Shown here: one piece after another, positions 1-45,085 of the stretch
Position numbering within the stretch: the stretch's first letter is position 1
How the letters are laid out: the number at the start of each line of letters is the position of its first letter
Source of the DNA: Flavobacteriales bacterium
GTDB lineage: Bacteria; Bacteroidota; Bacteroidia; Flavobacteriales_D; Crocinitomicaceae
Length of the DNA: 45,085 bases
Direction of reading: 5' to 3'
NCBI GenBank assembly: GCA_947449575.1
Contig: CANFRV010000027.1
Span: forward strand, 1 to 45,085
Notes under the pieces: model-generated
What the model was told of the DNA's origin: nothing
What the model saw: the letters and a program-made list of their open reading frames with translations, nothing else
Databases searched by the model: none
Made by a program: the position numbers and the translations under genes

Positions 1-141
1 AATTTAAATGATTACTCAAAAGAGCAACTAACTCAATTTCAGCATAAAATAAACGAAAGACCAAGAGAAAAATTAAATTTTGATTCACCAAAGAATATTT
101 TTTATAAATTTATAAACGGTAATGTCGCATTTGGTACTTGA
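1..141 (+). pseudogene. IS30-family transposase, 3' end (cut by window edge)
   Basis: Reading from base 1 in frame, 46 codons run to a TGA at 139-141. The peptide contains the NERPREKLNF stretch followed by SPKNIF and ends VAFGT. IS30 transposases end with a very similar 'NxRPRKxLxxxTPxEVF' block and a short KVAF-like tail, which is the basis for the call. Only the C-terminus of the DDE integrase domain is visible, so whether the element is intact cannot be judged. The right end of the element should lie shortly after the stop, between about 141 and 195, directly upstream of the rpsO promoter. Confidence 0.7.
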
Positions 142-195
142 ACCTACCTGATTATATTTTTTCAGAAATAAATTAATATAATCAAAATAAATCCC

Positions 196-203
196 TATCT
201 TTG
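196..203 (+). promoter_or_regulatory. rpsO -7 promoter box TATCTTTG
   Basis: TATCTTTG fits the Bacteroidota -7 consensus TAnnTTTG. It sits 47 nt before the rpsO ATG. No convincing -33 TTG was seen. The predicted transcript start, 3-5 nt downstream, coincides with the hairpin at 208-221. Confidence 0.65.
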
Positions 204-207
204 CGCC

Positions 208-221
208 GTCGAATAGTCGAC
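208..221 (+). promoter_or_regulatory. 5'-terminal hairpin of the rpsO leader
   Basis: GTCGA, a 4-nt ATAG loop, then TCGAC forms a perfect 5-bp stem starting where transcription from the box at 196-203 should begin. A 5'-end stem could protect the mRNA or take part in S15 control; the function is inferred. Confidence 0.4.
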
Positions 222-250
222 ATACATAATAATCATTAAATAATATTGGC

Positions 251-520
251 ATGTATATCAATACAGAAATTAAAAAAGAAATCTTCGCTAAACACGGAGG
301 GTCAGAAACAAACACAGGATCAACAGAAGCTCAAGTTGCTTTGTTTACATTCAGAATTAGTAATTTAACGGAGCATTTGAAAAAGAATCGTAAAGATTTT
401 GTTACGCAACGTTCACTTCAGTTATTAGTTGGTAAACGTAGAAGTTTTCTTGATTATTTAAAGAAAAATGATATCTCAAGATACCGTGCAATTGTTAAGG
501 AACTTGGTTTACGTCGTTAA
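251..520 (+). CDS. rpsO: 30S ribosomal protein S15
   Basis: The 89-residue product is the standard length for S15, the primary 16S rRNA-binding protein that organises the platform of the small subunit. The conserved STEAQVALFTFRI helix is at about residues 24-36, and the 16S-contacting block QLLVGKRRSFLDYLKKND is at about 56-73, followed by the typical RYRAIVKELGLR end. The gene lies just upstream of pnp, as in many bacteria, but a strong hairpin terminator separates the two. It is transcribed from its own -7 box and follows an IS30 remnant. The assignment is secure. Confidence 0.98.
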   Translation: MYINTEIKKEIFAKHGGSETNTGSTEAQVALFTFRISNLTEHLKKNRKDFVTQRSLQLLVGKRRSFLDYLKKNDISRYRAIVKELGLRR

Positions 521-542
521 TAATTTGTAAATATTGAAATTG

Positions 543-584
543 GAGGGCAGTCGAAATAATTCGGTTGCCCTCTTATATTTTTTA
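543..584 (+). terminator. rho-independent terminator between rpsO and pnp
   Basis: GAGGGCA (543-549) pairs with TGCCCTC (566-572). The stem continues inward through GTCGAA/TTCGGT with two G-U pairs to a 4-nt loop. A T-rich tract follows to about 584. Confidence 0.85.
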
Positions 585-621
585 CCGACCATTCAGGTCA
601 TACATTTGAAACAGAGAAAAT

Positions 622-2766
622 ATGAAATTAGGAATTAAACAATCGATTGTTACGGGAGGAAAAGAGATTTCCGTTGAAACAGGAAAATTGGCAAAGCAAG
701 CAGATGGTGCTGTTGTAGTAAGAATGGGTGATACCATGTTATTAGCAACAGTTGTTTCATCGCAAGATGCAAAAGAAGGAGTTGATTTCCTTCCTTTAAC
801 AGTAGATTACAGAGAGAGATTTTCTGCAGCAGGTAAGATACCTGGAGGATTTCTTCGTCGTGAGGCTCGACCTTCTGACGGTGAAGTTTTAGTAATGCGT
901 TTAGTTGATAGAGCTTTACGTCCATTATTCCCAGACGATTATCATGCAGAAGTTCAAGTAATGATTCAATTACTTTCGTATGATGGTATTAATAACCCAG
1001 ACGTTTTAACTGGTTTTGCAGCGTCATGCGCAATTGCAGTTTCAGATATTCCTTTTAACGGACCAATGTCAGAAGTACGTGTTGGTCGTGTGGATGGAAA
1101 ATTTATTTTAAACCCAACTATGGAAGAAATGAAATCTTCTGACATGGATGTGGTAATTGCGGGTACAGCGAAAGATGTAAACATGCTTGAAGGTGAAATG
1201 AAAGAAATTTCTGAAGCTGAAATGGTTGAAGCAATTAAATTGGCGCACGAAGAAATTAAAAAACAATGTCAATTTCAAATTGATTTCGCAGCACAAATTC
1301 CAAGTTCTTCTCCAAAAAGAGTATATTCTCATGAAATTCATGATGAAGAATTGAGAACAAGAGTGACTGAATTTTCAATGGAGAAATGTAAAGCAGTTGC
1401 TCGTCAAGGGTTAGCTTCAAAAGTTACTCGAACTGAATTATTCAATGCTGTTAAAACGGAATTAAAAGCTACTTTCACGGAAGAAGAATTGAAAGCGCAA
1501 GGTGGTTTGATTTCTGACTATTTCTCAAATGCAAAGAAAAAAGCAGTTCGTCATGTGATGTTGCACGAGAAAATTCGTTTAGACGGTCGTGCTTTTGATC
1601 AAATTCGTCCAATATGGGCTGAAGTTGATTATCTTCCAATGGTTCATGGTTCTGCTGTATTCACACGAGGAGAAACTCAATCATTGACTACCTTAACATT
1701 AGGAGGTAAACAAGATGAACAATTATTAGACGGTGCTACTTTTAGAGGTACTGAAAAATTCATGTTACATTATAACTTCCCTCCATTTTCTACAGGTGAA
1801 GCTCGTCCTTTAAGAGGAACATCAAGAAGAGAGGTTGGTCATGGGAATTTGGCGTTAAGAGCGTTGAAACAAATGTTGCCAGATAATAATCCATATACTG
1901 TTCGTATCGTTTCTGATATTCTTGAATCAAATGGTTCGTCATCAATGGCAACAGTTTGTGCAGGAACATTAGCGTTAATGGATGGAGGTGTACAAATAAA
2001 AGCTCCAGTATCTGGAATCGCAATGGGATTAGTAACTGATGAAACAGGTGCATTCTGTGTTTTATCTGATATCCTTGGGGATGAAGATCACTTAGGTGAT
2101 ATGGATTTCAAAGTAACAGGTACATCAAAAGGAATCACAGCTTGTCAAATGGATATTAAAGTGGATGGTTTATCATACGAGGTATTAACGCAAGCATTGA
2201 ATCAAGCACGTGCAGGTAGACTTCATATTTTAGATAAAATTATTGAAACCATTGCTGAGCCAAGAGCTGAATTGAAACCACAAACTCCAAGAATTGAAAT
2301 GTTAACGGTTCCTAACGAAATGATAGGCGCAATTATCGGACCTGGAGGAAAAATCATTCAAGGTATTCAAAAAGAAACAGGGGCAACTATTTCTATTGAA
2401 GAATTAGAAACTGGTGAAGGAAGAGTACTTGTAATGTCAAATGACGGAGCAAGTATGAAAGCTGCATTAGATCGTATCAAGCAAATTGCATTTCCTCCAA
2501 CTGTGGAAGAAGGAGCTGAATATGAAGGTAAAATCAAATCTATTCAAGCCTATGGATGTTTCGTTGAGATATTACCAGGAACAGATGGATTGATTCATAT
2601 TTCTGAATTCGCTTGGGAGAAATTAGATAAATTAGATGGAATTTGTAAAGAAGGAGATGTAGTTCGTTTCAAAGTTGTTGGTAAAGATATCAAAACGAAA
2701 AAATGGAAATTATCTCGTCGCGTTCTTCTTCCAAAACCAGAAAGAAAAGAAGAAGCTCAAGCTTAA
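622..2766 (+). CDS. pnp: polyribonucleotide nucleotidyltransferase (PNPase)
   Basis: The 714-residue product is the phosphorolytic 3'-5' exoribonuclease of mRNA decay, releasing nucleoside diphosphates. It has the full domain order: RNase PH fold 1 (about 10-140), the alpha-helical linker (about 235-320), RNase PH fold 2 (about 325-550), a KH domain with the GPGGK loop (about 565-620) and an S1 domain with YGCFVEILPGTDGLIHISE (about 630-700). The catalytic block GDMDFKVTGTSKGITACQMD, with its two aspartates, is intact. It follows rpsO after a terminator, so some read-through or an internal promoter is expected. An unusual nested inverted repeat lies just downstream of the stop. Confidence 0.98.
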   Translation: MKLGIKQSIVTGGKEISVETGKLAKQADGAVVVRMGDTMLLATVVSSQDAKEGVDFLPLTVDYRERFSAAGKIPGGFLRREARPSDGEVLVMRLVDRALRPLFPDDYHAEVQVMIQLLSYDGINNPDVLTGFAASCAIAVSDIPFNGPMSEVRVGRVDGKFILNPTMEEMKSSDMDVVIAGTAKDVNMLEGEMKEISEAEMVEAIKLAHEEIKKQCQFQIDFAAQIPSSSPKRVYSHEIHDEELRTRVTEFSMEKCKAVARQGLASKVTRTELFNAVKTELKATFTEEELKAQGGLISDYFSNAKKKAVRHVMLHEKIRLDGRAFDQIRPIWAEVDYLPMVHGSAVFTRGETQSLTTLTLGGKQDEQLLDGATFRGTEKFMLHYNFPPFSTGEARPLRGTSRREVGHGNLALRALKQMLPDNNPYTVRIVSDILESNGSSSMATVCAGTLALMDGGVQIKAPVSGIAMGLVTDETGAFCVLSDILGDEDHLGDMDFKVTGTSKGITACQMDIKVDGLSYEVLTQALNQARAGRLHILDKIIETIAEPRAELKPQTPRIEMLTVPNEMIGAIIGPGGKIIQGIQKETGATISIEELETGEGRVLVMSNDGASMKAALDRIKQIAFPPTVEEGAEYEGKIKSIQAYGCFVEILPGTDGLIHISEFAWEKLDKLDGICKEGDVVRFKVVGKDIKTKKWKLSRRVLLPKPERKEEAQA

Positions 2767-2801
2767 GAATCTATAAAGTCATTTTTCATCGTTGAACTTC
2801 A

Positions 2802-2846
2802 AAATTTAAATCCTCATTTACATTTGTAAACTGCGGATTTAAATTT
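2802..2846. repeat. nested inverted repeat downstream of pnp
   Basis: AAATTTAAATCC (2802-2813) is perfectly complementary to GGATTTAAATTT (2835-2846). Inside it TTTACA (2817-2822) pairs with TGTAAA (2825-2830). There is no T-run after the outer arm, so it is not a canonical terminator. It could be a 3'-end stabiliser of the pnp mRNA or a protein site. Confidence 0.6.
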
Positions 2847-2923
2847 CTTGTTCGCCTCGATAAATAAATTTATAAAAATCTTAAATTAATATAAATAGTA
2901 TCAATAAAAATAAAACAGAGATT

Positions 2924-3181
2924 ATGTCAAGTAAAAGAATCCTTAAGAGAAATCTAAATAACATGGTAATCGAAATCGTTGAAGAGTGCTTCACTGTTCA
3001 AATGTTTGATGAAACGAAAGCCGCGGCGTCAGATTTATTAATCGAAGAAACAGCTGCATTTCAAGATTCTATCTTAGCTGAAATTCACAAAGCAAAAACG
3101 AAAAAAGATTTCGCTCCAATTGCTTCAAAAATTGAAAATTCAGCACTTGAGTTCATTACAAAATTGAATTCTTTGAATTAA
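2924..3181 (+). CDS. small conserved protein of unknown function
   Basis: This 85-residue acidic protein is predicted to be almost entirely helical. It has a basic start (SSKRILKRNLNN) and no signal peptide, membrane segment or cysteine-rich motif; its single cysteine is near residue 24. It is separated from pnp by 157 bp containing the nested inverted repeat and is followed by a strong terminator, so it is probably its own transcription unit. The codon use matches the neighbouring core genes. I do not recognise a named family. It looks like one of the short cytoplasmic proteins conserved among Flavobacteriales. Confidence 0.8.
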   Translation: MSSKRILKRNLNNMVIEIVEECFTVQMFDETKAAASDLLIEETAAFQDSILAEIHKAKTKKDFAPIASKIENSALEFITKLNSLN

Positions 3182-3228
3182 TATTTGTTTATTCTCGAAT
3201 TCGTTTGATTATGAATACATTAAAATGC

Positions 3229-3258
3229 AAAAGCGGATATCTGATATCCGCTTTTTTA
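3229..3258 (+). terminator. terminator after the 85-residue protein gene
   Basis: AAAAGCGGATAT pairs with ATATCCGCTTTT around a CTG loop, followed by T residues. The A/T symmetry means it could also act on minus-strand transcripts. Confidence 0.85.
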
Positions 3259-3288
3259 TTTTAAATTTAGTATGTCAAATCAAAATCA

Positions 3289-3346
3289 TAATAAAAACTC
3301 AGTGGAACTCTGTAATTAACTTTGCGAACCTCTGTGGTTAAACTTT
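3289..3346 (+). promoter_or_regulatory. ACTCTGTG-type repeat carrying a -7 box for yaaA
   Basis: The segment holds four diverged units beginning ACTCAGTG, ACTCTGTA, ACTTTGCG and ACCTCTGTG at 9-14-bp steps. Within it TAACTTTG at 3317-3324 fits the -7 consensus, with about 41 nt to the yaaA TTG start. Confidence 0.45.
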
Positions 3347-3365
3347 TTATAACACAACATACAAA

Positions 3366-4130
3366 TTGAAAATCGTAATTTCTCCCGCAAAGTCAATCGA
3401 CTACAAAAAAATAGAAAACTCTAATTTATCGAGTATTCCATTGTTCCTGAAGGATACCGAAAGTTTAGTAACGAAAATGAAAAAGTTTTCTTCGAAGAAG
3501 ATTGCGGAAATGATGCATTTGTCAAAAGATTTATCTGATTTAAATTACAACCGTTATCAAAATTGGGAAAGTCCAGTCGTTGAAAGTTCAACAATTTTCC
3601 CTGCGATTAGTGCTTTTAATGGTGAGGTTTACAAAGGTTTTGATGTTTTTTCTCTTTCTAAGGAAGAAATTGAAAATTCCCAAGATAATTTACGTATTCT
3701 TTCAGGTTTATATGGAATACTGAAGCCCATGGATTTGATCTACCCGTATCGTCTAGAAATGGGAACAAAATGGAAAATAACTCCAAAGATTAATAACTTA
3801 TATTCTTTTTGGGGGACAAAAATTGCTGATTCTCTAAATAAAGAAATGACAGAAGGGGAGGTATTGATTAATTTAGCTTCCACTGAATATTTTAAAGCTG
3901 TCGATTTGAAAATTTTAAAAGCAAGAGTTATTACACCTCATTTTAAAGACTTTAAGAATGGTCAATTAAAAATTGTTATGATGTACGCAAAACATCAAAG
4001 GGGAGCTATGGCGAGATACATCATTAAAAATAAGATTACAAATCCAGAAGAATTGAAAGTGTATAATGTGGACGGTTATTCTTTTGATGTGAATACTTCC
4101 ACGGAAAACGATTGGGTTTTTACACGTTAA
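3366..4130 (+). CDS. yaaA: YaaA-family peroxide stress protein (DUF328)
   Basis: The 254-residue product matches the YaaA family, which in E. coli limits intracellular free iron and so protects DNA during peroxide stress. The signature start KIVISPAKSIDY is present, as are LSGLYGILKPMDLIYPYRLEMGTKW at about residues 112-136 and NLASTEYFKAVD at about 165-176. The start is TTG; I accept it because the family begins exactly at this KIVISPAK block and no in-frame ATG lies upstream. The gene is alone, with its own putative promoter. The inverted-repeat DUF559 element begins 25 bp after the stop. Confidence 0.93.
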   Translation: MKIVISPAKSIDYKKIENSNLSSIPLFLKDTESLVTKMKKFSSKKIAEMMHLSKDLSDLNYNRYQNWESPVVESSTIFPAISAFNGEVYKGFDVFSLSKEEIENSQDNLRILSGLYGILKPMDLIYPYRLEMGTKWKITPKINNLYSFWGTKIADSLNKEMTEGEVLINLASTEYFKAVDLKILKARVITPHFKDFKNGQLKIVMMYAKHQRGAMARYIIKNKITNPEELKVYNVDGYSFDVNTSTENDWVFTR

Positions 4131-4155
4131 ATATTTAAAATGAAGGTTTTACATC

Positions 4156-4191
4156 CTTCCCTCCTTGAGGAGGGACCGAGGGAGGTGACAA
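4156..4191 (+). repeat. left 36-bp inverted repeat of the DUF559 element
   Basis: The 36 bases are perfectly complementary to 4647-4682. The unit contains the palindrome CCCTCCTTGAGGAGGG (4159-4174), then ACCGAGGGAGGTGACAA. The GGGAGG in the tail could pair instead with the CCCTCC arm. Confidence 0.95.
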
Positions 4192-4211
4192 TGTGATAGT
4201 TTTAAAATAAT

Positions 4212-4580
4212 TCATTTTTTCAGAACTTCTATAGTATACTGAATTTTCAGTTTTACTTCATCTAATTGATTTAAAACCTCCCCTTCTGAAAAACGAAGAA
4301 TGTCAAAACCTAATTCCTTTAGTTTTTCTTGTCTAAAAAAATCATATTCAGGTTTTGAATAATGGGAACTTCCATCTATTTCTATTATTAAGCCTAAATT
4401 AGGGGCGAAAAAATCTACTATGAAATGATCAATTGATCTTTGACGTAAAAACCTCACTCCGGTCTGTTCTTTTGATAATAAAGCTTTCCAAATTCTCTTT
4501 TCTGCCTTCGAAACTGAATTATTCCGTAAATCTCTTGCGAATTGTTTTAGGTTTTTATTGTAATAATTATTTAGGTGCAT
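4212..4580 (-). CDS. DUF559 / Vsr-like endonuclease-fold protein
   Basis: The 122-residue product matches the DUF559 family of the PD-(D/E)XK/very-short-patch-repair fold. It shows ARDLRNNSVSKAEKRIWKAL (about 15-34), VRFLRQRSIDHFIVDFFAP (about 42-60), the likely catalytic LIIEIDGSSH block (about 64-73), then FFRQEKLKELGFDILRF (about 81-97). The putative metal ligands are the Asp of IVDF and the Glu/Asp of IEIDG; all are intact. The gene stands alone between yaaA and the symporter, is read on the minus strand, and is bracketed by the 36-bp inverted repeats. A nuclease role in moving or maintaining the repeats is inference. Some DUF559 proteins are encoded singly with no known role. Confidence 0.88.
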   Translation of the reverse strand: MHLNNYYNKNLKQFARDLRNNSVSKAEKRIWKALLSKEQTGVRFLRQRSIDHFIVDFFAPNLGLIIEIDGSSHYSKPEYDFFRQEKLKELGFDILRFSEGEVLNQLDEVKLKIQYTIEVLKK

Positions 4581-4646
4581 TGTTTAAATTTTAATTGAAT
4601 TTAAGCAATATTTTATTTATATCAAAATCATTTTTTCAGATTTAAG

Positions 4647-4682
4647 TTGTCACCTCCCTCGGTCCCTCCTCAAGGAGGGAAG
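4647..4682 (-). repeat. right 36-bp inverted repeat of the DUF559 element
   Basis: This is the perfect reverse complement of 4156-4191 and includes the same palindrome. It lies 66 bp upstream of the DUF559 start codon and 23 bp from the end of the symporter gene. Confidence 0.95.
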
Positions 4683-4705
4683 AGAATCCACTCCATTTAA
4701 TTTTC

Positions 4706-6169
4706 TTAACTTATCTCAGGCTCCCTATTTTGAATTTCTTTAGCGTACACGGTTTCATCGAATTCTTTTTCACTTTTTGCTATTATTAGCGTTGCAACCC
4801 CATTCCCAATAATATTTGTTATTGCTCTCGCTTCACTTAAGAACTTATCTACGCCAAAAAGAAATGCTAATCCTTCAAGTGGAATTGTGTGAAGAGAACC
4901 AAGTGTGGATGCTAGTACAATAAAGCCACTACCCGTAACTCCAGCCGCCCCTTTCGAAGTAATCATTAAAATCCCAATGATTAATGCAAGTTCATTAAAG
5001 CTTAACGGAATGTTATAAATTTGAGCTAAAAAAATGACGGACATCGAAAGATAAATAGCGGTTCCATCTAAATTGAAAGAATATCCAGTAGGAACAACAA
5101 GTCCAACGACTGATTTTTTACAACCTAATTTCTCCAACTTTGTCATTAAATTAGGTAAAGCAGTTTCTGACGAAGAGGTTCCTAAAACAATTATAATTTC
5201 TTCTTTAATATATTTTAGAAATTTAAAGATATTTAATTTGAAATAACGCATGATTAATCCCAGTACAAGGATGACAAAAACAATCATGGTAAAATAAACA
5301 GTAATAACTAATTTACCCAGAGGAATAAGCGTTTTTAACCCATATTCACCCACAGTATAGGAAATTCCTGCAAATGCCGCAAAAGGTGCTAAATACATTA
5401 CATATTTGAGTAGTTTAAAAACAAATTTAGAAGCTTTGTCTAATTTTACAACGATAGAACTTCTTCTTTTTGAATAATTTAAGCTGATTCCTAGGAAAAT
5501 GGAAAAGAGTAATATTTGTATTGTTAAATTGGTTTTTAAAAAAGTAATCCATGAAAATGTTTCTGAATTTTTGCAACCACTTTTAGTCATGCAATGAATT
5601 TTCGATTTAGATCCATCAAGTAATTCAAGCTTTACAGCTTCAGTCATCTCAATTTCTTTACCATCTTTCATTTTAATTTTAGTAACAAAGCTCATTTTGG
5701 TCGTGTCAGAAATATCTCCTAATTTTACTTTGTCACAATCTTTCATTTCTAGAATAGTAACATCAGCTAATTGAATAGATTTACCACCTTTAAAGTTGAT
5801 TTTGGAGACTGAATTTATGCTAATATTTGAACCGTCTCTCTTTTCAATTTTCGACATGTCAATGCTACCAGGTTTAAACATTAATGCAAAACAAATCCCT
5901 ATTCCTAAAGCTACTGTTGTAACAATTTCAAAGTAGATTAACGATTTTAAACCAATTCTACCTACTTTTTTTAAGTCCCCCATAGAACTAATTCCTAGAA
6001 CAATTGTTAAAAAAATGATGGGAGGAACGAAGCATTTAATAATAGCGATGAAAACTTCACTGATCATTTTCATTTTAACTCCCATGTCAGGATTGAAATG
6101 ACCTAAGAATACACCAGCGATAATGGCAATAATGACGTAAAAAGTAAGATGTCTAAATATTTTTTTCAT
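4706..6169 (-). CDS. dicarboxylate/amino acid:cation symporter (DAACS family) with enlarged loop
   Basis: The 487-residue inner-membrane protein couples uptake of a C4-dicarboxylate or acidic amino acid to H+ or Na+. Family hallmarks are present: the serine-rich hairpin LGTSSSETALPNL, GYSFNLDGTAIY in TM7, the HP2 stretch SKGAAGVTGSGFIVL, and DKFLSEARAITNIIGNGVAT in TM8. GltP/DctA proteins are usually about 420-440 residues; the excess is an approximately 110-residue Lys/Asp-rich segment (residues 101-210) between TM3 and TM4, predicted extracytoplasmic and built from repeats. The fmt gene lies 56 bp upstream on the same strand. Substrate cannot be fixed from sequence. Confidence 0.93.
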   Translation of the reverse strand: MKKIFRHLTFYVIIAIIAGVFLGHFNPDMGVKMKMISEVFIAIIKCFVPPIIFLTIVLGISSMGDLKKVGRIGLKSLIYFEIVTTVALGIGICFALMFKPGSIDMSKIEKRDGSNISINSVSKINFKGGKSIQLADVTILEMKDCDKVKLGDISDTTKMSFVTKIKMKDGKEIEMTEAVKLELLDGSKSKIHCMTKSGCKNSETFSWITFLKTNLTIQILLFSIFLGISLNYSKRRSSIVVKLDKASKFVFKLLKYVMYLAPFAAFAGISYTVGEYGLKTLIPLGKLVITVYFTMIVFVILVLGLIMRYFKLNIFKFLKYIKEEIIIVLGTSSSETALPNLMTKLEKLGCKKSVVGLVVPTGYSFNLDGTAIYLSMSVIFLAQIYNIPLSFNELALIIGILMITSKGAAGVTGSGFIVLASTLGSLHTIPLEGLAFLFGVDKFLSEARAITNIIGNGVATLIIAKSEKEFDETVYAKEIQNREPEIS

Positions 6170-6225
6170 ACGCGTACAGAATTTGCATTATTCCCTAAAA
6201 ATGACCTCTTGATTTTACATATGGT

Positions 6226-7182
6226 TCAAACGTACAAACCATCTACTGGATTTCCTGCTAATAATTCTTTAAAATTCATTCTCCGTTTTCCTTCTGGTTG
6301 AAGTTCTGTTACGCAGAGGTAAAAGTCTCCGCATGGAAATAATATACCATCTTTTGAAGCAACCAATTTTTTTGAATCTGTCACCCTCAGATTAGAAATT
6401 TCTGTTCTAAATATTTTGAATGATTTCTCTTCGTTTTTACTTTCGTTTTTTACAATGGTCCAAGCAGCTGGGTAAGGAGAAAGTCCTCGACAAAAATCAT
6501 GAATCTCTTGCACAGATTTTGACCAATCAATCTGGCACGTTGCTTTAAAAATTTTAGGAGCAGATTTTAATTCTCCTTCTATTAAATCTAATTGTGGTAT
6601 CCCTTGAATATCTCCAATTCGAATTTTATCAATTGTTTTACAAGCTACTTTTGCACCTAAATACATCAAACGATCATGTAATTCTCCCACGTTTTCATTC
6701 TTATCAATGTCTACGTATGCTCGATCGATAATTTTCCCTGTATCAATTTCTTTTTCAATAAAGAATGTAGTAACTCCAGTTTGGAGCTCTCCATTAATGA
6801 TTGCCCAGTTAATTGGAGCTGCTCCTCTGTAATTAGGTAAAATAGAGGCATGTAGATTGATCGTTCCTTTTGGAGGCATTGCCCAAACGATTTCAGGCAG
6901 CATTCTGAAAGCAACGACAACAAATAAATCTGCTTTTAAAGAGTGAAGTTGTTGAATAAATACTTCGTCTTTTAAATTTGTTGGCTGTAAAACATTTAAT
7001 TCGTGTTCAGTAGCATATTTCTTGACATCACTTTCCGATAGTTTTTGACCTCGTCCTGCAGGTTTATCTGGTGCGGTAATTACAGCTACTATATTGTATT
7101 CATTTTTGATTAATCCATCTAAAATGGTTACAGCAAATTCGGGAGTACCCATGTAAACGATTCTGAAATTGTCTTTTGTCAT
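6226..7182 (-). CDS. fmt: methionyl-tRNA formyltransferase
   Basis: The 318-residue product formylates initiator Met-tRNA using 10-formyltetrahydrofolate. The N-terminal formyltransferase domain shows IVYMGTPEFAV (about 8-18), the folate-binding and catalytic block NLHASILPNYRGAAPINWAI with its Asn and His, and EKEIDTGKII with the catalytic Asp. The C-terminal domain (about 205-318) follows and ends in the usual ELLAGNPVDGLYV stretch. It lies 45 bp downstream of the FAD-oxidase gene and 56 bp upstream of the symporter gene, so all three may share a transcript. Confidence 0.97.
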   Translation of the reverse strand: MTKDNFRIVYMGTPEFAVTILDGLIKNEYNIVAVITAPDKPAGRGQKLSESDVKKYATEHELNVLQPTNLKDEVFIQQLHSLKADLFVVVAFRMLPEIVWAMPPKGTINLHASILPNYRGAAPINWAIINGELQTGVTTFFIEKEIDTGKIIDRAYVDIDKNENVGELHDRLMYLGAKVACKTIDKIRIGDIQGIPQLDLIEGELKSAPKIFKATCQIDWSKSVQEIHDFCRGLSPYPAAWTIVKNESKNEEKSFKIFRTEISNLRVTDSKKLVASKDGILFPCGDFYLCVTELQPEGKRRMNFKELLAGNPVDGLYV

Positions 7183-7227
7183 ACTAACTTTCTTGTCACT
7201 AATTATGAAGGATAACGAATTAATCTT

Positions 7228-8622
7228 TTAAAATATTTTATGGGGATTCAGTATACTTTTGGGGTCAAAAACTTTTTTTATTTCTCGCATTAAGTTTAAA
7301 CTTACCTCGCTAAATGCGATGTCCATATATGGTTTCTGAACTAATCCAATACCATGTTCACCTGATATTGTACCACCTAATTTTACTATTTCTGTAAATA
7401 ATTCTCTGATAGCTTTCGGTAATTCTGTATCCCATTGATCATCTGTTAATTCACCTTTTAAGATGTTAATATGAAGATTTCCATCACCAGCGTGACCATA
7501 ACAGACAGATTTAAAGCCATACATTTGACCAAGTTTTTTTACATGTCGAAGAACTTTTGGTAACTCATAACGAGGAACAACCGTATCTTCTTCTTTGTAA
7601 ATCGATTGCGCTTTTACTGCTTCACCACATTTACGTCTAATTTTCCATAAGCTATCTTTTTGATCTTGACTTTCAGCAAATAAAATTTCATCCGTTTCAA
7701 AATCCTCTAGAACGGACATTATTTTCTCGCAGTCTTGCATCAACAACTCATTATCAAAACCGTCTACTTCAATCAATAAATGTGCCGCATGATTTTCTCC
7801 AATTTGAACAGAATCTTCATTAATAAATTGTTGGGTGTAAATTAATGCATCACGTTCCATAAATTCAAGCCCGCTTGGTGTAATTCCTGCTCTGAAAATT
7901 GCCGCAACTGCTTCACAGGCTTTTTCTGCATCAAAAAAGGGTACTAACATCAATAAATCTGTGGTCGGATGGGGGATAAGGTGCAGCACAATTTTGGTAA
8001 TAATAGCTAAAGTACCTTCACTTCCGACAATTAATTGGGTTAAATTATATCCAGTAGCATTTTTTATCACATTTGCACCGGTCCAAATCACATCCCCATT
8101 TGGTAAAACCACTTCTAAGTTTAAAACATAATCTTTAGTAACACCATATTTCACAGCTTTTGGTCCACCGGAATTTTCAGACACATTTCCACCTATGAAA
8201 CAACTACCCTTGCTCGCCGGATCAGGAGGGTAAAAAAGCCCTTGCTCTTTCACCGCATTTTGAAGCACTTCAGTAATTACTCCTGGCTCAGTGGTTACTT
8301 GATGATTTTTTTCGTCGATAGAAAGTATTTTATTAAATCTTTCCATTGATAATGCAATTCCTTTTTTTACTGGCAGAGCGCCACCACTCAAGCCTGTTCT
8401 TGCACCAGATGGGGTAACTATTATTGATTTTTCAAAAGCATAACGCATGATTTCAGAAACCTCTTCCACTGTTTCAGGTTTAAGCACAACATCGGGAGGA
8501 AATTGTAAATCTTCTGTTTCGTCGTGTCCATACTTGGTTAGATTTTCAATGTCAGTTAGACATCTATCTCCCAAAAGAGAAACAAAAAAAACAATATCTG
8601 AAGCGTCAATAGGTTTATGCAT
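7228..8622 (-). CDS. FAD-binding oxidase, GlcD/D-2-hydroxyacid dehydrogenase type
   Basis: The roughly 464-residue flavoprotein belongs to the FAD_binding_4/FAD-oxidase_C family, which includes GlcD and D-lactate dehydrogenases. The N-terminal FAD domain has VTPSGARTGLSGGALP (about 50-65), FYPPDPASKGSCFIGG and VSENSGGPKAVKYG. The C-terminal domain has YGHAGDGNLHINIL and the terminal SGEHGIG block with a catalytic histidine. A TTG 18 nt upstream (8640) would extend the frame, but it overlaps a -7 box at 8638-8645, so the ATG at 8622 is preferred. No GlcE/GlcF partner is nearby. The precise 2-hydroxyacid substrate is unknown. Confidence 0.92.
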   Translation of the reverse strand: MHKPIDASDIVFFVSLLGDRCLTDIENLTKYGHDETEDLQFPPDVVLKPETVEEVSEIMRYAFEKSIIVTPSGARTGLSGGALPVKKGIALSMERFNKILSIDEKNHQVTTEPGVITEVLQNAVKEQGLFYPPDPASKGSCFIGGNVSENSGGPKAVKYGVTKDYVLNLEVVLPNGDVIWTGANVIKNATGYNLTQLIVGSEGTLAIITKIVLHLIPHPTTDLLMLVPFFDAEKACEAVAAIFRAGITPSGLEFMERDALIYTQQFINEDSVQIGENHAAHLLIEVDGFDNELLMQDCEKIMSVLEDFETDEILFAESQDQKDSLWKIRRKCGEAVKAQSIYKEEDTVVPRYELPKVLRHVKKLGQMYGFKSVCYGHAGDGNLHINILKGELTDDQWDTELPKAIRELFTEIVKLGGTISGEHGIGLVQKPYMDIAFSEVSLNLMREIKKVFDPKSILNPHKIF

Positions 8623-8637
8623 GCGTATAATTTTAGT

Positions 8638-8645
8638 CAAAAATA
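8638..8645 (-). promoter_or_regulatory. -7 box TATTTTTG of the FAD-oxidase gene
   Basis: On the minus strand TATTTTTG ends 15 nt before the ATG at 8622. The box overlaps the alternative TTG start, which argues against that start. Confidence 0.55.
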
Positions 8646-8693
8646 CATTATTATAATTAGAAAAGTCTTAACCAATTATGGATTATTTGGCAA

Positions 8694-8723
8694 TAAAAAA
8701 GGGAACCGTTGTGATTCCCTTTT
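8694..8723 (-). terminator. efp terminator
   Basis: On the minus strand AAAAGGGAA pairs with TTCCCTTTT across a 9-nt loop and runs into a T6 tract (plus-strand A run at 8695-8700). Confidence 0.8.
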
Positions 8724-8742
8724 AGACGTTATCAATCAACGA

Positions 8743-9309
8743 TTATTTTTTAACACGTTCAACATAGATGCCTGTTCGCGTGTCGATTTTTATTATTTCT
8801 CCCATATCAATGAATAATGGAACCTTCACTTCAGCACCTGTTGCAATGGTAGCAGCTTTCATAGAATTTGTTGCTGTATCTCCTTTTACTCCTGGTTCTG
8901 TATAGGTTACTTCAGATATGATGTGCATTGGTAATTCAACGACTAAAGGAAGTTCTTCCTCAGCATGAAAAAGTATTGTACAAATCATTCCTTCTTGCAA
9001 GAAACCAGGTTTTTCAACCATACTTTTAGCAATAGAAACTTGCTCATATGATTCACTATTCATAAAAATGAAATAATCTTCTTCTTCATATAAATATTGG
9101 TACTCCCGATTTTCGATTCGAACGATATCAATTTTATGTCCAGCTGAAAATGTGTTATCTAACACCCTTCCTGTTTCAATTGAACGCATTTTAGTACGGA
9201 CAAAAGCAGGACCCTTTCCAGGTTTTACATGTTGAAATTCAATAACTTGAAATAATTTATCATTGTGTTTTATACACAATCCGTTTTTTATGTCTGAAGT
9301 ATTTGCCAT
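8743..9309 (-). CDS. efp: elongation factor P
   Basis: The 188-residue product is full length for EF-P, which relieves ribosome stalling at polyproline stretches. The KOW-like N-terminal domain carries the PGKGPAF loop with the lysine that is the usual modification site (about residue 32-34). Two OB domains follow: the central MVEKPGFLQEGM region and the C-terminal PGVKGDTATNSMKAATIATGA signature. The gene is monocistronic, with its own -7 box and terminator. No lysyl-modification gene is adjacent. Confidence 0.97.
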   Translation of the reverse strand: MANTSDIKNGLCIKHNDKLFQVIEFQHVKPGKGPAFVRTKMRSIETGRVLDNTFSAGHKIDIVRIENREYQYLYEEEDYFIFMNSESYEQVSIAKSMVEKPGFLQEGMICTILFHAEEELPLVVELPMHIISEVTYTEPGVKGDTATNSMKAATIATGAEVKVPLFIDMGEIIKIDTRTGIYVERVKK

Positions 9310-9329
9310 TTTATTTAATATAAAGTACG

Positions 9330-9337
9330 CAAAGATA
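9330..9337 (-). promoter_or_regulatory. efp -7 box TATCTTTG
   Basis: On the minus strand TATCTTTG is followed by CG and lies 20 nt before the efp ATG. It is a perfect TAnnTTTG match. Confidence 0.7.
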
Positions 9338-9436
9338 TGGATATAGACCTAAAACTCCTATATTTGTTTTGTATATTTTCTTCAGAAATGACCTGAAAAA
9401 AATAGTGTTATTTAAATTATGTAAAAATTTGTTGCT

Positions 9437-9721
9437 ATGAAAGAATATTGGGATACGCTAACCGTTCTAAAAAAGATTAAATTTTCAATATCAATTATTT
9501 TGTTCATTTTTATTATTTTATTTGTTTTTCAAAATTGGAAAGAAGAAAATGTCAATATGTTATTTTTTGATTTAAACATTCCATTGTCACTAGTTATTGC
9601 CTGTTCCATTTTTATTGGTTATACAATTTCTACTTTTTTAAAAAATAAAGAAATTGCTGCTAAAGACGAAATAATAAAGAGGTTGCACATTGATATTGAA
9701 GCGCTGGAAGAAAAAGAGTAA
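9437..9721 (+). CDS. LapA-domain (DUF1049) small membrane protein
   Basis: The 94-residue protein has two hydrophobic segments: about 15-31 (FSISIILFIFIILFVFQN) and about 45-67 (IPLSLVIACSIFIGYTIS). A charged helical tail follows (KNKEIAAKDEIIKRL) that is likely a short cytoplasmic coiled coil. The FQN-x-x-x-V-x-x-x-F-F layout after TM1 and the Pro between the helices match the LapA/YciS domain, known in E. coli for lipopolysaccharide assembly control. The N-terminus lacks a signal peptidase site. It is divergent from efp and convergent with the TonB receptor gene. A direct LPS role here is inferred from family only. Confidence 0.72.
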   Translation: MKEYWDTLTVLKKIKFSISIILFIFIILFVFQNWKEENVNMLFFDLNIPLSLVIACSIFIGYTISTFLKNKEIAAKDEIIKRLHIDIEALEEKE

Positions 9722-9813
9722 TTACCGTAGCTCGCGAAAAAAGCCTAATCTCCCTTCGATTAAAAGTTATTGATTTTTTGATCACACTAAAAATTAGCAA
9801 AAATGTGATGTGT

Positions 9814-12453
9814 TCAGAACCGAAGAATAACTTTTAAATTAAATCTTCTTTGTGTGAGATAATTTGGGATTGAATAATAGCGACCGTTCACATCTTGAAT
9901 CCATTGTTTTGATAAAATATTATTGAAACCTAATAGATTAAAAACTTCAGCGGATATAATGGCGTCACTGAAATGTTTTCTAAATTTCTTTAGATGGTTT
10001 TCTTTTTTTAGCAAATCATAGGACATCCCTAAATCAACCCTAAAATAAGATTGTTTGTAGCGTAATGTATCTTTATAATGCTTGAAATCGGGTGGGCCAT
10101 AGGGTAGTGGTGTTCCAAATTGAACTCCCATTTGAACTGTAATACTTTCATATCCAGGCATTTTATCTTGAATCAAGGCGCCGAAGTTAATTCTCTGATC
10201 AAATGGTCTTGGAATATATCCTGGCTCAATTCTGACACTGTCTGTCACGGTTTTATCGACTGTTGTAGTATACTCAATTTTTTGTCCTGAGGCATTGTAA
10301 TAGTCATAATAAAAGTCATTTTTTAAATCTTCTTTTGTCGATAAAATACCTATTTTAAAAAACGATTCAATTCCTTTAATAAATTGTCCATTGACATTTA
10401 AATCCATCCCATACGCATACGCAACTCCATCATTGTTGGCATAATAGCGGGTTCTAACATTGTCAATTTCATAGGGATTCACATCCCATAAATACTTATA
10501 GTAGGCTTCAGCAGTAAATTTAAATGGTTTGTCTCGGCCCCACATATTAAAATAAATATCTGTTCCCGCCACTAGATGTACTGATTTTTGGGAAATAACG
10601 TTTGTATTTAATTTTCCGTCAAACGTTCTAAATTCTCTGTAAATAGGTGGTTGATAATACATTCCCGTTGCCAAACGATAACGAACGTCTCTTCGAACTA
10701 TTTTACCTTTTTCTATCATGTAAATCCTTGGAAAATAGGTGATAGAAACTCTCGGAGTGACATATAAATCATTGTTAACATGTGTATATCCACTTCTCAA
10801 TCCCCAATTTAAGGCAAAGCGAGAGGTTGATTCGAAAATTGTATCCTTGTAGGTAACGAGCGAATCTACTTTATTTTTTTCTTTTATTTTTTTTGTAATT
10901 GAAATAGGGTAATTTCTATGATATTTAGCCCAAATGGAGTTCATTTGAATGAAGGAAGTAGCTCTAAATGTTTGAAGATTTAAATTGCTTTTTAAGGATT
11001 CAAATAATTGAATTTGATTATTGTTCGTTTGCGGCAGACTATAACCAGCAGAATCAACCATCTTCCATTCACTTAAAACATCTTGAAAGATATCTCTTTG
11101 TAAATTGACTCCCCACATTAATTTTTGACTTTGAAATTTTGATTTTAATGAATCAGTGAATTGCTTTTTAAATAAATGTTCACCATTGTGGTATACATTA
11201 ATAATCGTTGCATTTAGTTGATTTCTAGCATGATTCAGAAATGTTCCAACTCCCAAAACAGAAATGGAATCTCCATAGGTTTCTTTGGAAGGATCTGTCT
11301 CTAGTTCATTAATATAGTATTGTCCTTGAATATCGTATTTTTCTCTCTCGTCACTTTTGAATACAGTTGCATAAAAGTCTAATTTTGTTTTTTTAGACAC
11401 ATCCCATTTAATAGAGGTTCCCCCAGTAAATGTTTGAAAATAGGTATTTTCTTGTCCGTCAAAGTAAATTTTAAATCGATAGGCTTCATTGGCAACTCCA
11501 AAATCTGTCACGGCTGTTTGGGGTGAAAATCGATAACGATTAGAAGAAAAATGACCAATGAATGACCATTTTAAATTTTCTGTAAGGGAAAAATTAGTCA
11601 AAAATTGTGCATCCATAAAAATCGGATTATAAGCTCCTTTGGTTGGTAACGAATTTAATAAATAACCATTATTTCTATAACGCGCACCTACTAGATAGTT
11701 AAATCTAGATCCTTTAACACCTTCAATATGAGATTCTATACCAAGAAGTGAAGCCATGCAAGAACCTTTTAAGCTATCGGGAGTCTTGTAAGTAATATCT
11801 AATACGGATGATAACTTATCTCCATATTGAGCATCAAAACCTCCTGCTGAAAATCGAACATCTTTTACTAAAGCAGTATTGATAAAACTCATGCCTTCTT
11901 GCTGTCCTGATCTCGTTAAAAATGGGCGATTAATTGTAAAACCATTCACATACACCAAGTTTTCATCGTAATTTCCTCCTCGAACATTGTAATTCGAAGT
12001 CAATTCGTTATTGGATGAAGCAGCGGTTGAATAGACTAGAAATTTCTCAACTGTTTGTGTAGCTTTTTGATAATCAACTTCATCTAATTTCTGAATTACA
12101 AATGGATCCACTCCAACTGCTGTAATGGTATGTTCTTTTAAGTCTGTGTAGTTAAAAATAAAATCTTTTAAATAGATTTCTCCTCTTTTTGTTACGTTAA
12201 TCGTCAAACTATCTGAAAGGTGTAAATCTGCAATTCTTGCTTTTATAGTGACCGTTTCTCCAAATTGTACGTAAAGTGCATAATAACCATTTGCATCTGA
12301 ATTGATTTGTACAGTTTTTGATTGACTACTTGAAATTGAAACATTTGATAGAGGATTTCCGGATTTATTTACACAGCGCCCAATTAGTTTCACGTCTTGA
12401 CTATAAGCGGAAAAGAAAAGACAAAACGGTAAAAGGATAATCAAAAATCGCAT
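9814..12453 (-). CDS. TonB-dependent receptor with carboxypeptidase-like domain
   Basis: The 879-residue outer-membrane protein starts with a signal peptide (MRFLIILLPFCLFFSAYS, cleavage before Q). A carboxypeptidase-regulatory-like beta-sandwich (about 22-95) follows, then the plug (about 105-240, with NYNVRGGNYDENLVYVNGF and GGFDAQYGDKLSSVLDI), and a 22-strand-type barrel to the C-terminal NLKVILRF. No SusD homologue, TonB or uptake-related enzyme is adjacent, so the ligand is unknown. A -7 box ends 5 nt before the ATG, suggesting a leaderless or nearly leaderless mRNA. The gene has its own promoter rather than sharing one with bshC. Confidence 0.93.
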   Translation of the reverse strand: MRFLIILLPFCLFFSAYSQDVKLIGRCVNKSGNPLSNVSISSSQSKTVQINSDANGYYALYVQFGETVTIKARIADLHLSDSLTINVTKRGEIYLKDFIFNYTDLKEHTITAVGVDPFVIQKLDEVDYQKATQTVEKFLVYSTAASSNNELTSNYNVRGGNYDENLVYVNGFTINRPFLTRSGQQEGMSFINTALVKDVRFSAGGFDAQYGDKLSSVLDITYKTPDSLKGSCMASLLGIESHIEGVKGSRFNYLVGARYRNNGYLLNSLPTKGAYNPIFMDAQFLTNFSLTENLKWSFIGHFSSNRYRFSPQTAVTDFGVANEAYRFKIYFDGQENTYFQTFTGGTSIKWDVSKKTKLDFYATVFKSDEREKYDIQGQYYINELETDPSKETYGDSISVLGVGTFLNHARNQLNATIINVYHNGEHLFKKQFTDSLKSKFQSQKLMWGVNLQRDIFQDVLSEWKMVDSAGYSLPQTNNNQIQLFESLKSNLNLQTFRATSFIQMNSIWAKYHRNYPISITKKIKEKNKVDSLVTYKDTIFESTSRFALNWGLRSGYTHVNNDLYVTPRVSITYFPRIYMIEKGKIVRRDVRYRLATGMYYQPPIYREFRTFDGKLNTNVISQKSVHLVAGTDIYFNMWGRDKPFKFTAEAYYKYLWDVNPYEIDNVRTRYYANNDGVAYAYGMDLNVNGQFIKGIESFFKIGILSTKEDLKNDFYYDYYNASGQKIEYTTTVDKTVTDSVRIEPGYIPRPFDQRINFGALIQDKMPGYESITVQMGVQFGTPLPYGPPDFKHYKDTLRYKQSYFRVDLGMSYDLLKKENHLKKFRKHFSDAIISAEVFNLLGFNNILSKQWIQDVNGRYYSIPNYLTQRRFNLKVILRF

Positions 12454-12458
12454 AAATA

Positions 12459-12466
12459 CAAAAGTA
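12459..12466 (-). promoter_or_regulatory. TonB receptor -7 box TACTTTTG
   Basis: The box is followed by only TATTT before the ATG. Because the -7 box is expected 3-5 nt before the start of transcription, the mRNA is predicted to begin at or next to the start codon. Confidence 0.6.
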
Positions 12467-12533
12467 GTTTTACTAACGGTTAAATGAATGAAATATTGTT
12501 ATTTATTTTACTAGAAAAAAGAAGATCTTGATT

Positions 12534-14117
12534 TTAAGATAGTACAATTAGGTCATTTCCAAACGGATTAATTGAAGCATAAATTTCATCTAAATGCCTT
12601 TGAATTTGACCATCTGAGCACAGCGAGAAAAAATTGATAGACCTTTCTTGTAAACCCCCATTTGGGAAAAGACGATTTTTAACTTGTTCTATTTGACTCA
12701 AATCTTGTTCATGTTTTCCCTTTTCTATCTTCATTAATTTCTGCTTAATAGTCATTATTTGCTTTTCAATTCTAATAATTTCTGCCTGAGCAAACGATTT
12801 TAAATTTGAGTCAACAAGTGAGACTTGCGCTAAAATAATCTGCGATAAATGCGTAATTGAATTGTCTAATTCTTTAAAATTTAGTGTTTCATGAGAATTT
12901 TTAAGAATGTACTGTTTTTTTAAATCTTCAGTATCTACAAATATATTTTCTAATGATAGTCCTAATTTACCCATTTTTTTAGACAGTGAAGTATCTATCA
13001 TTAAAAAAGAATTTCGAACTTGAATCAATGGAAAAATGCAGTTTACTTGTTCAAAAACCGATTTTAATTGAAGCCAATACGCCATTTCACCTCCACCACC
13101 TAAGTAACATAAATTAGGTAAAATAGTTTCTTGGTACAGAGGGCGTAGAACAACATTCGGTGAGAAAGAAGATGGATTTTTTTTCAAAATAGTCATCATT
13201 TCATCTTTTGTAAAAATGCCTTTTCCTTCGATGTAATATCCTTCTGGATGCTCTTGTATTCTAGCTCGAAAATTATTCTCAAGATAGAATAGATTGTATT
13301 CTCTGGGATTGATTTGTAATTTAATTCCCTCTTTTGTTAATTCTGAACTGAGGCTATTGACGGCTTTGAAAGAGAATTGAGTTGTTAATTCTTTTTCAAT
13401 TATTGGTGAAAATTCATTTTTTAACCGAGGTTCGTCACCATCGATAACGACGAGGCCAAAACGTTGAAACAACTTATTAACTAGAATAAAAGTTGCTTCT
13501 CCGAAATTTTCTCCTGTATAAGAATTCAAAAGATCTAACACTTCTGATTCCGGATGATTTTCAAAAAATGATTTAAATTCTTCCACGATTGGATGGAACT
13601 CGTTCAGCTTAAATCTTCCAACTGCTCCTCGTTGATCTGTTTCCCATTTTACTGTTTTGTTGAAAATAGAAAGAGATTGAACTTCCTCAAAATCGTGATC
13701 TTCAGATGCCATCCAAAAAACGGGTACAAAAGTACAATCAGGATATGAAATTGATAATTCTTCCGCTAAGCGAATGGCATGTAGGATTTTATAAATGAAG
13801 TAAATTGGCCCAGTGAAAATCGAGAGTTGGTGACCTGTTGTGATGGTGAAAGTAGACGAAGATGAAAGTGCAACAATGTTCTCTCTCACTTTTGCAGTTG
13901 TCTGTATCTTTGCGTATTTAAACTTCAAGGCTTCGACTAATACTTTTCTTTTTTGGTCAGAGAATTCTTCTTTTTTCAATTTTATTTGAGAGGCAAACGC
14001 TTCCTTTGAAAATGGCTGAGTAATATAGTTTAGAAGAGAATGTTGATTATAGGATAAACGATTACTTACATCGGAAAACATTCCGGTTGATTTTCTATCG
14101 ACGTGTGAAATTTGCAT
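12534..14117 (-). CDS. bshC: bacillithiol biosynthesis cysteine-adding enzyme BshC
   Basis: The 527-residue protein matches BshC, the putative enzyme that adds cysteine to glucosaminyl-malate in bacillithiol synthesis. The Rossmann-like core has ITTGHQLSIFTGPIYFIYK (about 91-109) and PVFWMASEDHDFEE (about 133-146). A C-terminal coiled coil (LKSFAQAEIIRIEKQIMTIK and onward) is characteristic. It is full length, with the usual NGGLQERSINFF near the end. bshA and bshB are not in this window. A -7 box ends 4 nt before the ATG, so the mRNA is probably leaderless. It is divergent from the cyclophilin gene. Confidence 0.94.
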   Translation of the reverse strand: MQISHVDRKSTGMFSDVSNRLSYNQHSLLNYITQPFSKEAFASQIKLKKEEFSDQKRKVLVEALKFKYAKIQTTAKVRENIVALSSSSTFTITTGHQLSIFTGPIYFIYKILHAIRLAEELSISYPDCTFVPVFWMASEDHDFEEVQSLSIFNKTVKWETDQRGAVGRFKLNEFHPIVEEFKSFFENHPESEVLDLLNSYTGENFGEATFILVNKLFQRFGLVVIDGDEPRLKNEFSPIIEKELTTQFSFKAVNSLSSELTKEGIKLQINPREYNLFYLENNFRARIQEHPEGYYIEGKGIFTKDEMMTILKKNPSSFSPNVVLRPLYQETILPNLCYLGGGGEMAYWLQLKSVFEQVNCIFPLIQVRNSFLMIDTSLSKKMGKLGLSLENIFVDTEDLKKQYILKNSHETLNFKELDNSITHLSQIILAQVSLVDSNLKSFAQAEIIRIEKQIMTIKQKLMKIEKGKHEQDLSQIEQVKNRLFPNGGLQERSINFFSLCSDGQIQRHLDEIYASINPFGNDLIVLS

Positions 14118-14121
14118 AAAG

Positions 14122-14129
14122 CAAAAATA
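14122..14129 (-). promoter_or_regulatory. bshC -7 box TATTTTTG
   Basis: TATTTTTG on the minus strand is followed by CTTT and the bshC ATG. The 4-nt spacing predicts transcription starting at the A of the start codon. Confidence 0.6.
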
Positions 14130-14249
14130 ACGAATTTAGATCTAATTTATGGAAATCTCCTCAGTATTTAATAATTAATTGGCATATGAACAGTGGACAG
14201 AATCGTAATTATTGCTCATTCATCTTTTCTGCAATTCGCCTTTTTTAAT

Positions 14250-14257
14250 TACCTTTG
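14250..14257 (+). promoter_or_regulatory. cyclophilin gene -7 box TACCTTTG
   Basis: A perfect TAnnTTTG match followed by CC, 14 nt before the ATG at 14272. It gives a very short leader of about 10 nt. Confidence 0.65.
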
Positions 14258-14271
14258 CCAAAAAATAAATT

Positions 14272-14724
14272 ATGGAAGCAATAATCAACACAAACAAAGG
14301 AGTAATGAAGGTTTCATTTTATGAAAAAGATGCTCCAAATACGGTGGCTAATTTTGTTAAATTAGCAAAAAAAGGATATTATGATGGATTGAAATGGCAC
14401 CGAGTTATTCCTAATTTTGTTATTCAAGGAGGTTGTCCAAATTCTCGTGATGGTGAAAAAGGAATGGCGGGAACTGGTGGCCCAGGTTGGCAGATCGATT
14501 GCGAAACGAAAGGGGATAATCAGTATCATGACAGAGGTGTTTTGTCTATGGCACATGCTGGAAAAAACACGGGAGGTTCTCAGTTTTTTGTTGTTCATTC
14601 TCGTTCGAATACATCGCATTTAGATGGTGTTCACACGTGTTTCGGTAAATTAACTGAAGGAGAAGATGTCTTAGATTCTATCAGAGAAAATGATTCAATT
14701 GAATCAATTCAAATTATTGATTAA
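14272..14724 (+). CDS. cyclophilin-type peptidyl-prolyl cis-trans isomerase
   Basis: The 150-residue single-domain cyclophilin interconverts cis/trans proline bonds. Hallmarks: WHRVIPNFVIQGG (about 43-55) with the catalytic Arg, GVLSMAHAGKNTGGSQFFV (about 90-108) and the HLDGVHTCFGKLTEGEDVL block (about 116-134). The Asn-rich insertion PNSRDGEKGMAGTGGPGWQI between the two is a common bacterial variant. No signal peptide is present, so it acts in the cytoplasm. It has its own promoter and is followed by a bidirectional terminator. Confidence 0.96.
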   Translation: MEAIINTNKGVMKVSFYEKDAPNTVANFVKLAKKGYYDGLKWHRVIPNFVIQGGCPNSRDGEKGMAGTGGPGWQIDCETKGDNQYHDRGVLSMAHAGKNTGGSQFFVVHSRSNTSHLDGVHTCFGKLTEGEDVLDSIRENDSIESIQIID

Positions 14725-14747
14725 GAAAATAAAATAATAATCAAAAA

Positions 14748-14778
14748 AAAACTGGCTAAGTTATTAGTCAGTTTTTTT
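14748..14778. terminator. bidirectional terminator (cyclophilin / lipoprotein)
   Basis: A 12-bp stem (14748-14759 with 14764-14775, one G-U pair) closes a GTTA loop. A-run and T-run flanks let it serve both convergent genes. Confidence 0.88.
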
Positions 14779-14788
14779 GTCTCATTTT

Positions 14789-15232
14789 TTACCAAGAATA
14801 CGTTTTAGTATTGGTAATATTTCCTGAGTTTTCGTAAAAATCTATTCGACATTTTCCTGGCGATCCTTGGAAAACCATTTTCATATCACTTGTGCCTTGA
14901 AATAGTGTTTGATAACTTTGATTTAGGGTAGAATAGGAGTAATCATCGGCTTTCCATCCTTTTTCATAAGCAGTTAACCACCTTGGTCTAGGAATTGTCA
15001 AATCTGGATCTTGATCTGAGAGATTTGTAATAACAATTTTTAAGGACGCATTTTTACCTAAAGTTGCTTCAACGCTATAACTTTCACCCTTCACCAGAGA
15101 GCCACTCATCTTTAGAAGATTTTCACCGTAATTTATAGATGTTGGATAGGTGACTGCTCCAACTTTGTGACAAGAAGATAAAGTCAGTAATATGCCAAGA
15201 ATACTAAGTAGGCAGAAACTTATTTTTTTCAT
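14789..15232 (-). CDS. putative lipoprotein of unknown function
   Basis: The 147-residue product has a lipoprotein signal: basic start, hydrophobic core and the lipobox LSSC with cysteine at residue 21. The remaining 126 residues are predicted beta-rich, with a GSLVKGESYSVEATLGKNASLKIVI stretch resembling an immunoglobulin-like sandwich and one further cysteine near the C-terminus. I do not recognise a family. It has a -7 box at 15332-15339 with a leader of about 95 nt and shares its terminator with the convergent cyclophilin gene. Outer-membrane anchoring is inferred from the lipobox. Confidence 0.8.
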   Translation of the reverse strand: MKKISFCLLSILGILLTLSSCHKVGAVTYPTSINYGENLLKMSGSLVKGESYSVEATLGKNASLKIVITNLSDQDPDLTIPRPRWLTAYEKGWKADDYSYSTLNQSYQTLFQGTSDMKMVFQGSPGKCRIDFYENSGNITNTKTYSW

Positions 15233-15331
15233 ATGTAGCTTTTTTTTAATGGTTATATTTAATGAGCCTTATAGATTATTCTTACTGGAGGACTTTTAAT
15301 CTTTGCTATTTTATACTGAATATTTTTTCGT

Positions 15332-15339
15332 CAAAAGTA
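15332..15339 (-). promoter_or_regulatory. lipoprotein gene -7 box TACTTTTG
   Basis: A TAnnTTTG match on the minus strand, about 100 nt upstream of the lipoprotein ATG. It implies a leader of roughly 95 nt. Confidence 0.45.
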
Positions 15340-15406
15340 TAATGTGTTGAGTTTTTTACTTCTAAAAGTAAGAAAAGTTTCAAATAATTTCAAGTTATAT
15401 GAAAAA

Positions 15407-15436
15407 AAAATAGGCTTCCGAGCGGAAGCCTATTTT
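15407..15436 (-). terminator. rpsA terminator
   Basis: AAAATAGGCTTCCG pairs with CGGAAGCCTATTTT (14 bp) around a 2-nt apex. The minus-strand transcript then enters a T run (plus-strand A9 at 15402-15410). Confidence 0.9.
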
Positions 15437-15458
15437 AATATGTAAGGTAAATAAAGGA

Positions 15459-17282
15459 TTAACCTTTATTCATTTTTTCCTTTAAAGCAACTAAAGCATC
15501 TAAATCACCCAATGTAGATTTCTCTGCATTTTGATTATTTGACTTAGCAACTTGAGATGATTGTGAAGTACCAGCTTCCTTACCACCTTTTTTACCAGCA
15601 GCTTTTTCTTTCGCTTGAACTGGAGCAGCAGTAGTTGTTGGTTTGTCTTCACCTTCTTCGAAAGTACGTGTGTGAGAAACTACGATTTTCTTAGATTCTT
15701 TGTTGAATTCAATTACTTTGAAATCCAACGTTTCTTCGATTTTAGCGTTTGTTCCATCTTCTTTACGTAAATGTTTAGCAGGACAAATTCCTTCAACACC
15801 GTATGGTAAAGTTACAATACCTGATTTATCTTTGTTTTCAATGATTGTTCCTTGGTGAACAGATCCTTCTCCAAAAATAGTTTCAAATACATCCCATGGA
15901 TTTTCTTCCAATTGTTTGTGTCCTAAAGAAATTCTACGATTTTCTCTATCGATTTCTAAAACAACGACATTCATTTCATCTCCCACCTTACAGAATTCTG
16001 AAGGATGTTTGATTTTTTTCTGCCATGAAAGGTCTGAAATATGAATTAATCCATCAACACCTTCTTCTAGTTCTACGAATACACCAAAGTTTGTGAAGTT
16101 ACGAACTTTTGCTGTGTGCTTAGATGCAACAGTATATTTCGCTTCTACATTTTCCCATGGATCTGGCATTAATTGTTTGATACCTAATGACATTTTACGA
16201 TCTTCTCTATCTAGCGTTAAAATAACAGCTTTCACTGTATCTCCAACAGACATGAAGTCTTGAGCAGAACGTAAGTGTTGTGACCAGCTCATTTCAGACA
16301 CGTGAATTAAACCTTCGACACCAGCAGCGATTTCAACAAAAGCACCGTAGTCAGCCATAACAACAACTTTTCCTTCTAATGTATCACCAATGTTCAACGC
16401 GATATCAAGCGCATCCCATGGATGTGGTTGTAATTGTTTTAAACCAAGAGCGATACGTTTTTTATCATCATCAAAGTCTAAGATTACAACGTTCAATTTT
16501 TGATCTAATTCAAGAATCTCATCTGGGTGATTAACACGTCCCCAAGAAAGATCTGTAATATGGATAAGTCCATCAACACCACCTAAATCGATGAATACAC
16601 CGTATGAAGTAATGTTTTTAACTGTACCTTCTAAAACTTGACCTTTTTCAAGACCTGAGATAATTAATTTTTTCTGCTCTTCTAATTCAGCTTCAATAAG
16701 CGCTTTATGAGAAACAACAACATTTCTAAATTCTTGGTTGATTTTCACAACTTTGAATTCCATGTTTTTACCCACGTAAACGTCATAATCACGAATTGGC
16801 TTAACGTCAATTTGAGAACCTGGTAAGAATGCTTCTATTCCGAAAACATCCACAATTAAGCCACCTTTTGTACGGCATTTAACGAAACCAGTAATAACTT
16901 CACCTGTGCGCAATACATCATTCACATGAATCCATGCTTTGTGCATACGTGCAGTTTTGTGAGAAATAACCAATTGACCGAAACGATCTTCTTGACATTC
17001 TACAAATACGTCTACTTTGTCACCAACTGCTAAGTTTGGATTGTAACGGAATTCTCCATTTTGAATTACTCCTTCAGATTTGAAGCCAATATTGACAACA
17101 ACTTCTCTTTTTGTAATTGCGATTACAGTTCCCTCAATAACTTCTTTCTCGTTGATTGAAGTCAATGTGTTTGTGTAAACGTCTGATAAATCAGCACGTT
17201 GTGCTAGTGTGTAACCGTCTAATGATAATGCGTCCCAATCGAAATCTGCACTACCTTGACCTGTAATTTTGTTTTCTGCCAT
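15459..17282 (-). CDS. rpsA: 30S ribosomal protein S1
   Basis: The 607-residue protein carries six S1/OB repeats, at about residues 45-110, 125-193, 210-282, 296-367, 382-452 and 467-535; repeats 3-5 have the classic YGVFIDL..GVDGLIHITDLSW layout. Repeat 6 is the most diverged. Known S1 proteins deliver mRNA to the 30S subunit, which may matter more in Bacteroidota because Shine-Dalgarno sites are rare. A low-complexity Ala/Lys/Gln linker (about 545-585) precedes a conserved helical end (LGDLDALVALKEKMNKG). The leader has stacked hairpins and the promoter an adjoining palindrome, consistent with autoregulation. Confidence 0.97.
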   Translation of the reverse strand: MAENKITGQGSADFDWDALSLDGYTLAQRADLSDVYTNTLTSINEKEVIEGTVIAITKREVVVNIGFKSEGVIQNGEFRYNPNLAVGDKVDVFVECQEDRFGQLVISHKTARMHKAWIHVNDVLRTGEVITGFVKCRTKGGLIVDVFGIEAFLPGSQIDVKPIRDYDVYVGKNMEFKVVKINQEFRNVVVSHKALIEAELEEQKKLIISGLEKGQVLEGTVKNITSYGVFIDLGGVDGLIHITDLSWGRVNHPDEILELDQKLNVVILDFDDDKKRIALGLKQLQPHPWDALDIALNIGDTLEGKVVVMADYGAFVEIAAGVEGLIHVSEMSWSQHLRSAQDFMSVGDTVKAVILTLDREDRKMSLGIKQLMPDPWENVEAKYTVASKHTAKVRNFTNFGVFVELEEGVDGLIHISDLSWQKKIKHPSEFCKVGDEMNVVVLEIDRENRRISLGHKQLEENPWDVFETIFGEGSVHQGTIIENKDKSGIVTLPYGVEGICPAKHLRKEDGTNAKIEETLDFKVIEFNKESKKIVVSHTRTFEEGEDKPTTTAAPVQAKEKAAGKKGGKEAGTSQSSQVAKSNNQNAEKSTLGDLDALVALKEKMNKG

Positions 17283-17302
17283 CTTGGCTTTTTTAAATTG
17301 TA

Positions 17303-17382
17303 TTTCGAGTAACTTTATAAAGCTCGAAAGTGATTAATAATTAACTGTTTAAATAAAGTTCACAGTTTCTCTTCTAAAGAGA
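17303..17382 (-). promoter_or_regulatory. structured rpsA leader with three hairpins
   Basis: On the mRNA, in order: TCTCTT/AAGAGA with a 3-nt loop (17368-17382), AACTGT/ACAGTT (17343-17367), and TTTCGAG/CTCGAAA with an internal CTTTATAAAG palindrome (17303-17329). The first begins at the predicted transcript start. E. coli rpsA is autoregulated through leader hairpins; the same is inferred here. Confidence 0.5.
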
Positions 17383-17385
17383 GTG

Positions 17386-17393
17386 CAAAAGTA
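17386..17393 (-). promoter_or_regulatory. rpsA -7 box TACTTTTG
   Basis: TAnnTTTG match followed by CA on the minus strand, about 104 nt before the rpsA ATG. The palindrome at 17412-17428 occupies the -33 region. Confidence 0.65.
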
Positions 17394-17411
17394 GTGAATT
17401 ATTATTTTGGT

Positions 17412-17428
17412 TTCACATTATATGTGAA
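17412..17428. promoter_or_regulatory. palindrome TTCACAT-TAT-ATGTGAA upstream of rpsA promoter
   Basis: Perfect 7-bp arms with a 3-bp spacer, starting 18 bp upstream of the -7 box, where a regulator could block or contact RNA polymerase. A related CACATGTG palindrome lies upstream of the SprB-repeat gene near 27741. Confidence 0.45.
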
Positions 17429-17436
17429 TTTTTACG

Positions 17437-17475
17437 CAAAAAAAAGACCGTTAATCAATTAACAGTCTTTTTTTT
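17437..17475 (-). terminator. terminator of the gyrA-TPR unit
   Basis: AAAAAAAGAC-GTTAAT pairs with ATTAAC-GTCTTTTTTT with a single internal mismatch. It precedes the rpsA promoter on the same strand. Confidence 0.85.
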
Positions 17476-17492
17476 ACAAATTTTGTGTCTTC

Positions 17493-18701
17493 TTATTTAA
17501 GCGCTTCAATTCTCTTTTTATATTCAGCTGCTTTTTCAAGATTTCCTAATTTTCTATATACCTGAGAAAGTGTAAGCAATACATCTTTTTCATTTGGCTG
17601 TAAAGTCAGATATTTCTCTAATGGAACCAAGGCTTTAGTGTAATTTTCTGTCGCTTGTTGATCTAGAATTTTCACTTTTGGATCCGTGTACTTGAGGGCA
17701 TTCATTTCAGTACTTAAATCAATGGCAGTATTGATATATTGAGCACCTAATTGGTGAAGTGCATCCTCGTAATTTGGATCGATTGCAAGTGCATTGTTGA
17801 ATGCTTGTTCAGCTTTAACAGGCTGTTTTAAGTCACCGTATACTAATCCGATTTGCAAGTGCAATATTTTGTTTTTAGGATCTGATGCAATTGCTTGTGT
17901 TAAAACTGCCTCAGCTCCAACAATATCTTTTGCGTCAAGACAAATATTTACTGATTCCAATAATAAGTCTTTATCAAGAGGAAATTTTGTTCTTCCTTCG
18001 CCAACAATTCTTTTCGCATCGTCTATCGCTCCCGCTTTTCTGTAAGAATAACTAGCTGATACATAATTTTCAGACCCTTTGTATCCAATTTTTGCAAGTG
18101 ATTCGAATTTTTTTGCAGCGTTTAAATCATCACCAGCTTTAGCAAAACAAAGTGCTGAATTAAAAATAGAATTACTATCTACTTTGTTTATTGCTTCATA
18201 CATTCTAGCTTGAGTAGAATACATTTCTGCAGCATCTTTGTAGTTTTCGCTTTTGTACATCATTAATGATAATCCATCTAATAAATTATAACGTTCAACC
18301 ACTGCGTCTGTTATTTCTTCATCAAATTTATCACTCATTGAAAACGCTTTTTTGTAATTTTCAATCGCTACTTCTAAAGCATCTTCTCCTGCTAATTTAA
18401 TAAAAGAGGTATCCATTGACTGCATACCAACCATTAAAAAACTAGAATAAATAGAACCTTTTAACATTAAGGTCTTTGGACTCTCTTTTGTTTCAGGATT
18501 TTCAGCTGCTAGGTCGATGAACTTTTTAGCATCGATTAATGCTTTTTTAGCAGCCACTAGATCTTGATTTCCCATTGCAGTCATAAACGTATTTTTGTAC
18601 GCAACAGCTGCTGTAGTTTCATTCTTTTTTTGAGCAATAGAGACACCTGACAACAGAACAGTCCCAACTAATAATGCTGATTTCATTAAATTGTTTTTCA
18701 T
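17493..18701 (-). CDS. secreted tetratricopeptide-repeat protein
   Basis: The 402-residue product has a signal peptide (MKNNLMKSALLVGTVLLSGVSIAQ) and is otherwise helical. Typical TPR units are visible: LHLQIGLVYGDLKQPVKAEQAFNNALAIDPNYEDALHQLGAQY at about 280-322 and KDVLLTLSQVYRKLGNLEKAAEYKKRI at about 372-398; more diverged units occupy 30-270. No enzymatic domain is seen. It starts 34 bp after gyrA on the same strand with no promoter or terminator between, so it is probably cotranscribed with gyrA. Periplasmic protein-protein scaffold is the most that can be said. Confidence 0.88.
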   Translation of the reverse strand: MKNNLMKSALLVGTVLLSGVSIAQKKNETTAAVAYKNTFMTAMGNQDLVAAKKALIDAKKFIDLAAENPETKESPKTLMLKGSIYSSFLMVGMQSMDTSFIKLAGEDALEVAIENYKKAFSMSDKFDEEITDAVVERYNLLDGLSLMMYKSENYKDAAEMYSTQARMYEAINKVDSNSIFNSALCFAKAGDDLNAAKKFESLAKIGYKGSENYVSASYSYRKAGAIDDAKRIVGEGRTKFPLDKDLLLESVNICLDAKDIVGAEAVLTQAIASDPKNKILHLQIGLVYGDLKQPVKAEQAFNNALAIDPNYEDALHQLGAQYINTAIDLSTEMNALKYTDPKVKILDQQATENYTKALVPLEKYLTLQPNEKDVLLTLSQVYRKLGNLEKAAEYKKRIEALK

Positions 18702-18735
18702 TTGTATTTTTTTCTATTAGATGTTAAAAATTTAA

Positions 18736-21324
18736 TTATTCCACAGAAGTGTCTTCGTTTTCTTCTGGTTCACCATCGTTTTCAATATCCGTGCCAGTTT
18801 CTGTAGTATCTAATTTTACGATAATGTCCCCATTTTCATCGTATTCTATTTCATCTTCTTCCTCATCGTTTCTTGGTACACGCGCTACGGCAGCAATTGC
18901 AGCTGTTCCTTTTAAGTTAATTAAACGAACACCTTGTGCAGCACGACCCATTGTGCGGATAGTATCTAAATGCATACGGATTGTGATACCAGATTTAGTG
19001 ATAATCATTAAATCATCCTCATCCGTTACGTTTCTAATAGATAATAAAGGTCCAGTTTTTTCTGTAATAGAAATTGTTTTCACACCTTTACCTCCACGAT
19101 TGGTAACTCTGTATACAGGTTCATTGTCCTCAGGATCATTTAAGTACGTACGTTTACCATATCCTTTTTCAGAAACAACCAAGATCGTTGAATGAATATC
19201 TTCTGCGCAGATCATACCGATTACTTCATCCGTTTCAGAAGTTAAAGTAACTCCTCGAACCCCTGAAGCATTTCTGCCCATTGGTCTAACTTTAGATTCA
19301 TTAAATCGAATAGCTCTACCATTACTTGTCGCTAAAACAATCTCGTGAGTTCCGCTTGTTAATTTAGCTTCTAACAATTCGTCATTATCACGGATCGAAA
19401 TTGCATTAATACCATTTGTTCTTGGACGAGAGTAAGCAGCAAGAGATGTTTTCTTGATGATACCTTGCTTCGTACACATGATAATAAAGTTATTTTCAAC
19501 GTATTCTTTGTCCGTTAAATCTTGAACTTTAACATACGCTTTCACCTTATCGTCTTGTTCAATATTTAATAAATTTTGAATCGCTCTTCCTTTTGCTGTT
19601 TTGCTTCCTTCAGGAATTTCATATACACGCATCCAGAAACATCTACCTTTTTCTGTGAAGATTAGTAAATAATTATGATTGGTAGCAACGAATAATTGTT
19701 CTAAGAAATCCTTATCTCTAGTTGTGGAACCTTTCGATCCCATTCCGCCTCTATTTTGAACTTTAAATTCAGTTAAACTGGTTCGTTTAATATATCCAGC
19801 GTGAGAAATAGTAATAATTACTTCCTCATCTGCAATTAAATCTTCCATTCTCATTTCTGTTGCGGAATATTCAATTATCGAACGACGAGCATCACCATAT
19901 TTTTCTTTTATAACTGTTAATTCATCAATAATGATTTGCATTCTACGTTCAACTCTTGCTAAAATATCTTTTAAATCAGCAATCAATAACATTAAGTCAT
20001 TGAATTCTGCTCTTAATTTATCTTGCTCAAGTCCCGTTAAGTGACGTAATCTCATTTCAACAATCGCACGAGACTGCAAATCAGATAAAGCAAAACGTGC
20101 CATTAAATTTTCACGTGCTTCCTCAGGACTTTTAGATGCTCTAATAATTTTAATTACTTCATCGATATTATCTGATGCAATAATTAAACCTTCCAAAATA
20201 TGCGCTCTTTCTTCTGCTTTTCTTAAGTCAAAGATGGTTCTACGATTAATTACATCATGACGGAATTCAACAAAAACAGCAATTAATTGTTTTACATTTA
20301 ACATTTGAGGTTTTCCATCCACCAAACAAATATTGTTAACTGAAAATGATGTTTGTAGAGAAGTGAATTTAAATAGTTTATTTAGAACAACATTAGGAAT
20401 CGCATCCCTTTTTAATTCATAAACGATACGCATCCCATTTCTATCCGATTCATCTCTAATATCTGAAATTCCATCGATTTTTTTATCATTCACCAAATCA
20501 GCTGTTTTCTTGATCATGTCAGCTTTGTTGACTTGGTAAGGAATTTCTGTCACAACGATTTGTTCACGACCACCAGCTTCTTCAATTTCAGCTTTTGCAC
20601 GCATAACAATTCTCCCTCTTCCTGTAAGAAGCGCATCACGAACACCTTCATATCCATAAATAATACCACCAGTTGGGAAATCGGGAGCTTTGATATATTG
20701 TAATAATTCTTCTGCTTCAATATCGTGATTATTCACATAGGCAATTGTCCCATCGATAATTTCAGATAAGTTATGAGGAGCCATATTTGTCGCCATACCA
20801 ACTGCAATCCCACTTGCTCCATTCATTAATAGGGCAGGAATTTTAGACGGTAGAACGGTAGGTTCAGTTAAACTTTCATCAAAGTTAGGTGAAAAATCGA
20901 CTGTTTCTTTTTCAAGATCATCTAACATTTCCTCAGCAATCTTTTTTAATCTTGCTTCCGTATAACGCATCGCTGCAGGACTATCACCATCAACAGACCC
21001 GAAGTTACCTTGACCGTCCACCAAAGGATAACGAAGAGACCATGGCTGAGCCATACGCACCATCGCGTCATATACTGAAGTATCGCCGTGTGGGTGATAT
21101 TTACCAAGGACTTCTCCAACAATTCTTGCAGATTTTTTATGAGGACGATTCGACTGTACACCTAGATCTTGCATCCCGTAAAGTACACGTCTGTGAACAG
21201 GTTTTAACCCATCACGCGCATCCGGAAGAGCACGAGAAACAATTACTGACATTGCATAATCAATGTAAGCGGTTTTCATTTCATCTTCAATGTTAATCTG
21301 AATTATTCTTTCACCATCAGCCAT
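18736..21324 (-). CDS. gyrA: DNA gyrase subunit A
   Basis: The roughly 862-residue protein is the DNA breakage-reunion subunit of gyrase. Catalytic Tyr lies in the AMRYTEARL block (about 118-126), the winged-helix/QRDR has [20 protein letters not shown] (about 71-90), and six C-terminal pinwheel blades end in an acidic tail ([15 protein letters not shown] to the end). The position equivalent to E. coli Ser83 is Thr and that of Asp87 is Asp; Thr at 83 is natural in several lineages. An ATG 9 nt upstream (21333) is in frame, but MADGE is the usual family start. The GyrA-box appears as QNRGGMG. The following TPR gene is likely cotranscribed. Confidence 0.97.
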
Positions 21325-21342
21325 ATTATACACTTTATTTTT

Positions 21343-21369
21343 TAACGCATAATTATTTTATGCGGGTTA
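21343..21369 (-). promoter_or_regulatory. gyrA leader hairpin
   Basis: TAACGCATAA pairs with TTATGCG-GTTA (one bulged G) around a TTATT loop, 18 nt upstream of the start at 21324. No T-run follows. Confidence 0.45.
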
Positions 21370-21384
21370 ATTTATTGCAAGCAA

Positions 21385-21392
21385 CGAAAGTA
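21385..21392 (-). promoter_or_regulatory. gyrA -7-like box TACTTTCG
   Basis: One mismatch to TAnnTTTG, 60 nt before the gyrA ATG at 21324. The divergent gyrA-clpC gap (281-290 bp) contains no other convincing box. On the clpC side the palindrome ACAATAATTGT (21552-21562) is the only structure seen. Confidence 0.35.
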
Positions 21393-21614
21393 GTTATAAT
21401 AAGTCTAATACATTTAAGAGTCAGACCCTATTTACTAACAAAAAACTGTGGAAAATTGATGTAAAGTAGGATTTATTAACAATTTATTCTATTTATATTT
21501 GTAATTAGTTAAAAAGTTTTTATTTCCCAAACTGGAACTTATGAACAATTAACAATAATTGTCATTGTAATTGGTTTAAAAGTGTTTATTTAGTAGTGGA
21601 TTTTTAAAAGATAT

Positions 21615-24128
21615 ATGGAAGCAAAATTTTCGCCAAGAGTAAAAGATGTAATTAGTTACAGTCGTGAAGAAGCTTTGCGTTTGGGCAATGATTTCATTGG
21701 TGTCGAGCATTTATTGCTAGGATTAATTCGAGAGGGAGATGGGAAAGCGATAAAAATATTGAATGAATTTCATCTTGATTTACAACAAATACGTCAAGAA
21801 GTAGAAAAGAATTTGATAAAAAATTCCAAAAAAGGAGTGGAGTCTTTAACGAATATTCCTTTAGTAAAACAGGCTGAAAAAGTATTAAAACTGACCTATT
21901 TGGAAGCTAAATTGTTTAAAAGTTCAATGATTGGGACGGAACATCTATTATTATCTATGTTGAAAGATGAAGATAATGTAGCTTGCAGAATATTAAATAA
22001 ATATGGTGTTATCTATGATAATGTCAAAGATGAATTAGAAACTATGAGAGATGAAAAAACAACTCCTCGTTCTGAGTTCCCTGGCGGACAAGAGGAGGAA
22101 AGCGAATCTTTTGCAACTCAAAAGAAACCGACAGATCCTAAATCCAAAACACCAGTTCTTGATAACTTTGGTCGAGATTTGACTAAAATGGCTGAGATGG
22201 GAAAATTGGATCCAATTGTTGGTCGTGATAAAGAAATAGAAAGAGTTAGTCAAATTCTTTCGAGAAGAAAGAAAAATAATCCGATATTAATTGGAGAACC
22301 TGGCGTTGGTAAAAGTGCTGTAGCTGAGGGATTGGCATTGAGAATAGTTCAACGAAAGGTTTCTCGTGTTTTGTTTAATAAACGAGTTGTTTCGCTTGAT
22401 TTAGCATCTTTAGTGGCAGGTACTAAATACAGAGGTCAATTTGAAGAGAGAATGAAGGCGGTGATGCAGGAAATTGAAAAAAATCCTGATATTATTTTAT
22501 TCATAGATGAGATTCACACGATTATTGGTGCTGGAGGAGCGAGTGGTTCTCTAGATGCGGCTAATATGTTTAAACCAGCTTTGGCGCGAGGAGAGTTACA
22601 AGCGATTGGAGCAACAACATTGGATGAATACCGTCAGTATATTGAGAAAGATGGAGCTTTGGTTCGTCGTTTTCAAAAGGTATTAATTGAACCTACAACA
22701 GAAGAGGAAACAATTCAAATATTGAATAATATTAAGGAACGTTATGAAATGCATCATTCAGTTTCGTATACTCCTGAAGCGGTTGAAGCGTGTGTTAAAT
22801 TGACAGAACGTTATATCACAGACAGACATTTACCGGACAAAGCTATTGATGCGTTGGATGAAGTTGGATCTCGTGTGCATATCACTAATATCAATGTTCC
22901 GACCGAAATTACAACGATTGAGAAAAGCATTGAAGAATTGAAAGATTTGAAAAATGAAGTGGTTAAATCTCAACAATATGAAAAAGCGGCTGAACTACGT
23001 GATAATGAGCGTAAATTACAGGAGAAATTAGAAATTGCGAACAAAAAATGGGATGACGAATCGAAAGCGAACCGCGTAATTGTTACAGAGGAAGATGTTG
23101 CTGAAGTTGTGTCAATGATGTGTGGTATTCCTGTTACAAAAATAACAGCTGGTGAAAGTGGTAAATTAGCAAATATGGCTAAGGAATTAACTGGAAAAGT
23201 GATTGGGCAGGATGAAGCGGTCATGAAAGTTGTTAAAGCTGTTCAAAGAAGTAGAGCAGGTTTAAAAGATCCTAATAAACCAATCGGTTCGTTCTTTTTC
23301 CTAGGGCCAACTGGAGTTGGGAAAACACAATTAGCAAAAGTTTTAGCAAAATATCTTTTCGATTCTGAGGATTCTTTAATTAGAATTGATATGTCAGAGT
23401 TTATGGAAAAATTTTCAATCTCTCGTTTAGTTGGAGCGCCTCCGGGATACGTAGGGTATGAAGAAGGTGGACAATTAACTGAAAAAGTGAGAAGAAAACC
23501 GTATTCAATTGTCCTTTTAGATGAGATAGAAAAAGCACATCCAGATGTTTTTAATCTTCTTTTACAAGTGCTAGACGATGGTCACATGACAGATGGTTTA
23601 GGTCGTAAAATCGATTTTAAGAATACTATTATTGTTATGACTTCTAATATTGGAGCGCGTCAATTAGCAGATTTTGGAACAGGCGTTGGATTTGGAACAA
23701 AAACACAAGTTGATCAAGTCGTAGAAAATTCTAAGGTTGTTATTCAAAATGCACTTAGAAAAGCATTTTCTCCAGAATTCTTGAATCGTGTTGACGATAT
23801 GATTATTTTCCACTCACTGAAACGCGAAGATATTCACAAAATTATTGATTTAGAACTAGAGAAATTATTCGGGAGAATCATTAGTTTAGGATATACAATT
23901 GAAATGTCTGATAAAGCAAAAGATTTCATTTGTGATAAAGGATATGATGAGAAATTTGGAGCAAGACCTTTGAAACGTGCTATTCAAAAATACATCGAAG
24001 ATCCATTAGCTGAAGAAATTGTGAAAGCTACTTTAAGTGAAGGAGATAAAATTCTTTTGGACATTGAAGAAGGGAAAGAAGAATTGAAAGTAACAATTGA
24101 AAAAACGAAAACTAAAAAATCAAAATAG
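21615..24128 (+). CDS. clpC: ATP-dependent Clp protease ATP-binding subunit ClpC
   Basis: The 837-residue AAA+ unfoldase feeds substrates to ClpP. Order: two Clp-N repeats (about 4-145), AAA-1 with GEPGVGKS (about 227-234) and [12 protein letters not shown], the UVR/linker region ([19 protein letters not shown], about 455-473), AAA-2 with GPTGVGKT (about 563-570) and [12 protein letters not shown], then the C-terminal D2-small domain. The GVGFG loop (about 690-694) is the ClpP-docking VGF motif, which identifies ClpC rather than ClpB. It is divergent from gyrA and followed by a strong terminator. No CtsR or McsAB genes are adjacent. Confidence 0.97.
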
Positions 24129-24148
24129 TTTAGTTGGATAAAAAATAC

Positions 24149-24178
24149 AAAAGGGGAGATGCGTCTTCCCTTTTTTTT
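24149..24178 (+). terminator. clpC terminator
   Basis: AAAAGGGGAGA pairs with TCTTCCCTTTT (one G-U/T mismatch) around TGCG, followed by T8. Confidence 0.88.
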
Positions 24179-24295
24179 GTACAATTAATTAAAAAAAGAA
24201 GGAGGGAAATCAACAGATGAAATTTATTTAAATCGATGTTGTTTTTTTGATGAATATATACTTATTTTACTGTCTAAGGAGAAAATTACCTACGT

Positions 24296-25150
24296 ATGAA
24301 TTCTATTTGTTTAAGTATTTTTTTTAGCTTCATCACTTTATTTTCATTCTCAAAGGTCGACATGCCGAGAGTTTCCGCTGCTATCTTTGTAAACGGAGGT
24401 TTAACAGATTTTTCTATATTATTTAAATCAACAGACTCTGAATTAAAAACGAAAGTCCAGGTCTTGTTTGATGAAGATTGTTTAGATCATCCTTTTTCTA
24501 AAGCGTATGATCAGAATGCTACATTTCAACATTATTGGCAATCAAATGAGAAATTATGGCATTCTTTAGATATTGATAAGGATGGAGTAAATGAATTGAT
24601 TTTTCAATCCGAATTGAATTCAAATGAATCAGAAAGCATCGAGATTTATTCCTTAAAAAGTAAAAAATATAAATTGATTTTTGGCGATTCAGGACATTTA
24701 TTAGCATATAAAATTCACCCAAACACGAAAGAGATTATTTTATTTCATCACAAATATCCTTGCTGTTCAGCGTCTAGTCACAATATTAATATGGTAAGAT
24801 TAGTAGGAGGCGAAATCATTTTACGGAAAAAATATTTTGTAGCGAGAAACGAGGGTATGAAGGGTGATTTTTTTCCTCAAAAGGTGCGTTACACTCCACA
24901 GTATTTTATGCTACAAAGAAACACAATAGTGAGATGGTCTCCAGAAATAATCGATGAAAAAGCTTCTGACGCCTTTTCTACCAATAGTATTGCTACATAT
25001 CCTAAAGGAGTTCAATATCGAATTTTAGCAGAAGAAAAGGGATGGAAATATGTGTTGCTTTGCGGAATACCCTTAAAAAAGGAAGCCGGAAATGGAATTA
25101 TTTCGGCTGAAAACTTTACAGATACGCATGTATTTGCCTGGTTGCAATAA
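24296..25150 (+). CDS. secreted protein of unknown function with SH3-like C-terminus
   Basis: The 284-residue product has an N-terminal hydrophobic signal (about 1-19). A stretch DIDKDGVNELIF (about 94-105) resembles the metal-binding DxDxDG loops of FG-GAP/VCBS-type proteins, which often read as 'D.D.DG..ELI' in hypothetical secreted proteins. The C-terminal approximately 60 residues (IATYPKGVQYRILAEEKGWK, WLQ end) look like a bacterial SH3-type domain. A cysteine pair, PCCSAS, lies at about 158-163. It is monocistronic and convergent with murQ. No named family was recognised; a periplasmic binding protein is a guess. Confidence 0.8.
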   Translation: MNSICLSIFFSFITLFSFSKVDMPRVSAAIFVNGGLTDFSILFKSTDSELKTKVQVLFDEDCLDHPFSKAYDQNATFQHYWQSNEKLWHSLDIDKDGVNELIFQSELNSNESESIEIYSLKSKKYKLIFGDSGHLLAYKIHPNTKEIILFHHKYPCCSASSHNINMVRLVGGEIILRKKYFVARNEGMKGDFFPQKVRYTPQYFMLQRNTIVRWSPEIIDEKASDAFSTNSIATYPKGVQYRILAEEKGWKYVLLCGIPLKKEAGNGIISAENFTDTHVFAWLQ

Positions 25151-25193
25151 GCACGAATTTATTTTGAAATCCTTTTTTAAAATAAAGTAAAAA

Positions 25194-25997
25194 TTACAAA
25201 TGGTTTTCAATCGCTTTTCTTACGGATCCATGCGTTTTTAATAGTTCAGCCGCTTTTTCATACGTGACAGGAACCGCTTCAAGAATCATCTTTACACCTC
25301 GGTCGATTAACTTATTATTACTTAATTGCATGTCGACCATTCTATTTCCTTTCACATGTCCCAACTTAATCATTAAAGCAGTTGAAATCATGTTCAGTAC
25401 TAATTTTTGAGCCGTTCCAGATTTCATTCGGGTACTCCCAGTTAAGAACTCAGGACCAACGATTGGTGTAATAGGGTAGTCCGCTAATTTTGACAAAGGA
25501 CTTTCAGCATTACAAGAAATTCCAGCAGTTAAAACACCAAATTCTTTTGCTTTTTCTAGCGCTCCGAGCACATAAGGAGTACTTCCAGAAGCAGCAATTC
25601 CAACAACGATATCATTCGGATGAATTGAATATGATTCTAAATCTTTCCAACCTTGTTGAAGGTCATCTTCGGCGAATTCGACTGCTTTTCGTATGGCAGA
25701 ATCACCACCTGCAATTATTCCAATTACTATTCCGTGAGCTACACCAAATGTCGGCGGACATTCACTTGCGTCAACAATACCTAATCGCCCACTTGTGCCA
25801 GCTCCAATATAAAATAATCTTCCGCCAGCTTTCATTCGTTCAAAGGAAGCTTCGATAAATGTTTCAATTGCTTTCAATTCTTTTTCAATTGCCAAAGGAA
25901 CTGATTTATCCTCGTTATTCATATTTGTCAATAAATCACTTGTTGACATTTTTTCTAACGATTGGTATAATGATTCGGATTCAGTTGTTTTTTTCAT
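25194..25997 (-). CDS. murQ: N-acetylmuramic acid 6-phosphate etherase
   Basis: The 267-residue SIS-domain lyase cleaves the lactyl ether of MurNAc-6-phosphate in cell-wall recycling. Motifs: GAGTSGRLGIVDASECPPTFG (about 64-84) with the catalytic Glu, EFAEDD with the second acid, GIAASGSTPYVLGAL, and LTGSTRMKSGTAQKLVLNM. E. coli MurQ is about 298 residues; the shorter N-terminus here is common in Bacteroidota. No MurP, NagA or AnmK gene is adjacent. It lies 42 bp downstream of a PRTase gene on the same strand, so the two may be cotranscribed. Confidence 0.95.
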   Translation of the reverse strand: MKKTTESESLYQSLEKMSTSDLLTNMNNEDKSVPLAIEKELKAIETFIEASFERMKAGGRLFYIGAGTSGRLGIVDASECPPTFGVAHGIVIGIIAGGDSAIRKAVEFAEDDLQQGWKDLESYSIHPNDIVVGIAASGSTPYVLGALEKAKEFGVLTAGISCNAESPLSKLADYPITPIVGPEFLTGSTRMKSGTAQKLVLNMISTALMIKLGHVKGNRMVDMQLSNNKLIDRGVKMILEAVPVTYEKAAELLKTHGSVRKAIENHL

Positions 25998-26039
25998 TTG
26001 GGAAGAATAGAAAATTAGAACTACAGATTTTGAACTAGA

Positions 26040-26534
26040 TTAAATTAAATAAGCGTGTGAATTGGATTCAGAAAAAGTGACTTCAACCCTTTCTTTTAAA
26101 GTGGTGGAAAGTCGAATTCCAACGAAGTCAGCTTTTATAGGATATCTTCTGTATGATCTATCAACGAGCACAACTGTTTTGATAGCTAACGTTGCCTGTT
26201 CTAGCAACTTCACCAAAGCATATTGCATTGTTTTACCTGAGTTGATGACATCGTCGATCATTAAAATATACCCATTTTTAAGGACTTCTTGAGATACAGA
26301 TAGTTTAATTTCTTCAGACCAAGGCTCAATTTTATTGACATTTATCTCAAAAACAGTAATTTTTTGATTTGAATTTTTTTCGATGATGTTTTTTATTTTT
26401 TCAGCCAATACAATTCCATTTCCACAAATACCACCAATAAAAAGGGATTCTTGTTCAAATGTATTTTCAATAATTTGGTGCGCCAATCGTGTAATTTTTT
26501 GATCAATTTCCTGTTGACTGAGAATTATTTGCAT
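26040..26534 (-). CDS. PyrR-like phosphoribosyltransferase
   Basis: The 164-residue type I phosphoribosyltransferase has the PRPP-binding block ILMIDDVINSGKTMQYAL (about 92-109). The later stretch VVLVDRSYRRYPIKADFVGI resembles PyrR's 'LVDRGHRELPIRADYVGKN'. PyrR is a uracil PRTase and/or attenuation regulator of pyrimidine genes; related Bacteroidota proteins are only annotated as PRTases. No pyr gene is adjacent, so a regulatory role is not supported by context. Its -7 box is at 26552-26559, 17 nt upstream. Confidence 0.82.
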   Translation of the reverse strand: MQIILSQQEIDQKITRLAHQIIENTFEQESLFIGGICGNGIVLAEKIKNIIEKNSNQKITVFEINVNKIEPWSEEIKLSVSQEVLKNGYILMIDDVINSGKTMQYALVKLLEQATLAIKTVVLVDRSYRRYPIKADFVGIRLSTTLKERVEVTFSESNSHAYLI

Positions 26535-26551
26535 CGCTTTTTTATTTTAAA

Positions 26552-26559
26552 CAAAGATA
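26552..26559 (-). promoter_or_regulatory. PRTase gene -7 box TATCTTTG
   Basis: Perfect TAnnTTTG match on the minus strand, 17 nt before the ATG at 26534. It probably also serves murQ. Confidence 0.65.
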
Positions 26560-26591
26560 GTTTTTTTTTTAGATTCAAGATTTAAAGAATC

Positions 26592-26662
26592 AAGACAAAA
26601 GACTTAATTATTGGAAATAAATAGAAGTCTTTTCATCTTTACGTCTTTATATCTTTTGTCTT
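26592..26662. repeat. AAGACAAAAGA inverted repeat with TCTTT-rich units
   Basis: AAGACAAAAGA (26592-26602) pairs perfectly with TCTTTTGTCTT (26652-26662). Between them are further TCTTT/GTCTTT units at about 12-bp spacing (near 26628, 26643 and 26652). It separates nth from the PRTase gene and might form an RNA hairpin at the nth 3' end. Confidence 0.5.
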
Positions 26663-26665
26663 ATA

Positions 26666-27310
26666 TTACCTCAATTCCTCAATTGCTCCCTTGGTTCCTA
26701 TCTCTTTCGTTATAAAATCTTTTTCTAGTTTAGGATTTCTTGCTGGTGAATATTCTCGGCCATAAAAAATAATTTGTAAATGAAGTTTATTCCATAGTTT
26801 TCTTGGAAATATTTTTTTTGCATCTTTTTCGGTTTGTACCACATTTTTTCCATTGGTAATTCCCCATCGAGTCAATAATCGATGAATATGAGTATCAACA
26901 GGGAAGGCAGGAACTCCGAAAGCTTGAGACATGACAACAGAAGCCGTTTTATGCCCAACGCCTGGAAGTTCTTCTAATAATTCCATTTTATCAGGCACTT
27001 TTCCGCCATATTTATCGATTAGAATATGGGAAAGATGAAAGATTGCTTTTGACTTTTGGGGAGATAATCCACATGGTTTAATAATTTCTCGGATTTCATC
27101 AGGTGTTAGCTTAATCATGTCAAATGGATTGTTCGCCAGCCTAAAAAGACTTGGTGTAATTCGGTTTACCATAATATCAGTGCATCTTGCAGATAAAAGA
27201 ACAGATATTAATAAGGTATAATCATCCGTGTGATCTAACGGCACAGGAGTGGTTGGATACAATCTTTCTAACTCTTTGATTATGTATTCAGCTTTTTCTG
27301 TTTTTGTCAT
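26666..27310 (-). CDS. nth: endonuclease III-type DNA glycosylase lacking the Fe-S cluster motif
   Basis: The 214-residue helix-hairpin-helix glycosylase/AP lyase removes oxidised pyrimidines. The HhH motif LPGVGHKTA (about 108-116) with catalytic Lys, and the VDTHIHR block with catalytic Asp (about 128-134), are intact. E. coli Nth ends with a C-x6-C-x2-C-x5-C [4Fe-4S] loop; here the matching segment GREYSPARNPKLEKDF has Ser, Leu and Asp at those places and no cysteine follows. The frame shows no sign of disruption, so the loss appears natural. The gene is monocistronic, divergent from the 79-residue protein gene. Confidence 0.92.
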   Translation of the reverse strand: MTKTEKAEYIIKELERLYPTTPVPLDHTDDYTLLISVLLSARCTDIMVNRITPSLFRLANNPFDMIKLTPDEIREIIKPCGLSPQKSKAIFHLSHILIDKYGGKVPDKMELLEELPGVGHKTASVVMSQAFGVPAFPVDTHIHRLLTRWGITNGKNVVQTEKDAKKIFPRKLWNKLHLQIIFYGREYSPARNPKLEKDFITKEIGTKGAIEELR

Positions 27311-27372
27311 GAAATTTAGTTATGAGGAGTGAAATCGTAAAAGAAGATTTTTTCAATGTAAAAAGTATTGAT

Positions 27373-27380
27373 TATTTTCG
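27373..27380 (+). promoter_or_regulatory. -7-like box TATTTTCG, 5 nt before a start codon
   Basis: One mismatch to TAnnTTTG, followed by TTGTC and the ATG at 27386. This implies a leaderless mRNA, the same layout as bshC and the TonB receptor gene. Confidence 0.35.
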
Positions 27381-27385
27381 TTGTC

Positions 27386-27625
27386 ATGAAGAACAAAGAT
27401 ACTTTCTTTCCTCAATATAGAAAGCTTGGGAATGGTTTAACGTTTTATAAAATAACAGACGATCGTACTTTTGAAGAAATTCAAGTAGTAGGTTCAAGAA
27501 AAAATAAATACAAAACAGAAGCGAAACAATATCCAGAAATTATAAGAATTCAAGATATGCTGAATTGTATGGTGGATACTTATTTTGATTCAACTGAACA
27601 AGAATGGTTAGAAGTGAATTTCTAA
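27386..27625 (+). CDS. small conserved protein of unknown function
   Basis: The 79-residue cytoplasmic protein starts MKNKDTFFPQYRKL and has the repeated-looking stretches TFYKITDDRTFEEIQVVGS and KQYPEIIRIQDMLN. It is mixed alpha/beta with no signal, membrane segment or metal motif. Short proteins of this layout appear in Flavobacteriales and I know no function. An in-frame start 18 nt upstream (27368) was rejected because a -7-like box at 27373-27380 overlaps it. Confidence 0.75.
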   Translation: MKNKDTFFPQYRKLGNGLTFYKITDDRTFEEIQVVGSRKNKYKTEAKQYPEIIRIQDMLNCMVDTYFDSTEQEWLEVNF

Positions 27626-27787
27626 TTCTTTATTTTTATTAAATCACTTAAAATCATTGCTTTGCTTTGAATAATTTATTGAAAATTATTTGTGAAACAG
27701 AGTGAAAACCCTCCTCTATTTTTTATTTCCTGATTTGACTCACATGTGAATCTGCTTATTTACATAGTAAGAAATTCACCCTTGCTC

Positions 27788-27795
27788 TAGTTTTG
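27788..27795 (+). promoter_or_regulatory. -7 box TAGTTTTG of the SprB-repeat gene
   Basis: A TAnnTTTG match 25 nt before the ATG at 27821. Upstream at about 27741-27748 lies the palindrome CACATGTG within TTTGACTCACATGTGAAT. Confidence 0.55.
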
Positions 27796-27820
27796 TTTCC
27801 AAACAATTAATATTATTAAT

Positions 27821-30800
27821 ATGAAAAAAACAATTATTTTAACTACAGCGGGCTTATTTATGAGTCTTTTTAGTTTGAGGGCGCAGGAAACGTGCGCGGA
27901 AGATAGTGTCGCCTACGTAAATTCGAAGAATACGGGTGTCACTGGTGGATATATGTTAACAATTGGAGGCGAAGAAAAAGCCTCGCAAGCGTATCATTAT
28001 TCTGGTCCTGGAAGAGTAGGCGGAGCAAGAGTTTATGGAACAGTTCCATCAGGATTAGGAGTCTCTTTAAAAGTCAGTATTTACAATATAGACGCAAATG
28101 ACAGGCCTACGGGTTCAGCTCTAGCGTCTTCTCCCTGTAAAAGTTTTTATCCTTGGAACGGAACTGCCTTTGATTTTAGTTTTTCTCCAGCGGTGACGGT
28201 AGATGCTAATTTTGCAATAGTTGTAGAATTGGTTAACTCGTCAGAATTTGGGCATCATTTTGAACTTCAATACACAGGAAATGGTGAAGGTTTAGGGGAA
28301 GATTTGGCATCACTTGCTGGAACTTCAACAGGTTCAAATTGGGCAAGTGCCATGGCTGATTTTGGGAAAGACGGAGATTTTTATTTATATCCTAGAATGA
28401 TAAATTTTAATACTCCAAATTTCACTATTCCTGCCGTTTGTGTAAATACAGGGTCTTCGATAAATTTCACTAACACGACTGAAATTACGACGGATCGCAT
28501 GTTTAATTTAATTTCAAGTACAGGATATACTGGAGAAGATTCTTTGTATACCTGGGATTTTGGTGATGGTTCGGCCTTATCACATGCAAAAAACCCTTCA
28601 CATATTTATTCTACGCCTGGTGCTTACACAGTTACTTTGACGTCTGTGCTTGCAGGGTGGAATTCGAATTGCTCTAGAATATTCTCAAAAGTTATTTCTG
28701 TGGGATTAGCTGCTACTGCATCTTCAATACTTCCTGTAACTTGCTTTGGAGGAGAAAATGGAAGTATCGTTGCAGGTGGAACAGGAGGATCGAATCCGTA
28801 TATGTTTAGTTTAGATGGAGAATCATATCAAACTGAAAATTCATTTCTAGGATTAGCAGCTGGAAACTATATTTTACGTACAAAAGATCTTTTGGGTTGT
28901 ATAAAAACAACTTCGTTTGCTGTTACTCAACCAGCGCCAATTCAATTTACAACAGCAACTTCAACGAATGCAAGTTGTGGAAGTTCTGATGGAGGGATAT
29001 TAGTCGCAACTTCAGGAGGTGTAGGTGCAATTCTTTATCAATTAAATGGAGGTGCTTTTCAAACAAGTGGTGCGTTTATAAATTTACCATTTGGCGGTTA
29101 TCTTATTACAGCAAAAGATGCGAATGAATGTACGTCAGCAAATGTTGTTCTGGTAAATGACATAGGAGGACCCACTTTTAGCGTTGTTAATTCTACAGAC
29201 GTTAGTTGTCATGGAGGACACGATGGTAGTATTAATTTATCTTCACTTGGAGGAACAGGCACTATACAATACAGCATCAACGGTGGTTTAACATATCAAA
29301 CGAGTGGCGTTTTTACAAATGTTTACGCTGGAAAATATACGATAATAGTAAAGGATGCTGCAGGATGCAGCGATGTACGAAAACTTGCGATTACTCAACC
29401 TCAACAACTTTCTTTAGCTGCATCAACTGTTGCACTAACTTGTTTTGAGAGCGAAGATGGTCAAATAAATGTTCATTCAGTGACAGGTGGAACTGGAGCA
29501 ACTACTTATAGTCTGACAGGTATCAGTTTTCAGTCAGGTACTAATTTTCCAGGTTTGACATCAGGAACTTACACAGTATATGCAAGAGATGTAGCTGGAT
29601 GTGTGAATTCAGTATCTATAGATGTTTTTCAGCCTACGGTATTATCAGCAACGATAACTACTGAGAATACAACATGTAGTGATTCACAAGATGGAGCAAT
29701 TACAATTGTTGGTGTAGGTGGTACTCCAGGATACACATTTGCTATTGATGGGGATGAAAGAACACAAAATAGTGGAGTTTTTACCAATTTAGCAGGAAAT
29801 GAAACCTACACATTGGTTGTAAATGACGCAAATGGTTGTATTTATACCACAACTAAAACAATTAATCAACCGACAAAAGTGCAGCCTATCACAACCACTA
29901 CTAATTCAACATGTGGAAATTCAAATGGTGGAATTCTTGCAACAGCAACTGGTGGTTTTGGTTCAGGATATACGTTTAGTATTGATGGCGGTGCATTTGG
30001 AATTGGATCTTTCCCTAATTTACAGGCTGGAGTTTATGTAATTACGGCAAAAGATGGAAGAGATTGTTCATCAACAATTAATGCAACTATTTTTGATTCT
30101 GATGGACCAGTTATTCTTACAGGTAATCATACAAATGTACTTTGTAATAGTGGACATGACGGATCGATCACAGTTGGTTCAGTTTCTGGAGGAACTGGTG
30201 GTTTGCAATATTCTATCAATGGAACAACGTATCAAACATCACCCATTTTTAATAATTTACCTTCTGGACTTTATGATGTGATTGTAAAAGATGCTGTTGG
30301 TTGTATTGGTGATACGAATATTTTAATCACTCAACCAAATGCATTTATAATTAATACTGTGATTTCTGAAGTGCTTTGTAATGCTAGTGCAACTGGTGTG
30401 GCTCAAGTACTTGTTGGCGGAGGTTCTGGAACCTTAGCATTTAGTATTAATGATGGAGTAACGTATCAATCAAGTAATATTTTTAATAATTTATTTGCTG
30501 GTAGCTACACGTTTATTGTGAAAGATGCAGGTGGATGTTTAGGTGAAGCTTCAGCAATTGTTCATCAACCTCATGGAATATTTGCTACTTATTCTGTCTT
30601 AAACATTTTTTGCTCTGGACAAAATAATGGAATTTTAAATATTCATGCAGCTGGCGGAACAGGAACGTTAGAATTTAGTTTAGATGGTATTCATTACCAA
30701 GCTTCAAATGAATTTCATGATTTAAACGGTGGTGCTTATACAATCTATATAAGAGATGAAAATGGCTGTGTCTATACAAAACCAGCTACGATTTTTGAAC

Positions 30801-31513
30801 CTGAAGTTTTATCTCTTGATGCAGCGGTTACGAATGTGACATGCGCAGGTGGAAACAATGGGGTAATTGATGTTAGTGTTAGCGGAGGAAGTCCTAGTTA
30901 TGACTATTCATGGTCTAATGACGTTACAACCGAAGATAACTTTAATTTAGTTGCAGGAACATACTCTTTAGAAGCAACTGATGGTCATGGGTGTACTGTT
31001 TCAATGGCATTCATAATTACTGAGCCATTGGTTCCTGTGATTGTGAATGGAACAATTACCAATGCTAATACTCCTACAAGTGGAGCGATAGATGTCACCG
31101 TTACAGGTGGAGGTGGAGAATATACCTTTGTATGGTCAAATGGTTCAATTTTAGAAGATTTGACGGGTATTTCTGCCGGTGTTTATACGGTTGTTATCAC
31201 TGATAATAATGGCTGTTCGGCATCTTCAACATTTGTGGTTGCGAATTCAGCTGGTTTAAATGAAGTCAATTCAACAAATACTGACATTACTGTTTATCCA
31301 AATCCAACGAATGATTTTTTACAAATTGACGGGAATGGATCTAGTATAGATAAAGTTGAAGTTGTAGATGTTTTAGGGCAAATTATCTATGTCAATAAAT
31401 TTAATGACTCTCATGTTAAAATTAATACGTCAGCAATTGTAGAAGGTGTTTATTTTATAAATATCTATACAGACGGAAAAGTTGTAACGAGAAGAGTAAG
31501 AATTCTTGAATAA
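27821..31513 (+). CDS. giant secreted SprB-repeat protein with T9SS sorting domain
   Basis: The 1230-residue surface or secreted protein has a signal peptide (about 1-21, ending RAQ), an N-terminal beta-rich region (about 25-195) and a PKD domain (about 205-295, TWDFGDGSALSHAKNPSHIY). About 11 SprB-type repeats of 74-80 residues follow (about 297-1145), each with the C-x5-G-x-I ... GG ... Y-x-x-x-x-D-x-x-GC pattern. The last approximately 75 residues (VYPNPTNDFLQIDG to RRVRILE) are a type A T9SS sorting domain. Known SprB is a gliding-motility adhesin; this gene is much shorter and no motility gene is adjacent. It has a promoter and a terminator of its own. Confidence 0.93.
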   Translation: MKKTIILTTAGLFMSLFSLRAQETCAEDSVAYVNSKNTGVTGGYMLTIGGEEKASQAYHYSGPGRVGGARVYGTVPSGLGVSLKVSIYNIDANDRPTGSALASSPCKSFYPWNGTAFDFSFSPAVTVDANFAIVVELVNSSEFGHHFELQYTGNGEGLGEDLASLAGTSTGSNWASAMADFGKDGDFYLYPRMINFNTPNFTIPAVCVNTGSSINFTNTTEITTDRMFNLISSTGYTGEDSLYTWDFGDGSALSHAKNPSHIYSTPGAYTVTLTSVLAGWNSNCSRIFSKVISVGLAATASSILPVTCFGGENGSIVAGGTGGSNPYMFSLDGESYQTENSFLGLAAGNYILRTKDLLGCIKTTSFAVTQPAPIQFTTATSTNASCGSSDGGILVATSGGVGAILYQLNGGAFQTSGAFINLPFGGYLITAKDANECTSANVVLVNDIGGPTFSVVNSTDVSCHGGHDGSINLSSLGGTGTIQYSINGGLTYQTSGVFTNVYAGKYTIIVKDAAGCSDVRKLAITQPQQLSLAASTVALTCFESEDGQINVHSVTGGTGATTYSLTGISFQSGTNFPGLTSGTYTVYARDVAGCVNSVSIDVFQPTVLSATITTENTTCSDSQDGAITIVGVGGTPGYTFAIDGDERTQNSGVFTNLAGNETYTLVVNDANGCIYTTTKTINQPTKVQPITTTTNSTCGNSNGGILATATGGFGSGYTFSIDGGAFGIGSFPNLQAGVYVITAKDGRDCSSTINATIFDSDGPVILTGNHTNVLCNSGHDGSITVGSVSGGTGGLQYSINGTTYQTSPIFNNLPSGLYDVIVKDAVGCIGDTNILITQPNAFIINTVISEVLCNASATGVAQVLVGGGSGTLAFSINDGVTYQSSNIFNNLFAGSYTFIVKDAGGCLGEASAIVHQPHGIFATYSVLNIFCSGQNNGILNIHAAGGTGTLEFSLDGIHYQASNEFHDLNGGAYTIYIRDENGCVYTKPATIFEPEVLSLDAAVTNVTCAGGNNGVIDVSVSGGSPSYDYSWSNDVTTEDNFNLVAGTYSLEATDGHGCTVSMAFIITEPLVPVIVNGTITNANTPTSGAIDVTVTGGGGEYTFVWSNGSILEDLTGISAGVYTVVITDNNGCSASSTFVVANSAGLNEVNSTNTDITVYPNPTNDFLQIDGNGSSIDKVEVVDVLGQIIYVNKFNDSHVKINTSAIVEGVYFINIYTDGKVVTRRVRILE

Positions 31514-31533
31514 TAATTTTTTTAAATACATGG

Positions 31534-31568
31534 AAGCATCCTTTGAGAAATCGAAGGGTGCTTTTTTT
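31534..31568 (+). terminator. terminator after the SprB-repeat gene
   Basis: AAGCATCCTT (31534-31543) pairs with AAGGGTGCTT (31554-31563) with one G-U pair, followed by T7. Confidence 0.88.
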
Positions 31569-31790
31569 ATCAATCCTATTTTACTTGTTAACTATTTAAT
31601 TCATATTTATTTATGATACCGATCATTCACCTCTTGGATGCATATGAATACTTTTAGATGAATAACAAGCGCTGATATGATTGTGAGTTTTTTCAAGTAC
31701 AATTTGAGAAGTAGTGAATAGATTACTGTTTGTTATGGAGATATATCAAATTATTTTCTTGCATATAAATTAATTAAAAAAAAGATAGGT

Positions 31791-32624
31791 ATGAAAACGA
31801 TCCTAGTTCCAACAGATTTTTCTAAAAATGCAGAAAATGCTGTAGATTATGCTATTCATTTAGCGAAAACTGAGAATGCGAAAATCATCTTGCTAAATGC
31901 ATATTATGTCATGTATCTCAATCCAGAATCTGGGTTGGATTTTATGGTGGAACAAGGTTTTGCAATGCGCGAGAACTCTGCTGAAAAGCTAAAACAACTG
32001 TCTGATAAAATTGAAAAAACAGAAAAAATTGAATGCGAATTCATCAGTATTGAAGGAATGACGGTGGATAGTATTGTCGAAATCGCTGAAAAGCGAAATG
32101 TTGATTTTATCGTTATGGGAACGCAAGGTGCTAGCGGAATTAAAAAAGCATTCATGGGCAGCAATACTGTAAAAGTGATTGGTCTTACTAGTCGTCCGCT
32201 AATTGCTGTGCCTGAGAAAGCTTCTTTCAATGGAAATAAAAGCATCGTTTTTGCAACAGATTATCAGAGAAGTGACATGAAAGTTCTGAAGGAATTAGCT
32301 GAAATAGCCAAGAAGCTAAATGCCAAGATTCATATTGTTCATGTCGTAAACGGAGAAACTGATTTTTCATTTGAGGAAGTTACATTGAAAAATTTTGCAG
32401 ATAAAGTTAAAACAAAAATTAAATATCCTTTGGTGACGTATAAATTACTCTATGGGAATGACGTTGAAAAAAAACTAAGTGAATATTTAAAGAAAGAAGC
32501 AACTGATTTACTTGGTGTTAATACAAAAAATAGGAATTTTTTCGAACGATTTTTTGGTAAAAGCATCACTAAAAAATTAGCCTATCACACGGCTGTTCCG
32601 TTGATGGTTTTTCATCATAATTAA
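31791..32624 (+). CDS. tandem-domain universal stress protein
   Basis: The 277-residue protein has two UspA domains. Domain 1 (about 1-145) opens MKTILVPTDFSKNAENAVDYA and carries the ATP-binding pattern G-x2-G-x9-G-S as MGTQGASGIKKAFMGSNT. Domain 2 (about 146-277) opens IVFATDYQRSDMKVLKEL and has a degenerate nucleotide loop (NTKNRNFFERFFGKSIT). UspA proteins act in general stress survival. It starts the stress island after a 277-bp gap in which I see no convincing -7 box. It is followed 59 bp later by a paralogue. Confidence 0.93.
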   Translation: MKTILVPTDFSKNAENAVDYAIHLAKTENAKIILLNAYYVMYLNPESGLDFMVEQGFAMRENSAEKLKQLSDKIEKTEKIECEFISIEGMTVDSIVEIAEKRNVDFIVMGTQGASGIKKAFMGSNTVKVIGLTSRPLIAVPEKASFNGNKSIVFATDYQRSDMKVLKELAEIAKKLNAKIHIVHVVNGETDFSFEEVTLKNFADKVKTKIKYPLVTYKLLYGNDVEKKLSEYLKKEATDLLGVNTKNRNFFERFFGKSITKKLAYHTAVPLMVFHHN

Positions 32625-32683
32625 TTAATTTTTAATAGGTTTTAGAATTCATCTAAACTGCAAAAAAAAATCATGAACGTACT

Positions 32684-33514
32684 ATGAAGACAATTAGAAA
32701 AATAATTTGTCCTACAGATTTTTCTGTTGCAGCAAATAATGCGATAGAATATGCGTCAAATCTTGCTCAAAAAATGAATGTAGAAATTGAATTACTTCAC
32801 ATTCAACAAATCCCTTTACTTGATGCTTTTAATGTTGATGAAGTAACAGATACGATTGAAGATGTGAAAGACCTCTTGCAAAATATGGTGGATGAAATTT
32901 ACGCGAATTACGATGTTGTGTGTACATATAGTGTGGAGGTATCCTTGGCTCGATTGGAGAAAATAATAACTTCAAAGTCAAAGGGGCACAATTTGATTGT
33001 CATGGGGACAAATGGTATAGATAGTCTTTATCAATATATTTTTGGGACGAACGCTTATCATGTTGGAAAAAGGTCAGAGTGCCCAGTACTAATTATTCCA
33101 GAAAAACTAATTTTTAAGGATCTAAAAAAAATGGTTTTTACTTGGGATTATAGTCGTGAGAATCGAATATCATTTCTGCAATTAAAGGATTTCATGGAAT
33201 TGTTTACACCTCAGATTACATTTCTACATGTAAGTAAAAACAAATCAAAAGCCGCAGATGATGTGTATGATTCATTTCAAACAGACCTTTTTTCTTATTT
33301 TGGAGATAAGAGTTCTATCCATTTTGCTAGGGTTTATAATGAAGGAGTAGATTCTTTAGCTGAAAAAATAAATCAATTTGCCAATTCTTTAGAAATGGAT
33401 TTAGTCATAATGACTTCCTATGAAAAGGGAATCTTTGAAGATCTGTTTCATGAAAATGTGGTGAAAACGATGAGTGAAGACGCGAAGTTTCCATTGTTAA
33501 TTTTACATGTATAA
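32684..33514 (+). CDS. tandem-domain universal stress protein (second copy)
   Basis: The 276-residue product also has two Usp domains. Domain 1 opens IICPTDFSVAANNAIEYA and has VMGTNGIDSLYQYIFGTN, the G-x2-G-x9-G motif. Domain 2 opens MVFTWDYSRENRISFLQLKDF and lacks a clear nucleotide loop. Overall similarity to the first protein is low for tandem copies, so the duplication is old. A 15-T homopolymer (33521-33535) begins 7 bp after the stop, in the short gap before the next gene; the genes probably form one operon. Confidence 0.92.
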   Translation: MKTIRKIICPTDFSVAANNAIEYASNLAQKMNVEIELLHIQQIPLLDAFNVDEVTDTIEDVKDLLQNMVDEIYANYDVVCTYSVEVSLARLEKIITSKSKGHNLIVMGTNGIDSLYQYIFGTNAYHVGKRSECPVLIIPEKLIFKDLKKMVFTWDYSRENRISFLQLKDFMELFTPQITFLHVSKNKSKAADDVYDSFQTDLFSYFGDKSSIHFARVYNEGVDSLAEKINQFANSLEMDLVIMTSYEKGIFEDLFHENVVKTMSEDAKFPLLILHV

Positions 33515-33520
33515 CGGTTA

Positions 33521-33535
33521 TTTTTTTTTTTTTTT
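33521..33535 (+). repeat. 15-T homopolymer between stress-island genes
   Basis: Fifteen uninterrupted T residues between the second Usp gene and the coiled-coil gene. It has no hairpin before it. The tract could act as a weak transcription brake and is likely length-variable. Confidence 0.7.
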
Positions 33536-33570
33536 AAGTACCTGATTGACTATTATCAATAGCTAATTTG

Positions 33571-34248
33571 ATGGACATCACGCTTGAAATAGCATGGTAT
33601 TTACAACTTTGTCACGAACGATTAAAAGCAAAAAAAATGGAAATTATTGAGAAAACGAATGTGATTAGTAAAGCAATTAGTGGCATGAGAAAAGCAGCTG
33701 CTGAATTAGGGAATTTTCAAGATCAGCTTGCTGTTGATTTATCAGAAGTGTATGTAAAATATGACAAAGTAAAGAGAAGTTTTCATGCTACGATTAACAA
33801 AGCTAAAGGTATATTGAGAGATGAAAATGTCAGTGCAAAGGAATTAATACGTCATTTCGAAGAGTTAGAAAAACTCCTCATAAACTCTAAAAAGATCGAA
33901 ACGAAGGAAAAATTTATTGAACAAAAAAAGATAATAGTAGAACTCATTAATCAAATTGAAATCACTTTAAAAGCTACCCCAGTAGATAGAGATTTTCAAG
34001 CGAGATTGAATATTGAGATTGAGAAATTTAAAATTAAAATGGAGATTTTACAGCTTCGATTTGAATTTGGTGTGCAGGAAGTAAAAAAAGAATTTGAAGA
34101 GATAAAGGTAAATTTTGAGAAAAAAGTAGATAAAATTAAAGTCAAATTTATCGATAAAGAAGCTAGCTCTTCAAAACATTGGGATCATTTTACCGATGAG
34201 ATTTCGGAGGCATATACGCACTTAAAAAGAGCTTTTTTTAATAGATGA
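33571..34248 (+). CDS. coiled-coil protein of unknown function, overlapping the transporter gene
   Basis: The roughly 225-residue protein is almost all Lys/Glu-rich helix with heptad character over much of its length (for example KFKIKMEILQLRFEFGVQEV and KKEFEEIKVNFEKKVDK at about 150-190). The only cysteine is near residue 13. There is no signal peptide. A TTG just before the ATG at 33571 gave an alternative start; the ATG is taken. Its stop codon overlaps the start of the following Na/Pi-like gene (ATGA at 34245), which suggests translational coupling and a joint function. No family was recognised. Confidence 0.82.
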   Translation: MDITLEIAWYLQLCHERLKAKKMEIIEKTNVISKAISGMRKAAAELGNFQDQLAVDLSEVYVKYDKVKRSFHATINKAKGILRDENVSAKELIRHFEELEKLLINSKKIETKEKFIEQKKIIVELINQIEITLKATPVDRDFQARLNIEIEKFKIKMEILQLRFEFGVQEVKKEFEEIKVNFEKKVDKIKVKFIDKEASSSKHWDHFTDEISEAYTHLKRAFFNR

Positions 34249-35933
34249 CAATAGGAGGTGTTTGGCAACTTCTAGCAGGCTTAGGGATATTTCTATATGG
34301 AATAGTTCAATTAGAAGAAGCTTTAAATAAAATAGCTGGAAGAGCTTTTAAACTATTTCTTAGGAGGCATACGGATAAAAAACTGAGTGCTATTTTCAGT
34401 GGCGCAATTGTATCAGCGGTTTTACAAAGTGGGTCGGTTATCAAATTTATCATTTTAAGTTTTGTAGGCAGCGGCGTGATTAGTATTCGCAACGCCCTTG
34501 CTGTTGTTTTAGGTTCGAATTTAGGTTCAACTTTGAGTGGATGGCTGGTTGCAGCGGTTGGTTTTAAATTCAATATTGAAGCATTATCATTTCCATTTAT
34601 TGGTCTAGCTGGTATTGGTTTGATTTTTTTTTCTGAACATGAAAAAATTCGTCAAATTGCAAAATTTTTAATGGGGCAGGGCCTTTTGTTTTTAGGTTTA
34701 TGGTTCATGCAGGATAGCATTTATTCGCTGGTACATAATTTTGATTTTACGCCTTACCTTCATTTTAATAGGTTTTTCTTCGTTGTATTGGGTTTTATAA
34801 TCACTGTTCTTATTCAATCAAGCACAGCAACAATGGTTATTGCGCTTAGTGCGTTAAATGCCCGTTTGATCCCTTTTGAGGTCGCTGTAACAATTATTAT
34901 TGGGTCGGAGTTGGGAGCAACGATAAAAATAATTTTAGGAACAATCAGAGGTGTGGTGGCAAAGAAACAAGTTGTTTTTGGCGATTTTATTTTTAATATG
35001 ACAATTACAGCTTTTGCATTTATTTTCACTTCTCCGCTTATACTTCTTGTCAGAAAAATAGTTGGAACGGATGAACCTCTCATTGGATTAGCATTATTTC
35101 AGAGTATTATTAATTTGATGGGGATCATTTTATTCTATCCATTTTTAAACATTATTAGTAATTTTCTACAAATGCACATTATTGAAAGGAAAATAAATAC
35201 GACCTATTTTATACAAAATGCAAGTCCAAAAGACCCGGAAGCCGTTTTAGAGGCGCTAGAGAAAGAAGTCCTACTTTTTATTTGCAGAGTAATTAGCTTA
35301 AATTTAGACGCATTCAAATTGGGACATGTTCAGATTGAATTCACTCCTTCAATAAGAGATTTTGTTATTGATAACAATTATCTATCAATGACTTACGATG
35401 AAAAATATAATCTTGTCAAACATGTGGAAGGAGAAATTTTATTATTGTACACCAAAACGAGTGAGGAAAAAATAGAAAAAATGGACTTATCGCGTTTGAA
35501 TCAGTTAATTTCTGCAGTTAAAAATGCGATGTATTCATCTAAAAGTATCAAAGATATTCGACATGATCGCTATGATCTCAAAGAATCAGCTGTTGATGAT
35601 ATGTTTGAGCATTATCAATTTTTGCAAACGCAGTTACGTTATTTTTACGAGCAGGTAAGCACTTTCTTTGCGCATGCTGAAAAACAACAAAATTGCTACG
35701 ATGACTTGGTGCAATTAATGAATCAAATACAAAAAGATTATGATCTTAGTATGCAACAGATTTATAAAAAATCTGGAAATGGGACTCTGAATAATCTTGA
35801 AATTTCCACTTTGTTAAATATGAGTCGTGAAATTTATTCTTCTAACAAAGCAATTATTTATGCATTCAAGGCCTTTTTTTTAAATCCTATCCTGGCAGAA
35901 AAATTTGAAAATATTCCAGCTGCTGTCAAATAA
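34245..35933 (+). CDS. Na/Pi-cotransporter-family membrane protein
   Basis: The 562-residue protein has the Na+/Pi cotransporter II fold as two inverted halves (about 1-310), then a PhoU-like helical cytoplasmic region (about 320-545). The second half keeps the QSST motif (LIQSSTATMVIALSALNA) and GSELGATIK. In the first half the usual QSSS is QSGS (VLQSGSVIKFI) and GANIGTT is GSNLGST, so its transport site may be altered. Family members move phosphate or act with phosphate control. The start overlaps the upstream coiled-coil gene by 4 bp. 172 bp of promoter-like sequence separates it from the BON genes. Confidence 0.88.
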   Translation: MTIGGVWQLLAGLGIFLYGIVQLEEALNKIAGRAFKLFLRRHTDKKLSAIFSGAIVSAVLQSGSVIKFIILSFVGSGVISIRNALAVVLGSNLGSTLSGWLVAAVGFKFNIEALSFPFIGLAGIGLIFFSEHEKIRQIAKFLMGQGLLFLGLWFMQDSIYSLVHNFDFTPYLHFNRFFFVVLGFIITVLIQSSTATMVIALSALNARLIPFEVAVTIIIGSELGATIKIILGTIRGVVAKKQVVFGDFIFNMTITAFAFIFTSPLILLVRKIVGTDEPLIGLALFQSIINLMGIILFYPFLNIISNFLQMHIIERKINTTYFIQNASPKDPEAVLEALEKEVLLFICRVISLNLDAFKLGHVQIEFTPSIRDFVIDNNYLSMTYDEKYNLVKHVEGEILLLYTKTSEEKIEKMDLSRLNQLISAVKNAMYSSKSIKDIRHDRYDLKESAVDDMFEHYQFLQTQLRYFYEQVSTFFAHAEKQQNCYDDLVQLMNQIQKDYDLSMQQIYKKSGNGTLNNLEISTLLNMSREIYSSNKAIIYAFKAFFLNPILAEKFENIPAAVK

Positions 35934-35973
35934 ATGGCTATTTAGGGTTTGAACAATGTCACGTAGATCTTTA

Positions 35974-36034
35974 TTATTAACGGAGAATCTCATGTTATTA
36001 ACCTAGTTGCAAAATATCATTCGAAATCAGGTTA
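35974..36034 (+). promoter_or_regulatory. repeat-bearing control region of BON gene 1
   Basis: TTATTAAC occurs at 35974-35981 and again at 35995-36002 (21-bp spacing, two helix turns). TCATGTTATT (35990-35999) recurs upstream of BON gene 2 (36816-36825). TCAGGTTA (36027-36034) recurs before the regulator gene (42992-42999). Together they look like regulator binding sites. Confidence 0.4.
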
Positions 36035-36105
36035 AAAGTCATGATTAATCTATTAAACAACTAGTTATTTTGTTTTCAAATACAAATAAATTAAATAGTT
36101 AAAAG

Positions 36106-36786
36106 ATGAAAACAGATTTAGAAATTCAAAACAATGTAATCGAAGAGCTGAAATGGGAATCCTTTCTAAAGTCTTCTGATATAGGTGTGTCTGTCATTGA
36201 TGGTGTTGTAACACTGACGGGGTTTGTAGATAGTTACAGTAAAATAAGATTAGCAGAAAGTGTTGTGTTTCGGATAGTAGGAGTGAAGGCTATTGCTGAA
36301 GATATAATCGTACGATTTGATACAGATGAAAAGATCAGTGATTCGGAAATTGCTGAAGCAGTGGACAACGTCCTAAAATTCCAAACGCACAGTAATAGAG
36401 AAAATATCAAGGTGAAAGTAGAAGATGGATGGGTGACATTAACGGGCGAAGTGAACTTGTTTTATGAAAAAAAAACAATACGCAAATTAATTGAAAATAT
36501 TAAAGGCGTAAAGGCGATTAGTAATCAGTTAATCATAACTACAAAAGCAAGTTTTGACCCAAAAAAGATTAAAAGTGCAATTATGGCTGCATTTCACAGA
36601 AGTGCCACAATTGAAGCAAATAGTATCATTGTAAGTGGTCTAAAAAATAAAGTGATTTTGAGAGGAGTTGTTCACTCAAATGCTGAAAAACAAGAAGCTG
36701 AAAGAGTGGCATGGAATGCTCCAGGTATTTTGGAGGTGGATAATCGATTAGAAGTTGTTTTACCAGTGATAGATTTAACACATTAA
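36106..36786 (+). CDS. triple-BON-domain protein 1
   Basis: The 226-residue protein consists of three BON domains at about residues 3-70, 77-145 and 148-220. Each has the Gly-x-Val-x-Leu-x-Gly-x-Val hairpin (DGVVTLTGFVDS; DGWVTLTGEVNL; NKVILRGVVHS) and the GV-x-x-I helix-strand end. BON domains occur in OsmY and mechanosensitive channels and are thought to bind membranes or small ligands. Unlike OsmY there is no signal peptide, so a cytoplasmic location is expected. The first of three tandem paralogues; it lies after repeated motifs that may bind a shared regulator. Confidence 0.9.
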   Translation: MKTDLEIQNNVIEELKWESFLKSSDIGVSVIDGVVTLTGFVDSYSKIRLAESVVFRIVGVKAIAEDIIVRFDTDEKISDSEIAEAVDNVLKFQTHSNRENIKVKVEDGWVTLTGEVNLFYEKKTIRKLIENIKGVKAISNQLIITTKASFDPKKIKSAIMAAFHRSATIEANSIIVSGLKNKVILRGVVHSNAEKQEAERVAWNAPGILEVDNRLEVVLPVIDLTH

Positions 36787-36806
36787 GTAAAAGTCAGCAG
36801 CGTCTT

Positions 36807-36825
36807 TGACACTTGTCATGTTATT
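36807..36825 (+). promoter_or_regulatory. operator-like sites upstream of BON gene 2
   Basis: TGACACTTGTCA (36808-36819) is a perfect 5-2-5 palindrome. It overlaps TCATGTTATT (36816-36825), which also occurs before BON gene 1. Confidence 0.4.
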
Positions 36826-36894
36826 GCTTTAACTCAATAACTTTCTTTGTCAAACAGTAAAATGAAATAATAATAATTTTTTAAAAAAAACAAA

Positions 36895-37566
36895 ATGAAA
36901 ACAGATTTAGAAATCCAAAAAGATGTAATTGACGAATTAAAATGGGAGTCATACATTAAATCATCTGATATCGGAGTGGCCGTTTCAAATGGAGTAGTAA
37001 CGCTTTCAGGAACCGTTGATTTATTTAGCAAAAAGAAATCAATTGAAAACGCTGCATATCGTGTAGCGGGTGTTAGAGCAGTTGCCGAAGATATCAAAGT
37101 TCAATTTGGCCCCACTTTCGTGAAAAGTGATACAGAAATTGCACAAGCAGTATTGAATGGTCTTAAATGGCATAGTATTATTCCTCAAGACAAAATTAAA
37201 ATAAAAGTTGAGGATGGATGGGTAACTACAACAGGTGAAGTGGAATGGATGTATGAAAAAAATGCAGTAAAAAATGCAATTGAAAACATCATTGGAGTGA
37301 AAGGTGTGAGTAATTTAATTACGCTTAAGTTAAGAGATAGAGTTGATACTAGTGATGTTAAAAGAAAAATAGAAGATTCTTTTAAGCGGAACGCAACTAT
37401 TGATGCTGATAATATTTTTATCGAAAGCATCAACAATAAAGTGGTCTTAAAAGGTACTGTTCGTTCGTATGCTGAAAAAAGAGATGCAGAACATGCTGCT
37501 TGGAACGCACAAGGTGTAACGATCGTTGAAAACAACTTGGAAGTGAGAGTTCCTGTAGCTTATTAA
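36895..37566 (+). CDS. triple-BON-domain protein 2
   Basis: The 223-residue paralogue of the preceding gene has three BON domains (about 3-70, 77-145, 148-220). Glycine-hairpin motifs are NGVVTLSGTVDL, DGWVTTTGEVEW and NKVVLKGTVRS. The second domain has Thr in place of the usual aliphatic residue at one strand position (VTTTGE). The N-terminus MKTDLEIQKDVIDELKWES is nearly identical to copies 1 and 3, showing tandem duplication. No signal peptide is present. It has its own upstream gap of 108 bp with an operator-like palindrome, and only 29 bp separate it from BON gene 3. Confidence 0.9.
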   Translation: MKTDLEIQKDVIDELKWESYIKSSDIGVAVSNGVVTLSGTVDLFSKKKSIENAAYRVAGVRAVAEDIKVQFGPTFVKSDTEIAQAVLNGLKWHSIIPQDKIKIKVEDGWVTTTGEVEWMYEKNAVKNAIENIIGVKGVSNLITLKLRDRVDTSDVKRKIEDSFKRNATIDADNIFIESINNKVVLKGTVRSYAEKRDAEHAAWNAQGVTIVENNLEVRVPVAY

Positions 37567-37595
37567 TTGGTGATACTAACTTAAAATTAAAAAAA

Positions 37596-38264
37596 ATGAA
37601 AACAGATTTAGAAATCCAAAAAAATGTTCAGGAGGAATTGAAGTGGGAACCTTCGATTAATGCATCTGAGATTGGCGTAGCAGTTAGTAATGGGATTGTA
37701 ACATTGACTGGTTATGTGGACACATTTTCGAAGCGAAAAATTGCTAAAAATGCCGCACAACGAGTTGTAGGAGTGAAAGCAGTGGCGGAAGATATTGTGG
37801 TTAAATTACTTAGTTCTAGTAAAAAAACAGATACAGATATTGCTCAAGCGGTGGTTAATGCTCTCAAATGGCACGCATCAGTTCAAGAAAATAGAATTAA
37901 AGTAACGGTTGAAAATGGTTGGGTATCATTGGAAGGAACTGTGAATTGGGCTTTTGAAAAAGAAGCTGCCAAATTAGCAATAGAAAATCTAATGGGAGTA
38001 ATAGGTGTAAGCAATCTTATCACAATCGAACCTAAAGTTTCTACCACGGATGTAAAAGCAAAAATACGCTCCGCTTTTCAACGGAATTCTAGTATTGATG
38101 CAAACAATATCATCGTAGAAACGATTGGGAGCTCAGTGATTTTAACTGGAACCGTTCGGTCTTTCGCTGAAAAGCAAGATGCAGAAGATGCAGCTTACAA
38201 AGCAATAGGCATAACGGACGTTGATAACCAATTAGAAGTAAAAATACCTGTATTAGCTTTTTAA
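37596..38264 (+). CDS. triple-BON-domain protein 3
   Basis: The 222-residue third copy has BON hairpins NGIVTLTGYVDT, NGWVSLEGTVNW and SSVILTGTVRS at positions equivalent to the other two. It starts 29 bp after copy 2, so copies 2 and 3 are likely cotranscribed. The start context shares about 30 bp with copy 2, the highest DNA identity in the triplet, and suggests that the 2/3 duplication is the more recent. No signal peptide or membrane segment. hsp20 follows after 97 bp. Confidence 0.9.
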   Translation: MKTDLEIQKNVQEELKWEPSINASEIGVAVSNGIVTLTGYVDTFSKRKIAKNAAQRVVGVKAVAEDIVVKLLSSSKKTDTDIAQAVVNALKWHASVQENRIKVTVENGWVSLEGTVNWAFEKEAAKLAIENLMGVIGVSNLITIEPKVSTTDVKAKIRSAFQRNSSIDANNIIVETIGSSVILTGTVRSFAEKQDAEDAAYKAIGITDVDNQLEVKIPVLAF

Positions 38265-38300
38265 AATCAGTGAAAGTTAATGCGAAAAGCACTTGTGGAT

Positions 38301-38310
38301 AGGTTATTAA
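38301..38310 (+). promoter_or_regulatory. AGGTTATTAA motif upstream of hsp20
   Basis: AGGTTATTAA lies about 52 nt before the hsp20 ATG. The same 10-mer occurs at 42994-43003, just upstream of the -7 box of the receiver-Crp gene, and GTTATTAAC occurs before BON gene 1. Confidence 0.35.
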
Positions 38311-38361
38311 AATAGGTTGATCCATCGGTAAATAGTTAATAAATAAATTAAATTAAAAGTT

Positions 38362-38808
38362 ATGACATTAGTAGTTAAGCGAAATGGAAACATGTTTCCA
38401 AGAATCATGAATGATATTTTTGAAACAAGTCCATTTTTTGGGACAGATGTATTGGATGCAAATATGGATTTTTCTGTCCAAGCTCCTTCGGTGAATATCA
38501 TTGAAAACAACAAAGAATTCAAAGTTGAATTAGCGGCTCCAGGCCTATCAAAAAAAGATTTCAAGATAGAAATAGAAAATGGAGTACTTTCTATTAGTTC
38601 TGAGATTGAAGAGGAAAGAGAAGAGGAAGACGAAAATTACAAAAGAAGAGAATTTTCTTACAACAGTTTCTCTCGTTCTTTCCAGTTGCCTGAAGATGTA
38701 TTAGCGGATAAAATTGATGCTAAATATGAAGGAGGTATTTTGAAATTAAACATTCCTAAAAAGGAAGTTACCGTATCTAAACCAAAAAAAGAAATCAAGG
38801 TTTCTTAA
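38362..38808 (+). CDS. small heat shock protein, Hsp20/alpha-crystallin family
   Basis: The 148-residue chaperone holds unfolding proteins. The alpha-crystallin domain (about 40-135) includes PSVNIIENNKEFKVELAAPG, an acidic EEEREEEDENYKRREFSYNSF loop, the FSRSFQLPEDV strand and the A-x-x-x-x-G-I-L-x-L signature AKYEGGILKLNIPKKE (about 116-131). The N-terminal arm and C-terminal extension are short. It sits between the BON genes and the baeRF gene and is followed by its own strong terminator. Confidence 0.95.
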   Translation: MTLVVKRNGNMFPRIMNDIFETSPFFGTDVLDANMDFSVQAPSVNIIENNKEFKVELAAPGLSKKDFKIEIENGVLSISSEIEEEREEEDENYKRREFSYNSFSRSFQLPEDVLADKIDAKYEGGILKLNIPKKEVTVSKPKKEIKVS

Positions 38809-38823
38809 GTAGATTTAGCTAGG

Positions 38824-38852
38824 AAGCCAGCCTACATGGCTGGCTTTTTTTT
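38824..38852 (+). terminator. hsp20 terminator
   Basis: AAGCCAGCC pairs with GGCTGGCTT around TACAT, followed by T8. It ends the BON-hsp20 side before the baeRF gene. Confidence 0.9.
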
Positions 38853-38869
38853 ATAAAAAATTAAAAAAA

Positions 38870-39952
38870 ATGAAAGACATTACACTTGTAAATACAAAAA
38901 CATCAGCACCGTCGGTTTCTTTAATTGTTTCTACAGATAATAAATATCCTCAGTACATTTTAAGCGAAAAAAAACTGACAACACTGTTAAAAAAAGTAGA
39001 GGTTGATTTAAGAAAAAAATTCACGGAAGAACAAATTGATTTAGTCGTGAGTAAATTGAAAAGTTTAATCTTGAAAATTGATCATAAACAATTATCAAAA
39101 ACATTGGCCATTTTTGCTTCTGCCGAAAAAGAAAGAATTATTTATCTTCCTTTTTCCGTTGAAGAAAAATACATTATAGATTCTTCATTTGAAGTCAGAG
39201 ATTTACTGTATTCGATTAAAAAAAATGTGGATTATTTGGTTTTATTGATTGATAGCCATCAACCGCAAATTTATTTTGGCTACAATTCAACGTTGGTCAA
39301 ATTAGAAACAAATAATTTACCTTCTGGTGCTGAAGAACTTGAGCGTGACTATCCAAGTAGGGTTTCTAATTTTTCGGATGCCGTCACTTTAAAAGAAATT
39401 AACCTAGATAAATATTTACGAAACATTGACAGTGAATTAACCGCCTTACTCAATGAAATAGATACTTCAGTTATTGTTTTGGGGGTAAAAAAAACGCTAG
39501 GACATTTTAAGAAAATTACTAAAAACAGAAAAAAAATTACCAATTATATCGAAGGAAATCATCAACATAGTTCAAAAGAAGATATCTATAGATCTATTGA
39601 GGGGATTATTCTAGAAAAAGGGGAAGATGATCAACAAAAAACGATAGATAGTATTGATCAAGCGATGAGCAGTAAACAATGCGTGTATGGTATAGAAAAT
39701 GTGTGGAGAGCTGTGGCCGAAAAAAGGGGAGGGGAATTGATTGTTGAAAAAGATTATATGTGTCAAGCTGTTATTGGAACTGATAAATATTCTTTGATTA
39801 CGGAAGGTTTTGATTCCGAGAGAGAAAATATAATGCAGGACGCAGTAGATGATTTAATAGAACTTGTGATTGAAAACGGGGGAGATGTTTCGTTTGTCAA
39901 CAATGGGAAATTGGAGGATTATAATAAAATAGCACTTTTAACATATTATTAA
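38870..39952 (+). CDS. baeRF-like protein (bacterial eRF1/pelota-related)
   Basis: The 360-residue protein resembles the bacterial archaeo-eukaryotic release-factor-like families (baeRF). The mid-domain strand VDYLVLLIDSHQPQIYFGYN (about 119-138) and the C-terminal end NGGDVSFVNNGKLEDYNKIALLTYY (about 336-360) match the eRF1 domain 2/3 pattern, the latter being the 'V-x-F-V-x-x-G-x-L-x-x-Y-x-x-IA' stretch. A GGQ motif is not evident. Known baeRF proteins are predicted to act on stalled or resting ribosomes. It follows the hsp20 terminator, and a GyrI-like gene starts 12 bp later, so they are cotranscribed. Class is called from pattern, not alignment. Confidence 0.7.
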   Translation: MKDITLVNTKTSAPSVSLIVSTDNKYPQYILSEKKLTTLLKKVEVDLRKKFTEEQIDLVVSKLKSLILKIDHKQLSKTLAIFASAEKERIIYLPFSVEEKYIIDSSFEVRDLLYSIKKNVDYLVLLIDSHQPQIYFGYNSTLVKLETNNLPSGAEELERDYPSRVSNFSDAVTLKEINLDKYLRNIDSELTALLNEIDTSVIVLGVKKTLGHFKKITKNRKKITNYIEGNHQHSSKEDIYRSIEGIILEKGEDDQQKTIDSIDQAMSSKQCVYGIENVWRAVAEKRGGELIVEKDYMCQAVIGTDKYSLITEGFDSERENIMQDAVDDLIELVIENGGDVSFVNNGKLEDYNKIALLTYY

Positions 39953-39964
39953 ATTAGGTAAGGA

Positions 39965-40513
39965 ATGAAAATTTTAAAAATTATCTTAATATCAGCAGTG
40001 AGTTTACTAATTAGTCTCTTGCTTTTTGGCTGGTTTATCGGTTTTTTCAAGAATATGAAAGTGAAAGAAAAGGAAGAAGGCGGCTTTACTGTTGCGGGGT
40101 TAAAATATACGGGACCCTATTCTACTACTGCAAAATATATGGCTCAAGTGGAACAAAAACTAATTAAATTGGGGATTATGCCTAATAGAGAATTTGGAAT
40201 TTATTACGATAATCCACAAACAAGTAGCCCAGAGAATTGCAGGAGCTATGTCGGCTGCATTATTCGGGAGGAAGATTATGATAAAATCCCCGAACTAATT
40301 TCAACAGGTTTGATCGTTGATACGGTACCAAAAGGAAAAGCCATATTTACTGAATTTTCATTAAGAAATAGCGTCTCTTTTATGTTAGGAGCAATGAAGG
40401 CATATCCATTAATGTCAAAATATTTATCAACGAAAGGATACAAAGCAACAATGTCTATCGAAATATATGATTTAGTCGACAGAAAAATTACCTATTTGAT
40501 GCAATATGAATGA
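39965..40513 (+). CDS. membrane-anchored GyrI-like domain protein
   Basis: The 182-residue protein has one N-terminal membrane segment (about 3-26, LKIILISAVSLLISLLLFGW) and a soluble domain (about 38-180) with the GyrI/SOUL-type pattern: VAGLKYTGPYS, FGIYYDNP, then a final YDLVDRKITYLMQYE strand, in which the usual last 'hxhxxPh' is reduced. GyrI-like domains bind small molecules; the arrangement of a TM anchor plus GyrI domain is known for eukaryotic TEX264. It is 12 bp after the baeRF gene and 17 bp before the patatin-like gene, consistent with one operon. Confidence 0.72.
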   Translation: MKILKIILISAVSLLISLLLFGWFIGFFKNMKVKEKEEGGFTVAGLKYTGPYSTTAKYMAQVEQKLIKLGIMPNREFGIYYDNPQTSSPENCRSYVGCIIREEDYDKIPELISTGLIVDTVPKGKAIFTEFSLRNSVSFMLGAMKAYPLMSKYLSTKGYKATMSIEIYDLVDRKITYLMQYE

Positions 40514-40530
40514 ATAAATAGTTGGAAATC

Positions 40531-41286
40531 ATGGAAAATAGAAAAATTGGATTGGTATTATCCGAATGTGGAGCAAGAGGAATTGCACATATTGGAGTAT
40601 TGAAAGCTTTAGAAGAACTCAATATGAAACCGGATATTATTTCAGGAACAAGTTTTGGCGCGATCATTGGTGCGTTCTACGCGGCTGGTTATTCTATTCC
40701 TGAAATTACAGAAATTGTAACAAGAAATACTATTTTTCAACTACGCGATCTATCTTTTACTCATGATGGTTTGTCTCATTTGAATGAAAATGCTTTTCGT
40801 AGATATTTTAAGAAAAAAACGATGGAAGATCTGAAAATTCCATTTTATATTGCTGGCGCTAATTTATCAAGAAGTAATACAATTATTTTTTCAACGGGTG
40901 ATTTAGTAAAAGCGATGATTGCGTCCTTACTTATCCCTCGTTTGTATCAGCCAATTTTTTATAAAAACGTGCAAAGAACAAATGGAGTAGATACGAACTC
41001 ATTTCCTGTTGATCCTCTTCTTGGGAAATGTGATTTTATAATTGGTGTTTACGCAAATCCTTTAGCAAAAATAAGAATTATCTCTAGTGAAATTAATGTT
41101 CTTGATAGAAGATATAATCTCAGTGCTTATAAAAATGTGCAAGTGAAAAAAGTGCTTTGTGACTTATTTATTGAACCAACATTACTCTTGAAATACAGAA
41201 TGTTTAATTTTAAACAGGCCAATGAATTAATCGAGATTGGTTATCAATATACAATGGGTTTTAAAGAGAAAATGGCAATTGTTTAG
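40531..41286 (+). CDS. patatin-like protein with degenerate catalytic motifs
   Basis: The roughly 251-residue patatin-fold protein keeps the nucleophile elbow G-x-S-x-G (SGTSFGAIIGA). The oxyanion motif, normally G-G-G-x-R-G, reads E-C-G-A-R-G (LSECGARGIAHIGV). The Asp of the DG[GA] dyad is Asn (TNGVDTNSFPV instead of the usual DGGVVNNLPV), and the ASSAIPG stretch reads ASLLIPR. Two active-site elements are thus altered in an otherwise intact frame, which suggests a non-enzymatic or changed function. The TTG at 40522 is rejected in favour of the ATG at 40531. It is the last gene of the baeRF-GyrI operon. Confidence 0.9.
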   Translation: MENRKIGLVLSECGARGIAHIGVLKALEELNMKPDIISGTSFGAIIGAFYAAGYSIPEITEIVTRNTIFQLRDLSFTHDGLSHLNENAFRRYFKKKTMEDLKIPFYIAGANLSRSNTIIFSTGDLVKAMIASLLIPRLYQPIFYKNVQRTNGVDTNSFPVDPLLGKCDFIIGVYANPLAKIRIISSEINVLDRRYNLSAYKNVQVKKVLCDLFIEPTLLLKYRMFNFKQANELIEIGYQYTMGFKEKMAIV

Positions 41287-41317
41287 TCACTCTCGATTTT
41301 AAGTAGAAGAGCGGAAG

Positions 41318-41343
41318 GCGATCAATTTTTGATCGCTTTTTTT
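41318..41343 (+). terminator. terminator of the baeRF-GyrI-patatin operon
   Basis: GCGATCAA pairs with TTGATCGC around a TTT loop and is followed by T7. Confidence 0.88.
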
Positions 41344-41418
41344 ATGGATCGTTATACAGGAATATTTAATTATAGTTTTTCGCTGGAGTTCTAATCCTTC
41401 GAAAAAGAATATAAAATC

Positions 41419-42078
41419 CTACAAATGCTTTTCCTTTGTGGAATCAATAATATTTAAAAGTATGTAATAAACGGCAACACTCATTAAGGCAGAAAAGAAG
41501 CACCAAACGGAAATTATATACGCTCCATAGAAAAGAACGGTTATTCCGAATGAGATGGAAATAAGCCAGCCTAACAAACTCATTTTTTTGAATTGAGAAA
41601 AAAATGGAGGAAAGACACTTACTAATACATAAAAAATACCGGCAAAATGATGGAGATAATTCTTGTTGTTAAATGTGTATTTAATGTGGTGTCCAACTAT
41701 TTCTGAAGATACCGTTTCTGTCGATAACCGAAAAGCAAGTGTAATGGAAAGAAGGATTCCGATTAGCAACAGAATCTGTAAAGGTTTTGCGGATTTTCGA
41801 TCTTTTTCAAGCAGGAAAATGGAAAGAGGAACCCACGTTGGCCAAATTACTTGTGCGAAAAGTAGAAATAAATAGGTGAAAAATTGATGCCATGGCCCAA
41901 ATGTAGCATTGGAAAATGATAGCCAAACAAAGCCCTCAGCAATTTGCTGGACGGCAAAAAGAAGAGGTATTACTGCAAAAATAATTTGTGCTGGAGTTTG
42001 AGCTTTCTTAATGGTTGCAATGCCAATTATTGATAGAACTGCTCCTGAAATAAAACTTGCTTCGGTAGAAAAACACAT
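41419..42078 (-). CDS. DUF6629-like multipass membrane protein
   Basis: The 219-residue protein has about seven hydrophobic segments and begins MCFSTEASFISGAVLSIIG, matching the conserved MCFSxxASF-x-x-G start of an uncharacterised integral membrane family (DUF6629 as I recall the name). Conserved-looking blocks include FAVQQIAEGFVW and FAQVIWPTWVPLSI. No transport or enzymatic motif was recognised. It is transcribed opposite to the island's main operons, after the terminator at 41318-41343. The function is unknown; a homologous set in Bacteroidota is likely but not tested. Confidence 0.75.
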   Translation of the reverse strand: MCFSTEASFISGAVLSIIGIATIKKAQTPAQIIFAVIPLLFAVQQIAEGFVWLSFSNATFGPWHQFFTYLFLLFAQVIWPTWVPLSIFLLEKDRKSAKPLQILLLIGILLSITLAFRLSTETVSSEIVGHHIKYTFNNKNYLHHFAGIFYVLVSVFPPFFSQFKKMSLLGWLISISFGITVLFYGAYIISVWCFFSALMSVAVYYILLNIIDSTKEKHL

Positions 42079-42133
42079 ATATTCTAGTTGTATGTACTGT
42101 TAATTATTTTACACTCTTTTTTCAATAGTTGTT

Positions 42134-42508
42134 CTAAATGCGTATTCGATTTTTTGTAGTAAAAAAATGATTGGTCACTAAATCTACCTGCATTCTTGCT
42201 ACTTTTGGATTATAGCATTCTCCATTCAAGCACACCAAATGGTAAGCTAAAGGTGATATTTTCCAATCATATACGAGTCCTTCTTTTGAACTTTTATAAA
42301 TTTGCATAAAGTTCCCTTCTAGTGGTAATCCAACGTTGAGGCATAGTTCCATCGCTCGTTTCACCGCCTCATGAAACTCAGTTGTATTTTTAAAATTCAT
42401 TTCATTGGCAGCTTCAGAGGCGTAAAATATTAATTCTAATTCGCGGATTTTTTTTATAAATTCCTCAATGATTGAGTGGTTTATTTGTTTTGCTATAATT
42501 CGGTTCAT
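42134..42508 (-). CDS. conserved protein of unknown function in stress island
   Basis: The 124-residue cytoplasmic protein is mostly helical at the N-terminus (IIAKQINHSIIEEFIKKIREL) with the strikingly specific blocks FYASEAANEMNFKNTTEFHEA (about 27-48) and LPLEGNFMQIYKSSKEG (about 61-77), then YDWKISPLAYHLVCLNGE (about 80-97). No signal, metal or nuclease motif was recognised. It lies 55 bp upstream of the membrane-protein gene on the same strand, so both may share a transcript starting in the 600-bp control region that also drives the receiver-Crp gene in the other direction. Confidence 0.78.
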   Translation of the reverse strand: MNRIIAKQINHSIIEEFIKKIRELELIFYASEAANEMNFKNTTEFHEAVKRAMELCLNVGLPLEGNFMQIYKSSKEGLVYDWKISPLAYHLVCLNGECYNPKVARMQVDLVTNHFFTTKNRIRI

Positions 42509-43111
42509 ATCTCAATTATGTTAAGTAACAAATTTGATATCCATTTCAGTTTTCTGCTATGATAATTCTCGGAAATAAATCTGATCGATGTCAAGTACTT
42601 GAAAAAGAAAGAATATCAGGTATTTATCTGAATTATTGAAAATTTGGACAAAGTTTGTATCAAGCCTTAATTCTTAAAATTACAGGATTAAAAATCTGGC
42701 GGAATGGTTGGGAAAAAATCCAAAGTTTTAAGGTATGTAGTAGTAATTCAAAAAATTAGTTTTTTCACCTATTTAATTTGGATTTGTTCCATGGATCTTA
42801 AATTTTATAATTTTAGGAGTTAAAAATGCATGTAGTTAATACCTAGGTAATTAATTGAGAATGTTTCAAGGGTATTAACATTAACTTTTTGAACAGTAAT
42901 GAATTACATGTTAATTTATTGTTTTATAGTGATTTACATGTTTATAACTTGTTTATAATTCAACTAATGTCACCATATTATCTGATAAATATCAGGTTAT
43001 TAATTATAAAATGATATTAACTTTGTGGAGTAAAAAAGTGTCTAAATCGATAGATATGGCATCTTAATCGACTTTTATGTCATTTTATATTTATTAGAAA
43101 AATTAGCAACA
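42509..43111. promoter_or_regulatory. 603-bp repeat-rich intergenic control region
   Basis: No gene is visible. It contains: TCAGGTATTTATCTGA (42616-42631), an imperfect palindrome; TACCTAGGTA (42840-42849); TTACATGTT at 42904 and 42934 (30-bp spacing); TGTTTATAA at 42939 and 42950 (11-bp spacing); and CTGATAAATATCAG (42982-42995). The density of phased repeats points to several protein sites. -7 box TAACTTTG at 43018-43025 serves the receiver-Crp gene. Confidence 0.5.
43018..43025 (+). promoter_or_regulatory. receiver-Crp gene -7 box TAACTTTG
   Basis: Perfect TAnnTTTG match. AGGTTATTAA (42994-43003) ends 14 bp upstream of it. Leader of about 80 nt to the ATG at 43112. Confidence 0.6.
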
Positions 43112-44167
43112 ATGAAAAAAATACTCCTTATCGAAGATGATAAACAAATTAGGGAAAATCTTATTGAAATTTTAGAATTAGCTGAATATAAAGTGGTCGT
43201 CGCAGAAAATGGGGTGACAGGTGTGAACCAGGCTGTAAAAGAAAAACCAGATTTAATTCTTTGTGATATTTTAATGCCATTGCTCGACGGATATGGTGCC
43301 TTAAACTTGTTGTCAAAAAATGAAGAAACTGCGGTTATTCCTTTTGTTTTTATGTCATCTATTTCAGAAAAAAAAGATATCAGGAAAGGAATGAATCTTG
43401 GAGCGGATGATTTTGTCATTAAACCTTTTAATTGCAGTGAGCTTCTAAATGTTATTGAACTTCGCCTCAAGAAATCAGCTTTGCTAAATAATAATTCATT
43501 TGAAAATAATGATTTAGGTAATTTTCTCTCTGAAACAAAAGGTATTCAATTATTAAAAGAGGTGATCGAAAAAGAAGATCTTGATACTCGATTTTACAGA
43601 AAAAAAGACATAATCTATATCGACGGTTTTTTTCCCAAAGGTGTGTATTATGTCACGAAAGGTAGAGTAAAGATTTACAAAACAAATGAACTGGGAAAAG
43701 AGTTAATTACTGAATTATATAATGAAGGTGACTTTTTCGGATATTCTGCCTTATTTGGAGATAAGAAATATACAGATTCTGCATCTACTTTAGAAGAATC
43801 AATCATCTGTATGATTCCAAGAGATGAATTTCTAAATTTAATGAATAAGAATATTGATGTTTTTCAAAAATTTATTAAGATGATGTCCATGGATATCAAA
43901 GCCAAAGAAAAACAATTAATGAAATTAGCGTTCGATTCTGTTCGGAAAAGAGTAGCTGAGGCTCTTACTACTTTGTACAATCGATTTAAAGAACAGGAAG
44001 AAAATCAATTTAAGATTACAATTTCAAGAGATGATCTTGCCAGTTTATCAGGTACTGCAACCGAAACCACGATTCGAATGTTAAGTGATTTTAAAGATGA
44101 GGGATTAATTTCTATAGATAAAAGTTCTATTTCCATTTTAGATTATGAAAATTTGAAGTGTGTATAA
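43112..44167 (+). CDS. response regulator fused to a Crp/Fnr regulator
   Basis: The 351-residue protein has an N-terminal CheY-like receiver (about 1-122) with acidic pair EDD, phospho-acceptor Asp in ILCDILMP (about 53), Ser in MSS and Lys in KPF. A cyclic-nucleotide/Fnr-type beta-barrel (about 155-260, GVYYVTKGRVKIYK and GDFFGYSALFGDKKYTDSA) and a C-terminal winged helix (about 290-345, SRDDLASLSGTATETTIRMLSDF) follow. The Fnr cysteine set is not evident. No histidine kinase gene is adjacent, so its input is unknown. The location next to Usp and BON genes suggests it controls them. Confidence 0.92.
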   Translation: MKKILLIEDDKQIRENLIEILELAEYKVVVAENGVTGVNQAVKEKPDLILCDILMPLLDGYGALNLLSKNEETAVIPFVFMSSISEKKDIRKGMNLGADDFVIKPFNCSELLNVIELRLKKSALLNNNSFENNDLGNFLSETKGIQLLKEVIEKEDLDTRFYRKKDIIYIDGFFPKGVYYVTKGRVKIYKTNELGKELITELYNEGDFFGYSALFGDKKYTDSASTLEESIICMIPRDEFLNLMNKNIDVFQKFIKMMSMDIKAKEKQLMKLAFDSVRKRVAEALTTLYNRFKEQEENQFKITISRDDLASLSGTATETTIRMLSDFKDEGLISIDKSSISILDYENLKCV

Positions 44168-44189
44168 GATTGGTTGTTTTTAGTGAAAG

Positions 44190-44240
44190 CATTTGAGAAA
44201 ATCCTATAGAAATTATCGGTATTTCTCAAATGTTTTTTTT
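44190..44240 (+). terminator. terminator of the receiver-Crp gene
   Basis: CATTTGAGAAA (44190-44200) pairs perfectly with TTTCTCAAATG (44222-44232), then T8. The 21-nt loop is large but stable for a terminator of this type. Confidence 0.85.
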
Positions 44241-44435
44241 GACCGTATTTGATCATACTAGCTTTTCTCATCAATATTCTAAAAAAAAGATTGAATTGCC
44301 ATTATCTTATTTATTATTTTAATAAGTAAGATTTTAATCATATCTATTCTTGTCTAAATGCAGTTTTTCTGTGGAGACGAAAAAGTATTTTTACTTTAAT
44401 TACTAATGGATAGTGATTGATATAAAAAGAAAAAA

Positions 44436-44894
44436 ATGGAAACACTTACACCAAAAGATTTTACAGAAAAATTAAATTCTAATGCCTTCAAGTCACTTTT
44501 CACACTTCAAGGTTTTGTGAAGAAATCAGACGCTGCTGCTGAAATTTTATTTACCCAAAAGAATACCGGTGAAAACTGGATAAAAATCCCAACGGCCATC
44601 ATAGATTCTGTATTGGTATTAAAAATATTTGAGAGTGATGACCAAACCAATATTATAGTGAAACTTCAATTTAAGGAAGCTACAACCTCCGAAGGAATCG
44701 TTTTTCAAAAATTATTGATGACAGATTACACCTACTGTATGTGCTCTTGTCAAGGGATGAAGTGTGGTACTGGAGGTAATCATTGTGGATGCGGAAATCA
44801 TTGTGAATGTGGTTGTAAGAAAGTTGATATTGATCATCGACACATGGAGATACAAGGTTCTAGTTATTCCTGCAAAAAATCTTGTTCAATGTAA
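44436..44894 (+). CDS. cysteine-rich putative metal-binding protein
   Basis: The 152-residue protein has an ordinary mixed N-terminal part (about 1-97) and a Cys/His-rich tail. From residue 98 the pattern is C-x-C-x-C-x4-C-x6-C-x-C-x3-C-x-C-x-C, followed by HRH and, near the end, two further cysteines (SCKKSC). Nine clustered cysteines plus several histidines suggest a metallothionein-like metal-binding module. No known domain was recognised for the N-terminal part. No signal peptide. It follows the regulator gene after a terminator and lies at the right end of the island. Confidence 0.8.
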   Translation: METLTPKDFTEKLNSNAFKSLFTLQGFVKKSDAAAEILFTQKNTGENWIKIPTAIIDSVLVLKIFESDDQTNIIVKLQFKEATTSEGIVFQKLLMTDYTYCMCSCQGMKCGTGGNHCGCGNHCECGCKKVDIDHRHMEIQGSSYSCKKSCSM

Positions 44895-44904
44895 TACAAA
44901 AAGA

Positions 44905-44962
44905 GGCTTTCTCAAAAGTTGTAATTTATTTAAAAAGACACTATCCCGAAAAGTGTGTAAAT
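44905..44962. mobile_element. possible insertion-sequence end remnants
   Basis: AGGCTTTCTCAAAAGTTG (44905 onward) resembles the terminal repeats of IS1182/IS5-type elements. GACACTATCCCGAAAAGTGTGTAAA (44937 onward, in two parts) resembles IS256-type ends. No transposase is visible, so the call is tentative. Confidence 0.3.
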
Positions 44963-45022
44963 AGAAAAAAGTTATTTTTAATACCTACTTATTCTGTCTT
45001 CAAAAATAATTAAAAATTGATT

Positions 45023-45065
45023 ATGGATTATGCCCCAATCTCTGATTGGCATAGTCCATTTTTTT
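45023..45065 (+). terminator. hairpin terminator at window end
   Basis: ATGGATTATGCC and AATC pair with GATT and GGCATAGTCCAT (one G-U pair, 2-nt bulge) around TCT, followed by T7. It may end the cysteine-rich gene's transcript. Confidence 0.7.
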
Positions 45066-45085
45066 GTGGCCTCGCTCAATGCTAA

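Follow-up and report, generated by a model that had tools for sequence, protein, structure and literature searches.

A DUF559 nuclease gene enclosed by inverted triplex-type repeats and the recurrence of this pairing across bacterial phyla

Described systems and the layout of the locus

REP–RAYT and REPIN systems comprise short palindromes, dispersed singly or as inverted pairs, together with one dedicated small enzyme gene that is flanked by the same palindromes and encodes a Y1 HUH transposase. The palindromic elements of Rickettsia and Wolbachia are translated in frame within host proteins, and homing endonucleases of the EDxHD type, such as I-Bth0305I, have empty and occupied alleles. Intrastrand triplex motifs (TM and TMECO, earlier PIT elements) consist of a C-arm, a loop, a G-arm, a short loop and a mirrored G-strand, and partly form inverted pairs. 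According to the parts of Holder et al. (2015; PMC4666352) available to us, TM is present in many copies in cyanobacteria and enterobacteria, the E. coli motif has 23 copies in MG1655, and the search rule for such motifs is a stem of 6–15 nt, loops of 1–6 nt and a third strand mirroring the purine arm.

The locus described here lies in a window (the whole stretch of DNA that was analysed, 45,085 nucleotides) from a Flavobacteriales bacterium with a genome of 3.53 Mb in 69 contigs. It is a compact unit in which a single DUF559 gene is enclosed by two repeats (Table 1), and it is situated between convergent genes that we take to be yaaA-like and dicarboxylate-symporter-like, both names resting on the look of the sequences with no family search behind them. 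The sequence-only reading had described perfect 36-bp inverted repeats around one DUF559 gene, and this is what we found: CTTCCCTCCTTGAGGAGGGACCGAGGGAGGTGACAA is present at both ends in opposite orientations with zero mismatches, where 100 dinucleotide shuffles of the window gave a mean of 0.00, and the inverted match, at 82%, can be followed over 57 nt. The element shows no visible target-site duplication, and a search with ARAGORN gave no tRNA for the window.

Table 1. Coordinates of the element, its neighbours and the sub-threshold whalefall-1 matches.
Feature	Position	Strand	Remarks
Whole element	4156..4682	.	527 bp; 22 bp at the site in the closest relative found (G002)
Left 36-bp repeat	4156..4191	+	hairpin 4158-4175, spacer 4176-4178, third purine strand 4179-4185
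Left repeat, 3' end		+	TGACAA directed towards the gene, after AGGGAGG (4179-4185)
Right 36-bp repeat	4647..4682	-	inverted, identical to left; hairpin 4663-4680, third strand 4653-4659
DUF559 nuclease gene	4212..4580	-	122 aa; sole ORF between the repeats
Left neighbour gene	3366..4130	+	presumably yaaA-like; outside the element; used for locating the empty site
Other neighbour gene	4706..6169	-	presumably dicarboxylate-symporter-like; outside the element
whalefall-1, full-length match in window	4649-4683	-	sub-threshold
whalefall-1, full-length match in window	4155-4189	+	sub-threshold
whalefall-1, match elsewhere (L045)	6684-6718		sub-threshold; 33.3 bits
whalefall-1, match elsewhere (L048)	3304-3338		sub-threshold; 32.0 bits
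whalefall-1, match elsewhere (L049)	4309-4343		sub-threshold

Each repeat comprises a TCCCTCC-TTGA-GGAGGGA hairpin followed by CCG, AGGGAGG and, on the gene side, TGACAA, giving a stem of 7 and loops of 4 and 3. The repeat goes beyond the palindrome of the earlier description: AGGGAGG mirrors the purine arm GGAGGGA exactly, so the 36-mer is a three-segment, triplex-type motif. This third mirrored purine strand, the absence of a GTAG tag from the 36-mer, and a Vsr-type nuclease in place of the Y1 transposase distinguish the locus from REP–RAYT, with which it shares its general organisation. The motif satisfies the intrastrand triplex search rule of PMC4666352, but its stem is shorter than that of TM (7 rather than 9 nt), its sequence is different, and it is linked to DUF559, whereas no partner gene accompanies TM in the available parts of that paper. 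Folding as single-stranded DNA with a tool that does not model triplexes was no better for the window 36-mer than for shuffles (z −0.84), with z −0.82 and −2.73 for two further repeats.

Both repeats also match the Rfam whalefall-1 RNA family (RF01762) end to end, with 22.7 and 21.6 bits. All scores obtained for this family are below the gathering score of 37, so the matches are no more than a lead; should it hold up, what Rfam lists as whalefall-1 RNA would in fact be a DNA repeat, of the same class as that of the window. At a separate locus (L112, 2329–2387), a SAM-II riboswitch scored above gathering.

The product of the window gene is a DUF559 protein (PF04480; E 6.2e-28, 97.3 bits versus a cut-off of 20.6), and the same Pfam scan returned no Y1_Tnp. 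Residues invariant in 20/20 alignment rows include E27, D56, E67, D69, H73 and D80; which of these are catalytic is inferred. The AlphaFold model (mean pLDDT 90) matched NGO0050 (Z 16.1), I-Bth0305I (3r3p, Z 12.9) and Vsr (1cw0, Z 10.0), with matches below about Z 8 disregarded, and a profile search returned NGO0050 (E 2.4e-31) and I-Bth0305I (E 7.1e-07). The protein is predicted to have a Vsr/EDxHD nuclease fold, which agrees with its earlier assignment to the Vsr/PD-(D/E)XK type. It is similar in size to a catalytic domain and is without the long DNA-binding part of I-Bth0305I; also unlike that enzyme, it is encoded with no intron or intein in sight and has its own flanking repeats, and its cleavage activity is inferred. 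Weak phage-family matches include HNH and homing endonucleases, and PADLOC gave only a weak restriction-enzyme match for the window protein (E 1.7e-5). The dN/dS value between the window gene and its closest homologue fetched (L028) was 0.16, and two other pairs gave 0.29 and 0.37, a fourth being saturated; the three computable pairs all show purifying selection on the gene.

Association of DUF559 genes with triplex-type repeats

DUF559 was present in 31 of 59 related genomes, the source genome counted. From 30 loci we chose 20 stand-alone loci, among them that of the window (L008), the excluded ten lying inside long host frames, being partial or standing at contig edges. A repeat of the window layout lay at most 350 bp from the gene in 18 of these 20, and on both sides in 11, with a density of 2.82/kb near the gene versus 0.047/kb farther out. 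The second set, obtained by scanning genome contigs, comprised the best 80 of 563 confirmed DUF559 loci; two of the 80 also belong to the first set. For these best 80 of 563, the repeat finder placed a repeat within 350 bp at 67 loci, on both sides at 37, and nothing at 13, with 3.27/kb near the gene versus 0.105/kb elsewhere in the same loci (31-fold). Flank-spanning inverted repeats with a score of at least 15 were present at 31 of the 65 loci in this set with full flanks (15 loci were too short and were excluded), versus 4 of 763 control windows that had the same geometry and came from the same loci. The gene of the cultured Pontibacter fetidus (L055) stands between the two copies of an inverted pair that is identical over 33 bases. 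The gene–repeat association is strong, and the link between nuclease and repeats that had been proposed from one locus stands as an association. Chance was considered as the origin of the window repeat pair and of the association, and was ruled out by the shuffles and control windows.

At least 12 phyla are represented among the clear cases, with the phylum taken from the record title and the records being mostly metagenome bins: Bacteroidota, Balneolota, Ignavibacteriota, Calditrichota, Fidelibacterota, Cyanobacteriota, Nitrospirota, Nitrospinota, Spirochaetota, Planctomycetota, Myxococcota and Thermodesulfobacteriota. Gene and repeats thus go together across phyla, a recurrence suggesting that the nuclease is a missing partner that spreads or maintains the repeats. 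A related general pattern was found in all 24 chosen DUF559 genomes, with 4 to 120 matches each, versus 7 in total for the reversed control; the forward counts look inflated because five-C arms match twice.

Many repeats stand away from any DUF559 gene. The source genome has 7 exact occurrences of the 16-base hairpin core and 10 copies of the general layout, and one DUF559 gene was found in it; the gene-free copies include an inverted pair (C8:74248-74375) and a direct pair at C23. All 12 genus genomes searched contain repeats, with a strong DUF559 match in three (G000, G003 and G010) and a weak match in three more, and two assemblies without a DUF559 match hold 12 and 10 repeats (G006 and G008, 83% and 76% complete). 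The parallel with REP–RAYT drawn by the sequence-only reading is upheld by this dispersal, by an allele without the element in the closest relative found and by the recurrence of the gene–repeat link in many phyla. Among the matches listed, 9 of 10 inward close repeat pairs combine two different types, the exception being the C8 pair; the five E. coli inverted motif pairs likewise mix two types, as far as the accessible text of PMC4666352 goes.

The repeats are specific in how they face the gene and in which nuclease they accompany. Nearest repeats point inward in 82 cases and outward in 22. In two-sided loci with the expected orientation, the tag class agrees between sides in 18 of 27, where shuffling gives 2.9 on average and at most 10, and differs in 9. 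Mapped onto a tree of 79 nucleases, 54 of them clearly labelled, the tag class requires 19 changes, versus a mean of 36.8 in 500 shuffles (minimum 30) and of 33.5 when shuffled within phylum (minimum 28). The tree was built from few columns by a quick method and has many open forks. For 710 cross-phylum pairs, the closest tenth share a tag class in 28% versus 9% (permutation p 0.0005). Because the triplex code makes the tag depend in part on the arm, the tag label stands for the repeat type as a whole and does not count as an independent trait.

The triplex code itself was assessed on 90 repeats by comparing the mirrored purine arm with the tail, where G faces G in 63 of 72 cells and 144 of the 161 cells with A have A or T opposite; G.GC, A.AT and T.AT are reverse-Hoogsteen triads. 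Agreement over all cells was 0.83, versus 0.60 shuffled (maximum 0.67 of 2000), and the direct-order control lay between these at 0.70. With one repeat per locus (n=55), agreement was 0.82 versus 0.59 shuffled (maximum 0.72). The score is anchored on the G-run and allows T opposite A; without these provisions, mirror and direct order give 0.80 and 0.79. Judged from base order, the repeats are C-arm/G-arm hairpins with a third G-strand that obeys the triplex code, and the existence of actual three-stranded DNA is inferred.

Y1 transposases of the related genomes were considered as owners of the repeats and rejected. Such repeats were near 2 of 26 Y1 genes (0.11/kb near versus 0.06/kb elsewhere; four of 30 loci, L208-L211, were left out as partial or weak matches), neither of the two matches resembles the DUF559 repeats, and Y1 genes have other hairpins. 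The sole Y1 gene found in the source genome is on a different contig with no such repeats nearby. The sequence-only claim that a nuclease takes the place of the Y1 transposase is supported by these counts and by the Pfam result.

We found no description of the DUF559–repeat link in the literature searched, including DUF559 with inverted repeat, although most subscription-journal papers were outside its scope. The link is absent from the portions available of PMC4666352, PMC12907096, PMC9403480, PMC3733652, PMC10448857, PMC3943268 and PMC6006769, and a literature text search with six repeat strings gave no match beyond a human-gene paper. One of these sources (PMC9403480) places a cyanobacterial DUF559 gene in the EDxHD homing family, and the words repeat, inverted and palindrom are absent from as much of it as was available. 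REP-like repeats with an enzyme of their own are a known kind of system; the combination of a Vsr/EDxHD nuclease and triplex-type repeats is undescribed in the literature searched.

Empty sites, insertions within genes and competing explanations

An empty site between the yaaA-like and symporter-like genes, looked for at the suggestion of the earlier reading, is present in the closest relative found (G002; YaaA 96% identical). Both flanking genes are present there, 22 bp replace the 527, and the adjoining borders are identical over 55 and 38 bases. Aligned with one element hairpin, the 22 bp agree at 19 positions, or at 17 when the orientation is reversed; they may be a target or a scar, and gain cannot be distinguished from loss at this site. 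Holder et al., in the parts seen (PMC4666352), record deletions in which an inverted pair is lost and a hairpin stays behind. In another congener (G007), the same gene pair has neither element nor hairpin, and seven others have different genes downstream of yaaA (by eye; G004 and G008 are outside this count). Neither yaaA nor the symporter was within the flanks of any of the 104 other DUF559 loci. The sequence-only reading would have been refuted by a repeat pair unique in the genome, a gene at the same locus in all relatives and the lack of an empty allele, and none of these outcomes occurred. The C8 pair of the source genome is also absent from G002, and was rejected as a clean empty site, the intergenic stretch being too diverged. 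A G002 repeat (at C43) is orthologous to a source-genome repeat (at C3), so that copy was inherited.

DUF559 domains were also found within host genes. In L016 (325-3306, G030), a DUF559 domain and palindromes lie in frame within the editing-domain region of a leucyl-tRNA synthetase, bordered by stretches that match the Thermus enzyme up to position 236 and from 241. In L022 (769-3042, G014), a TPR-SpoIIE protein has an in-frame DUF559 domain with palindromes at its borders, which are translated into short Pro/Gly-rich strings. Both inserts differ from the Rickettsia and Wolbachia palindromic elements in that they also carry a nuclease domain. Elsewhere, the last residues of two DUF559 proteins appear to be encoded by the flanking repeat (PLSRGEQ in L019 and PLNPPPKGE in L035), which would thus supply the gene end. 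Two loci of one assembly (L047 and L054) have 314 bases in common at 93% and diverge just past the repeat tag. Patchy presence, differing loci and insertion within host genes give DUF559 the look of a mobile gene. As a separate observation, one assembly has twin DUF559 matches of equal coordinates and score at contig starts (G024:C1:5-256 and G024:C2:5-256), which is what a repeated unit would be expected to cause by interrupting the assembly.

The reading we favour, with moderate confidence, is that the 527-bp unit is a copy of a widespread two-part system, in which a Vsr/EDxHD-type nuclease (DUF559) is paired with cognate triplex-type palindromes, REP-like in organisation and homing-like in the inferred action of the nuclease on its repeats. 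We have demonstrated the association, inward orientation, side matching, covariation, the empty allele and, as a prediction, the fold; we infer recognition of the folded motif, cleavage, repair, mobility and its direction. The nuclease would recognise hairpin-plus-third-strand DNA, single-stranded or extruded, and would then nick or break it. Repair could fill the break with a copy of a single repeat, of a repeat pair or of the gene-bearing unit as a whole, with the repeat arms serving as homology, and the whole would be a homing-like analogue of REP–RAYT. Gene-free repeat pairs would then be either a non-autonomous, REPIN-like form or scars after gene loss. Evidence against this reading comes from the genus genomes that have repeats without the gene, the 13 loci without a repeat among the best 80 of 563, and a degenerate motif in E. 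coli strain LR-46. Further points against it are the 9 of 27 two-sided loci with differing tag classes, the absence of a visible target-site duplication, the ambiguity between gain and loss in G002, a protein hardly larger than a catalytic domain, single-strand folding no better than that of shuffles, the partial dependence of the tag label on the arm and the intermediate score of the direct-order control.

It remains conceivable, though we think it unlikely, that DUF559 is a domesticated, housekeeping nuclease that cleans up or controls repeats of triplex or hairpin type (or unusual DNA of other kinds) whose spread takes a different route, with the flanking pair as a regulatory or processing site. 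The many repeats without a gene and the purifying selection in the three computable pairs fit such a role, as does the statement by Holder et al., in the text available, that no copy of the E. coli motif was found with transposons, phages or plasmids (PMC4666352); the patchy presence of the gene among relatives, its differing loci and its insertions within host genes do not. That the gene is merely a passenger, the repeats being breakage or insertion hot spots at which any small gene that lands is retained, appears improbable and is already strained. Triplex motifs do sit in unstable E. coli regions according to the same partly available source, but a hot spot leaves unexplained why nearest repeats point inward, why the repeat class is often equal on both sides and tracks the nuclease tree even in within-phylum shuffles, and why Y1 genes are not beside such repeats.

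We consider it very improbable that the role of DUF559 here is mismatch repair of the Vsr kind, in partnership with a cytosine methyltransferase, and that the repeats are incidental. Its predicted fold matches Vsr, and the Caulobacter DUF559 protein VsrA is proposed to act as Vsr and is functionally linked with a solitary methyltransferase, as reported in the accessible part of PMC12907096. Mismatch repair gives no reason to expect flanking repeats that match the protein, however, and a Vsr-like function elsewhere in DUF559 is compatible with a repeat-linked role here. Hardly credible is the proposal that the repeat pair is a mere bidirectional terminator. The convergent neighbours speak for it, as does the one site found by a terminator scan (4142-4159, minus strand; 0.6 expected), with a stem that reaches four bases into the left repeat. 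Against it, the scan gave no site at the repeat hairpins, and similar repeats lie within coding genes and in unrelated contexts. Earlier work cited by Holder et al. (PMC4666352, available in part) found no terminator activity of the E. coli motif.

Relation to the E. coli triplex motifs

Only tentatively can the two-part, nuclease-and-repeat reading be widened to the view that the triplex repeats of many phyla, E. coli motifs included, form a superfamily with DUF559 nucleases as its dedicated, structure-reading enzymes, each nuclease reading its own motif. Such mobile DNA would form a class that has neither transposase nor intron and relies on a Vsr-like nuclease, and reading, cleavage and mobility in it are all inferred. 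Intrastrand triplex repeats are known in E. coli and many genomes, and a partner or mechanism was not found in the literature searched, part of which was available incompletely. DUF559 is still of unknown function in Pfam, and the link gives both the repeats and the family a testable role. If true, populations of REP-like repeats have at least two separate origins, with enzymes that are unrelated to each other.

In MG1655, motif 9 (1351204-1351239, in the numbering of PMC4666352, a source available in part) is 168 bp from the DUF559 gene ycjD (1351407-1351760), and the post-hoc chance of 1 of 23 motifs lying so near ycjD is about 0.004. Among 5426 E. coli genomes, 3365 have the gene. Three strains with ycjD were read: the motif is there in MG1655 and GPEC859 and is degenerate in LR-46. 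The E. coli motif pattern occurs in 4 of 36 other genomes, with 68 of the 73 matches from one Nitrospirota genome.

The fabI-sapF interval of strain JJ1886 (L242) has neither ycjD nor the motif; it was rejected as a clean empty site, since JJ1886 carries an RND efflux operon in this interval, at the place that ycjD occupies in other E. coli strains. An O157:H7 strain (L213), for which the fabI side alone is visible, has an operon of the JJ1886 kind. In the MG1655 locus (L212), the triplex motif at 2705-2740 adjoins ycjD, and a degenerate second motif, identified by eye at ~2894-2925, overlaps the end of the gene.
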